From: Liolophura sinensis
Lineage: Eukaryota > Mollusca > Polyplacophora > Chitonida > Chitonidae
Direction of reading: 5' to 3'
NCBI RefSeq assembly: GCF_032854445.1
Contig: NC_088295.1
Span: forward strand, 56,835,249 to 56,899,248
DNA length: 64,000 bases
A program made the translations under genes and the position numbers. Positions 1 through 64,000 of this stretch are shown one piece after another. The notes beneath the pieces are model-generated. The model did no database searches and was not told the origin of the DNA. It saw only the letters and a program-made list of their open reading frames with translations. How positions within the stretch are numbered: the stretch's first letter is position 1; every line of letters begins with the position of its first letter.

Positions 1-56
1 CCTGGATCTTCCACTCCGGAAGCGGACGCTATACCAACTGTGCTATCAGGGCCGGT
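1..56 (-). mobile_element. Head end of a tRNA-headed SINE (type 2), cut by window edge
   Basis: The sequence matches the tRNA-derived head of the SINE found complete at 30389-30720: the GAAGCGGACGCTATACCAAC segment, read on the minus strand, gives the A-box region. Only the terminal ~55 bp are visible. Confidence 0.6.
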
Positions 57-1166
57 CACAGATTTGAATATGTAACCATAAAAAAAAAAACCCTGACAAA
101 CCCAAATCTTCTTCTTTCATCATCTGCTACAGATATCTTGTTGCATACCAGTATTTGAAATATAAATAGTACAGAGAGGTGTAAAACACCAATCGAATAA
201 GTAAATAAATACAAAAAAAAATTACCAATTTAAAAAAAAGCCACAAATAACTCACATTTGTTCAAGAACAGAACATAGATGTAGTTTTAGCTATGAAAAC
301 CCAGAAAATTTGTGCTGATTTTGTTTCCACGTCTTTGTATGGCATCACAAGCATTCGATGTTTTCAAGTCTACACATGTATGCTATAGAAGTAAATGTAC
401 TTTCTACAGTTTAATTTCCAGTTTCTGTTTTCCACAGCAAAATGACAAAAATAGTTTTATGCCATTAAACCCATTCAAGAGGTCAAAATGATGTTGTAGG
501 ACAAATAGCATTATAGTGTTCATGCAGTTTTATACAGACCACTGGTTATCCACTGCTAATCCCAATATGTCTGTGGTTAAGTTATTTAGTATTAAGTAAG
601 CCTGGAGGTTTTTGCTGGACCCTCCAGTATACCCCACCTATTTGTGCAGAGCTGACTGCCATTGTACAAGTAAACAACTCTAGACTATGGTGTTGTACAA
701 CATTCAATTAACAGTTTAGCAGAATTATATCTGCCTGAAAACAGATCAGCTGGTAGAGATATGAGAAAAAAATGTTGTACAGGCATGAGAAAACAATCTT
801 ATACAGGGATCAGAAAACAAAGCTTGTAAAGGGATTGGAAAACCATCTTATACAGGAATCAGAAAATAAAAGCATGTACAGGGATCAGAAAACAAAGCTT
901 GTAAAGGGATTGGAAAACCATCTTATACAGGAATCAGAAAATAAAAGCATGTAAAGGGATGACAAAACAATCTTATACAGGAATCAGAAAATAAAAGCTT
1001 GTAAAGGGATGAGAAAACAATCTTATACAGGGATCAGAAAACAAAGCTTGTAAAGGGAATGGAAAACCATCTTATACAGAGATCAGGAAAAAGCTTGTCT
1101 CACGAAACAATCTTGTACAGAGATCACAAAGAGTCTTGTGGAGAGGCCAGAAAACAGCAAGGATAC
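57..1166. other. XPO4 intron 22 (partial), no exon seen
   Basis: This AT-rich stretch lies downstream of XPO4 exon 22 on the minus strand. I found no continuation of the XPO4 reading frame here. Its only structure is the degenerate short tandem repeat at about 770-1130. Confidence 0.6.
770..1130. repeat. Degenerate ~25-bp tandem repeat
   Basis: Variants of GGGATCAGAAAACAAAGCTT, CTTATACAGG and GGGATTGGAAAACCATCTT alternate about every 25 bp, with a higher-order unit of about 75 bp. The small ORF here is a by-product of the repeat. Confidence 0.75.
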
Positions 1167-4100
1167 GAGTTGAGTCCAAGCTCCACCGATGCCATAAACA
1201 TTTTGAAATGAGACTCTGGTAGGACAACAAACTTCTCCGGGTGGACCTCCATCAGGAATGAGACCAACTTAAAATAACTCAAGCACAAAGTCGGGAACTG
1301 GAAAATAATATGTTGACATAAACACTCCAGCATTTCAACTATTTAGACATAAAAGATTCGCAGGCCCGCAGGAGATATCAATAGTTAAAGTACATTGTGA
1401 GGAAACAATCTCACAAACCAGGATCCATGTACATATGCATATATGTATATATATATATATATATAACCCTTTCCATTGAGTTACTCAGAAACTTGATAAA
1501 ACAGGATATTTTCACCTTTAATAATTTTACGCTGGAGTTTCAAGTTCTGACATTACATCATCTGTGTGACATGCTTGCTGACATGCAAATTCTCTAAAAA
1601 AAAAACATTTCAGGTTATAAAATTCATCGATGACAGATAATATTTTCATACTGTGTATACCAGCCCATGTTAAAATGCATTGATTTGCCCCCAACGTGTC
1701 ACAAAGGGATGTCACAGGGTTGTCGTAATCTTGAAAATTCCTTACTTATCCAGTGAAAAACCTGACAATCTGTAATGTACCTGTACTCACCCTTAGTAAA
1801 TCAGCATTCATGACGGGTATGAGAATGTTCAGGCCATACAGTATCACATCAGACACCTCTATCTTCTCTCCTGGTGAGGCATCTTCTGTTAGACACAATC
1901 AATATGCAGTCTTAAGAGTAATACCCTGGTGTGGATAACCCTATGTCACAGAGGCCCCCTGGTATATACATGTATATTAGGTCCACCCCTAGGCCACAGA
2001 GGCCCCCTGGTATATCCATGTATATTAGGTGCACACCTAGGCCACAGAGGCCCCCTGGTATATACATGTATATTAGGTCCACCCCTAGGCCACAGAGCCC
2101 CCCTGGTATATCCATGTATATTAGGTGCACTCCCAGGCCACAGAGGCCCTCTGGTATATACATGTATATTAGGTGTATCCCTAGGCCATGGTGGCCCCCT
2201 GGTATATACATATAAATTAGGTGCGCTTCTTTTCCACAGAGGCCCCCTGGTACATCTATGTATATTAGATGCACTCCTAGGTCACAGAGACCCTCGGTAT
2301 ATACATGTATATTAGGTGTACTCCTAGGCCACAGAGGCCCCCTGGTATACACATGTATATTAGGTGCACTCCTAGGCCATGGTGGCCCCCTGGTATATAC
2401 ATATAAATTAGGTGCGCTTCTTTTCCACTGAGGCCCCCTGGTATATCTATGTATATTAGATGCACTCCTAGGTCAAAGAGGCCCTCGGTATATACATGTA
2501 TATTAGGTGTTCTCCTAGGCCACAGAGGCCCCCTGGTATACACATGTATATTAGGTGCACACCTAGGCCACAGAGGCCCCCTGGTATATCCATGTATATT
2601 AGGTGCACACCTAGGCCACAGAGGCCCCCTGGTATATACATGGATATTAGGTGCACTCCTAGGCCACAGAGGCCCCCTGGTATATCCAGGTATATTAGGT
2701 GCACACCTAGGCCACAGAGGCCCCCTGGTATATCCATGTATATTAGGTGCACTCCTCGGCCACAGAGGCCCCCCTGGTATATACATGTATATTAGGTGCA
2801 CACCTAGGCCACAGAGGCCCCCTGGTATACACATGTATATTAGGTGCACTCCTAGGCCACAGAGGCCCCCTGGTATATCCAGGTATATTTATTTATTTAT
2901 TTATTTGATTGGTGTTTTACGCCGTACTCAAGAATATTTCAATTATATGACAGCGGTCAGCATTATGGTGGGTGGAAACCGGGCACAGCCCGGGGGAAAC
3001 CCACAACCATCCGCAGGTTGCTGTCAGACCTTCCCACTTACAGCCAGAGAGGAAGCCAGCATGAGCCAGACTTGAACTCACAACGACCGCATTGGTGAGA
3101 GACTCCTGGGTCATTACGCTGCGCTAGCACGCTAGCCAACTGAGCCACAGAGGCCCCCTCCAGGTATATTAGGTGCACTCCCAGGCCATAGAGGCCCCCT
3201 GGTATATCCATGTATATTAGGTGCATTCCTACCCCACAGAGGCCCCCTGTTATATACATGTATATTAGGTGCACACCTAGGCCACAGAGGCCCCGTGGTA
3301 TATACATGTATATTAGGTGCACTCCTAGGCCACAGAGGCCCCCAGTTATATCCATGTATATTAGGTGCACTCCTAGGCCACAGAGGCCCCCTGGTATATA
3401 CATGTATATTAGGTGCATTCCTAGGCCACAGAGGCCCCCTGGTATATCTATGTATATTGGGTGCACACCTAGGCCACAGAGGCCCCCTGGTATATACATG
3501 TATATGAGGTGCTCAGCTTTTGCAGTCAATGGTATATTTGACTACATGCTATAATACTAAGCCCTGATAAACATGATTTACCACATGAACATGTATACAC
3601 TCATATTCCAGGCAATGTTACTTTCTCTATTTTCTTACTTATCTGATTGGTGTTTATTAATGCCACAGTCAAGAATTTTTTCACTTTTACAAATGGTGGT
3701 CAGATATGGAGGAAATGTAGCTTCTCTCTGGGTAAAAATCACAAATCTTTGAGTACTTTGGAATTGAAGAGGATTGAAAACTAAAGATGTTTTGATGGCG
3801 TCCTCACCTTCTCCAAAATCCACAAAATCCTTGGAGAGGAGATTTGTGAGGATTTCTGTGACGAGGAGGATGTCCTGAAATTTATCCTCCTCTTCTTCCG
3901 CAGCATTGACGGCTGTTTTATGACCTGGAGGATGAACAAGTGCAAATCAAGATTCAATATTATTCTTTTAAGGATTAGTTTATTTCATCTAATGTTTGCT
4001 ATGTAAAAATGCACTTTCAGAAGCACATAAAGCCCTGAAAATGGTACTATTGGTCCCAACACTTTAATTTTATGATAAGAAATCAATGATAAATCAAACT

Positions 4101-7100
4101 TTATATTTATTTGATTTATTTGATTGGTGTTTTACGCCGTACTCAAGAATATTTCACTTATACGACAGCGGCCAGCATTATGGTGGGAGGAAACCGGGCA
4201 CAGCCCGGGGGAGACCCACAACCATCCGCAGGTTGCTGGCAGACCTTCCCACTTACGGCCGGAGAGGAAGCCAGCATGAGCTGGACTTCAAACTTTATAA
4301 AACACTTCTTAGTCGCCCTGTATTAAGGTGGATGAATCAAGTAAAATCAGGCAAAATGTGTCACTTGAAAAATGCTAAACTTAATTACATCAATTTTGAT
4401 ATGATATCTTATGTTCTCAGCAACTCACAGATCCTTCATCATTGTTTTTTTATGAGACAATCTGCCATTTTCAGTATTTGTAACCTCTAAAGGAAAAAAG
4501 GGATATGGCCATGAAATCCAAGATGGCTGACGGAAGCCATGCTGGATTTTTGGCAAAGTCATGAAAACCAAATCCAATAGTTGTCTTGAGACAAATAAAA
4601 GATATGATTGGTTGAAAACTTAAAAATATCATTTTTACAAGAACACGTGTAACACACTGGTCTATGGAAACATGCTAAGCTTTCCATGGCTACTCACCGC
4701 TTTTGTGGCACTGTTGGTGTAATTTGAATTTTGAGAGTCTTTCCTATTAATGCTGCTTGCAGAGTTAGACAGTACACAAAATCAAAACTGATGATAAATT
4801 CATTATATTATCATGAACATTTCCTCATCAAGGTGCTAATTCTAATTTTACTGGGGATTAATATAATTTCACTTTATATGACAGAAGTATGGAAATTTCA
4901 CCTCATCAAGTACATGACAAACCCCTTGAGGCAGAGCCTGTCAGGCTTGGTTTTCAACATTTGACAACTACATCGCTCCGCGGCCAGAAAAAGTTATTGA
5001 TTTGAATCCATAGTATACACTGACCTATGTTGTGTTTAGAGTACATCTGTATCACCCCCAGGCAATCCGTATACAGCTTCTGAGAGTCACTCTGAAAAAA
5101 AACAAAAAGGCCATTGTGCAATAGCTGAAACATCCAGCAAAAAATTTATGTCATCTTTCACCCAGTCCCCTTGTTATGTGAATGGCTAATGTTAAAATGA
5201 TACACGTAAGATATGAAAAATTTGTCATGCTGGCTTCCTTTCCCGCCATATGTGGGAAGGTCTGCCAGCAACCAGTGGATGCCTCTGCCCAGTTGAAAAA
5301 AAATTAAAAAAAAAACCAAGCTTGACAAAATCAAATAAATAAATAAACAAATAAACAAGTGCTCAGGTGAACACAACATACATCCCAACACCTGCATTTC
5401 TTTGAAATGTATAAAAAAAAAATACCAGCAGCACTGTGGTCAGTATAACCCCTCAGGGGAATCTTCATAGGTGTTGATGACGGTTGATGGTATGTGGTTA
5501 CCATGACACCCGGGCAAGCGGCCAAATGTGGCCACCACAAATGAAAACTTTATGCGGAACACAGTTGGAGTTGTAGTCCCGACCTGAAATCATTTCTATT
5601 TCAACAGCAAAAAGGGACAAATGTGAGCTGCGACACATTGTCTTCTGTGTATCTATGTACCCACCAAAAATTAAAACTCCCCGTGGAAAACTGTTGGCGT
5701 TATATCTCGGACATGAAATCAAATCTCTTTATATATTATACATAGGGAAATGGCAGTCTGGTAACCATTACAACCATGTAAATGGACAAATGTTAGTTGC
5801 GGCCCATCATCATCTGTTTATGTATGTATCCACCAAAAATGAAAACTCTATGACAAAAACAGCTGGAGTTACAGCCTGGATACAAAATCATACCTATTTA
5901 TACAGTATATATAATGAAAATGGCTACCTGGTTACCATGGCAACTGCAAAAATGGACAATTGTGAGTCGCAACACATTGTCATCTGTGTATCTATGTATC
6001 CACTAAAAATTAAAACTTTATGTTAAAAATTGTTGGAGTCATAGCCCGGACACGAATACAGATGGATGGACAGATGGACGGATAGACAAAGTCGCTATAC
6101 CATAATACGCTCCACCTACTGGCGTGTAAGAATTTGAGAGATCAACCAGCCGACTAGCAGATTGTGTGAGCTATAGTGCTGTTTATTGCAAGTAAAAATT
6201 ATATTTAGGAAAATCCATTCATGCCAACTGCAAATCTACAATTAATGACATTTTTAGATTCATCACAATTCTAGTGCTTCCTCATCTTATATGAGACTCA
6301 GTGATGAAAATAGTGACGGTCTTTTTCCTCGTATCAAGTTTTGAGTCAGTGAGTGCGTTCTTGGGATTTAACGTCGTACGTAACAATTTTTATGTCATAT
6401 GATGACGAAGGAATCCTTAGAGTGCATGTAATGTGCCTCCTTGTTGCAGGACAGATTTCCACCGCTCTATTATCTAGTGCTGCTTCACTGAGATGCCTTA
6501 CCGAAGGCAAGTAAGCCAACCCGACCGAGCGGGTATATCAAGTTTTGAAACTCACTACTAAAATGGAACAATTCCATGTCCAATATGTGTTAGTACTGCT
6601 AAACTAACAAACTGAAAGGACAATTAGCTAATAAATAATGGCAGATTAATAAACATCATTAGTAACACTAACAATAAAATGACAAGAGAAATACAGTCAG
6701 GCTTAAGCGACCAAAATCCCATTCACACTGTGGGTCACATTCACAACTATTGTATCAGGCAAAATGAACAGACTAAATTCTTTATCTGACCACATCCTCG
6801 TCGCGTCTCTGCCACTGAGGAGAAAGGCCCATTCACACTGGCCGTCACATTCACAACTACTGTATCAGGGAAAATGAACAGTCTAAATTCTGTATCTGAA
6901 CACATAATTGTCACATCTCTGCCACTGAGGAGAAAGGCCCATTCACACTGGCCGTCACATTCACAACTACTGTATCAGGGAAAATAAACAGTCTAAATTC
7001 TGTATCTGAACACATCCTTGTCACATCTCTGCCACTGAGGAGAAAGGCCCATTCACACTGGCCGTCATTCACAACTACTGCATCAGGGAAAATGAACAGT

Positions 7101-8472
7101 CTAAATTCTGTATCTGACCACATCCTTGTCGCATCTCTGCCACTGAGGAGAAAGGTCCATTCACACTGGCCGTCACATTCACAACTACTCCATCAAGGAA
7201 AATGAACAGTCTAAATTCTGTATCTGACCCCATCCTTGTTGTAACTTGGCCATGAGGAGAAATTAAAATGACTCAGTATTCCTGGCAACTCAACTCAGTC
7301 ATGTGGTCTTGTTTTTAGACAACAAATATTTTCAATATTAAAGAATATCTTTAAAATGATTTGATACAACTTTTTTGAGAAAATGAATACAAATGTCTTG
7401 TAATATCCACAGTGACCCACCATTTGCCTACTTAGTGAACACACCACATCATCATCATGGTGTTTTGATGTTAGGTCCAGTGTAAATGGGCTATTAGTCT
7501 CCTTCTCAATGTTTAACCATCTTATTACAAGCCAAGTTATATGCTGTGAAAGTTCTTCACCAAGACAAGCATAAAAGTTTGATAAAGGCAGAGTAGGCTT
7601 AAAGGGTACATAAAACGCTTGTTTTATATTATTAATATGGAGTTTAGAGTGTAGCATAACATATAAAAGTACAAAAGCTTTTCTCAGCTTTCTTCTTTGG
7701 GCGTAAAATCTACAGTTTTTGTAAGGCCTCAGCAGCACCTGGAAATTAACTAGCCTGGTGTGGTGAGGTCAACAAAGACAGCTGTCCAGAGGAGAGTCCA
7801 AATTTGAGGGTGCTAGCTGGTCTCACTATGTTTATCAATGACATCTCCAAATGTTCCCGACCACTGACGAAAAATATACATAAAGTAGAGGGTTATTATG
7901 AAACATAAAATAAATTTTCATCTCATTTTTTTGGGGGCATATACCTTTTTTTTCGTAAAACCATACATTTCATGTTCATTTATTTATTTGATTGGTGTTT
8001 TACGCCGTACTCAAGAATATTTCACTTATACGACAGCGGCCAGCATTACGATGGGTGGAAACAGGGCAGTGCCCAGGGGAAACCCACGACCATTTGCAGG
8101 TTGCTGTCAGACCTTCCCATGTACGGCCGGAGAGGAAGCCAGCATGAGCTCGACTTGAACTCACAGCAACTGCAGTGGTGAGAGGCTCCTGGCTCATTAC
8201 GCTGTGCTAGCTTGCTAACCAACTGAGCCAAGGAGCCCCCCCCCCTTTTTATTTTGAGGTAGCTTCATGTGTCCTTGAAGTACACTGTTCAGTGCACAGG
8301 CTAGTACTTGCTCAAATTCCACAAGTTACTTCACCATAGACAGACAGATCTACACCGAAATTCTCACACACAAAGTTTCTCACCTGAGACAAGAAGCAGA
8401 TTTGTCTCTGAATCACCTCAGAAAAGAGCTGCAGAATTAACGGAACCACTTCCTCGTAATTGTGATACAGAT
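1167..8472 (-). CDS. XPO4: XPO4 exons 18-22 (last exons in the window)
   Basis: Exon 18 (8384-8472) ends VIQRQICFLSQ. Exon 19 (5025-5091) is only 67 nt, SDSQKLYTDCLGVIQMYSKH, with donor GTCAGT. Exon 20 (3808-3924) encodes EEEEDKFQDILLVTEILTNL and LSKDFVDFGE. Exon 21 (1791-1885) encodes SDVILYGLNILIPVMNADLL. Exon 22 (1167-1297) encodes FPTLCLSYFKLVSFLMEVHP and MASVELGLN. Exon 22 is followed by GTATCCTTGC, which resembles the U12 GT donor. Further exons for the final ~130 residues are not visible in 1-1166 and should lie to the left. Confidence 0.9.
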
Positions 8473-11400
8473 CTGGTTTAATGAAGAAATAAATGATCAG
8501 GACTCATTACAATTCCACCCCTAACAAAGTACAATTCAACCATTATAAAAGTTTAGATGCAATTCGAAAACATAATTTATAAAATTTAAGCCTAAACATA
8601 TTATTTATGTGATGGCAATTAAAAGAAGTTAACTGATATTTTTTATGAAATAACCAAGTTACAACATACATTTTATTATCATTCATTTTAAGGACATTTA
8701 AAGCACATTTAAGCACATTTACTGGTTCTTTTGAAAATTACAACCATTCTCAAGATTTTTCTGATCCCAAAATGTGTAATGTTGTACACTTCGCAGCTGT
8801 AAGAAATTGTGGCCATAGGCGTTAGTTATGACCAGAAAATAGTCCTCCTCTTTCACATTTGAACCAATCATATGCTGAGCAAGTTGACTTACCCAGTAAT
8901 TTCACACTTTCCCTCAAAAGAGGATGAAGAAAGTCAAAGATGAGCTTATAGTTGTCTCCCCTTGCAGCCAGTGCTATCCCACAGAGGGATTCCAGTAGAC
9001 TTATGGTTTCTAACTTTGCCCCGCTCAGGTGACAAGATTTTGTGAAGTTCTCTTTGCAGACTAACCGTTCAAATCTCTCATGAACTGACTGAAGCACCTA
9101 TGGATTAGAATTTTTAAGCAGACTTTTAATGTTAGATGAGGACATCATTCACAAACATTCACAGGCTAAATTTGATGGGAAAAAAATCTCTCTGTAGATA
9201 CATCATACACCCATTGAAAGTTGGTGACTCTCCACCGCTTCACAGTTGTTCACATAACACGCTGAAAACGGTCACCACTTCATAAATTAATACTGGAAAA
9301 TGTTGTATTTTGGTATAAATTCGAACAATGCTCCAGGTATATCATATAACTAATGTTTATCGGGATTATTCATTTCATTGTAAGTTTCAGACAGGTTAAG
9401 GAAACTGTCCTTGGGCTAAGTTGATATATATTTACTCAGTTACAATGCCATTTATATTTTGGACCCTTATTCATTATAATATTGAGCATCACAATACACA
9501 CATTGATTGAGTACATTTAACACTAAATGTTAAAAAAACAGTAATAAATTCACGACTCACTTTCGTCTTCTTTTCTCAAAATAATTAACAACACCTATCA
9601 TTTTTTTTTTGTACAACCAAAAAAGTTTGGAAATGTGAAGAAACATACTTTACAATAAACAGTTAATCAAGGTTATGTCTTCTACATGTATCTCACCAGT
9701 CAAAGGGGTAGTTTTAACACATACCACTTTCCAGTATTCTTCTTTAATATGAGGTTCAAGAGACCCTGAACCGGCCAGTACCAAGGCTTTTAACAAGTAC
9801 CGCTTGGAGGATGATGGAAGGATGTCAAATGGCGTCTGATTGGTTGACTCTTGTTTGGCAATTGTCCATAAACTTTGGCACTTTAAGGCTGTATTGCACC
9901 TACAATGGACAGACGAAGCCAATCAGAATTATTTAAAATAAATTTGATAGGATTAAAATTGGAGAAAACTATAAAATGTCAATAAAGAATGAGAACAGGT
10001 AGCTATTTAACAACTTTAAATCCTATAAGCTTACCCACATCTACAATCTCACTATCTAAACATGGTAAACAGAATTTTGACTTAAGATAACTAATATATA
10101 TTTAATGCTTCCAGAAGGTTAACAATTAAGGTATAAGAAAACTATAAACCACACAGATAAAATGGTTCTCTTTTAAAAGGATGTCAGATTCAATGAAAGT
10201 CTGGATGAGAATTTGGTGAGGTTGCAGTGGATTCGAGGACAACATGGGCTTAAAATAAACAATTGCTTCCTACCCCACACAAAATTATATCAAAAATCAA
10301 AAAAGTGGGAGGCAATAGTTCACTCAAATAGTTCACAGGCAAGTAAATTTCCCTCAGTCTTCATGAAAGTGTGGGATAAAAAAGAGAAGTACAAAACCAC
10401 AATCAAATGAACATTCTTCCATCATGAACCCTGAGGAAAATGTTCAAAGACACTTTTTTATAAATAAAATTGGAATAACTGTTTTTTTTTTTTCCTTTGA
10501 CCTTACCTGGCTCGATTATCAACCAAAGCAACCAATAGCTGTAAGGTGTCATTCATCAGGGCTTCTTCTCCTGCCCACACAGACAGGTTAGAGAGTATCT
10601 TGTCCAGCAGGTACCCCACCGTCCACTGCCCCCCTTCTGTGTGACGGCCAAAAGCTGCTGACAAAGTCATGCTGATCTGCAGGGTAAAGAAGAATGGATT
10701 CATTGAAAGCCAAATTCTAACAATGGATTTAGGTATCTCACCTAACTGATCAGTTTGTAAAACTGCATAATGCTCATGTCAAGTGATGTGATACCTTCAA
10801 ATATTGACCTCTAAACCAAAATAAAGTAGAATGACTGACACTGCCACACACAGGTATTATTCTCTAATTAGATGGTGCTAAGATCTTGCCATTAAATCAA
10901 CAAGAAAGACCAAAATTATTTTACTATTACAACTGTGACTGTTTATCGTATGTGTAAGGATTGCAGAGCAGTGACTTCCTACTTTATGGAGTTTTACATC
11001 ATTGATTTGATTGTTGTTTTACGCCGTACTCAAGAATATTTCACTTATACGACGGCGGCCAGCATTATGGTGGGTGGAAACCAGGCACAGCCCGGGGGAA
11101 ACCCACGACCATCCGCAGGTTGCTGTCAGACCTTCCCACGTACGGCCGGAGAGGAAGCCAACATGAGCTGGTCTTGAACTCACAGCGACCGCATTGGTGA
11201 GAGGCTTCTGGGTCACTACGCTGCGCTAGCGCGCTAACCGACTGAGCCACGGAGGCCCCGTACATCATTGAGGTGGTATTAATAGATACTGTGGGGAGAT
11301 CGTGAAGAAATTTATAGTAAACTTTGATACGTAAATCGCAAACTGCATTTGAAAATCCATGCATTATGGATGACAACTGTAACCCTGTGAATGGCTGAGG

Positions 11401-14400
11401 CAATGTTGAGCTAAGGGGTCTTAACATTCTTGGTCTTTGATATGCAAATTTCACCTTGGTCTTTGATACAGACGATTGGCTATTTGTGTACTATGGGTGG
11501 CCACTGCAACCCTATGATTGGCCAAAAACTTTATAAACCAAATTGAACACAATCTAACAAATTCCCTGACCAAGGAGAAGAACAAAGTAACTGCTGCTCA
11601 TTTGTTCTCTCAACACTATGTCGCAGATGTAAATTATAAAAACATTTCTCCTTTAAACCTACAGTAATTCTGTTTTCATCACTTCATATCACCTAGTTAT
11701 TTATAAATAGACTACATATATACTGTCACAAATAACACAAAGGCAGCAAGCCAATCTGTGCTAACAACCATTTTCAATTTGAGTGTGCCGCCCTCATCAT
11801 AATCCGTAAGAAGATAAACTCGTCAAATGTTTGGATTTAAACCTGTTTTTTTCTTGCGTACAGCTGACACTTTTACGAACAGCACAGGTGACATAACTGA
11901 GTTCCCGATTAGTGAATGTGATGATTTAGACAGCATGCTGAACGAGGAATCATGGCCAACCAATTCCAGAGCGAGATATCATCCTACCTTCAAAACAATC
12001 CTCAAAACAGTTTTTTAAGATCAATAGAATTTTCAAAATCTGACAAAATGAGTAACTATGTCGTGAACGAAATTTTAGGTACAACACTAAGGCAGTATTC
12101 AAGAGAAATGCATGAGTAAAATAATTTACTCAACTTTTTTAGGCATGTTAGTAGAGACCTTCATAAAAAGTTACCTGACTGTAGTAATTTTCATCTGGTA
12201 ACAGATAACTGCGGGTCCATCTGCGTAGGAACCACATGGTGGTCTGGCTGACCTGAGGGCTGAGGTAACAGGAGAGCTGAGCATCCACGGCTCTCTTCTC
12301 CACCTCACACAGCCGGAATACGGCAGAGATCAACCTGAGGAAAGGGAAATTTGACTTACTTACATATTCATTTTATTGTTGTTTAATGCCACTCTAAAAA
12401 TCAGATCACTTTAATACAGTCAGTTTTATGGGTAGAGGAAACCGCAGTGCTTGGGGTAAACCCCTGACCTTTGGCAAGTTACTAACAAACTCTGACCTGA
12501 GTGATGCACGCAAATGTGTCACCGTGTGGGTGGAAGTTCATCCATCTCTTCATGTTGTAATTTTCAAAGGTCATAGCTTAACCATCAAGAAGGCTGGAAA
12601 ATCGGTAATTCCATCCAAAGATACTTTTCAATACTAAGAGGCCCTGAAGGGCAACCTGGTGTGGGTAGCTTCAAAATACCTGTAGAGCGCTACTCATTTC
12701 AATCGCTGCATTAATGGGAACATTCCGGGGGACACGGTGGTGTAACCAATTTATTGGTCTGCACAATCACACTCCATGTAACCGATGCGTGAATGTTCAT
12801 TTTGTCAATACCATTTATTTATTTATTTATTTGATTGGTGTTTTACGCCGTACTCAAGAATATTTCACTTATACGACGGCGGCCAGCATTATGGTGGGAG
12901 GAAACCGGGCACAGCCCGGGGGGAAACCCACAACCATCCACAGGTTGTTGGCAGACCTTCCCACTTACGGCCGGAGAGGAAGCCAGCATGAGCTGGACTT
13001 GAACTCACAGCGACCGCATTGGTGAGAGGCTTCTGGGTCTTTACGCTGCGCTAGCGCGCTAACCGACTGAGCCATGGAGGACCCTTTGTCAATACCAAAT
13101 TTGGTGGCCCGTTATATATTTGTGTCCCCAAGGCTAGATAAACAGTGAGAAAATGAGAGAGAAATCTGTGTGAAATCAGTGAAATGTGCAAATAATGGAT
13201 CTGTAAAGATGGTAAAATGCTACTTTCTTTCAGCCCTGTAAAGGATATTACCTCTACACAACTGGTCATTTTTATAATTTCAAAAATCAAATACTACAGA
13301 TGCAAAAACTGGATCCTAAAACTTACAAATTAAATTTATTCATGAAGACAATTTACAGGTTATGTAGTACTCATCACAAAATGATGAAGAATTATCATGT
13401 TTAATATGACTATATGTTTCATAACAGCACAGGTTTACTTCATTCATACTCACCATTATAAACTGAACGTCAAAAAAACACACACAAGAGAAATAACTAC
13501 ATTTTCCTGACAAATCCTGAGTTGGGGGAACTAAACAGCAGAGCTCACCTGACGACAGGGTCTGTTGTCTGGTCGCCCCCAGGAATGCTCTCCACCCGCT
13601 CACTGGGCGATGCCAGCACCTTCAGGGTCGTTGTCAGATCCACCTTTGAGGACATGCTGATTGAGTACTCCATGATAGGAGCAGGGATCATGGGAGTCTC
13701 CCCCTCAGCTTCCACAGTTAATACATGTGCTAGGCAAGAGGAAAGCGAGGTACGTGGATTGAAGTGGGTATGGTGTGCAGAATTTCAAACGTAATGCTAA
13801 TCATCTTATAATGTTACCCCCCTAATTATAACCTGCATGGGGTCAAGGTTGGAGTCTGGCAGGGTATAAACATTTTACCTCTTCACTTGAATTTTCTTTC
13901 AACCAGTTCTTGTAGAATTACCAGGAAAAGTACCATTTATTTATTTATTTATTTATTTGATTGGTGTTTTACGCCGTACTCAAGAATATTTCACTTATAC
14001 GACGGCGGCCAGCATTATGGTGGGTGGAAACCCGGCACAGCCCGGGGGAAACCCACAACCATTCGCAGGTTGCTGAGAGACCTTCCCACGTACGTCCGGA
14101 GAGGAAGCCAGCATGAGCTGGACTTGAACTCGCAGCGACCACATTGGTGGGAAACGTACCAAGTCAAACACTGTAAAGTATTGTTATCATAGATAAATGT
14201 TATGATACATAATAATCCAAGACATTAATCAGAAAAATGATGAATAGCAGTTCATACTGATACCAAATCTTAAAACTTTTACAACTTAGACACTAAGTAA
14301 CAAATTGAAGTTTTCTTCACATTTAAAATATATCCTAATCCCTCAACCCTTCTGCACATGAAAGAGCCACTTTCAGTGTAGGTTATGTGTCTTTTTAATT

Positions 14401-17400
14401 TGATGTAAGTGGGAAGGTCTGTCAGCAACCTGCTGATGGTCCTGGATTTCCCCCGAGCTCTGCCTGGTTTCCACTCACCATAATGCTGGCCGCCATTGTA
14501 TAAGTGAAATATTCTTGAGTATGGCGTAAAACATCAATCAAATAAATAAATAAATTTAAATTTGATTTAGAAAAAAAAAACTGCATTGCTGGGTTTGTCA
14601 ACTCAAGGCTTCACGAAAAGTATGATTCTATCAGTCTACACAAAATAATGCCTTCAAAATTTCTCGAATAAACGCCTTGTAAACAAGCAAAAAAAAGTTG
14701 AAGAATTACAGTATATAAAAATTATGACCAGTAAACATTCTGCACTTGGTCTACATGTACCCGGCCAAAACATAGCATCTCCTGTTGCACTGATTCTTAC
14801 AGACCATACACACAAACCTGATATAAGCACCAGCCAATGCAGGTCTTCATTCAGAGTGTTGATTATCGTCATGTCCACGTGCTCTTGACCATTGGCCAGT
14901 CTGCCATGGTGTTGTTGTAAACGCTGCAACTGACCATGCAGCCGATGGACGCGGTCCTCAAGAAGTCTTCAGGAGTCAAAGGTAAGAGAGAATGTAGGAG
15001 TTGAGTCTGAACAGATTGTATCGTTAGATGGTTGATTCTGACTTACCTGTAAGCTTAGGGTTGCTTTGAACAGCAAAACAACTACATTAAACAGCTGACA
15101 ATGATATAAACAAGACTTCATACCTGGCTAATATTGAGATGGAGTCACAGCCTGCCCAAACTGTCCCACATTACACAGTTGATCATCACTCAAGACTTCA
15201 TACCTGGCTAATATTGAGACTGAGTGGTCAGTCACAGCCCACTCAAACTGTCCCACATTACCAAGTTGATCATAACTCAAGACTTCACACCTGGCTAATA
15301 TTGAGACAGAGTGGTCAGTCACAGTCCGCCCAAACTGTCCCACATTACCAAGGTGATCATCACTCAAGACTTCGTACCTGGCTAATATTGAGACAGAGTG
15401 CATGGTCACAGTCTGCCCAAACTGTCCCACATTACCAAGTTGATCATCACTCAAGACTTCATACCTGGCTAATATTGAGACAGAGTGGATGGTCACAGTC
15501 TGCCCAAACTGTCCCACATTACACAGTTGATCATAACTCAAGACTTCATACCTGGCTAATATTGAGACAGATTGGATGGTCACAGTCTGCCCAAACTGTC
15601 CCACATTACACAGTTGATCATAACTCAAGACTTCATACCTGGCTAATATTGAGACAGAGTGCATGGTCACAGTCTGCCCAAACTGTCCCACATTACCAAA
15701 GTGATCATCACTCAAGACTTCATACCTGGCTAATATTGAGACAGAGTGGTCAGTCACAGCCCACTCAAACTGTCCCACATTACACAGTTGATCATAACTC
15801 AAGACTTCATACCTGGCTAATATTGAGACAGAGTGGTTAGTCACAGCCCACTCAAACTGTCCCACATTACACAGTTGATCATAACTCAAGACTTCATACC
15901 TGGCTAATATTGAGATGGAGTCACAGTCTGCCCAAACTGTCCAACATTACACAGTTGATCATCACTCAAGACTTCATACCTGGCTAATATTGAGATGGAG
16001 ACACAGCCTGCCCAAACTGTCCCACATTACACAGTTGATCATAACTCAAGACTTCATACCTGGCTAATATTGAGACAGAGTGGATGGTCACAGTCTGCCC
16101 AAACTGTCCCACATTACACAGTTGATCATAACTCAAGACTTCATACCTGGCTAATATTGAGACAGAGTGGATGGTCACAGTCTGCCCAAACTGTCCCACA
16201 TTACACAGTTGATCATCACTCAAGACTTCATACCTGGCTAATATTGAGACAGAGTGGTAAGTCACAGCCCACCCAAACTGTCCCACATTACCAAGTTGAT
16301 CATAACTCAAGACTTCATACCTGGCTAATATTGAGACAGAGTGGTCAGTCACAGCCCACTCAAACTGTCCCACATTACACAGTTGATCATCACTCAAGAC
16401 TTCATACCTGGCTAATATTGAGACAGAGTGGATGGTCACAGTCTGCCCAAACTGTCCCACATTACACAAGTGATCATCACTCAAGACTTCATACCTGGCT
16501 AATATTGAGACAGAGTGGTCAGTCACAGCCCACTCAAACTGTCCCACATTACCAAGTTGATCATCACTCAAGACTTCATACCTGGCTAATATTGAGACAG
16601 AGTGCATGGTCACAGTCTGCCCAAACTGTCCCATATTACACAGTTGATCATAACTCAAGACTTCATACCTGGCTAATATTGAGACAGATTGGATGGTCAC
16701 AGTCTGCCCAAACTGTCCCACATTACACAGTTGATCATCACTCAAGACTTCATACCTGGCTAATATTGAGACAGAGTTATCAGTCACAGCCCACCCAAGC
16801 AGTCTCACATTACCATGTTGATCATAACTCAAGACTTCATACCTGGCTAATATTGAGACAGAGTGATCAGTCACAGCCCACCCAAGCAGTCTCACATTAC
16901 CATGTTGATCATCACTCAAGACTTCATACCTGGCTAATATTGAGACAGAGTGGATGGTCACAGTCTGCCCAAACTGTCCCACATTACACAGTTGATCATA
17001 ACTCAAGACTTCATACCTGGCTAATATTGAGACAGAGTGGTCAGTCACAGCCCACTCAAACTGTCCCACATTACACAGTTGATCATAAGTCAAGACTTCA
17101 TACCTGGCTAATATTGAGACAGAGTGGTCAGTCACAGCCCGCCCAAACAGTCCCACACTACACAGTTGATCACTGAACTTTTCTCGATCATCTTCCTCCA
17201 GTTCATTAATCTCCTCATCCTCCGCATCAGTACCAGAGGTCAGCTGTAACAGAAAAGCCAAATACCCTGAAGCACTAAGCCTCACAGAGCTACAAGTACA
17301 GGGGGTCAGTTCCTATTGCCATGCTTAAAAATTCTATCTTTTGCGAAAATCTACCCTCTCCGAAAAAAAGGGTAAGCCAGTAGGGAACTGGCTTTTTCTT

Positions 17401-20400
17401 TTTTTCGGAAGAGTCCGATGGGTTATGCATAATGAATCAAGTTTTAATGATAATCTGACATAGTGCTGTTCTGTTCTCCCTGACATCAGACTGTGATAAC
17501 ACAACACAGATCAAAGTTGACCTGTGTCTGATAACCTGCCTCATGTGCCTGATAAACCAACTGAGAAAAGCATTGAAATAGCAAGAACCAACATTTGACA
17601 AGACAGCAAAATTGGACTTGTGTACATGTAGTCATAGACTTGTGTTGTTTTAGTAGTCGACTGTCATCCTGGTAAAACATTGTCACTGCCGCTCTGGTTG
17701 TACTCTCTATGCTGGACATTTAAGTCTTTTGACATTACATTACAAGGGCCTCCATGGCTCGATTGGTTAGCGCGCTAGTGCAGCGTAATGATCCAGGAGT
17801 CTCTCACCAATGCGGTCGATGTGAGTTCAAGTCCAGCTCATGCTGGCTTCCTCTCCGGCCGTATGTGGGAAGGTCTGCCAGCAACCTGCGGATGGTCGTG
17901 GGTTTCCCCTGGGCTCTGCCCGGTATCCTCCCACCATAATGCTGGTCGCCGTTGTATAAGTGAAACATTCTTGAGTACGGTAAAACACCAATCAAATAAA
18001 TAAACTACATTACATCTGTTTACTTGCAAGCTCCCACCTCATTTGCATACCTGATTGCGCACCCCCTCTGGAGCACTGAGATGGCACTGTAGATAGCTGT
18101 CAAACATGCTCTTGACACAGGGTGAGGTGAAGTCAGGAGACAGACTGGTGAGGTCTGACAAGAGATGCATCCAGGACTCCAGGATCTTCTCATACGCTTC
18201 CATGTAGATTGTATTGTCTCTGTGCATCTGTAATAACATACACAGCACATGCAGCTGATCCTCAGCTTGTACAACTTATCCTCAGCCTGTACCACTGATT
18301 CTCAGCTTGTACCACTGATCCTCAGCTTGTACAACTGATTCTCAGCTTGTTCCACTGATCCTCAGCTTGTACCACTGATCCTCAGCTTGTATAACTGATC
18401 CTCAGCTTGTTCCACTGATCCTCAGCTTGTACCACTGATCCTCAGCTTGTACAACTGATCCTCAGCTTGTATAACTGATCCTCAGCTTGTACAACTGAAC
18501 CTCAGCTTGTACAACTGATCCTCTGGTTGTACAACTGAACCTCAGCTTGTACAACTGATCCTCAGCTTGTACAACTGATCCTCAGCTTGTACAACTGATA
18601 ATAGATGTTTACACTAAATCAACATTCTTAATATACCCAGATGCATCAACAATAATTTTAACACATTCTAGCTTTTCTATATCATTCAATTTTAATTTTC
18701 TCTGTACTCTTCATAAATTATCATTTATGCAAATGTATGACTCTATTATCACGCCAGTAAGTGGATTTTGGTCTGTTGGTCTACCAAATAAATAAATTGT
18801 AAACAGACTCTTAACTGTACTATGAAATAACGTGAGGTTATTTGACTTGCTGGATAGTTACCAAACCTTCAAGGTTTGGCAAAACTAAACTTGTCCTAGC
18901 TATTTTTGCACTGGATAAACATGTATTTGCATAAGCATTCTTTAGCCATGGATAAAGCGTTACCTTGGCATGATCCAAAACCCGAGAAAGTGTCAAACTG
19001 ACTCCTGGGGTATAACTTTTCCAAAACAATAAAATCACTTCAAAACAATACTACCATCTTTCTCACACAGCAATTCCACAACATTGGCCCCTGACATAAA
19101 ATACATTTTTAGGACATTTCCCACAGAGGGTCTTAAGAATTGACTTTATCAAGCCCTGATGTTGCAATAACAGGACTGCACTGAAAGAATGGGTTATATT
19201 TTCAAACTTTCTTCGTGTGGTCATTTCCATATTTCCAATTCATCAAGTCTCACTTTCAATCTAACACAGTTACCATTTGAAGAAAAAAAAATTTTCCGAG
19301 CCTTCATTTCTACCATTACAATGCACCCTCCCATATCCAAGGTCGTTGTTATGACAACTCACAGCTTCCTCCTGTGCTGCATGTCGCCCCAGGGTACAGG
19401 TCAACTGGGTCATGTGACGAATGTATGTTTCCATGACCTCTGGGGGCAAGGCCAGCCAGCAGCGGGGAGGGAACATAACCACCAGGTTCTTGCACGCTGT
19501 TGAGATTCCCAGGGACTCGTAATCGTGTAGTTCAATGCTGAGAAAAAACAGAACAATTTTGAACAGAGTTCTTATGTCAATTTTTTTTCTTCTAAGGCAA
19601 ATCAACCGTCAAATAAAACGAGAAGAATCAGAGAACAAAATAAGTCCAAAGTACAGGATTGAGGATAGAGCAGGTACGATTGAACAAGACATTATGATTC
19701 ATATTTATTTGAATGCAATTTTACACCTTACTCCAGAATATTTCACTTATGCAACGGTGGCCAGCATTCATGGCACTATGGTAGGAGGAAACCGAGGAGC
19801 TCGACCAAGAGGAAACATTCCACAGGTTGCTGGCAGACATTCCCACATATGCCTGGAGAGGAGGCCAGGATGAGCTGGCATTATGGTAGGAGGAAACCGA
19901 GGAGCTCGACCAGGTGGAAACATTCCATAGGTTGCTGGCAGACATTCCCAAGTATGCCTGGAGAGGAGGCCAGCATGAGCTGGCATTATGGTAGGAGGAA
20001 ACCGAGGAGCTCGACCAGGAGGAAACATTTCACAGGTTGCCGGCAGACATTCCCACATATGCCTGGAGAGGAGGCCAGCATGAGCTGGACTCACAGCGAT
20101 TGCAGTGGTAAGAGGCCCCACCCCTACCCTCTTATGTAGAAGTAAGGAGTATTAACACACACAGACACATATACCAGGTAGTTCAGACCTGATCACAGTG
20201 TAATATTTACACCCACGAAAATTTAATAAATCCAAAATTTGTCAAATTTGGTAAAAATGAACAAAATCAAGCAAATGGACCTGAAAAATCAACGACATGA
20301 TAACATTAGTAGTAACACAATGCATACAAAATTTTATCAGCTTTACATAATTTTCTTGAGATTTTTACCCCATGCACCAACTAACTGACACAGCCACAGA

Positions 20401-23400
20401 AATGAAGATCATTAATGGGCTGGTTAAAAAGGTTGCTACTGTCTACATACCTGGTGAGCATGGTGAGAAAGCTGGTTAGGAAGGTGCCGAGGTACTGTGA
20501 CTTGGCCGAGTCATCAGCAAACACCGGCCCTGTTAGAGAGGCCAGCTGACTTATACACTGTAAGGAATGGTGAGCCATCTCAGAGTTGTGACGAATCTTC
20601 TTGTGGATCTGTGTGCAGGAGGAAAAACAGAGCCTTATTTAATAAGGATTCATGGAATTCAATTTTTTTTTAACACTGTATTTAGTTTGTGACACCTTCT
20701 AACATGGGTATCACATGGGTACAAACATAAAGCTTTAAAGTATTTAGTCAATTAGGGGGTTAGTTGATTCATATTGAATGAATAAATGGATGCTTGAGGT
20801 TTGACGTTGTACTTAACAATTTTTCAGTAATATGACAATGACCAGTTATTATTGGAGTGTGTACATATAGTCTGTCTTCTTGTGGCAGAGTGAGCCCATG
20901 TTGCCAAACTGCTGCCGCTACTGAAGTATCATGCCGAAAACACCAGACATGACACCCCACCCAGTCACATTATACTGACACCAGGCCAGCCAGTTATGTT
21001 TCCTTGCTCTAATCTCTGAGTGCTGAGCGCCAAGTGAGGCAGCAACAAGTACTTTCTTAAAAGTCTTTGATATGACTCGACCCGGGTTTGTTTCAGGGTT
21101 TCCCGACTTGCAGGCAGACACCTAAGCGGTGTCTACATACTGGGACCGGGAGGGTGGTGGGGGGTATATGCGCATATACGGTGGTTGTTATGTTTCCACT
21201 GTCAGTCTGACGAGCTACAGTTTTAGGACAGCATCGTAGCTCGTTGAAAACAACTATTAGGGGAAGAACAGTGGAAAATCGACTAACCCCCAATACAAGC
21301 CATGCACCTGATTTCTACAGTGGCCCCGATTTGCATCTGAAGTCACTTTTTTTTAAATCACGAGTGCTGACTGAAAATAAGCACAAACATACATTGTAAC
21401 TACAAGATTGTGAATCCTTGATTGCCTCTAAATGAAAAATAAGTGTTTTCAACTTTTTCACTCATTTCTCTATCCTTGGCTTGAATACTGAAAATATGTA
21501 GTTATCCTAACCATTTCAACCTTTTCAACTGTCTCTGCAATTAACATTTTGAAACATTCTGAGAGAACCATGGGTGTAGAGAAATAATTTGTATAGTTTT
21601 ATGAAGCTTGCATCTTTAATGACATAAACAAATCATTCTTAGCATCATTTGCATAATTATTAATAACGGTATGTATAAATTCCACCTTAAAAAAGTGCTT
21701 TAGTCGTAGAAAAGGTTGACAATTTACAGTATTCATGTGCATGTATCAATGCAAGAAAAATCCAACAGAAGAGAATTTCATTTGATTCATTCACTCATTC
21801 GTTCACTTATTCATTCATTCATTCATTCACTCATTCCCTGTTTAAGACTGAGACTGTGTTTTCAATGATTCAATTCATTTATTTTGTTTTATACTTGATT
21901 GGAGTTTTGAGCCGTACTACAAAATATTGCACTTCAAAAACAGCAGCCAGTATCATGTCTGCTTAACCCACAACCATCAGCAGGTTGCTGGAAGACAAAT
22001 CCTGATAGGACAGGAAGCCAGCATGAGCTGGACTTGAACTCACAGCTATTACGAAGGTAAGAAGCTCCTGGGCCATAAGTGCAGCACTAGAGCACTACCA
22101 AACCAGTAGGCCCCTCCATGCCTAAAAGACAAAAGCTGACTGAAAACAATCACCCATACTTATACATGTGGAAATGTACACCCACTTCAGACATGTATAC
22201 CCCAAACAAGAAAGCCACAACAACCCCCATCTCGCATCAGCATTGTGCCCAACCTTGGTGAGACGTCCTACCTGAAAACACAGATGGAGGAGATCTTTAT
22301 CCAATATTGTGTCCCTCCAAGACTCACAGGGCCTGAGTACGGTGTTTGTGTTGCCTTCAAAACATCCAGCATTTCGTCGGAAGTGTGCAAATGGTTAAAG
22401 AAATATATGCTGCATTAGGCCACACCCATTTTCTTTTGCCTTTCACAGAGTGAGCCGATAATTATAAAATGTAAAACTGGAATAAAAACAAAACTGAAAT
22501 TCCACCATTTTACTTTAGCCACTCTTGATGTTTCCTGTTTTTCAAACCTTTCTAATCATGTTAGTATGTCTTCAACAGGAAAAAATTGCTGGGACCATTT
22601 ATATTTCCTCACAAATTAGACAATTTTTAAGTTTTCCTCCAACACTTGATAAAGATGTGTGTTGCCCATAAAACAACAACTGGAACTGGTGTGGCCTTAA
22701 GCTTTCATTAAAACAAGAACTCTACAGTACGCACTAACTTTGCTTTAAACATCAGGTTTATCACAAATAATGGTATTTCTTGTCAGCAGGTCAGTCTCAA
22801 TACTGACATACGTATTTAGAGCGCTGCCTCACTGGAATGCCATGCTGAACAAACCAGACAAGCTTGATAATTCTTTGCAGGTTACACTTATATGTGCACC
22901 ACACACCTCAGAAGTGTTCTCAACCTTGAACAGATCAAGAATTTGTCTAAAAATGCCTTCCAAACTATTAACATCCACACTTCCTTTAGGATATATAATG
23001 GAGGAGAAAAACATGAAATTAGTGAAATTAATTGATTTATTTGATTGGAGTTTGAATCTAAGTTCAGCTAGTTTTTACCCATATGACAGCAGTAAGGTGT
23101 GCAAGGCGGAGGAAACCAGATTGCCCACAGCAAACTACTGCCATTCACCCGGTACATAACAAACCCTGCTGAACTAGCCAGGACTGGACTTGAACCTACA
23201 ACCTTACTGGTCAAATGTTGATTGTTTGCAGACTGAGCATGGCAGTTATAAAAGGATATAAGCTCTAGGTGGAGTGAACTCCCAGTTAAGGACTTGTTCC
23301 GTAATTGTCAAGAATCGGTTAAAGACAGCCATATTTTCCCGTGTCAGAGGACTGGGTTGATTCTCTAGTTCATGCAGGACTTTCAAAGAGAAGAGGAAGA

Positions 23401-26400
23401 CCCGCTTCAGATCATTTTCCTGCAGGGGAGGAAAAAAAGAGAAGAGAGCTGTGAGTATTAGGTGTTCTTTTCATTGGTGTTTCATGTTAAAACTTTGGAG
23501 AAGCTACCAAACTTTTAATAGACGCTGATAACAATAATTATGTTCAATATCTGCTTATTACACGCACCAGGATTTCTCTTTTAAATGGAAAAACAAAAAA
23601 TAAAGTGGTCATCAGTATAAAGGCCATAATCAATGATTGTTTTTTACATTTTTTTTTCACTGAATTAAATGCAGTCAAATTTTAACTGTATTAAAACTGA
23701 GTTTTATAGGACATATTGATGTTTTACATCGCCAAATGACTTAACACCAACTTTTCTCTGACCCTTAAATGATATTTCTGGTCAGATTAGCATTTTTGTA
23801 CAAAGGCAGACATGACATCAGTCAGGGTTGTAGGAATTTTGTTACACCTTAACATAAAGGTAAAAACTTACTAATAAAGGTACAAAGTTATAGGTATTTT
23901 TTTTTTTTTTTTTTGACTTAATGTGAGTTGTGATTGCTACCAAAACTTCTTACCTCAAATATTCGTTTACACTTCATGTGGAATTCCCAAGTAAGTCCAA
24001 CGGAGCTGGTCCTACTTGTTGTGGAGTACTCATTTAAGAGCGACATCAACATTGAACAGGCTACCAGTTGCTACAAACAGGGCACGAACACGAACATGAA
24101 CACAGAATAAGTTAAATGAACTCAACCAAGAAAATAACAAAGATGATATTGAATTGTGCACAATAACATTTTTACTCATATTTCTCCTTGTTTGAAACAG
24201 TAAAACATTTGAGCAAAACTTGATATAAATTTAATGACAATTTACAAAATCATTTTCATTTTTTCCACGATAAATACCTCACAGGAAAATGAATTTCATT
24301 ATAAAGCAAAAGATTGTTAATGTCAATGCTACTGGATACAAAATATGAACAGTTATTTCTTCTATACATGCTGCTGTCTGATATTACAACCAATCTGCAT
24401 GTACATGTATTGCATTCTGGTCAAGAGCCACAAGCGTGTACCACCAAGGGAGGTAACTCCTTTAAAATCAGATCAATATAAGAAATGTTCAAAAACAGAC
24501 AAAGCCATTTCAAGTTTTCATTTTGATTCAAATAAAATTTTGCACGTACCCTTGTTTACAGAAATGAGGGCATATAAAGGTAGGGGCAAAAATGTAAATT
24601 TTTTTGTAAACTTTCAAAAATTTGAGAGATCAAATGCAAATTTATCAAAAAAATATAAAAATGCAAGGAACAGGTCCGCACTGAATTACCACCTTTGAAG
24701 TCACTCTCTTTGAAGAGTGCATTTTTGCAAATTTCCAAACTACAGCAGCATAAGCGAGATGAAGGCATAGATTTAAGACAATTTTAAATTAGTAAATTTA
24801 CTTGGAAAGCCCATGAGAAAGGTTATGTATCTTTTAATCCATTTGAAGGTGATTTCAAAACCCTGGCCCTAATTAAAACCAACAGACAGCTTCAGCGAAC
24901 TCAAATATACATATATCACACTTCAACTGGAAAACATCGGCATTATTTTATATCATCTCGCACCATTTATACGACTCTCAAAGGCTGATATCATGTTTTT
25001 TTACATTCTGTTGACTAGAAATTATTTGTCACTCTTGTGACATAACCTCCATACTGCATGCTTTTATAGGTGAGACCTCGAGGGCAAGGGAGGTAATTCA
25101 GAACAGGCCTATTCAATTTTTTTAATATCTTGGCATGAATGACTTTCTTCACATACAGTACAAACAAACTGATTCAGAACATGACTGCTGACCATCGTAA
25201 CATTTCCACTGCTGATGAGCTGGGAGATATCATCAAACAATCGGTCTGTGTTTGAGCTCTTAAGCTCCACTGTCCCTCTCTTCAGAATCACGGCGACAGT
25301 CTGTAATATCTGCTCTCTGACATAGCTCTGCAAACTGAAGGCAAAAATGAAAATTACAGTTTCAATATACCCTAATTTCTCAAACTTCTCCAATATGAAA
25401 CAGTAACTTCCAGTGAAATTTATGCACAATTTAATTTGAAGTTGGATACAAAACAACATTTACTGGATACGTCTGTTTCAGGGATTCACAAAAAATATAA
25501 TTTTATCAGTCAACACAAAATAATGTCTTCAGAATATGCATGAATAAACACCTTAAAAACGTGCAAAAGGGTTGAAGAATTACATCATGTTTTTCACATC
25601 ATTCAAGAACGTTTCACTTTTACATTTACAGCCAGGTGTGTAGATTGTGAAAACTATGTGTTGTGGGAGGGGTGGGGATGAGGTGGGGGGTGGGGGTGAT
25701 GGAGGGGTGTAGGTGGGGTGGGTGGGGGGGGGGGGGTGTTTTGTGGGTGTATGTGGTGTTTTGGGTGTTCCTGACCTTCCCTGTCAAACTACCTGCCATA
25801 AAGCTACAACCGAAAGGAGGTTGGTTCTAACACACAACATCACTGGTCAATCTCTATAACGCGCTCTCTCCAGGACACCTTATATGAATGAGCCACAAAA
25901 TCCAGAAAGGTACCTACACTTAGAGATACTAAAACAAGTACTTAAACGGCATATAAAAAGCTTGGGTTTTATTTGTCACAATAGAGTATATGATGTGACC
26001 TTACATATATACAGGTACAAAAAAAGCTTCTCAGCTAACTTCTTGGGGTGTAAAAATGTCTTTAAACTGCAGTGTTCCTAAGACCTTAACGGTAAGTCCC
26101 ACAAATAAGTAGCCTGCTGTGGTGACATCAACGGTGATAATTGTCAAAACTACTATGTTGAGGGGAGGGAAGAATTTGAATTGGGGAGTGCTATGCTGTT
26201 CCAGTGTTCCCTATGACGGCATCGATGACGGCATTTCTGAATATTTCCAAACCACTGACGGAAAAATATGCATAAAATAGAGGGGTAATTAGGAAATATA
26301 CATCAAATTTTTTTTCTTCATTTTTTTGGCACATCTTTCTTTGTTTTCCTCAAAACCATACTCACAGTTTTATACATGTAGTATCTTTTCATATATCTTA

Positions 26401-29193
26401 TAATCATGTGAGTGAACATGCTATTCAAACTCGTAACGATATATACTGTATCTCGATGACATGGCTGCAATACTGCCAAAGTTAAGCCACAATCATTCAT
26501 TCCAGCACCGTCTTACGTGATATTCTGTGTGATATGTCTCAAAAGGTACGCTCTGAGGGATTCAATCTGACTGGAATCTAGCAGTGACCATTCCCTGATA
26601 ATGCTCTCCTTTATTGTGGTAGCAGCTTGGAATAACACGTAGTCATTTTTACTGGTCTCTGTCAATAAAAAAAAAGTTATTATTAAAGTATGTAAACTGT
26701 ATCGTTAACATTTTGGACATGGCACAGCATATGGTCTGTGAATTTATCAAAAAATATGAAAAATTCAATATTGACATCATTAATACCAAACATGAAAAAG
26801 TAGTGAAATAATAAAGCACAAATATTTTTCCCGATATTTTGCCCGGGTCTCCTTTTATAATTTACAGGATTCTTTTCAGAGCATATTAACATGCAGTTAT
26901 GTACACATACATTTACATATATTTATAAGCAAGATCTGACTTAAATCCAATGATAAAACTTCAAAAACTGCAACTATACTTCCCATTAAATTTTTTTCAA
27001 AATTTATGTCTATATATCCTTACCTATCCTGCCCAGGTTATGGACTTTCAAGTTATGAACAGACAAAGTACCTGGAACTGAGTTATTTATAGCCTGCAAT
27101 AGTGATCAGACTGATAGAGCCTGTATGGTTTGACAAGATGTAGATTTGGACATAAAGGGGCTCTAAAATACAACATCCTAAACAATGCAAACATGAAAAC
27201 TTACCCAAGATATGTTTACAGGTATCATAAGGGAGTTTAGATTTTCTGAATGTGAGAATAACAGCTTCTGCAGTATGTCTTTGATCCGATGTCACAATAT
27301 TTGGAGGGGCCTGAAAATAACATGGAATATTATATATTCATATATATACATAGTGCTGCCTCATTGGAATGCTATGCAGTTCTAAGATACTGTATACTGC
27401 TACAGAGGCGGTACCAAGATTAGCCATTTTTAGGAGACCATGCTAGTTCCTAGAGGGACACCTCTTGAAATCGTTCAGATTATTATTATTCTTCTTAGTC
27501 AACTCGTAAAACTGCAATATCTCAAAAACTATAAACGGTAGAAAAACCAAAAACTGGAGTCTGAATAAGGAAACAATAAAAAGCAAATTTTAACGTTTTG
27601 TGCTGTTTTACCAGTTACCTGATTTAGCAGCCATTTTGAATTTATTGATAAGCTAAAAAGATCTTCTTCTCCAAAACGGCTAAACCTATTCAGATGAACT
27701 TTTCGCTTGCGGTTTTTAGGTGGATTGCCCAATACATATTGTAAAAAACTTTTAGTTTTGTATGCAAATAAGGTCAAAACTGACCAATGAAATTGGCTCA
27801 CAAGCAGGTCACAAAACTGCCTGAAATCATAAAACAAGCACACTATCTGGTGTGACATCACAAATATAATTCTGCAAGAATTATTTCTGTACTATGTGTT
27901 GTTTTCATGTTATGACTAAAAAAAAGCACTAAAAATTTTACAAAACCATCCATGTAAATAACACAGGAGCTTCGTGCTAGACTGCATGAAACAATTGACT
28001 GCAGTTTACCGTGGGAACCGGCATCAGCTCTGCAACAATGAAGATCAAAGCCGCCTAATCTCTATGCTAGTCTTCAGTACTTGGCCAATTTTAAATGATG
28101 CCTGGCAGTCTAGGGTTCAAATTCAACACATTCCTTTCCATTTTGTTTCTGTGCTTTTTCCCCACTGTCATGAACTGTATAGACACCAGGCTACCATTAG
28201 GTAGGGTAAAACACTAGTGGTATGGACCCCGGCAACGCTGTTGGATAACAGCTTTAATTTTATTTTCCTTTCCTTTATTTCATTTTATTTGACTGTTGCT
28301 TAATGCAATACTCTGGTGCTCAAAAATCATTCTCTTACTCAATGGTGGTCGGTTTAAAAACCTGACCACTGTTGTAGAAGTGAACTATTTTTGACAGCTG
28401 CATAAAACACCACTGAAATAATAAAATAACGCGAAAATTTTATCCCAACCAACAATCTCTAACTACAGAGCATGCAAGTCTGAAAGAGAATGTTGGGTGC
28501 AAACAAAATTTTCGTGGCCCATCACCCTGCCCGAAGTTGAATTCCAAACATGACAGACACTGATTTGAGTTGTCCGATTCAAAAGTTTAAACGGCTGGAT
28601 TACTATTGAAAGATGGTTTACTGATGCCAGCTCTGACAGGTTTACAGTTTGTTCGACTCAGGGAATCAATGGATATCAAAAATAAGGTAGGGTTCAGGCT
28701 GCTTTGTTTTTGTAATGCCAGCTCTGACAGTTTGTTCGACTCAGGGAATCAATGGATATCAAAAATAAGGTAGGGTTCAAGCTGCTTTGTTTTTGTGAAG
28801 CTGTCCTCGTGGAAGTCTATATTACGGTAGTAACGTTCAGCTTTGCTTGGGCTACAGGGAGGTTGCATTGTCAGAAACTTCGGGCTACCGCCGCAGACGA
28901 ATGAAGTACCACAACTGTTCCCCTTGTGCGCAGTCTCGATCTACCCAATGATAGCACCCGTTTATTTACACCTTTCCTACCCGGCCCTTCACTTCAATAA
29001 CATTATCGAGCTTGCAACGTCAAACCGAAGTTAAACGTGAGCCCACGACAAATGGCACCTCAATAAAACCAAGAGGCACTTGCTAACTGACACATTTTCG
29101 GCTGATGGTTAACAGTGCTTAGGCGTGTGGCATTTTCAAACTTACCAACACGACTTGAGCAGCGTGCTCAAGTTCTTGCAGAGAAACACTCAT
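1167..29193 (-). CDS. XPO4: Exportin-4, 22 exons, C-terminal end off the window
   Basis: Exportin-4 is a RanGTP-dependent importin-beta-family (HEAT-repeat) nuclear transport receptor; known vertebrate cargoes include eIF5A and SMAD3. Exons, 5' to 3': 29146-29193, 27205-27310, 26517-26658, 25193-25334, 23954-24070, 23260-23419, 22272-22384, 20451-20608, 19363-19537, 18051-18227, 17104-17243, 14818-14966, 13549-13729, 12175-12334, 10507-10676, 9725-9899, 8893-9097, 8384-8472, 5025-5091, 3808-3924, 1791-1885, 1167-1297. They sum to 3017 nt (1005 codons plus 2 nt), and every junction phase fits. Recognisable stretches include FRKSKLPYDTCKHIL, YVREQILQTVAVILKRG, YMEAYEKILESW, EINELEEDDREKFSDQL, GETPMIPAPIMEYS, GRHTEGGQWTVGYLL and ILTNLLSKDFVDF. 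The vertebrate protein is about 1150 aa, so roughly 130 C-terminal residues are missing to the left. Oddities are the 87-bp repeat array at exon 11 and two apparent U12-type introns. Confidence 0.96.
1438..1465. repeat. TA microsatellite
   Basis: A run of alternating TA/CATA dinucleotides in XPO4 intron 21. Confidence 0.8.
1945..3510. repeat. 48-bp minisatellite, about 27 units, interrupted by a V-SINE
   Basis: The unit is 48 bp and contains CACAGAGGCCCCCTGGTATA followed by an ATGTATATTAGGTGCAC block and CCTAGGC. It occupies XPO4 intron 20 and is split by a V-SINE at about 2890-3159. Because 48 is divisible by three, it produces long spurious ORFs in several frames. The GCCACAGAGGCCCC part equals the end of the V-SINE tRNA head on the minus strand. 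Confidence 0.93.
2890..3159 (-). mobile_element. Full-length V-SINE inside the 48-bp minisatellite
   Basis: The element is flanked by an 11-bp target-site duplication, CCAGGTATATT, at 2879-2889 and 3160-3170. On the minus strand it has a tRNA-like head (A box TGGCTCAGTTGG, B box like GAGTTCAAGTC), a V-type core with GTGGGTTTCCCCCGG, and a tail ending GCGTAAAACACCAATCAAAT plus AAATA repeats. Confidence 0.9.
3640..3700 (-). mobile_element. Degenerate V-SINE 3' tail fragment
   Basis: TGATTGGTGTTTATTAATGC and the following TCAAGAATTTTTTCACTTT match the V-SINE tail with several changes. Confidence 0.5.
4106..4290 (-). mobile_element. V-SINE, tRNA head missing
   Basis: The tail and V core are intact from the ATTTATTTGATTGGTGTTTT stretch to GCCAGCATGAGCTGGACTTC; the tRNA head is absent. 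It lies in XPO4 intron 19. Confidence 0.85.
5226..5360 (+). mobile_element. V-SINE fragment with internal deletion
   Basis: CATGCTGGCTTCCTTTCCCG and TGGGAAGGTCTGCCAGCAAC match the core. Most of the rest is deleted before an AAATAAATAAA tail. Confidence 0.65.
5530..6130. repeat. Tandem ~130-bp repeat, about four diverged copies
   Basis: Each copy carries CCACCAAAAATGAAAACT-type, ACAGTTGGAGTTGTAGTCCC-type and TGTGTATCTATGTATCCAC-type blocks. It ends with a GATGGACAGATGGACGGATA stretch. It lies in XPO4 intron 18. Confidence 0.75.
6345..6530 (-). mobile_element. SINE type 2, truncated
   Basis: It begins TCAGTGAGTGCGTTCTTGGG and runs through GACGAAGGAATCCTTAGAGT and GCCTCCTTGTTGCAGGACAG, as in the complete copy at 30389-30720. 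It stops before the tRNA head. Confidence 0.8.
6790..7260. repeat. 110-bp tandem repeat, about 4.5 copies
   Basis: GCCACTGAGGAGAAAGG recurs at 6811, 6921, 7031 and 7139 (period 110, with one 108-bp unit). It lies in XPO4 intron 18. Confidence 0.9.
7590..7915. repeat. Dispersed repeat of unknown class, copy 1
   Basis: It shares ordered blocks with 25925-26320 and 57237-57740: TAAAAGTACAAAA, CTTCTCAG-TTTTCTTCTT, a GTGGTGAGGTCAAC block, then CCACTGACGAAAAATATACA and AAAGTAGAGG. No coding capacity was seen. Confidence 0.65.
7976..8240 (-). mobile_element. Full-length V-SINE
   Basis: The order from tail to tRNA head is complete, ending CTAACCAACTGAGCCAAGGA. It lies in XPO4 intron 18. Confidence 0.9.
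8893..14966 (-). CDS. XPO4: XPO4 exons 12-17
   Basis: Exon 12 (14818-14966) starts LLEDRVHRLHGQLQ and ends NEDLHWLVLISG, with donor GTTTGT. Exon 13 (13549-13729) encodes EGETPMIPAPIMEYSISMSS and VDLTTTLKVLASP. Exon 14 (12175-12334) encodes LISAVFRLCEVEKRAVDAQL and WFLRRWTRSYLLPDE. Exon 15 (10507-10676) encodes GRHTEGGQWTVGYLLDKILS and NDTLQLLVALVDNRA. Exon 16 (9725-9899) encodes SLWTIAKQESTNQTPFDILP and LLKALVLAG. Exon 17 (8893-9097) encodes VLQSVHERFERLVCKENF and LLESLCGIALAARGDN. All junction phases are compatible. Introns between them carry V-SINE insertions, three with visible target-site duplications. Confidence 0.94.
11006..11260 (-). mobile_element. Full-length V-SINE with 11-bp TSD
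   Basis: TACATCATTGA flanks the element at 10995-11005 and 11261-11271. It lies in XPO4 intron 14. Confidence 0.92.
12372..12505 (-). mobile_element. Degenerate V-SINE
   Basis: TTGTTGTTTAATGCCACTCT and GGTAGAGGAAACCGCAGTGC match the tail and core with many substitutions. Confidence 0.5.
12814..13084 (-). mobile_element. Full-length V-SINE with 13-bp TSD
   Basis: TTTGTCAATACCA is duplicated at 12801-12813 and 13085-13097. Head, core and tail are all present. It lies in XPO4 intron 13. Confidence 0.93.
13935..14140 (-). mobile_element. V-SINE lacking the outer tRNA head
   Basis: Tail and core are close to consensus; the copy ends near GCAGCGACCACATTGGTGGG, inside the tRNA-like head. It lies in XPO4 intron 12. 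Confidence 0.85.
14403..14560 (+). mobile_element. V-SINE 3' half
   Basis: It runs from GTGGGAAGGTCTGTCAGCAA through GTATAAGTGAAATATTCTTG to an AAATAAATAAATAAA tail, in XPO4 intron 12. Confidence 0.85.
15104..17190 (-). repeat. 87-bp minisatellite made of the XPO4 exon 11 / intron 11 junction
   Basis: Each unit is about 68 nt of exon 11's 3' end plus about 19 nt of intron, including CCAG|GTATGAAG. The last exonic base of each donor copy falls at 17104, then every 87 bp to 16060 (13 copies), then 15980 and 15900 (80-bp units), then every 87 bp from 15813 to 15204, and finally 15124 (80 bp), making 24 copies. The 80-bp units have a 7-bp deletion and break the reading frame. Units differ by scattered substitutions, for example TCACAGTCTGCC versus TCACAGCCCACT. 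Confidence 0.95.
17104..17243 (-). CDS. XPO4: XPO4 exon 11, source of the 87-bp array
   Basis: The exon follows TTACAG and encodes LTSGTDAEDEEINELEEDD, then REKFSDQLCSVGLFGRAV and ILA(R). It ends CCAG|GTATGAAG in phase 2. Joined to exon 12 it gives ILA-R-LLEDRVHRLHGQLQ, matching the exportin-4 order (vertebrate: LLTSLLEERV). The last ~68 nt of the exon together with ~19 nt of intron form the unit repeated downstream to 15124. The reading frame stays open past the donor through 12 further units, so any of 13 donors in this frame would join exon 12 in the correct phase. The array units carry no 3' splice site that I can see. Confidence 0.93.
17748..18003 (+). mobile_element. Full-length V-SINE
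   Basis: In plus orientation: head GGGCCTCCATGGCTCGATTG, B-box region GTGAGTTCAAGTCCAGCTC, core GTGGGTTTCCCCTGGGCTC, tail AACACCAATCAAATAAATA. ACATTACA occurs on both sides. It lies in XPO4 intron 10. Confidence 0.92.
18051..23419 (-). CDS. XPO4: XPO4 exons 6-10
   Basis: Exon 6 (23260-23419) encodes ENDLKRVFLFSLKVLHEL through WEFTPPRA and has no GT donor; it is followed by ATATCCTTTT. Exon 7 (22272-22384) encodes FRRNAGCFEGNTNTVLRPCE and SWRDTILDKDLL after an AC acceptor, so intron 6 appears to be a U12-type AT-AC intron. Exon 8 (20451-20608) carries SLQCISQLASLTGPVF. Exon 9 (19363-19537) carries GISTACKNLVVMFPPRCW and LTCTLGRHAAQEEA. Exon 10 (18051-18227) carries YMEAYEKILESWMHLLSDL and ends VRNQ in phase 0. 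A degenerate V-SINE sits inside intron 6, a few tens of bases from exon 6. Confidence 0.92.
18250..18600. repeat. 20-bp minisatellite next to XPO4 exon 10
   Basis: About 17 copies of CTCAGCTTGTACAACTGATC with small variants, starting within ~25 bp of the 3' splice site of XPO4 exon 10. Confidence 0.93.
19700..20120 (-). mobile_element. V-SINE relative with internally triplicated core
   Basis: The tail (ACCTTACTCCAGAATATTTC) is followed by three direct copies of a ~117-bp block containing TATGGTAGGAGGAAACCGAG and CATATGCCTGGAGAGGAGGC, then a head-like remnant. It lies in XPO4 intron 8. Confidence 0.85.
20777..21140 (-). mobile_element. SINE type 2, diverged
   Basis: GACGTTGTACTTAACAATTT begins the element. 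The head end contains CGACCCGGGTTTGTTTCAGG. It lies in XPO4 intron 7. Confidence 0.75.
21786..21838. repeat. ATTC/ACTC tetranucleotide microsatellite
   Basis: Runs of ATTC with ACTC variants, just before a degenerate V-SINE. Confidence 0.9.
21880..22112 (-). mobile_element. Degenerate V-SINE
   Basis: TTGATTGGAGTTTTGAGCCG and CATCAGCAGGTTGCTGGAAG match tail and core; AGCATGAGCTGGACTTGAAC and a head remnant follow. Confidence 0.75.
22385..22403 (-). other. U12-type branch site and AC acceptor, XPO4 intron 6
   Basis: On the minus strand TTTCTTTAACC resembles the U12 branch-point consensus. The AC acceptor (TTGCAC|) lies about 10 nt after the branch adenosine. This junction joins A-Y-F in frame, with phase 1 on both sides. 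Confidence 0.85.
23030..23245 (-). mobile_element. Diverged V-SINE in XPO4 intron 6
   Basis: Tail-like TTGATTTATTTGATTGGAGT and core-like GGCGGAGGAAACCAGATTGC are followed by a head remnant ending near GACTGAGCATGGCAG. It ends about 15 bp from the AT-AC donor of exon 6. Confidence 0.7.
23250..23260 (-). other. U12-type AT-AC 5' splice site, XPO4 intron 6
   Basis: On the minus strand exon 6 ends AGAGCTT| and the intron begins ATATCCTTTT, the consensus 5' splice site of AT-AC minor-spliceosome introns. No GT donor is present nearby except a poor GTTCAC. Confidence 0.85.
23954..29193 (-). CDS. XPO4: XPO4 exons 1-5 (N-terminal HEAT repeats)
   Basis: Exon 1 (29146-29193) encodes 16 residues from the ATG, MSVSLQELEHAAQVVL, and ends in phase 0 at GTAAGT. 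Exon 2 (27205-27310) starts APPNIVTSDQRHTAEA and ends in phase 1. Exon 3 (26517-26658) begins ETSKNDYVLFQAAT, the part expected right after KHIL, and ends in phase 2 at AC|GTAAGA. Exon 4 (25193-25334) reads LQSYVREQILQTVAVILKRG through QLISSGNVTM; its donor GTCAGC is weak, but frame and homology support it. Exon 5 (23954-24070) continues QLVACSMLMSLLNEYSTTSR to KRIFE. This block corresponds to the first ~185 residues, the Ran-binding end of the family. Confidence 0.93.
25660..25760. repeat. G/GT-rich low-complexity tract
   Basis: One strand is almost only G and T, with runs of G up to ~10, in XPO4 intron 3. Confidence 0.85.
25925..26320. repeat. Dispersed repeat of unknown class, copy 2
   Basis: The blocks shared with 7590-7915 and 57237-57740 include GGTACAAAAAAAGCTTCTCA, GTGGTGACATCAACGGTGAT and CCACTGACGGAAAAATATGC. 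It lies in XPO4 intron 3. Confidence 0.65.
27310..29145. other. XPO4 intron 1
   Basis: The intron holds degenerate repeat fragments (28270-28425 resembles a decayed V-SINE tail) and an ~85-90-bp tandem duplication at 28624-28797 (GCCAGCTCTGACAG ... AGGGTTCAGGCTGCTTTG). I see no exon in it. Confidence 0.6.
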
Positions 29194-31848
29194 TGTGACT
29201 TCCGCATAACTATAAATAAATAAAAAATCACTCTTTTCAAATAGCTAAATTTCGCCTAATGACGCTCTATACCGATCTTCCATTCAAAAGAGTTGACCAA
29301 GGTAGACAACTCCACGAGTAATTAAAGTACTGATCAAATAAGGAGAAAAGGAACGACATAAAACAAACAAAAAAAATACTCCATCAGAAAATGCCTTCAA
29401 TCCCTTTCTCATTATTTTTCTTTTATTTCTGTACGGTTTTCTACAGTCCTATACTTGGTTTCATATCGAATGAACGAATGATTAAGCCAGTGGCTTAACC
29501 CAACATTGGCAATATTACAGCCATATAGCAGCGATGGTTTCATCATGGAGGTGGAACATTTTAACTTCATGGTTTCATAGACCATAAGGCGATAATCATC
29601 ATAATCATACACCGTAGTGCTGTTTTATGTTAATTAGGTGTAAACATGTTATGTCTCAAACAGACAAAGCCAAGGCTTCACCATAGCTGACCACATCTAC
29701 ACGAGCATTCAGAAAAAGAAAATAAGGTGCACTTGAAACACACTTTTCTCACCACAAGGCTATCTAAGTTAAAGTTGGTCTCTAGGTGCATACTTGTTTC
29801 ACGTCCTGAAGACTTCTACACTGTTGGCCTACGGTACCTCCCCCATTTTTTGTTTTGTTTTGTTTTTGTTTGTTTGTTTGTTGTTTTTTTGTTTTGATTT
29901 TGGGGGGGGGGAGTTGGTGTTGGGAAAAACCGGATCTATAAAAAGAAAGGGTTCCTCACATTACTGAGATATTTGATATTTATATGTTTGCACACTATTT
30001 TAGTAAAATTGAATAAAGTATTTTCCGAGTTAAATGTCATTTATCATTTCTTACCATGTACGTTCTTGTACCTATGAAATCATACCCACCCTCCACCAAC
30101 CACCTCCCCGGCTAATAGGCAAACATTTTTCTACCTCCGACCATGGCTGAGGCCATTTCAGTATTCAAATGACAGACATGATTTATGCCTCTTCAAAGCA
30201 TACTGATTCCAATATCGAATGAAATATCCGTAATCGGGAAATATTTTGCATGCTGGAGTTTGGTTAAAATTGTCTGTATGGCTTAAATGACAATTTTATG
30301 AAGAATGACAAGTCAGTTAATCACACGATTCTAACAAAACACAACTGTTCAAATACCACCAAAGAAGTCAATGCAGCTATGGTAGGAGTGAATGATTGAG
30401 TGAGTGTTTGGAGTTCAACGTCGTACTTAACAATTTTTCAGTCATATGACGACGAAGGAATCCTTAGGGTGTATGTAATGTGCCTCCTTGTTGCAGGACG
30501 GATTTCCACCACTCTTTTATCTAGTACTGCCTCACTGAGACGCCTCACCAAGGCAAGTAAGACGCCCCCGCCCGAGCCATTATACTGATACGGGTCAACC
30601 AGTCGTTGCACTATCCCCTTCATGTTGAACCCCAAGCGATGAAGTTACAACTTCCTCTTAGGTGTCACTCGACCCGGGATTGACCCTGGATCTAGCGTTC
30701 CCGAAGCGGACGCTCTAGCCATGGTAGGAGGAATTAAGATGTTGATTCACACCAACATGTCAGTAAAGTCAGCTGCCTGGTAGGTTTGTTTGAAACAGCT
30801 AATAGCTGTTTAACTCTATTACCACAATCTTACATTCACTTTCTCTTAAAAAAAAACTGGGTAGAGTTGTTACAGAAGCGACGTTCTCTTCAACATTTTC
30901 TGTACCTTCCCGTGTGATCTGTTAATGTCCATCGAAACAGCTCAGGCAACTCATCATGTGTGTGTGTGTAGGGGCGGGGGTGACAAAACCCCCGGCGGAC
31001 ATAAGCCCCTTGATCAGTATTATTATATTATATGGTAAATGACATAAGTTGTTTTCTTGTTTGAGAAAACTTAAAACATTCTCCCTGAAGTGACTTTTCA
31101 GATTTTATTGCATGTTTGCAAGTCAACAGAACCCCCCCCCCCCCCCCCCCATGTTTGTTAGACTGTCGGATATGTTTTGTCGGTTAATTAAGACGCGGGG
31201 TTTTTGTCCGCCGAGGTTTTTGTAAGCGGAGCTTTTCTCCGCCGGGGCTTTTGCATTGGATTTGGAAAACATAGACAGTTCGTATTATTAAAGTACTTTG
31301 ATTTATTCAAAAGAAAGAATTTTAAATGATACAGGGATTTGCAATGTTGCGTCAGATTATTTGAAAATACGAGACCCTCCACTCATTTAATTCCTACTTA
31401 AGTGTCTGATTACACTTCTGGTAAATACAGCTGTGACTGTGAATCGTCAGAGTTTATTTATATCATCCGTATAAACATGCCTTAACTATTGACCTTAGTA
31501 TTATAAATAATGATGATCTACGAAGTGCTAAAAGTAAAATTGCCCTTTCGGCACATAAATACTTTTGAAAGAAATGCTCTAAATGGGAGAAGGCAGGAAC
31601 TTCAGTCCATGACACTTGGCTTTGGCTAGTAAAGAAAAAGGTTGTGTTTTTCCACCGTAACAACATTCCAGCCTTTGTGACAGCCAAAGAAGATCCTTCC
31701 AGGCATGTAAAAGGTATTTGACGACCTTCAGAGAAAATACATTATTGTTATGCCTCTCAAAGATATTATTGTTCCTGCAAACAAGCCCCTATTATTGCCA
31801 CCGGTAACAGGTTTCTTGTAGAGGAGCTTAATATCACAACAACTCACG
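29194..31848. other. Intergenic region upstream of XPO4
   Basis: This region separates the XPO4 start codon from the triplicated segment and should hold the XPO4 promoter; no clear TATA box or initiator could be assigned. It contains homopolymer-rich tracts (T/G near 29830-29920, a C run at 31132-31150), one complete SINE, and short GC-rich repeats with TCCGCCG near 31205-31250. Confidence 0.5.
30389..30720 (-). mobile_element. Complete SINE type 2 with 10-bp TSD
   Basis: ATGGTAGGAG is duplicated at 30379-30388 and 30721-30730. On the minus strand it starts with a tRNA-like head (AGAGCGTCCGCTTCGGGAA, then a B box like GGGTCAATCCCGGGTCGAG). It runs through AGGAAGTTGTAACTTC and ends AAATTGTTAAGTACGACGTT plus CACTCACTCA. 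Confidence 0.9.
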
Positions 31849-31969
31849 CAACTTCAACGCATTCTGTACTCTGGATGAACTCAGTCCTTCCGAAAACAGA
31901 GTATATTCCCAACCTTCCCGTCCGTACTTGGACAGAAATATACAAGAATGGTCCTATTAACGTACTGTA

Positions 31970-32130
31970 TGTATGTATTTATTTATTTACTTATTTGATT
32001 GGTGTTTTACGCCGTACTCAGAAATATTTCACTTATACGATGGCGGCCAGCATAATGGTGAGAGGAAACCCTTCGAAGCGCGGGGGAAACCCACAATCAT
32101 CCGCAGGTTGCTGCCAGACCGTCCCACGTA
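31970..32130 (-). mobile_element. V-SINE part, unit 1
   Basis: Tail and core are present (TTGATTGGTGTTTTACGCCG through CCGCAGGTTGCTGCCAGACC). Related pieces occupy 35515-35650 and 39010-39150 in units 2 and 3, so the insertion predates the duplications. Confidence 0.8.
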
Positions 32131-32781
32131 CGATGTACTCTATTAACGTTATCTCTAATAGCATGTTAGCGCAATTGTAACCATACAGGTCTTCCATAAA
32201 TGTATTCTGGCTTAAAGGATCACCCGTGCATGATGATGTATCAACTAAGGCCCATCCTAGAAGACGTCGGAAAGGTTATCCAGAGTGACATTGACCTTGA
32301 TGTTGAACATATTCTGATCCAACTTTCGCTAATTTGTCACGTAAATCTGCCGCGCTGCAGTAATTTCATTGACACTATACATGTGGTTTCGTCTACTAAT
32401 AAACGTTATAGGTTTCGTCCACTCATAAATCTCATGCGTTTCCTCCACTCCTTAATCTCACAATCGTGGCATACAAGTAAAATAATCTATTGTACGACAT
32501 GTATAATATGCCAAAGGAATAAATAAATAAACAAATCGATCAATAAAAAAGTTAATTTTAAATTCCATTTATTCTACTTAAAATGGTGTACATCGCATAT
32601 GAGACTGGTACCATTGTGTTTCCGGTAATGTTTTAGCTGTTTCTTCTGTTTTAGCGATTTTGTTGATTTTGTGAAAATACTGTTAAATTTAAGAGAATAG
32701 AAATGTGTTCAAGGCTTACAGAAATTACCACTAAACAGTCATTTTAGATATCAGCTGTATCAAAGCGTGGAGAGGTTATGG

Positions 32782-34830
32782 CTAATCCAGGTCACGCCTG
32801 AGTTTCTCAACGACTAATTTTCCGTTGATGACTTTGAATGTCTGACTGAAGTCTCCATGTCCAAAGGCTGGATGAGGCTGTGAGTTCCCTGAAACACAAG
32901 TCATACATAATGTTACAAGCTCTCCTGTCACACATGACTTCAGATGTGTAATACAATTTGTGTTTGATATGCAAATGATTATTAACCAAGTTAAATTGGG
33001 ACATTACTATTTCTGTCAGATCTTGTTGAGTTTTGTTTTTCATACATAACAGGAATTCCAGCCTAAATGGTTAACACAAAAGCAGGAAACCTTTGGCTTT
33101 ACCTTCTGCTAAGTTCTTGTTTTCCTGTTTAGGTTTCAGCCGTTGTGTGGAATTCTTTTTCCTGTGGCCAAATCGACGTCTTCCTTCTGCAATCAAATAC
33201 ACGAAGATTTTTAAGTTACTTGTAAACTTTAACAAATTACAATCCACTTAAACAACGAAGTTCTAATTAACACAACCAACCTTGAATCCGAATGAACATA
33301 TTCAGCACAAACAGCAGAAACAACAGATAACGATTTACAAGTGGTATTAATCACAAATGTAAGGAGTATTAGAGTTTTTCTCATCAATGCAACCTGCACA
33401 GGAAAGAAAAAAGCAGACAAATAAAGTCTATACAAAATAACTATTGATGCATCGTTAGAAATCAGAAATAGGAACTTACTGGCCAAAGCCTTCTGTACAT
33501 CCTTAATACTGTAGACGTAATGAGTGTTCACCCTTTTCTTCTTGCCTAGAAAGATAAATATTTGAGGATTAAGTCCAAAATCACACTGGCTAGATTTGCA
33601 CGTTATACACACCGAAATGGTAAACAGTTATTTCAGTCAAGTTCCAGACAATGAGGATTTAACACTTTTGTTGTCTCTGTCTTGTGTGTTCACATCGAAT
33701 ATTTTGGACATTTCCAATAAAGTTAACGGACAGCAGCAATCAACACTAACCCCTGAGAACAACCATGACAAACAAAGGAAGTATTGGGATCCATGAGCCC
33801 AGATAGAAAAAGAAGTGTGGTCTGTGAAGAATTTCTCTGATCGTCATGTCCCGGATGTGGATGGAGGGCAAGGTATCAGTCGTCCGCCAGGTGGCCACGA
33901 GGAAATTGCCGGCATTTTCTAGGTCATCAGCAATACTGTCTGCCGGTTTGATGACACTTATAAGATTGCCGAAGGCGAAGTCAAAGCCCTGTAATTGACA
34001 ATTTTGTATCCTTTTATGGATAGCCTACCTCCAACAGTCTTTTTACGACACATTTAATTGTTACAAATCTATCAGAGTATATATATATGGTCTCTAATTT
34101 CTATTAGTATTAATTTATAGGAAAACATTATTGATTATTACAGAACAATCCCAATCTAAAGTACAAATACAAAACAATTAAGGAAAGTACTAAAATCAAC
34201 ATGTTATGGTTCACTTACGTGGTAATATTTATGGAAATGTTAAGCAGTATAAGCTTACGTAAGTTATGTCTTCGGTCAGCTGGTCAATAGTAACCCATAT
34301 GACCCTGGGGTCCAAGTCAGTCACCCGTGGGGTCTTGTATTCTAGCCATAGAGAGTTTCCATCAGACTCCTGTGTAGGCCGACATGAGCAAATGTCATCA
34401 AAGTTTTGTTCAGTCCCAACATCGAGTGGAGAGAAAAAGTAACCCATCCATTTCACAATACTGCTTGTGGACAAGGCCGTGACGTGTGTGTAACATGACA
34501 TTATGAAAAGCAAATATATTCACGTACAAAGTAAAGGATTCTCTAATTTAAATTAAGTCGTAAAGATCTAGAATTTGAACTATTAACATTTTTATTTCAG
34601 CACAGTGTACGAGTAAAGCGATCTACTGTTTACACGTGCGGCTCTGTGTGTGATTTAACAGTAAACTATCAAGTGATGTAACGTTCTTACCCGTCCTCCT
34701 GATGCCAAAGCTGTCCAAATGTCACAAGTCCTGTGGATGTGACGGCTGAAGTGTGAGGGTCTGGTGGGACCCAGCCATTGATAGCCAGAGCCAAACAAAC
34801 GGCTGAGACCGAGACGATACTGAACAGCAT
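32782..34830 (-). CDS. Unrecognised single-pass membrane protein, tandem copy 1
   Basis: Six exons: 34691-34830, 34259-34460, 33751-33988, 33480-33545, 33103-33186, 32782-32888. They total 837 nt, 278 aa, with all phases consistent (2, 0, 1, 1, 1). The N-terminus MLFSIVSVSAVCLALAINGW looks like a signal peptide. A ~150-residue ectodomain follows, with only two cysteines seen (DICSCRPTQ). The membrane segment is FFFYLGSWIPILPLFVMVVL, and a ~90-residue basic tail starts GKKKRVNTHYVYSIKDV and ends EKLRRDLD. Exon 3's donor is GTTAGTG in all copies. I do not recognise the family. Type I topology is inferred from the hydrophobic segments. The next two copies follow in the same orientation, and the lectin receptor gene lies further right on the opposite strand. 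Confidence 0.82.
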
Positions 34831-34981
34831 CGTGATCCCCTCCTGTACGGTCAAAACTAAGTCAAGAATAAACTTGCAAAAAACCTTCCTCAGCTGATAA
34901 ATCGAACGAAAAAGCCGATCAAGCCGTACGATCGGTTGTAGGATGAAAACCACAACAGTTGGTCTCTGACGTTGTCGTTTG

Positions 34982-35056
34982 TGACGTCAAAGTGACCTTT
35001 TCGAACAAAGTGTCATCGCTTAACGCGTGACTTATGCCCCTTATTTGGTGACGTCA
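34982..35056 (-). promoter_or_regulatory. Pair of CRE palindromes upstream of copy 1
   Basis: TGACGTCA occurs at 34982-34989 and 35049-35056, about 150 and 220 bp upstream of the ATG at 34830. The same pair and spacing occur in the other two units. Confidence 0.6.
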
Positions 35057-36304
35057 CAGTGGGAATGTCAAAATATGACACAGTGTATAACTTGAGTTGG
35101 AAAGTCACACTTTCGTGTACGTGAACTACACAACGTGCCAGCATTACATTAGACTAGTGTCTGACTGAACTCTAACGCGGTGTTGTCCATGATTATAAGC
35201 TAACTAAAAATGTAACCTCCATGTTATAAGTGAAAAATTCTAGATGAGGACAAAATTCAAATGTAAGAATAAATCTAAAAGAACACCATTAGACACAGTT
35301 TAATTCCCCATCTGAGATGGAACAATGAGGGGATGAAGCTATTTATGGAAATACATTTGTGTCTTCACCATAGACAAAACATGTTGCCTCAACGTCAACG
35401 CATGCTGTTCTCTTAATGAACTCAGTCCTTACGAAAACAGAGTATGTCCCCTACCTTCCCGTCCGTACTTGGACAGTAATATACATGAAGAGTCCTATTG
35501 ACGTACTGTATGTATTGATGTTTTTATATACTTGATTGGTTTGAATATTTCACTTATACGACGGCGGCCAGCATTATGGTGAGAGGAAACCGGGCAGAGC
35601 GCGGGGGAAACCCACAACCACTTGCAGGTTGCTGACAGACCTGCGCAGGGAGGATGTACTGTATTAACGTTATCTCTAATAGCATGTTAGCATATGTGTA
35701 ACCATATTATAATTAACTACAAAATATGTTACAGGTCTTCCATAAATATATTCTGGCTTAAAGGATCACCACTGCATGATTATGTATCAACTAAAGCCCA
35801 TCCTACAAGACGTCGAAAAGGTTCTCCAGAGTGACTTTGACTTTGATGTTGAATATATTCTAATACATTTTTCCCTAATTTGTCACGTAAATCTGCCACG
35901 CTGCAGTAATATCCTTCACACTATACATGCGCTTTCATCTACTAATAAATCTCATACATTTCCTCCACTCATAAATCTCATACGTTTCCTCCACTCCTAA
36001 ATCTCACAATCGTGGCATACAAGTAAAATAATCTATTGTACAACATGCATAATATACCAAAGGAATAAATAAATAAACAAAAAAAATAAATAAAAAAGGT
36101 AATTTTAAATTCCATTTATTCTACTTAAAATGGTGTACATCGTATATTAGACTGGTACCATTCTGTTTCAGGTAATTTGTTTTTAGCGATTTTGTAAAAA
36201 TGCTGTTAAATTTAAGAGAATAGAAATGTGTTCAAAGATTACAGAAATTACCACTAAACGGTCATTTTAGATATCAGTAATATCAAAGCGTGGAGAGGTT
36301 ATGG

Positions 36305-38328
36305 CTAATCCAGGTCACGCCTGAGTTTCTCAACGACTAATTTGCCGTTGATGATTTTGAATGTCTGATTGAAGTCTCCATGTCCAAAGGCTGGTTGAGG
36401 CTGTGAGTTCCCTGAAACACAAGTCATACATAATGTTATAACAAGCTCTCCTGTAACACATGACTTCAGATGTGTAATACAATTTGTGTTTGATATGCAA
36501 ATGATTATTAACCAAGTTAATTGGGACATTACTATTTCTGTCACATATTGTTGCGTTTTGTTTTTCATAAAGCAGGAAACCTTTGGCTTTACCTTCTGCT
36601 AAGTTCTTGTTTTCCTGTTTAGGTTTCAGCAGTTGTGTGGAAGTCTTTTTCCTGTGGCCAAATCGACGTCTTCCTTCTGCAATCAAATACACGAAGATTT
36701 TTAAGGTACTTGTAAACTTTAACAAATTACAATCCACTTAAACAACGAAGTTCTAATTAACACAACCGAGCTTGAATCCGAATGAACATATTCAGCACAA
36801 ACAGCAGAAACAACAGATAACGATTTACAAGTGGTATTAATCACAAATGTATGGAGTATTAGAGTTTTCTCATAAATGCAACCTGTACAGGAAAGAAAAA
36901 AGCAAAGACAAATGAAGTCTATATAAAAAAAACTATTGATGCATCGTTAGAAATCAGAAATAGGAACTTACTGGCCAGAGCCTTCTGTACATCCTTAATA
37001 CTGTAGACGTAATGAGTGTTCACCCTTTTCGTCTTGCCTAGAAAGATAAATATTTGAGGATTAAGTCCAAAATCACACTGGCTAGATTTGCACGTTATAC
37101 ACACCGAAATGGTAAACAGTTATTTCAATCAGGTTCCAGACTAAAGGCAATGAGGATTTAACACTTTTGTTGTCTCTGTCTTGTTTGTTCACATCGAATG
37201 TTTTGGACATTTCCAATAAAGTTAACGGACAGCAGCAATCAACACTAACCCCTGAGGACAACCATGACAAACAAAGGAAGTATTGGGATCCATGAGCCCA
37301 GATAGAAAAAGAAGTGTGGTCTGTGAAGAATTTCTCTGATCGTCATGTCCCGGATGTGGATGGAGGGCAAGGTATCAGTCGTCAGCCAGGTGGCCACGAG
37401 GAAATTGCCGGCATTTTCTCGGTCATCACCAATACTGTCTGCCGGTTTGATGACACTTATAAGATTGCCGAAGGCGAAGTCAAAGCCCTGTAATTGACAA
37501 TTTTGTATCCTTTTATGGATAGCCTACCTCCAAAAGTGTTTATACGACACATTTAATTCTTACAAATCTATCAGAGTATATATATATGGTCTCTAATATC
37601 TATTAGTATTAATTTATAGGAAAAAATTATTGATTATTACAGAACAATCCCAATCTAAAGAACAAATACAAAACAATTAACGAAAGTACTAAAATCAACA
37701 TGTTATGGTTCACTTACGTGGTAACATTTTTGGAAATGTTAAGGAGTATAAGCTTACGTCAGTTATGTCTTCGGTCAGCTGGTCAATAGTAACCCATATG
37801 ACCCCGGGGTCCAAGTCAGTCACCCGTGGGGTCCTGTATTCTAGCCATAGAGAGTTTCCGTCAGAATCCTGTGTAGGCCGACATGAGCAAATGTCATCAA
37901 AGTTTTGTTCAGTCCCAACATCGAGTGGAGAGAAAAAGTAACCCATCCATTTCACAATACTACTTGTGGACAAGGCCGTGACGTGTCTGTAACATGACAT
38001 TATGAAAAGCAAATACATTCGCATACAAAGTAAAGGATTCTCTAATTTAACTTAAGTCCTAAAGATCTAGAATTTGAACTATAACATTTTAATTTCAGCA
38101 CAGTCTATGAGTAAAGCCATCTACTGTTTACACGTGCGGCTCTGTGTGTGATTTAACAGTAAACTATCAAGTGATGTAATGTTCTTACCCGTCCTCCTGA
38201 TGCCAAAGCTGTCCAAATGTCACAAGTCCTGTGGATGTGACGACTGAAGTGTGAGGGTCTGGTGGGACCCAGCCATTGATAGCCAGAGCCAAACAAACGG
38301 CTGAGACCGAGACGATACTGAACAGCAT
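36305..38328 (-). CDS. Unrecognised single-pass membrane protein, tandem copy 2
   Basis: Exons 38189-38328, 37758-37959, 37250-37487, 36972-37037, 36593-36676 and 36305-36411 have lengths identical to copy 1 (140, 202, 238, 66, 84, 107) and give a 278-aa product. Differences are substitutions, for example GKTKRV for GKKKRV at the start of the tail and a TAG instead of CAG acceptor at exon 2. Preservation of all six exon lengths and splice sites suggests the copy is functional. Family unknown; predicted type I membrane protein as in copy 1. Confidence 0.82.
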
Positions 38329-38478
38329 CGTTGTCCCCTCCTGTACGTTCAAAACTAAGTCAAGGGTAAACTTGCAAAATCCTTCCTAAGCTGACAAATC
38401 GAAAGAAAAAGCCGATCAAGCCGTACAATCGGTTGTAGGATGAAAACCACAACAGTTGGTCTCTGACGTTGTCGTTTG

Positions 38479-38553
38479 TGACGTCAACGTGACCTTTTCG
38501 AACAAAGTGTCATCGCTTAACGCGTGACTTATGACCTCAATTTTGTGACGTCA
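38479..38553 (-). promoter_or_regulatory. Pair of CRE palindromes upstream of copy 2
   Basis: TGACGTCA occurs at 38479-38486 and 38546-38553, at positions equivalent to those in copy 1 although the DNA between them has diverged. Confidence 0.6.
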
Positions 38554-39762
38554 CAGTGGGAATGTCAAAATATGACACAGTGTATAACGTAAGTTGGAAA
38601 GTCATACTTTCGTGTACGTGAACTACCCAACGTGCCACCATTACATTAGACTAGTATATGACTGAACTCTAACGCGACGTTGCCCATAATTATAAGCTAA
38701 CTAAAAACTTTAACTTCCATGTTATAAGTGAAAAATTCTAGATTAGAACAAAATTCAAATGTAAGAATAAATCTAAAAGAACACCATTAGACACAGTTTA
38801 ATTCGCCATCTGAGATGGAACAATGAGAGGATGAAGCTATTTATGGAAATACATTTGTGTCTTCACCATAGACAAAACATGTTGCCTCAACTTCAACGCA
38901 TTCTGTTCTCTGGATGAGCTGAGTCTTTGCAAAAACAGAGTATGTCCCCTACCTTCCCGTCCCTACTTGGACAGTAATATACATGAAGAGTCCTATTAAC
39001 GTACTGTATGTATTGATTTTTTTATTTATTTCACTGGTTTGAATATTTCACTTATACGACGGCGGCCAGCATTATGGTGAGAGGAAACCGGGCAGAGCGC
39101 GGGGGAAACCCACAACCACTTGCAGGTTGCTGACAGACCTTCAAACGTCCGATGTACTGTATTAACGTTATCTCTAATAACAATTATTAACAATAATAAT
39201 TAAGTACAAAATATGTTACAGGTCTTCCATAAATGTATTCTGGCTTCAAGGATCACCCGTGCATGATGATATATCAACTAAAGCGCATCCTACAAGACGT
39301 CGGAAAGGTTCTCCAGAGTGACATTGACCTTGATGTTGAATATATTCTAATCCATTTTTCCCTAATTTGTCACGTAAATCTGCCACGCTGCAGTAATATC
39401 CTTCACACTATACACGCGCTTTCATCTACTAATAAATCTCATACGTTTCCTCCACTCATAAATCTCATACGTTTCCTCCACTCCAAAATCTCACAATCGT
39501 GGCATACAAGTAAAATAATCTATTGTAAAACAAGCATACTATGCCAAAGGAATAAATAAATAAACAAATTAAAAAATAAAAATAGTAATTTTAAATTCCA
39601 TTTATTCCACTTAAAATGGTGTACATGGCATGTTAGACTGGTACCATTCTGTTTCAGGTAATTTGTTTTAGCGATTTTAGAGAATAGAAAGGTGTTCAAA
39701 GGTTACAGAAATTACCACTAAACGGTCACTTTAGATATCAGTTGTATCAAAGCGTGGAGAGG

Positions 39763-41863
39763 TTATGGCTGATCCAGGTCACGCCTGAGTTTCTGAACGA
39801 CTAATTTGCCGTTGATGATTTTGAAAGTCTGATTGAAGTCTCCATGTCCAAAGGCTGGTTGAGGCTGTGAGTTCCCTGAAACACAAGTCATACATAATGT
39901 TATAACAAACTCTCCTGTAACACATGACTTGTAACCGATGTCTAATACAATTTGTGTATGATATGCAAATGATTATTAACCAAGTTAATTGGGACATTAC
40001 TATTTCTGTCACATATTGTTGTGTTTTGTTTTTCATACATAACAGGAATTCCAGCCTAAATGGTTAACACAAAAGCAGGAAACCTTTGGCTTTACCTTCT
40101 GCTAAGTTCTTGTTTTCCTGTTTAGGCTTCAGCAGTTGTGTGGAAGTCTTTTTCCTGTGGCCAAATCGACGTCTTCCTTCTGCAATCAAATACACGAAGA
40201 TTTTTAAGTTACTTGTAAATTTTAACAAATTACAATCCACTTAAACAACGAAGTTCTAATTAACACAACCGAGCTTGAATCCGAATGAACATATTCAGCA
40301 CAAACAGCAGAAACAACCAGATAACGATTTACAAGTGGTATTTATCACAAATGTAAGGAGTATTAAAGTTTGTCTCATAAATGCAACCTGTACAGGAAAG
40401 AAAAAAAGCAAAAACAAATGAAGTCTATATAAAAAAACTACTGATGCATCGTTAGAAATCAGAAATAGGAACTTACTGGCCAAAGCCTTCTGTACATCCT
40501 TAATACTGTAGACGTAATGAGTGTTCACCCTTTTCGTCTTGCCTAGAAAGATAAATATTTGAGGATTAAGTCCAAAATCACACTGGCTAGATTTGTACGT
40601 TATACACACCGAAATGGTAAACAGTTATTTTGGTCAAGTTCCAGACTAAAGGCAATGAGGATTTAATACTTTTGTTGTCTCTGTCTTGTGTGTTCACATC
40701 GAATGTTTTGGACATTTCCAATAAAGTTAACGGACAGCAGCAATCAACACTAACCTCTGAGAACAACCATGACAAACAAAGGAAGTATTGGGATCCATGA
40801 GCCCAGATAGAAAAAGAAGTGTGGTCTGTGAAGAGTTTCTCTGATCGTCGTGTCCCGCTTGTGGATGGAGGGCAAGGTATCAGTCGTCCTCCAGGTGGCC
40901 ACGAGGAAATTGCCGGCATTTTCTCGGTCATCACCAATACTGTCTGCCGGTTTGATGACACTTATAAGATTGCCGAAGGCGAAGTCAAAGCCCTGTAATT
41001 GACAATTTTGTATCCTTTTATGGATAGCCTGCCTCCAACAGTCTTTTTACGACACATTTAATTGTTACAAATCTATCAGAGTATATATATATATGGTCTA
41101 TTATATCTATTAGTATTAATTTATAGGAAAACATTATTGATTATTACAGAACAATCCTAATCTAAAGTACAAATACAAAACAATTAACGAAAGTACTAAA
41201 ATCAACATGTTATGGTTCACATACTCGGTAACATTTATAGAAATGTTAAGGAGTATAAGCTTACGTCAGTTATGTCTTCTTTCAGCTGGTCAATAGTAAC
41301 CCATATGACCCCGGGGTCCAAGTCAGTCACCCGTGGGGTCCTGTATTCTAGCCATAGAGAGTTTCCGTCAGACTCCTGTGTAGGCCGACATGAGCAAATG
41401 TCCTCAAAATTTTGTTCAGTCACAACATCGAGTGGAGAGAGAAAGTAACCCAACCATTTCACAATACTGCCTGTGGACAAGGCCGTGACGTGTCTGTAAC
41501 ATGGCATGTTATTATGAAAAGCAAATACAGTTTCGATCTACATGTATGCAAGCCCTGTTCTAACTAAAAGATTCTCTAATTAAACTTAAGTCCTAAAGAT
41601 CTGGAATTTGAACTATAACATTTTAATTTCAGCACAGTGTGCGAGTAAAGCGATCTACTATTTACACTTGCAGCTCTGTGTGTGATGTAACAGTTAAACT
41701 ATCAAGTGAAGTAACGTTCTTACCCGTCCTCCTGATGCCAACGCTGTCCAAATGTCACAAGTCCTGTGGATGTGACGGCTGAAGTGTGAGGGTCTGGTGG
41801 GACCCAGCCATTGATAGCCAGAGCCAAACAAACGGCTGAGACCGAGACGATACTGAACAGCAT
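39763..41863 (-). CDS. Unrecognised single-pass membrane protein, tandem copy 3
   Basis: Exons 41724-41863, 41265-41466, 40755-40992, 40477-40542, 40096-40179 and 39763-39875. The stop codon used by copies 1 and 2 (GAT TAG) is GAT CAG here, so the protein reads on to ...RRDLDQP and stops at TAA, giving 280 aa. The first five exon lengths equal those of the other copies. The exon 2 acceptor GGCAG|T keeps the frame; an alternative AAG three bases upstream, available in copies 1 and 2, is AGG here. This supports the YAG as the true site. Function unknown. Confidence 0.8.
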
Positions 41864-42015
41864 CGTTGTCCCCTCCTATACGGTTTAAACTAAATCAAGA
41901 ATACACTTGGAAAAAACCTTCCTAAGCCGATAAAATCGAAAGAAAAAGCCGATCAAGCCGTACAATCGGTTGTAGGATGAAAACCACAACAGTTGGTCTC
42001 TGACGTTGTTGTCTA

Positions 42016-42090
42016 TGACGTCAACGTGACCTTTTCGAACAAAGTGTCATCGCTTAGCGCGTGACTTATGACCTCAGTTTTGTGACGTCA
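42016..42090 (-). promoter_or_regulatory. Pair of CRE palindromes upstream of copy 3
   Basis: TGACGTCA occurs at 42016-42023 and 42083-42090, the third instance of the pair. Confidence 0.6.
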
Positions 42091-42604
42091 CAGTGGGAAT
42101 ATCAAAATATGACACAGTGTATAACACGACGCGACGTTGTCCATGATTATAAGCTAACTAAAAATTGACCGCCACCTTATAAGTGGAAAATTCTAGACTA
42201 GAACAAAATTCAAATGTAAGAATAAATCAAAAAGAATGCTACTAGACAGTTAAAATCCTCATCTGCATGAGACGGAAAAATCAGGAGATGAAGCTATGTA
42301 TGGAAATAAATTTGTGTCTTCACCATAGACAAAGCATGTTGGAATGTTTAATATGATGTGATGTATTATTCACGAAAATTATGAAGAGCACCCTGCTATA
42401 TAAATGACCGTAGAGGGGCACCGGAAAATCAAATTGAAAGCCTTCCGTAAGTCCAACGGTATGGAATCCATTTGTTCCTCGCGATCAAATGCATGCTTTC
42501 GCTAGTGCATCTATACACGGGTAAGCAAGTAAATCTGTCACAATCTATGCACGTGGACAAACCGTGCTGATATAATTTATTTATTTGGCTTAACGTCATA
42601 TTGT

Positions 42605-42863
42605 TGGTAGAGCGTCCACTTTGGGAGGCGGTAGATCCAGGGTCAATCCTGGGTCGGGATACACCTAAGACTTTAAAAGAGGAAGTTGTAACTTCCTCGC
42701 TTGGCGTTCAGCATTTAGGGGAGAGTGCAACGACTGATTTACCCGTATCTATTTAATGGCTCGGGCGGGGCAGCTTACTTGCCTTCGGTAAGTCCTCAAT
42801 AAAGCAGCACAAGATAAAAGAGCGGTGGAAATCCGTCCTGCAGCAAGGATGCACATTACCATA
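42605..42863 (+). mobile_element. SINE type 2, copy A of a rearranged pair
   Basis: It starts TGGTAGAGCGTCCACTTTGG (tRNA-like head) and breaks off after GGATGCACATTACCA, where the lectin-intron-like segment begins. Confidence 0.85.
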
Positions 42864-42980
42864 GACCTATCCTTATGCTATGGTATAATTCCAAGGTACC
42901 GTAACTATTTTAAATTCCAAGATTTCCATGTGGACAATTTTGGATTTGAAATTGTTATACTCTCAAAGAGAAATGAACAC
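42864..42980 (+). repeat. Duplicate of lectin-gene intron 1 sequence
   Basis: This ~117-bp segment (GACCTATCCTTATGC ... AAATGAACAC) is nearly identical to about 46777-46894, just upstream of lectin exon 2, differing by about one base. Confidence 0.9.
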
Positions 42981-43306
42981 TTTGGGAGGCGGTAGATCCA
43001 GGGTCAATCCTGGGTCGGGATACACCTAAGACTTTAAAAGAGGAAGTTGTAACTTCCTCGCTTGGCGTTCAGCAATGAGGGGAGAGTGCAACGACTGATT
43101 TACCCGTATCTATATAATGGCTCGGGCGGGGCAGCTTACTTGCCTTCGGTAAGTCCTCAATAAAGCAGCACAAGATAAAAGAGCGGTGGAAATCCGTCCT
43201 GCAGCAAGGAGGCACATTACAATCACTCTAAGGATTCCTTCGTCGTCATATGACTAAAAAATTGTTAAGCACGACGTTAAACCCCAAGCACGCATTCACT
43301 CACTAA
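42981..43306 (+). mobile_element. SINE type 2, copy B of a rearranged pair
   Basis: It resumes at TTTGGGAGGCGGTAGATCCA and runs to the full 3' end, AAAATTGTTAAGCACGACGT plus CATTCACTCACT. Its first ~240 bp repeat copy A almost exactly. Confidence 0.88.
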
Positions 43307-44079
43307 CGCCATATTCAAGAATTTCTCATTTATTCAATGGCAATATTAGTTGAAGAAATTTGATTAACGAACGTTTAACAACATGCGCACACTGGTGTCC
43401 TCATCACTTTGACATTGTCAGCATTGCCAAACAACCAGTGTTTGAGAGTTGAGCAATCCCCAAATTCCCTGCCAAAGGTCGGGTTTGAACCGGCATATCA
43501 GGGTACTTTTAACATACTCACGAAAAATGTATACGGCTTTGTCAAGGCTTTTACCGATAAGAGTAAGCAGAGATATTGCAAAAACCCGACGGAAAAACGG
43601 CTGACGTCAATACAAACCATGATCAGTGGTGCATGCAGCCATTCAGTTCGTAGACACACCGCTAAAGGAGGATCTTGGGCGGATTGCTTGACTTACGTAT
43701 ACATTGTTTACATTAATATCACAAAACGCATAACAAATCCATTCAGAACAAATTCGTCCAAAGCATTCAGGATCTCATGTGTAAAAAAAGTTTCACATTC
43801 AGGCAAAGTTTCTATTGTCGTCGTTGCGAATAGACACTCGGGAATTAATAACTGAAATATTTCCTCCGCATGAGTGTTGGGAGTGTCGCTAAAAGAAATG
43901 ACCTTTCCTTTCGACAATCTCCACAAACATTCACTGTTGACGATATGAACAATTTGTCTATTGGAGACAAAGTCTTTGTACGTAGTTCGCTTACTGCCCT
44001 ATGTCCAGTCGGATCCCAGATTGGTTTAATGTTAAGGTTAATCCCTTAAGGTGACAGAAAAATTTGAATTTTATGTGTA

Positions 44080-45120
44080 GAAACTGGTTCACCACTGACT
44101 CCTATGTGACATTAATGACTTCTGTATGACACTGCTGACTCCTATCAAAGACTACTGACTCCTCTGAAATACTACTGACTCCTGTGTGATACAAACATAA
44201 CTTCTATGAAACGCCACTGACAGCGAAATCAGACTCATGTGTGACACAACAGACTCATCTGAAACATCACTGACTCCTGTGTGATACCAGTGACTCCTGT
44301 GTGATACCAGTGACTCCTGCGTGATACCAGTGACTCCTGTGTGATACCAGTGACTCTTGTGTGACACAGCTAACTTCTGTATTACATTACTGACTACTGT
44401 GTCACACCACTGACTACTGAGTGACACCACTGACCTAGAGTGGCATTACTGACTCCTGTGTGAAATACCACTGATTTCTGTGTAATACTGCTACCTCCTA
44501 TGTGAGTGAGTGAGTTCTTGGGGTTTAAGGTCGACTTAACAATTTTTCAGTCATGTGACGACAAAGGAGTCCTTAGAATGCATGTAATGTGCCTCCTTGT
44601 TGCAGCACGGATTTCCGTCGCTCTTTTATCTGGCGCTGCTTCAAAGCGACGACTTACCGAAGCAAGTAAGCGGCCCCAACCGAGACAAAATACTGATATG
44701 GGTCGCCCTGTCGTTCCACTATCCCCTTAATGCTGAACGTCAGGCGAGGAAGCTACAATTCCTCTTTTAAGGTTTTAGGTGTGACCCGACCCAGGATTGA
44801 CCCTGCATCTACCGCCCCCGAAGCGGACGCTCTACCAAACTCCTATGTGACACCACTGACTAGTGAATAACACCACTGACCCTTGAGTGACACTACTGAC
44901 ACCTATGTAACATTACTGACTCATATGAAACACTACGGACTGCTGTGTAACACAGTTGACCACTATGAAACTCCACTGACTTCTGTGTAACAACACTAAC
45001 TCTCGTGTTACACCACTGACTCCTATGTGACACCACTGGCTTTTGTGTAACACTACTGACTCTTATGTGACACTACTGACTCTTGTGTGACACTACTGAC
45101 TCTTGTGTGACACAATTGAC
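44080..45120. repeat. 20-bp minisatellite split by a SINE
   Basis: Variants of TGACTCCTGTGTGATACCAC repeat every ~20 bp. The array is interrupted at 44506-44839 by a SINE and resumes afterwards. Confidence 0.92.
44506..44839 (-). mobile_element. SINE type 2 with 11-bp TSD inside the minisatellite
   Basis: CTCCTATGTGA is present at 44495-44505 and 44840-44850. The element runs from GTGAGTTCTTGGGGTTTAAG to the tRNA-like head GAAGCGGACGCTCTACC. Confidence 0.9.
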
Positions 45121-45926
45121 ACAATCATCCTGCAGAATCATTGTTTTGAAATCATTTTATTCGATTGGAAAACTGTTACTAAAAAAATGATCTCTGCACA
45201 GGACAGTGTTTAATTGTCTTTTGTCTGATATACTTCTTTTCGGTGCCTTCTTTGCGTTTAAGCCCTTGACCATTGAGATTGTGTGTTCAAATCTAGTTCT
45301 CGCTGTTTTGTCTGAGGCTTTAAGGATGATTGTTAGGCATGTATACCTGGCAAAGGTATTTTAGTCCCGTCACTCCAGTTCCTTTCACGCTGATCTCAAC
45401 GCCGGAATGTAAACGTCTTGAACTTGGCATCAGTCGATCAATCTAAGCTGCGCAACAGCATCACATTGACAGAACAATTAAAATTTAAATACACTTAGGA
45501 ATAGCTCTGCCTTCAGACAATATTTTGATAAATGGAAAATTCCGTCCAGGAGAAATGTTTTATCTATATGCTAAATATTAAAAGAAGTAAAGATCTGTTA
45601 CATTTGAATGTAAACTGTAACTCTTTGTAAAGTGGTCTTAGAATACCCATCGCCAAGTCATGTCCTGTTTTCCATGTCCTGTTTTTCCATAAACGTACCC
45701 TCCGTCATACATTCAGTTCAGTACTGTGCTAAAGTAACTAAAAACCCGGATAAGAGTTGCGGTGTTTCGGTTGATAGCGTACGAATATAGGCCTGTATAT
45801 AGCTATACAAATGCACGTTTACGACTAAATGACGCATGACGCTTTAACTATAGCCTACTTCAGTCAAGATGGCGAGAAAGGTGGCCTTAAAATCTTAACA
45901 AGTTACAGTTTTCCTACAGTTTTACG

Positions 45927-45990
45927 ATGGAATTCTACAGATGTCTGCTGGTCGCCTGTCTGCTATCGGCACATTGTGCTCTAACACAAG
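45927..45990 (+). CDS. Lectin receptor exon 1, signal peptide
   Basis: The ATG opens MEFYRCLLVACLLSAHCALT, with a hydrophobic core and small residues at the likely cleavage site. The exon ends in phase 1 at AAG|GTAAGC. No upstream in-frame ATG gives a better start. Confidence 0.85.
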
Positions 45991-48900
45991 GTAAGCGGTT
46001 AACCATTTTGTATTAAGGACAAACTACGAGTAAGCTTAGATTTCCCATCATCTTTAAATTCTCTGCTCTTCCCGTCTGTATTGTATTATTTATTTCTTAC
46101 TTTCACAAATCCTTTACGACGTGAAATCAAGAATATTTCACTTATACGACGTCTGTCAGCGTTATCGTGGGAGGAACCGGGCTGAGCTAATGTGCTGGCC
46201 CCACACCAGAGAAATTTGCTTAATGTAACTTCAAATTCAAACACCTGTTATTCTCAACACATCCATCCATTCATCCCAGGAAGGCATAAGCTAACACAAA
46301 AGAGAAACAAAAGAAAAAGTATGTAAATGGTTTCTAATTTATTTTACATTATTTATACATCCCTTTATTTGACGGGTGTATCAATTTAAATTTGTTTAAA
46401 AGGTTAATTAATTTCATTTTTTCTGTCATCTTAAGAACTTGGTCTACTTTGTGGTGATTTACAAACATGGGAAGTATACTGAAAATTAAACGGCTTTTAA
46501 AATGTTTCCAAAAATGGATCAGTGTGGAAACTCTTAAGACTTTGATTAGGTGAGAGAATTCATCAAGTAAAAACACAATCGTCTGCCTGCAATTTCGAAC
46601 ACCTGATTTTCGGGCACAATCATCATATCGACATATCGTCAAATCGACAAATCGTCAAATCGACAATCGACATATCGTCAAATCGACATATCGTCAAATC
46701 GTCAAATCTCCGAGCTGCGATACTGTTTGACAGATCTGTTAAACTGCTTTGTTCGTGGTCAGAAGAAATTTGCATTCGACCTATCCTTATGCTATGGTAT
46801 AATTCCAAGGTACCGTAACTATTTTAAATTCCAAGACTTCCATGTGGACAATTTTGGATTTGAAATTGTTATACTCTCAAAGAGAAATGAACACGTTTAT
46901 TTATGTATAGTGTCATTTATTCCCCATTTATGTTCCCAAATGCAGGTAAAGTCAGTGACGCCTGTCACGGGTCGTCAAACCTCAACCAAACTTACAACGT
47001 CTTGAAGTGCGAGGCCGGCACTCAGATTTGTATCACCGAGGTCAGAGTCTACACCAAGCAAGGCTGTCAACCTGTACAATATTTTACTCCCGCACCTCCA
47101 GAATGTTGTCGCCATGACCCTAACGAATGCAGTGAGGTCATCAGTTCTCCAGGCTTACAAAATATCTGTGATGGACGTAACCAATGCAGGGTGCAGTCGC
47201 CGTCTTCAAAAGTCATCATAACCCCGTGTCCTAGAGGCTTCAATATACAGAGTAGTGTCCGATCAGTTACTTACAGGTGCAGTTCTAGTGGTAAGTACAC
47301 GCACCCGTGTTAATATAAGGTCTGATCTGATATCAGTACAAAACACCGCGTACCCTAGAGGTCTCCTGGGTTATTCTGATCAGGACTGGGGGATGATCCT
47401 CGATACAAAATAAGGAAGGGCTCCTTGTGCCCAGAAGGATAAAATTTGTAAGAATGAAATAAGGATTAACTTGGTTAATGGGGTGTTAAATATCATTAGA
47501 CACTATCCAAGAAAATAGTTCGATGATTGTTTTTAGCTGTTTTTTTATTTGATTTGTGTTTTACGCCGTACTCAAGAATATTTCACCTATACGACAGCAT
47601 TGTGGTGGGAGGAAACCGGGCAAAGCCCGGGGAAAACCCACGACCATCCGCAGGTTGCTGAAGGACCTTCACACGTACGATGGACTTGATGGACCTCCCA
47701 TGGACTTGAACTCACAGTGACCGCATTGGTGAGAGGGTCCTGGGTCATTACCCTGCGCCAGCGCGTTAACCAACTTAGCCACGAAGGCACCGAAAATGTA
47801 TTTGAAACACTATACAGGATGGGTTATTCTGACCGTATTGACTTATTGGATTTATTTGATTGGTGTTCTACGCAGCCCTCAAGGACATTTCACTGACCGT
47901 ATTGCATAAGGCCAATGACGTCGCGTTAGGTTTTGACCATTTAACACACACAGATTGCTAGTGCATTCGAAATAAATGTAGATAGGCATATAAGGCTATG
48001 GATGTATTTCATAAAATGGACGTTGAAATAAATTTTTGTTAAAAACGGTATGACTGTGACGTCACTGATACCCTCTGTGTCCACACAGACTACCGTGGAA
48101 TCTGATGTTTTCAAAGAATTTTACTCGGATCGAAAATTCGGAAAACCAAAAAATTTATGTGTTTCTTCACGACAGTTTAAAGTGTTTTCCTTGTCTGCTT
48201 GCACTGCACTCCCCTTAAAATTCTAAATGTATTTGGTTATGACGATCAGCTGCTTTAACGTTGTTTGAACATTTAATTTAGGATCGTGTTCAGAAACTGA
48301 TTCAAACACTACAACAACAACAAGATCACCAAATGGGAGTTCAACAACGATTGTGCCACCGAAAGAGAGCCCCGAGAACAAACCTGCTGGTAAGACCACT
48401 GCTTCATGGTAAATCTATGCATTTATTCATTTCATTAGTGTTTCACGTTGTACACAAGAATATCTCACTTATACTATGGCGGCCAGCATTATATTGGAAG
48501 GAAACTGTTCAGGGCCCAAGGGAAGGTGAATCTATATGTTAACTCATTTTCTGTACTACATGAAGCAGAATGTCTCCATTTCTCGAAGTAAAATCTGCCA
48601 AAGTTTTCCTCTTTGCTCGTAATGTAATTGTATAATTGGTATAAGGCAAGGCAGGCTGGACATTATGTGAATGGCTAATTCTAGCCATACGGCTAAGGGT
48701 ACACGCCCTTTGGACATTTCCAGAGTAAAGGTTACGTTAGACTGTTTAAAGCAATATGGAACGATAGGAGAACGCCAGATGCGTAAGTCAATTCGTCAAG
48801 CTACTATGCTTCATTCAGAGGTCTGTGGAACAGGTATGGTTGTGGACACAACATGATGTGATCGGCCTTATTCGCCTCGTGGAGAATTTCCAAGGCTGCC

Positions 48901-51900
48901 ATTTTACATTCCAAGTCTCCTGAATTCCTGTCTCCCGACGCGGACAGCTTTACCTTTGACATCGTTTACTCTTGATGTAATCAAAACAACAAGAACACGT
49001 ATATATTTGTGTATTTTGTAATATTTTCTCCAATGCTCTGTACACATGCAGGCAAAATTAGTGACGCCTGTCACGGGTCGTCAAGCCTCAACCAAACTTA
49101 CAACGTCTTGAAGTGCGAGGCCGGCTCTCAGATTTGCATCACCGAGGTCAGAGTCTACACCAAGCAAGGATGTCAACCTGTACAATATTTTACTCCCGCA
49201 CTCCCAGAATGTTGTCGCCATGACCCTAACGAATGCAGTGAGGTCATCAGTTCTCCAGGCTTACAAAATATCTGTGATGGACGTAACCAATGCAGGGTGC
49301 AGTCGCCGTCTTCAAAAGTCATCATAACCCCGTGTCCTAGAGGCTTCAATATACAGAGCAGTGTCCGATCAATTAGTTACAGGTGCAGTTCTAGTGGTAA
49401 GTACACGGACGTGTCTTTATACAACGTCTGAGCTGACCGTAGTAATATACAGAGGTCCTTGTGCTGTTCTTTTGGGATTTCGGATGAATCCTTGATAAAC
49501 AATAAGAAATGGCTCCCTCGTACGTAGAAGGGGATGTCTTTCTCCACAAAATGAGGTTAATAAATGATCTTTTTTGTAAGAACTAAATTAATGAAGACTT
49601 AATGATCACTATAAGGTGTACAGAAAAATAAAATATTTTGAACAACATTTTCAACCGNNNNNNNNNNNNNNNNNNNNNNNNNNNNNNNNNNNNNNNNNNN
49701 NNNNNNNNNNNNNNNNNNNNNNNNNNNNNNNNNNNNNNNNNNNNNNNNNNNNNNNNNNNNNNNNNNNNNNNNNNNNNNNNNNNNNNNNNNNNNNNNNNNN
49801 NNNNNNNNNNNNNNNNNNNNNNNNNNNNNNNNNNNNNNNNNNNNNNNNNNNNNNNNNGAACAACATTTTCAACCGAGTAAAGCGCTTTTCACACGTTAGA
49901 CTCTACGGGGATCTTTTCTGATCATATATTGAGACCAGTGATATTAAACTATATAGGTGTTTGCCACTTATCACACACATACCGCTATAGGTTTCTACGT
50001 GTAAAATGCATGTGTGCATGAATGTATTCGTCAAACGGACCTGTAAGGGAACTATTTTAAGCTAGAAGTATAGATAATACGTTACTGACACCTACTGAGT
50101 CAGAATAGATCATCTTGAAATTGAATGTTTTAGAAGCAATTTAATCGGGTCAGAAAATTTAAAAATAAATAAATATAAACATAACTTGATATGTTTTCCC
50201 TTTCCATTTTCCAGTGGTCTTTCATCTGATGTATGCTTCATTTCAGTGCTTTCTTTGTTTTCATGCGCCATATCCTTCTCAATGTATTTAGTTGTGACCC
50301 TTCCATTCGATCAGCTATTTCGGTCATTTAATTTAAGGATCGTGTTCAGAAACTGCTTCAGAGACTACAACGACAACAACAACAACAAGATCACCGAACA
50401 GGAGTTCAACAACGATTGCGGCACCAAAAGAAACCCCCAGGAATAACCCCGCTGATAAGGCAACAACTACAACACAATCAAATGGTAAATCTATGTGGTA
50501 ACTCACATGTAAAGCATTTTTTCGAATTAAAATTTACCAAAGTTTTCACCACTATTTGTCATGTGAGTGTAATTACCTCATGATTATGGATGACGAGGTC
50601 AATAAATGATAACTTTTGTAAGAATTAAAAAATCTGGGATGACTATAAAGTTAATGGAGACCTAAAGACCATCGCAATAAGGACCTAAATAATGTTCGGG
50701 ACAATAGTTCACCTGACTTTCTTTAGATTTTTCCCATAGAATTAGAGGTGTTTGATTATTGGACTAAAGGGTACCTCTACTTTTCTGACCATATACTGGT
50801 ACCACACTAGGCTTTTGCCACTTAACACACAAAGGCTGTTACAGACTTAATATTCTTCATCCAAAACACAGAGCTGTGAATACGTTCGCCGAATGGACCT
50901 TGTAAAGAAGAATTTCAAGCAAACCGAAATATAGATGTGGCTCAACTGGGCGTGAACAGATCGCTGTATAGCCAATGTTTTAGACTAAAACATTTTAATG
51001 GGATGGGAATATCCCCAAAACCCCCACCCCCGCCCTCTAACAAAAGTCTCTCCTCCAGAACTGTATCTTAATGGTCTTCCATCTGTTTTATTTATTTATT
51101 TGATTGGTGTTCACATCGTACTCGAGAATATTTCACTTATACGACGGCTTCCAGCATTGCTATAGGAGGAAACCGAGCAAAGCCTGGGGAAACTCTCGGT
51201 CATCCGCAGGCTGTTGTCAGACCTTCACATCGACCACATTGGGTAAAAGGCTCCTGGGTGATAGTGCCGAGCTGGCACGCTAACCTCGGCATGTAGTCAC
51301 CGCCCCCCCCCCCCCCCCCCCCCCACATCTTGCATCTGGTATATCCTTCAGAATAATCCCCACACAAGATTTTGATCAGTCCATTTCAGCAGTTGTTTTA
51401 TCGTAGATTAAACATTTAATTTAGGTTCAGGTTCAGAAACTAAGCCAGTGACGATAACAACAGCGTCGCCCAGTAAGAATTCAGCAACGATTACGTCATC
51501 GACAGAGACAAGCGGGAACAGGCCTGCTGATACGTCATCCGCTACAACACAAGTGAATGGTAGGTCCATATAACGTTTACGTAAGGTGCAGACTCCATTT
51601 TGCAAAGAAAAACCTGTCGAAGTTTTTGATTTTGTTTGCAAATTAAGTGTGTTTACAACATGGTTTTGGTTTACGACACTAATATGAAATTCAAGATGAT
51701 ATACTATGCTGCATCTTATATATGTGGCAGGCCCTTCCAAACTATGCAATCCTGTGCATAAGAAAAAAACATTTTGGCTTTCTTGGTGTAAAGTATGAGC
51801 CGTAAGTCAGGTCACCGCCCGACGTTATCCTGACATCACAGTCTATAGTTTAAGGTACCTCCATGGTCAAGTAATACAGCATTCAATGTCATGTTCACCT

Positions 51901-53392
51901 GTTGAAGGTGCCGCATTGTCACGTAAGACAATACTGGATGCCATGTTCACCTGTTGAGGGTGGCGCATTGTCAGGTAGGGTGGTACTGGACGCCATGTTC
52001 ACCTGTTGAGGGTGGCGCATTGTCAGGTAGGGCGGTACCATACGCCATGTTCACCTGTTGAAGGTGCCGCATTGTCAGGTAGGGCGGCACTATACGCCAT
52101 GTTCACCTGCTCAGGATGGCGCATTATATTGTAAGATAGGACAGTGGTTGGCGACATAGTGCCTTGCTCAAAGTGCCGTAAATGTTAGATAGGGCAGCAT
52201 TTGATGCCATATTGAACCGTTCAAGGTACCGCAACTGTCACATATAGGGCGATACTAGAAGTCATATTCTTCCCTGCAAGGTACTCTGATTGTCAGATTT
52301 CGCAGTAGGCCTAATAGGCCTAATGAACTGTCACTGAAAATTTCTGTATTGTTGTCTTTCACAATTTTTGAGAGTGACGAACTTTAATACTGTTAGTATT
52401 TTTTCGTACTACCCAGTATTGTGACATACAGACTTCCCCTCTGTAAGACTGTGTGCTTCTATATTTACAGATCCCCCCCTTTCCAATACTCCCGTGGACT
52501 ATACCGGTGTTATTATTGGGTGTGTTGTGGCAGGCATTGTCTTAGTAATCGGCATAGTTGCATTCATTTTTCTGAGGTATGTATGTTTATGAACTTAAAT
52601 TCACTATTGATCACAAGGAATTATTGTTAGCCTTAGTCTAAAAGATATTTACTACACACAAATTCTCACTACCGGTATTTCACTTTTTACTGTACATGGA
52701 AAACAGCCGTGTTGGATCTTTGATAAAACGAATTTCATGCCCAGTGAACAAAGTAAAGGGACGCTTTCCAGGAAATAATGGAATTATTTTGGCAACATCC
52801 AACATGGCGGTGTTCAACATACTTCAATAACCTACACCGACTAACACGTGCCTCATTACATTTTACCTTACAACCGTTTAAATTCATACAAAATCGATTC
52901 TGATTGGGCTGGTGTGAGTATGGTCAAACTATGCCTTTCCTAAGCTGAATTTTAGGCACCGGAATAGTACATTTATCCAAGCGTGACAAAGGCTGCAATA
53001 TTTAAACCAAGAAACCCTGTCTCTACTGTCAGCCAATTAGCGTCATTTCTATAACTCTTTAATGGCCCTTTTTCCCCCTTTCTTTCAGTCGTCGGTGGAA
53101 AGCCAAACCACGGGAAAATGCCCAACGCGGAGATCACCCAACTTATCTTAGTCCATCTAATCCATCCACCCCAGCCAATGCTCTAACGAACGACCCGTAC
53201 CCTAACCTGCCAATCGCCCCTTCTGCTCCACCTCCAAACAGAGGCTCGTACCTTTCCTTACACTGTCAGCCAAACAACACTTCATATATTAATTTGAATC
53301 AAGATGGTGGGTATATGGCACCCCAAGCTAATATGTCTTTCGCGGGCGATATCTCAATGAATGAAGACCCTGAATATGTGGAGGCATTTTGA
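45927..53392 (+). CDS. Membrane receptor with two SUEL-like lectin domains and an ITAM-bearing tail
   Basis: Eight exons: 45927-45990, 46946-47290, 48282-48389, 49052-49396, 50338-50484, 51425-51559, 52471-52576, 53089-53392. They total 1554 nt, 517 aa, with all phases consistent. Order: signal peptide (MEFYRCLLVACLLSAHCALT), lectin domain 1 (~residues 22-136), a Ser/Thr-rich stalk, lectin domain 2 (~173-287), two more Ser/Thr-rich stalk exons, a membrane segment (VIIGCVVAGIVLVIGIVAFI) and a ~100-residue tail. All exons up to the membrane exon are bounded by phase-1 introns. The tail contains YLSLHCQPNNTSYINL, an ITAM-type YxxL-x8-YxxL. Inference: a surface lectin receptor that signals through Src/Syk-type kinases. 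The 200-N gap in intron 4 could in principle hide another exon. Confidence 0.85.
46087..46190 (-). mobile_element. Degenerate V-SINE piece in lectin intron 1
   Basis: CAAGAATATTTCACTTATACGACG and GTGGGAGGAACCGGGC match the V-SINE tail and core. Confidence 0.6.
46620..46712. repeat. ~16-bp tandem repeat in lectin intron 1
   Basis: GACATATCGTCAAATC and variants repeat about six times. Confidence 0.85.
46946..47290 (+). CDS. Lectin receptor exon 2, SUEL-like lectin domain 1
   Basis: A single 345-nt phase 1-1 exon encodes one domain. It opens SDACHGSS, contains YNVLKCEAG, VRVYTKQGC, PECCRHD and ICDGRNQCRVQS, and closes ITPCPRGF and VTYRCSSS. The order of cysteines and the CDGR.QC / PCP / YRC landmarks resemble the SUEL-type rhamnose/galactose-binding lectin domain. 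The classic YGR sugar-contact motif is not conserved (VYTKQG occupies the region), so ligand specificity is open. Confidence 0.8.
47535..47792 (-). mobile_element. V-SINE in lectin intron 2
   Basis: From TTTGATTTGTGTTTTACGCC to the head remnant CAACTTAGCCACGAAGGCAC. It has a short internal deletion and a small TGGACTTGATGGACCTCCCA duplication in the core. A further short V-SINE piece lies near 47845-47900. Confidence 0.8.
48282..48389 (+). CDS. Lectin receptor exon 3, Ser/Thr-rich linker
   Basis: 36 residues, SCSETDSNTTTTTRSPNGSS then TTIVPPKESPENKPA. It is phase 1-1 and likely O-glycosylated. It is related to exons 5 and 6 and to the exon at 62554-62679. Confidence 0.78.
48418..48530 (-). 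mobile_element. Degenerate V-SINE piece in lectin intron 3
   Basis: CATTAGTGTTTCACGTTGTA and ATGGCGGCCAGCATTATATT match the V-SINE tail and core. Confidence 0.55.
49052..49396 (+). CDS. Lectin receptor exon 4, SUEL-like lectin domain 2
   Basis: A 345-nt phase 1-1 exon, nearly identical to exon 2. The encoded domains differ at about six of 115 residues (for example GKISD for GKVSD, SSSLN for SSNLN, PALPE for PAPPE). All cysteines are kept. Confidence 0.85.
49658..49857. other. Assembly gap of exactly 200 N
   Basis: All 200 bases are N. The 18 bases immediately left of the gap (GAACAACATTTTCAACCG) are repeated immediately right of it, so the flanking contig ends overlap. Confidence 0.99.
50338..50484 (+). 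CDS. Lectin receptor exon 5, Thr-rich stalk
   Basis: 49 residues containing ETTTTTTTRSPNRSSTTIAA and ATTTTQSNG; phase 1-1, 147 nt. Confidence 0.78.
51088..51297 (-). mobile_element. V-SINE in lectin intron 5
   Basis: TTATTTGATTGGTGTTCACA begins the tail. The core is recognisable and the head is degraded. A ~20-bp C homopolymer follows at 51304-51325. Confidence 0.75.
51425..51559 (+). CDS. Lectin receptor exon 6, Ser/Thr-rich stalk
   Basis: 45 residues, GSETKPVTITTASPSKNSAT through SSATTQVNG; phase 1-1, 135 nt. It ends QVNG like the exon at 62554-62679. Confidence 0.75.
51880..52280. repeat. ~52-bp minisatellite in lectin intron 6
   Basis: Units centre on CCATGTTCACCTGTTGAGGG and GCGCATTGTCAGGTAGGG. 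About seven copies diverge towards the right end. Confidence 0.85.
52471..52576 (+). CDS. Lectin receptor exon 7, transmembrane segment
   Basis: It encodes DPPLSNTPVDYTG and then an uninterrupted hydrophobic stretch of about 22 residues ending FIFL, followed across the junction by SRRWKAK as a stop-transfer signal. It ends in phase 2. Confidence 0.85.
53089..53392 (+). CDS. Lectin receptor exon 8, tyrosine-rich cytoplasmic tail
   Basis: It encodes SRRWKAKPRENAQRGDH and a ~100-residue tail with six tyrosines in short motifs: YLSP, YPNL, YLSL, YINL, YMAP and YVEAF (the last five residues). YLSL and YINL are separated by eight residues, an ITAM-type spacing. YPNL and YINL have Asn at +2, typical for Grb2 SH2 binding. 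PSAP in IAPSAPPPN matches the TSG101-binding late-domain core. Confidence 0.85.
53249..53296 (+). other. ITAM-type motif in the lectin receptor tail
   Basis: The codons read YLSLHCQPNNTSYINL, which fits YxxL/I-x(6-8)-YxxL/I, the consensus phosphorylated by Src-family kinases and bound by the tandem SH2 domains of Syk-family kinases. Confidence 0.8.
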
Positions 53393-54057
53393 AATGATGC
53401 GAGATGAGTGTGAATCGGTGAGGTGGAAATTTCTCACACAAAAAAGTGTAAGCATAAACTTTTCACCGAGTCCCCTAGTATAGTGAGAACTGGGCAATAC
53501 CTCTGTTCAAAACAAAGTTTAAAGGCGCACTTTGTGTGTCAAAGAGATTCAAAACTCATAAAATGTTACAAAATCGCAATCTGCTAAATCTCTACATCTA
53601 TTGCACAGCAAACCAGAATTTGACTTGAGTGTTTTTTGTCACTCTTTCGCTTTGGCCATGGCGGACGTGTCTGGGACCTCGAGACAGACATATAAACAGT
53701 TGAGCTGTAACCATTGTAACGACACTTTCGTCGAACTTTATCGACATTATTGGAGACTAAATTTTCATTTACAAACTGATCACACTCAACAGAAACTGAA
53801 CACCATGCCATCGGCTTCAGTGTCATCTACTATCTCTGCGAAAACACTGCATCGATCTCTGATTAAGCCTTACATATGAATTAATTGTTTATGCAAGCAT
53901 ATAGCAAAAATATAACAAGGACATTTTCGAAGTCATTGTGCAGACGATATAAGTCATAGAGCACATAAGATGGAACATGTATCACTCTCCGACAAAAACT
54001 TAAATGACAAAAAAAAAAAATGCCAAGAGCTACGCCAACCATAGGCCTATGCCTCTA

Positions 54058-54232
54058 GCTCATCCACGCTTCCTCTCCGGTCGTGCGTGGAAAGTTACGT
54101 CTGGCATCAACATACGGATGATCGTAGGTTTTCCCCAGGCTCTTCCCTGGTTTCCAGCCACCTCAGTGGTGGTCGCCGCCATATAAGTGAAATATTCTTA
54201 AGGCATAAAACATCAAGCAAACAAATAAATAG
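54058..54232 (+). mobile_element. V-SINE, headless
   Basis: CTTCCTCTCCGGTCGTGCGT, GTAGGTTTTCCCCAGGCTC and TATAAGTGAAATATTCTTAA match core and tail; it ends AACATCAAGCAAACAAATAA. Confidence 0.75.
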
Positions 54233-55859
54233 AGCATGCAACTTCATTCTGAATAACTGAAAGCGTCAACTCAGGCACTGTGGTCATGGAAAAACCGTAT
54301 ATACATTTTTAAAACGAGGAATATGAGTGAGGAAAAGTACATGTATTCATCAGTGCATTAATACGGACGCTATATTGCTTTAGACTCACACGCACGCGGG
54401 CGTGTGTTCAATGATAATATATTATATATTACTTTCAATGACTGAGATCCGGTCTAGAGGGTCGAAAGGTTTGAAATCTTTTATATTTCCGTGGTGATGC
54501 CTCGCCTTTTTAATCGCTAGTATGGAAGCTAGTGCATTGATGTGGGGAAATTGTGCAATGTTAAGACGTGACACTGGTAAAGGTAACGTTGGCACAGCGA
54601 CAATAAATGATTTTACAGATAACTAAATTGGCCCAATAGGTGGCCAAGGTTTACAAAAGCGGGATATAGAGGTGAATCACCAGGCATTGCCTGTAAACAC
54701 GTTCAGTGGTTTTACGTCATGGTGCCAACACGAAGCTACAGGGCTTGATCGTGCGGTGAATCTTTTAATAGCTTGTACTTTATACAAGAGGTGACGTCTG
54801 TGTCGCACAATACTTGATGGAATGAAGGATATATAAAGTTATACAACAGACTGGACTTATCGGCCTCTCATTAAAACACATTCTAACACCTGTAATAACT
54901 TCCGCCATTTTGATACTGTAGCGGAATTTAAGGAAGTAGGATTTAAGAAATAAATTTAACGTAGGGAAGTTTCTTTTATTTATTTCTTAATGAATTTTCA
55001 CGGAAGTTTTGATAAGATCGTTATCTGCGGCCATGCTAATTAATTTACAAAGTCAATATTTTGACAATATAGCGTTCATTTATTCTCGTAGGAAGTTTTA
55101 AACTTACGTTTATCTGTTTCGTGGACGAGTGATGTTGTTGTTGTTGTATCGGCGTTCCTACATATCTGGGATAATTATAAGTATTTTTCAGCAATGTAAT
55201 GATGATAGTGTAGAAATTACGAAATTCTATGCCATCGCCTTATCTGGAAAATATTTACCTTCTATTTTCGTTCTTGTTTCACCCATAAAATACGACATGC
55301 TTTGTCCTCAGTTCAACCTCGAAAGCAGAAGTTTGTGTTGCCGCCATTTTTGTACATTTATGGTCATTAGGGTGTCTATAGAACTCGCACTTACAGGCTT
55401 TTAGAAATCGGACCAGGATTTTCCCACCACAGTTTGAAAAGGAATTTATCATTTAATACCCTTGTGTGGAAATTGGTCATACTTTTTGAGTAATATGGAT
55501 AAAAATATGGACTTTTCAGACAATGACATTTACATTTTGGCTCCAAAGCAAAGCCATTATTTTGGAGTTCTTGGTTGCGATCGTGATGACATCATCGTGT
55601 CATCTGTGTTTACAAACTGTCAAAAATTGCCCTTGTGAGTCTCCTGATTTGGTTCATTGCTCCTCCTGCACCATGTGGAAATCTATAAACAGGCTGATTT
55701 TTCAGCGTCTGCAGACGGCCTTGGAATTTGCCGAGAGTTGTCACCAAATTGCTGGTAAGCTTTCGCAGTAAGTAGCTATTTTATTAAGAGTGGGAAAATT
55801 CTTGTACCCTGAATTGGGAAATAGTCCCAGTATCGGGAAAAGTGATTTGTGGTCCAGTT

Positions 55860-56290
55860 TGAGAATTCAGAGACAGTTTACATTTGGTGGGAATCAGTTC
55901 CAGGAAGCCGGGAATACATTGTCAAAAATCTGGGAATTTTCCCAGTCCCAAAATTCTGGGACTCATCAGTCTCACGATACCTGAGAATCCAGCTCCAGGC
56001 TCAAACAAGTGGAACTTGTCTGAGATATCAAAAGTGGACCACAGAGACTATATACCAGAGTAAATCAACTGAACTTTGGTACCATAATTTGAAGCAGGAG
56101 TCTCATGAGACTTTTCCCAGTCCCAAAATTCTGGGACCCTCCAGTCTCACGAAACCTGGGAATCCAGCTCCATTGCCATGCAAGTAGAAATTATCTGAGA
56201 TATCAAAAGTGGACCACAGTGGACTATATATCCAAATAAATCAATTGATTTTTGGCATCATAATTTGAGACAAGAGTCTCGTGAGACTGT
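55860..56290. repeat. Direct repeat, 175-bp period, about 2.3 copies
   Basis: CCCAGTCCCAAAATTCTGGG at 55941 recurs at 56116, and GATATCAAAAGTGGACCACA recurs about one period later. The units are diverged. Confidence 0.8.
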
Positions 56291-57236
56291 CTCATATGAC
56301 ACTTAACTGAGACTCTGTCCCATAAAACACTTAACTGAGACTCTGTACCACATGACACTCAACTGTTTGGTACTTATGTCAACTACTTGTTCCTCCCTCG
56401 TCATAATAAATATTCATCATCTGATTCACTGACAATCTGCTGTTGGAGAACTTTCATTTCGTACAGGAATTTCAAATCTCATGCGTAAGTCATACTGGAT
56501 AATAGTCCGAGTTCAGGGAATGTTATGAAATCGGATCCAAACAGTAGCGGCGTCTCCGAGTTCAGGGAAAAGAATCCTGATTGGTTTGTTCATTTAACAA
56601 GCTTCGATCGGCACGTTAAATATCAAACAGGATTAAAGTGATTGAATGGTGTCGCACTCATAGGTACCTGCATGCTTGAGAAGACGTCATAAGAAAGAAA
56701 AGCACATAAGACAAATACCAACAACATCTGAACCGCTACAATACGAAGAATTAGCTCAAAATGCTGTGACCATACCAGCCGTCTATCCAATATCGCACAT
56801 CAGAAGTTGAATTTAAGATCAAAATCAAGTTACATGCATACGGTGCACTATATAGCTATATGAGTAATGCATGTGCATGCAATAAAACATATCTACTTTC
56901 AGTTGCTCACATTTTATACCAATCCAGAGACAAGAAAATTCCCAAAAAACGTGTGAATTTTCCACATGTAGAGACAATTATATAGGTGTAAAGGACCATG
57001 AATGCAACCTATGTCTCTAAGCATATTGACGTTCAGCGGTGTCCAGTTCCACAAATGGACGTAAGACAATTTTAATCGTAAAGTTGCCGTACGATATTTT
57101 GTACGTCGCTTAAACCGTACCGTTGTCCTATATGTGCGATTATTGTACCTGTACCTTTGTCAGCTTGGTATTAAAGTTAAGTTTCAATCAGACGTCAAAG
57201 CTAGGTTTGTCAGAGCAAACAATTAGAATGCACCAT

Positions 57237-57740
57237 TCATGGTATTAAAAGATACATGAAACGCTCGGTTTCTATTTCTTAAAACGGAGTATATCAGGTG
57301 GCATAACATGTAAAAGTACAAAAAAAACTTCTCAGTTTTCTTCTTGAGGCGTAAAAATAACTGAGGTTTTCCTGAGTCCCCAGCTGTCATTCCAAAAATT
57401 GAATCGCCTGTGGCCAGCTTCACAAAGATGTCCTATATGTATGATAATCGCACATGATGATGGCACGGTAAAAGTGACATACAAAATATTGTACGACAAC
57501 TGTAGGATAAAAAAATGTCGTACACCGCTTTATGCAATTGGGCCCTGCTCTGGTGACGTCAACGGTGATAAGCTGTGAATACAACCTTATTGGAGGGGGA
57601 GGGGGGCATGGAATTGGGGACAATAAGCAGGACCCACGTTGGCACTGTGTTCATCGATGTCGTCATCTGAATATTTCCGACTACTGACGGAAAATACGCA
57701 TAAAATAGAGAGCTATAACATATACGAAGTACGCCTCAAC
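57237..57740. repeat. Dispersed repeat of unknown class, copy 3, with an insertion
   Basis: GGCATAACATGTAAAAGTAC, CTTCTCAGTTTTCTTCTTGA, GGTGACGTCAACGGTGATAA and CTACTGACGGAAAATACGCA appear in the same order as in the copies at 7590 and 25925. A ~130-bp foreign segment interrupts it near 57415-57545. Confidence 0.65.
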
Positions 57741-58479
57741 AATGAAATTTTTTCCCCATTCTCATCCTTTTGGCATATTTTTCTTCACTTTCGCTAAAGC
57801 ATAATCTTCGCTTTATAATACCTTTTCATGCTTCCTTTAAGGATATTATATGAAGGCGTACATTTTAAAATGTTATAGGCAGGGTAATGGTTGTTCGCAG
57901 GTGCAACATTATGTTAGATTACAAAATTTGCAGTATATATCGTAATATGAAGACCACCTAAATGTGTCAGTTTGAGATTAGACAGAGTTAAATTACAGGG
58001 ATGTCTAATCATCTTGTAAAAGTGCTCAATTTGAAGAAAATTCGTGGAGAGAGTTATTCGAGCGTTGTAGATGATTTCCTTCCTCGACTTTATGCTGCCA
58101 AAATGTCCGATTAAATACAATTAAAGTTCGTATACCGTTTACAGTTTTAGGAGAGTTGTTGATTAGGAAAAATGTTTTATCTTGTACTTTATCACAATTT
58201 CGAATGCATGATTTCATATTTAGGTCATATGTAGGCAATATTTTTCTTCAGATGTTCCATTTATTATAAATTATCGCCTTAAGCATCTCAACTGAAAGTG
58301 ACAGTCAAAATTTATGCGTTTTAGGAAGAATAACTTCGAAAACAAATTCTGGTGTAAGACCCTAGGGGGCATGTTGCATAGTATGCTCATTAAACTACCT
58401 TTCAATGTGACTGTTTGGAACATCCCAGGTCCTTATATCTTTGTGTGAATTATGAAACCTAAGATACATGATGCGTACT

Positions 58480-58700
58480 TGGTAAATATAATTTAGACGT
58501 ACAGCATACATAGAGAGAGAAACCAGACCAGCGACTACGGTGTGATAACTGGGAAATGGTCACACGTAACGGGTGAAATACGGGTACAGCATAGACAGTA
58601 AAACCAGAGCAGCGACGACAGTGTGATAACTGGGAAATGGTCACACGTAATCGGTGAAATACGGCCGCTTGTCACTTTACCTGAGATAGGGTTTTATTCT
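58480..58700. repeat. Element with tandem units related to 62890-63560
   Basis: Two ~88-bp units share ACTGGGAAATGGTCACACGT. The flank CTTGTCACTTTACCTGAGAT and GGTTTTATTCTG resembles the flank of the larger array at 63490-63540. Confidence 0.75.
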
Positions 58701-59199
58701 GTAAATGCTTAAACAGTAGCAAATGTCACGCCACCTAGTATACAATGGCATAAGGAGAATTAGGTAAAAAATGTGGTGATGTTAATTGTAATTTATTAGA
58801 CGTATTGCTGTGTTGTCATCAAATTAAACAGAGGGTAACAACAAAACACACAGCTATTGAGTTCACATTCGTGTTGTTTATAATTAACAATTTTTACGTT
58901 ACAAATTTGATCACTTGGGTTCAAATACAATTTAAATATATATCAGTTGTATAGGAATGAAGACAGTAAACACAAACACTGAATCTGGTCAACCGGATAT
59001 ATATGAAACAGCTTCTTACATTTCACACTCACCAAAGTGTCTTCAATAAAGAATGGTGTATATGTAAAAGACATAGTATATACATGTTTACTACCAGTCA
59101 ATGAGTACACAACACAACAAGGGCTGAAACCGGTTAAATTTGGTCTATTACAGATGTCCGGCAAAAGGTTGCGGAATCAGTATAATTTTTGCGACTATT

Positions 59200-59222
59200 G
59201 TTTTTTTTTTTTTTTTTTTTTT
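59200..59222. repeat. Poly-T tract
   Basis: A run of about 22 T in the intergenic region. Confidence 0.95.
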
Positions 59223-60587
59223 ACCGTTTTGTTCCATGTGGGGTGAAAGCCTAAAGCGGAGGCCAACGTTCCTGTTTAGTGAGATGCCCTTAGCTTTCAC
59301 TCATATGGTTTTCTTCACACCTCTGTTAAAGTATCAGCTGTCTTTGTCTGCAATAGAAACATTTATTTCATGGTAACTCTGACAGAGGTGTGAAAAACCA
59401 CAGCAGAATCATTTCTGGCATTGTCCGGTCTTGTATGCTGGTTAACACGTAAACGTAAAAGCTGTTGCGTTTCCCCACTGCACATTTCTTCACAGATCAT
59501 GTCTTCGCACTTAATTTCGTCCATAATGAACTTTCTTTATTGAAGCGTTTTCCATAACAATGACCAATATCATCCCTGGAAAAGGGGAATTACAAGAATG
59601 AACGCACATCCTATATTTTTTGTAGCTGCGACTAAGTACTTCCAAAAGTCGATTGTTTTGTCTCTTTATCTATCTGTGGTCGGTCGGCCCTTCGGTCAGT
59701 CAAATTTTTGTTAACGTGGGCTTTCTAATATGCATCACTCAATTAAGACGACACGAAATCCTTCCGGATGTACATACAGAACGCCTGATCTTTAAACAAA
59801 TGTTAAGAATGCCTCCGCCTACAAATTTGTTTTCTTCAGTGTACAGTTCACGACGAGGAGAAATGTTTTTTTTCTGTTAATATGCAAACAAGCGAAAATA
59901 TATATAGAACTTCCACATGCACTTGTTTTTGAAATCCTTGAAAGTATCTGACTTTTGTTGTTTTTGGAAAAGAGTATACTTTAGTCCTTGACCTCTCAAT
60001 GTTAAATGTTATTCATTAATTTCTACGGGAAGGTTTGCACTTAAATCTTTTGCTCCTTGAAAGGATACAAGAAAAGGAACTGTAAAACATGAACGCGGTT
60101 CTAAAAGAAATGAAAAGAAAATGAAAAAAAATTATGCCAGAAAAAAATCATTATGATGTATATTTTATATTTCATAATTACCCACTATTTCACGCATGTT
60201 TTCCGTCGACGGTATGAAATTTGTGAAGCTGACATCAATCATGAATTTACAGGTTAAGCTGGACAAGCTAAAGCCTGTATTCTTTAAAAGAAAAGACAAT
60301 ACCAAACCAAATGTACATATGCATCAATAAATTTACACCCAGAAATCACACAACCACATCGGATAATAAATGTCATTGCTGTATTTACACGCTTTGTCAT
60401 CCACTAACCAGAACGATTTATAGATATGCATAAGGCTATAGTCTTCAGATATCAGATCCGTTTTATAGGCTGACTTGGTCAACATTCGTCCGTCAACGTC
60501 ACGCGCCAAGTGAGGGGATACCTGGGAAGGCTTCTCTTTTTGTCCACGTTCCCATTCATGTCAGAACAGTATATGTACACACACCTA

Positions 60588-60662
60588 ATGACTCCTCGTC
60601 GTCAACTGACTGAAAAATTGCTAAGTACGACGTTAAACTTCAAGCATTCGTTCATTCATTCA
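60588..60662 (+). mobile_element. SINE type 2, 3' tail fragment
   Basis: AACTGACTGAAAAATTGCTA, then AAGTACGACGTTAAACTTCA, then a CATTCGTTCATTCATT tail. Confidence 0.75.
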
Positions 60663-61544
60663 AATCAGATAATCAAAACGTAAGTATACACACGAAAACA
60701 AACATTTCTTGAGCAGATACTATATTCAGAGTAAAAAAGGCAAGTGAAAGAAAATCAAATTCATGTTAATAATAAGTGTCGTGTTACTATAATAAAACAC
60801 AATAAATGCAAACTGTAGTCAAGCTGAGCGTTACCTCCATGTTGAATGTCACGTGATTTTATTTATTGTCCATTTTCACGATACGCGCTACTTAGGGGTA
60901 CTCATGTGGTACAAAAAAAAAAAATTTAAGTAAAAACGGTTCTAGCAATGGGTCTACCGGCAGGCATTTTCCTCCTACTGTCCTTCGGCTGCGCAATCGT
61001 TTACTTCCGGTTTGGTTGTGAGTTGTTGTTGTTGTCGTCATATATATATCATGCTGTTTCGGGACACGATCCTGAATGTAAATCAAAATAAAATAGCTGA
61101 TCAAATGAATTGCTAATTTCATAATAACAAAAATTATCATTTACTCCCCCTAAAGTTAATATATCATTAAACGAAACAATGACAGAGACAGAGAAAATGA
61201 GAGGTAAAAATTGTTTTCCGCCTATAGGTTGATGTTGTCCAAGAGAGAACTGTTTTTCTCAGGTGAGAACTGTTTTGCTCAGGTGAGAACTGTTTCCGCT
61301 TTCGTTAAAACCGAAGTTAAATACGGTAAATACAGAAAATAAGTAAAGAAGTAAAATGTACTGCTATACTATGTACGAACTGGTAAGGATAATAATCAGC
61401 AAAGTTGGTAACCCTGTCGAAGAAACGCCTATGTGTAAGCCTATACCCAGCATTGGTCTGTAAGCTTCTCTATTGTATAAGAGATCAGATAAATACTCGT
61501 ATGTGAAATAAGAACGATGTATACAGACAGACCCGGACACTTAC

Positions 61545-61889
61545 CGGAAGTGCTGCACCTGTAAGTGATTGATCTGACACTGCTCCTTGTCTTGAAGTCA
61601 CCAGGACACGGAGTTGTAATGGTTACCCCATACCTTGACAACACCCTGCATTGATTACGTCCATTACAGATATGCTGCAATGCTGCAGGGTTCGATGTCT
61701 CGCTGCATTCGTTAAGATCATGACGACAACATTCTGGGCGTATCGGTGCAATTAATTGCTCAGAATAACACCCTTGCTTAGTGTAGTATCTAACCTCGAT
61801 GATACATATCTGAGAGCCGGTCTCGCACTTTAAGACGTTGTAATTTTCGTTGAATCCTTCCAACCCGTGACAGGCGTCGCTGATTTTAA
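61545..61889 (-). CDS. SUEL-like lectin exon of a second lectin gene
   Basis: A 345-nt phase 1-1 exon with acceptor CACACAG and donor CCG|GTAAGT, the same length as both lectin exons of the plus-strand gene. It encodes KISDACHGLEGFNENYNVLK, VRYYTKQGC, PECCRHDLNEC, ICNGRNQCRVLS, TTPCPGDF and ITYRCSTS. All landmark cysteines are kept, but the sequence differs from the plus-strand domains at many positions, so the two genes are older duplicates. Downstream exons to the left were not found; a secreted form is possible. Confidence 0.85.
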
Positions 61890-62553
61890 CTGTGTGCAGA
61901 GAAATAAGGAAATTATTATAAAATACACTGTCAGATGAAAAGCGTTCACATTACCTGGCGTTGTTAACTGCGTTGTTCATCAAGAGTAAAACAAAATAGA
62001 AACCAAAGCTGTCCGCACCGGGAGGCGGGATTTGACAGACTTGGAATGAAAAATCGAAACCATGGAATTTCCCCACGTCGGGCTTTGCAGAGTACAATAC
62101 ATGTAGATCAAATAAGAAGATCTTCGGTCCGCAAAGAGAGCAAGTTTACAGGTGTGTCACGGAAGTATAGTAGTTCGACGATATAAATTATATGTACCGA
62201 AATTTGGCAATCAAACTTTCATACAACCGACATTTATTAACGTTCTCTTACCATACATATAGGCTAGCATATGCCAGTCCCTCATTACTGTGCAAGAATG
62301 AGGTCAAAAGTTTTCTACACCCTTTTGCACAGAATTCCTTGGCTAAGATGTACCCCAAGACTTATTTAGCATATCTTAGTTTGAAATTCGTATTAGTTTA
62401 GTAAATTAGAACAAAGAGGATGAGATAATTACACTTCACATGATCAACAAAGCTGAAAACTATGACAAATTCTACCTCAAGATTTATATGGAGAGACACC
62501 TTACATGGAGGTCATGTGATACAGAAACTGTGAGCTGTTATACACAGGCGTAC
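61890..62553. other. Intron of the second lectin gene
   Basis: Between the linker exon and the lectin exon on the minus strand; no recognisable repeat or exon was seen. Confidence 0.6.
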
Positions 62554-62679
62554 CATTCACTTGGGTTGTAGGAGTGGGCATTACAGCAGTCCCGTTCCCA
62601 GGGGTCACATTCGGTGACACACTCCCTGAATTCCAGCTTGGTGGTGTTGTTATCTCTGATGTTGTCTCAGAATACGATC
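62554..62679 (-). CDS. Ser/Thr/Pro-rich linker exon of the second lectin gene
   Basis: A 126-nt phase 1-1 exon with acceptor ATTTTAG and donor AATG|GTACGC (weak). It encodes SYSETTSEITTPPSWNSGSV then SPNVTPGNGTAVMPTPTTQ and VNG. It resembles the stalk exons of the plus-strand gene (same SETT start and TTQVNG end). It precedes the lectin exon at 61545-61889, so a first lectin exon and the signal peptide should lie beyond 64000. Confidence 0.72.
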
Positions 62680-64000
62680 CTAAAATAAATGTACAAATGA
62701 TGAGATAAAATTGATGATTAAAACAGGCGAAAGCTATTTTTGTCATTTATAAACCGAACAAATTTTAAAGAACTTCAAAGAAACTCAGTTATTATGCGTG
62801 GACAAGTGGAATGTTGCCGTGCACGTTATCTTCCAGGCGAAGCGAAATATCATTGGCTTTTCAAGAAAATTTTTAACAATTACTTAATATAATTATACTT
62901 AGAGCATAGACGGTAAAACCAGAGCAGCAAATGGTCACACATAGCCGGTAACGCCATAGCAGCCACGACTGTATGATAGTTGGCATATGGTCACACGTAA
63001 CCAGTAACGCCAGAGCAGTGACGACTGTATGATAGTTGGCATATGGTCACACGTATCCTGGTAAAACCAGAGCAGTGACGACTATATGATATCTGGCATA
63101 TGGTCACACGTAACCCGTTAACGCCACAGCAGGACGATTGCAAGATATTTTGCATGTGATCACACCTAACCGGTAACGCCACAGCAGGACGACTATATGA
63201 TGGCATATGGTCACACGAAACGGGTAACTCCAGAACAGCCATGACTCTCTGATAGTTGGCATATGGTCATACGTAACTCGGTAACTCCAGAGCAGTGACG
63301 ACTGCATGATAACTGGCATATGGTCACACGTAACTTGGTAACGCCAGAGCAGCGACGAGTGTATGATAGTTGGCATATGGCCACACTCAGCCGGTAGCGC
63401 TAGAGCAGTGACGACTGTATGATAGTTGACATATGGTCACACTTTACCGGTAACTTCACAGCAGCGACGAGTGTATGGCATATTGTCACACGTAACCGCT
63501 GAAATGCACCTCTTGTCAGTTATTCTCACGGTTTTATCCTACGTGTTCAAGCAATTCTTTAATAACTAACACATAAACGGCCACTTGCACAGGGGCTTCA
63601 TCAGAATTATGTGATAAAATAGGAAAGCAGTGTTACTTGGAAGTTATTAGACGTCACTGGTCTGGAATTACTTAAAATGATATGATGTCATCACCGTTAA
63701 TTAACACTTACCTGACATTGACAAGTTTTATTTCTTGAGCAGTCCCTTAACGAACTGGGCAGCCATCCACATTTAACTGAACTTTCGCTACCTAGTTATT
63801 AACTGATGTTTACGGGGCTTAAGATGCTGCCGTGGTCCTGGACCTTTGTTTAGCCAGCAAGTATGTCCTACGTGGTACCAATGACGATTGTGGGGACAAG
63901 ATAGGTGCCCTCTGCTTAGGCAAGGTATCAAAACTGTATCAAGCCCAGCATACACAGGAGTTTAAAACCCAGCTCGACTCAACTCTTGCGTCGGCTCGTA
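62680..64000. other. Upstream intron/flank of the second lectin gene
   Basis: Mostly the 56-bp minisatellite at 62890-63480 and its flank. From 63560 to 64000 I see no exon or known repeat. Confidence 0.5.
62890..63480. repeat. 56-bp minisatellite, about ten units
   Basis: Units carry GATAGTTGGCATATGGTCAC and GCCAGAGCAGTGACGACTGT. The minus-strand ORFs here come from the repeat and are not genes. Confidence 0.92.

Follow-up and report, generated by a model that had tools for sequence, protein, structure and literature searches.

Intron 11 of the exportin-4 gene (XPO4) of the chiton Liolophura sinensis contains, on the minus strand, an array of about 2 kb in which the junction between exon 11 and the intron recurs head to tail, so that the repeat unit spans an exon-intron boundary. 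We regard this array as a 'mirage' minisatellite that mostly leaves the transcript together with the intron, the mRNA being mainly spliced from 17103 to 14966, and we give this reading a probability of about 0.7 (positions are those of the window, the 64,000-nt stretch of genomic DNA analysed). According to this reading, a tandem duplication would have joined the last 71 nt of exon 11 to the first 13 nt of intron 11 and 3 further nucleotides, and this unit would have been amplified via unequal exchange or slippage to 23 extra copies within a formerly short intron 11 of some 157 nt. A good 5' splice site would have travelled with every copy, and in most XPO4 mRNAs the joining of the authentic donor to the acceptor of exon 12 would remove the array as intron. 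Occasional use of extra donors 1-12 would add steps of 29 amino acids within a helix, and use of extra donors 13-23 would end the frame prematurely and probably expose the transcript to nonsense-mediated decay. Splicing from the authentic donor is favoured because the spacing of 29 amino acids at the exon joint is conserved, an insert would fall within a helix, the changes among the units look neutral, and comparable arrays in amphioxus are reported to be spliced normally.

The host gene had been named XPO4 from the sequence in a preliminary description, and this identification is confirmed: the joined exons match exportin-4 (5dlq_B, a chain that we take to be mouse exportin-4) with E = 3.2e-138. 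Our homologue search yielded 361 proteins among 7999 scored candidates, and among the 120 matches listed the best is that of the gastropod Gigantopelta aegis with 56% identity. In a tree of 29 rows the chiton XPO4 is sister to the sampled cephalopods, gastropods and bivalves (support of the latter without the chiton 93/91). The Liolophura assembly was published as L. japonica, and the species has since been corrected to L. sinensis by its authors (PMC12441733); a partial genome duplication is named for this chiton in PMC12005716.

The array comprises 24 GCCAG/GT junctions (the slash marks the splice boundary), namely the authentic donor of exon 11 and 23 copies, all with a GT donor, and the first intron base lies at 17103, 17016 ... 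15203, 15123. Tandem Repeats Finder (TRF) reports a period of 87, 23.5 copies and 91% matches at a score of 3102, far above chance. The preliminary description of 24 tandem junction copies, each with its own 5' splice site, is thereby corroborated, and the donor sites that it listed are real, but its numbers (17104 ...) denote the last exon base and the intron starts one position lower (17103). Its unit length of 87 bp holds for 20 of the 23 copied units, the other three (units 13, 14 and 23) measuring 80 nt; its division of the unit into about 68 nt of exon and 19 nt of intron we would revise. We read the unit as probably composed of an exon 11 part of 71 nt, an intron 11 part of 13 nt and 3 extra nucleotides (a repeated GAT), because the unique intron sequence past the last copy starts with the same 13 nt that head the units, GTATGAAGTCTTG (15111..15123, minus strand, as all features given here), which also begin intron 11, and then diverges.

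Exon 11 (17104..17243, 140 nt) ends with ...ATATTAGCCAG, ...CAATATTAGCCAG at 17104, and the repeat derives from its last 71 nt. It is followed by a first block of 12 units of 87 nt (16060..17103), which is open in the XPO4 frame, by the 80-nt units 13 and 14 (15900..16059), in which the frame is broken, by a second block of eight 87-nt units (15-22; 15204..15899) and by the last unit of 80 nt (15124..15203). Measured from the authentic donor, intron 11 extends over 2137 nt (14967..17103) to exon 12 (14818..14966), the acceptor of which is cctgaag/ACTTCTTGAG. Splicing from the last donor (15123) to exon 12 leaves an intron of 157 nt, which was probably the size of the whole intron before the array arose. 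The 20 units of 87 nt share a mean identity of 0.913 (range 0.805-1.000), with three of them identical, and are thus homogenised in the manner of a mirage. In its last 68 nt, exon 11 matches the units at 82-94% (mean 0.895, compared to 0.900 among the units themselves), and one site separates the exon copy from every unit.

Splice-site strength was scored with matrices built from 20 of the 21 XPO4 junctions tried (the junction after the sixth exon piece was left out), which are small and specific to a single gene; the exon 11 acceptor, ttacag/CTGACC (17243), was set by hand, the junction script having picked 17219. At intron 11 the authentic 5' splice site, CAG/GTATGA (17098..17106), scores 10.12 and ranks fifth among the 20 XPO4 donors scored. 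Its 9-mer, and consequently its score, is shared by 21 of the 23 extra donors, the two weaker ones being located at 15377 (7.24) and 15290 (9.53), and GT follows CCAG at all 23 copied junctions, so that the splice signal is borne by the unit. Intron 11 contains 22 GTs scoring at least 10.12, of which 21 belong to the array and one is CAGGTAAGT at 15046, compared to one intronic donor at or above the authentic score in the remaining 19 scored introns together. Strong donors of this kind are therefore something that the splicing machinery really faces in this intron, and 'splice-site decoy array', a term used in the preliminary description, is a fair account of the anatomy, with its repeated donors of equal strength. 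As acceptors, the CCAG/GT unit ends reach 0.3-1.5, below 18 of 20 authentic acceptors (leave-one-out, on the small one-gene matrix), and the neighbouring TTAG reaches at most 3.04 (in two units), compared to 4.68 for the acceptor of exon 12; 23% of intronic AGs score at least 0.82. Since the unit ends score low as acceptors and most of their donor scores equal the authentic one, the array appears to multiply good donors, but not good acceptors.

Between the array and exon 12, 80 nt upstream of the latter, lies CAG/GTAAGT (15041-15049, GT at 15046), with 12.99 the highest-scoring intronic GT over the 20 introns scored. This 9-mer occurs twice in the 64-kb window, the present site included, where 0.58 occurrences are expected, and at least two were found in 13 of 100 shuffles. 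A 48-nt cassette exon in the same interval (15094-15047; acceptor 3.29, donor 12.99) would, by our reading, bring an early stop. Folding of 523 nt of RNA from the exon end into the array gave z = -2.2, to which no clear meaning can be attached.

The preliminary description had also stated that the frame stays open from exon 11 through 12 further units, in the phase needed for exon 12, and this is the case: the authentic donor and extra donors 1-12 lead in an open frame into exon 12 with 0-12 units of 29 amino acids, i.e. 12 of the 23 extra donors keep the frame, as in an arrangement of the type discussed below for human IFI6. Its further statement that 80-bp units break the frame is equally correct, as any reading from exon 11 towards donors 13-23 is terminated by a stop codon within unit 13 (zero-based codon index 419). 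The absence of stops from the units of the first block, though correctly described, tells little. The second block is open in the unit frame despite the lack of any in-frame route to it, and one antisense frame of the first block is open throughout (the same antisense frame has one stop in the second block); the open frame is therefore inherited with the unit and not a sign of use. When random 87-mers of the same composition are repeated in tandem, at least one of six frames is open in 73% of cases.

Coding selection on the unit was rejected: in the 20 units of 87 nt (the three 80-nt units being left out of the count) we counted 26 distinct changes, of which 6 are synonymous, 20 are non-synonymous and none creates a stop, a neutral ratio compared to the 61:186:14 possible changes (P = 1.0 for non-synonymous versus synonymous changes, P = 0.24 for the absence of stops). 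Selection for the donor is weakly hinted at by a 19-nt invariant run across the junction (P = 0.028) and by the distribution of the 24 variable columns, 7 of which lie in the 39 nt around the donor (P = 0.057), both values being uncorrected and taking no account of the shared ancestry of the units. Two of the 26 distinct changes fall into the 9 donor columns among the 87, compared to 2.7 expected. A Pfam search with the 442-aa open frame gave one match, Gmad2 (32.5 bits at a cut-off of 25.7, E = 1.1e-7), in which no single stretch passes alone and which we take as a probable by-product of the repeats; Rfam at gathering level gave no match in the window.

At the protein level, the distance from DQL to the LEDRV-like motif across the joint of exons 11 and 12 is exactly 29 residues by pattern in 108 of the 120 homologues listed, and the remaining 12 have no insertion (nine by alignment, three by the printed stretch). 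The product of the authentic donor also has 29 residues here, so that this donor alone yields a protein of the same length as in all 120 listed homologues. AlphaFold2 modelling of the Gigantopelta protein (24 sequences, mean pLDDT 85.1) places the insert site, at about residue 493, inside a predicted helix (484-516), with a pLDDT of 95 in the two ten-residue blocks about it. Two protein searches with the joint of exon 11, unit and exon 12 returned 10 proteins at most 54% identical and none, respectively; as no match was close enough to belong to the species itself, these searches speak neither for nor against isoforms.

The array can be explained in several other ways. On the one hand, it may be leaky, in that U1 binds along it and a considerable fraction of transcripts is spliced from donors 13-23, with a stop and decay as the outcome, or stays unspliced, so that XPO4 output is lowered and copy number tunes its level. 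Such an effect works without any conserved protein product, and it accords with the identity of the authentic 9-mer to that of 21 extra donors, with the single comparable site in the other 19 scored introns together, and with donors 13-23, all of which lead to a stop, the last one, 15123, leaving an intron of 157 nt. However, the donors are preserved without clear excess over expectation, and the amphioxus precedents are reported as normally spliced (PMC3087553, PMC3902484). We consider decoy effects of this kind possible, although clearly less probable than removal of the array with the intron. On the other hand, extra donors 1-12 might yield XPO4 proteins lengthened by one to twelve repeats of 29 aa, the length-variable isoform system proposed in the preliminary description. 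Frame and phase are kept by all 12 donors, and for human IFI6 the literature describes splicing from two downstream repeat units, with three mRNA species as the outcome (PMC4526556). The proposal nevertheless fares poorly: the substitution ratio is neutral, the frame is open by descent, even where it could not be read, the length is the same in 120 of 120 listed homologues, the insert would lie inside a helix of the Gigantopelta model, and exon 11 would lengthen from 140 to 227-1184 nt. By the same model the 29-aa unit, a copy of the exon end, comprises one helix and reaches into the one that follows. An isoform ladder is thus unlikely, and its strict form, in which a single chiton makes XPO4 with 0-12 copies of the unit and the allelic copy number sets the length of the ladder, is a shade more doubtful.

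Two further alternatives carry far less weight. Each CCAG/GT might serve as both acceptor and donor, the units leaving one or several at a time by recursive splicing or as newly born introns; CAG/GT stands at both ends of every unit, several units contain a branch-like motif (CTGAC, CTAAC or CTTAC), and intron gain by AGGT tandem duplication is an established model (PMC3443670). We consider this possibility very improbable, given the low scores of the unit acceptors, which lie below that of the exon 12 acceptor and within reach of many intronic AGs. That the copy number was inflated in assembly is scarcely credible: the published coverage is only 14x, but the HiFi reads average 8,347 bp (PMC11068029) and can span the 2-kb array plus flanks, the differences between units form an irregular pattern, and a DNA search of the assembly gave a single match.

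Some observations also count against splicing mainly from the authentic donor. Among them are the equal scores of 21 of 23 extra donors and the excess of strong intronic donors in intron 11 (22, compared to one in the other 19 scored introns), and a simple proximity rule in splice-site choice, by which donors nearest the next exon are favoured, would point to the donors nearest exon 12. The 19-nt invariant junction run is a weak hint of constraint, and the authors of the amphioxus study see alternative or aberrant transcripts as possible from such sites (PMC3087553).

The closest counterparts of the XPO4 array are the amphioxus 'mirages', tandem repeats across exon-intron boundaries in the globin genes BflGb6 and BflGb9 (the latter duplicating a 3' exon boundary), Adh3 and TnC, for which RT-PCR suggests undisturbed splicing according to PMC3087553; the same source reports length instability and, for Adh3, also somatic instability. 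Undisturbed splicing is also stated for the Adh and TnC mirages in PMC3902484, in which PGBD5 is added. With its boundary-spanning, homogenised units that carry splice signals, the XPO4 array bears the anatomical marks of a mirage, and of an unusually large one. It differs from BflGb6, which has 6 and 3 units in two haplotypes (PMC3087553), in its 23 extra copies, and from the amphioxus mirages in general in that 12 of its extra donors keep the frame. Host phylum, copy number and in-frame geometry are new compared to the described mirages. The titles and abstract openings listed by our literature search mention neither a molluscan exon-boundary minisatellite nor an XPO4 repeat isoform.

In human IFI6 (6-16), likewise, minisatellite units supply splice donors; the unit there measures 12 bp, a length that keeps the frame, in contrast to 87 in XPO4. 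The IFI6 minisatellite is cited as giving multiple, used donors (Turri et al. 1995, via PMC4526556), and by analogy some use of the spare donors of the XPO4 array is conceivable. New introns can be created by AGGT duplications (PMC3443670) and by duplications across an intron-exon boundary (PMC4974935). The XPO4 array resembles such cases, including potato RdRp, in its AGGT per unit and its duplication over a boundary, but by our reading an old intron was lengthened here, and the unit acceptors are weak. The minisatellite start site described for DDX3Y (PMC3039753) was set aside as a phenomenon of another kind.

Minisatellites make up 20% of the XPO4 gene span with the array and, by subtraction, about 13% without it, compared to 6.9% (period at least 10) in the surrounding 264 kb, window included. 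The array is the only one of the gene that overlaps an exon, by 69 bases out of some 3031 in all exons (a total that includes estimated edges), and some others end at a distance of 27 to 54 nt from an exon. Since the gene is dense in minisatellites and a single one overlaps an exon, a chance capture of the junction fits these observations. A 20-bp minisatellite of about 17 copies (18255-18599) ends 27 nt from the acceptor of exon 10 (18227), the lowest-scoring of the 20 acceptors, and a 48-bp minisatellite with a higher-order period of 192 bp (1940-3512) ends 54 nt from an XPO4 exon. Two of 46 TRF arrays in the 264 kb (period at least 20, at least 3 copies) have repeated strong donors, namely the XPO4 array and a 53-bp array of 13.4 copies at L007:9160-9875; the latter repeats CAG/GT, and no exon was recognised by eye in its open frames. 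Elsewhere in the window, a unit of about 3.5 kb is present in three tandem copies (31849-42125), with 93-94% identity along the main stretches but 85-86% at one end, and the flanks of a gap of 200 N (49658-49857) overlap by exactly 18 nt.

Our data suggest that exon-boundary minisatellites, known from amphioxus in the literature surveyed, occur in molluscs too. The XPO4 array provides a natural test of donor choice by the spliceosome, which is presented here with 24 donors that share one 9-mer in 22 cases; as the sequence preceding them is closely similar as well (82-94%), position may decide the choice. If the extra donors are indeed used, copy number would set either the length or the level of a transport receptor.
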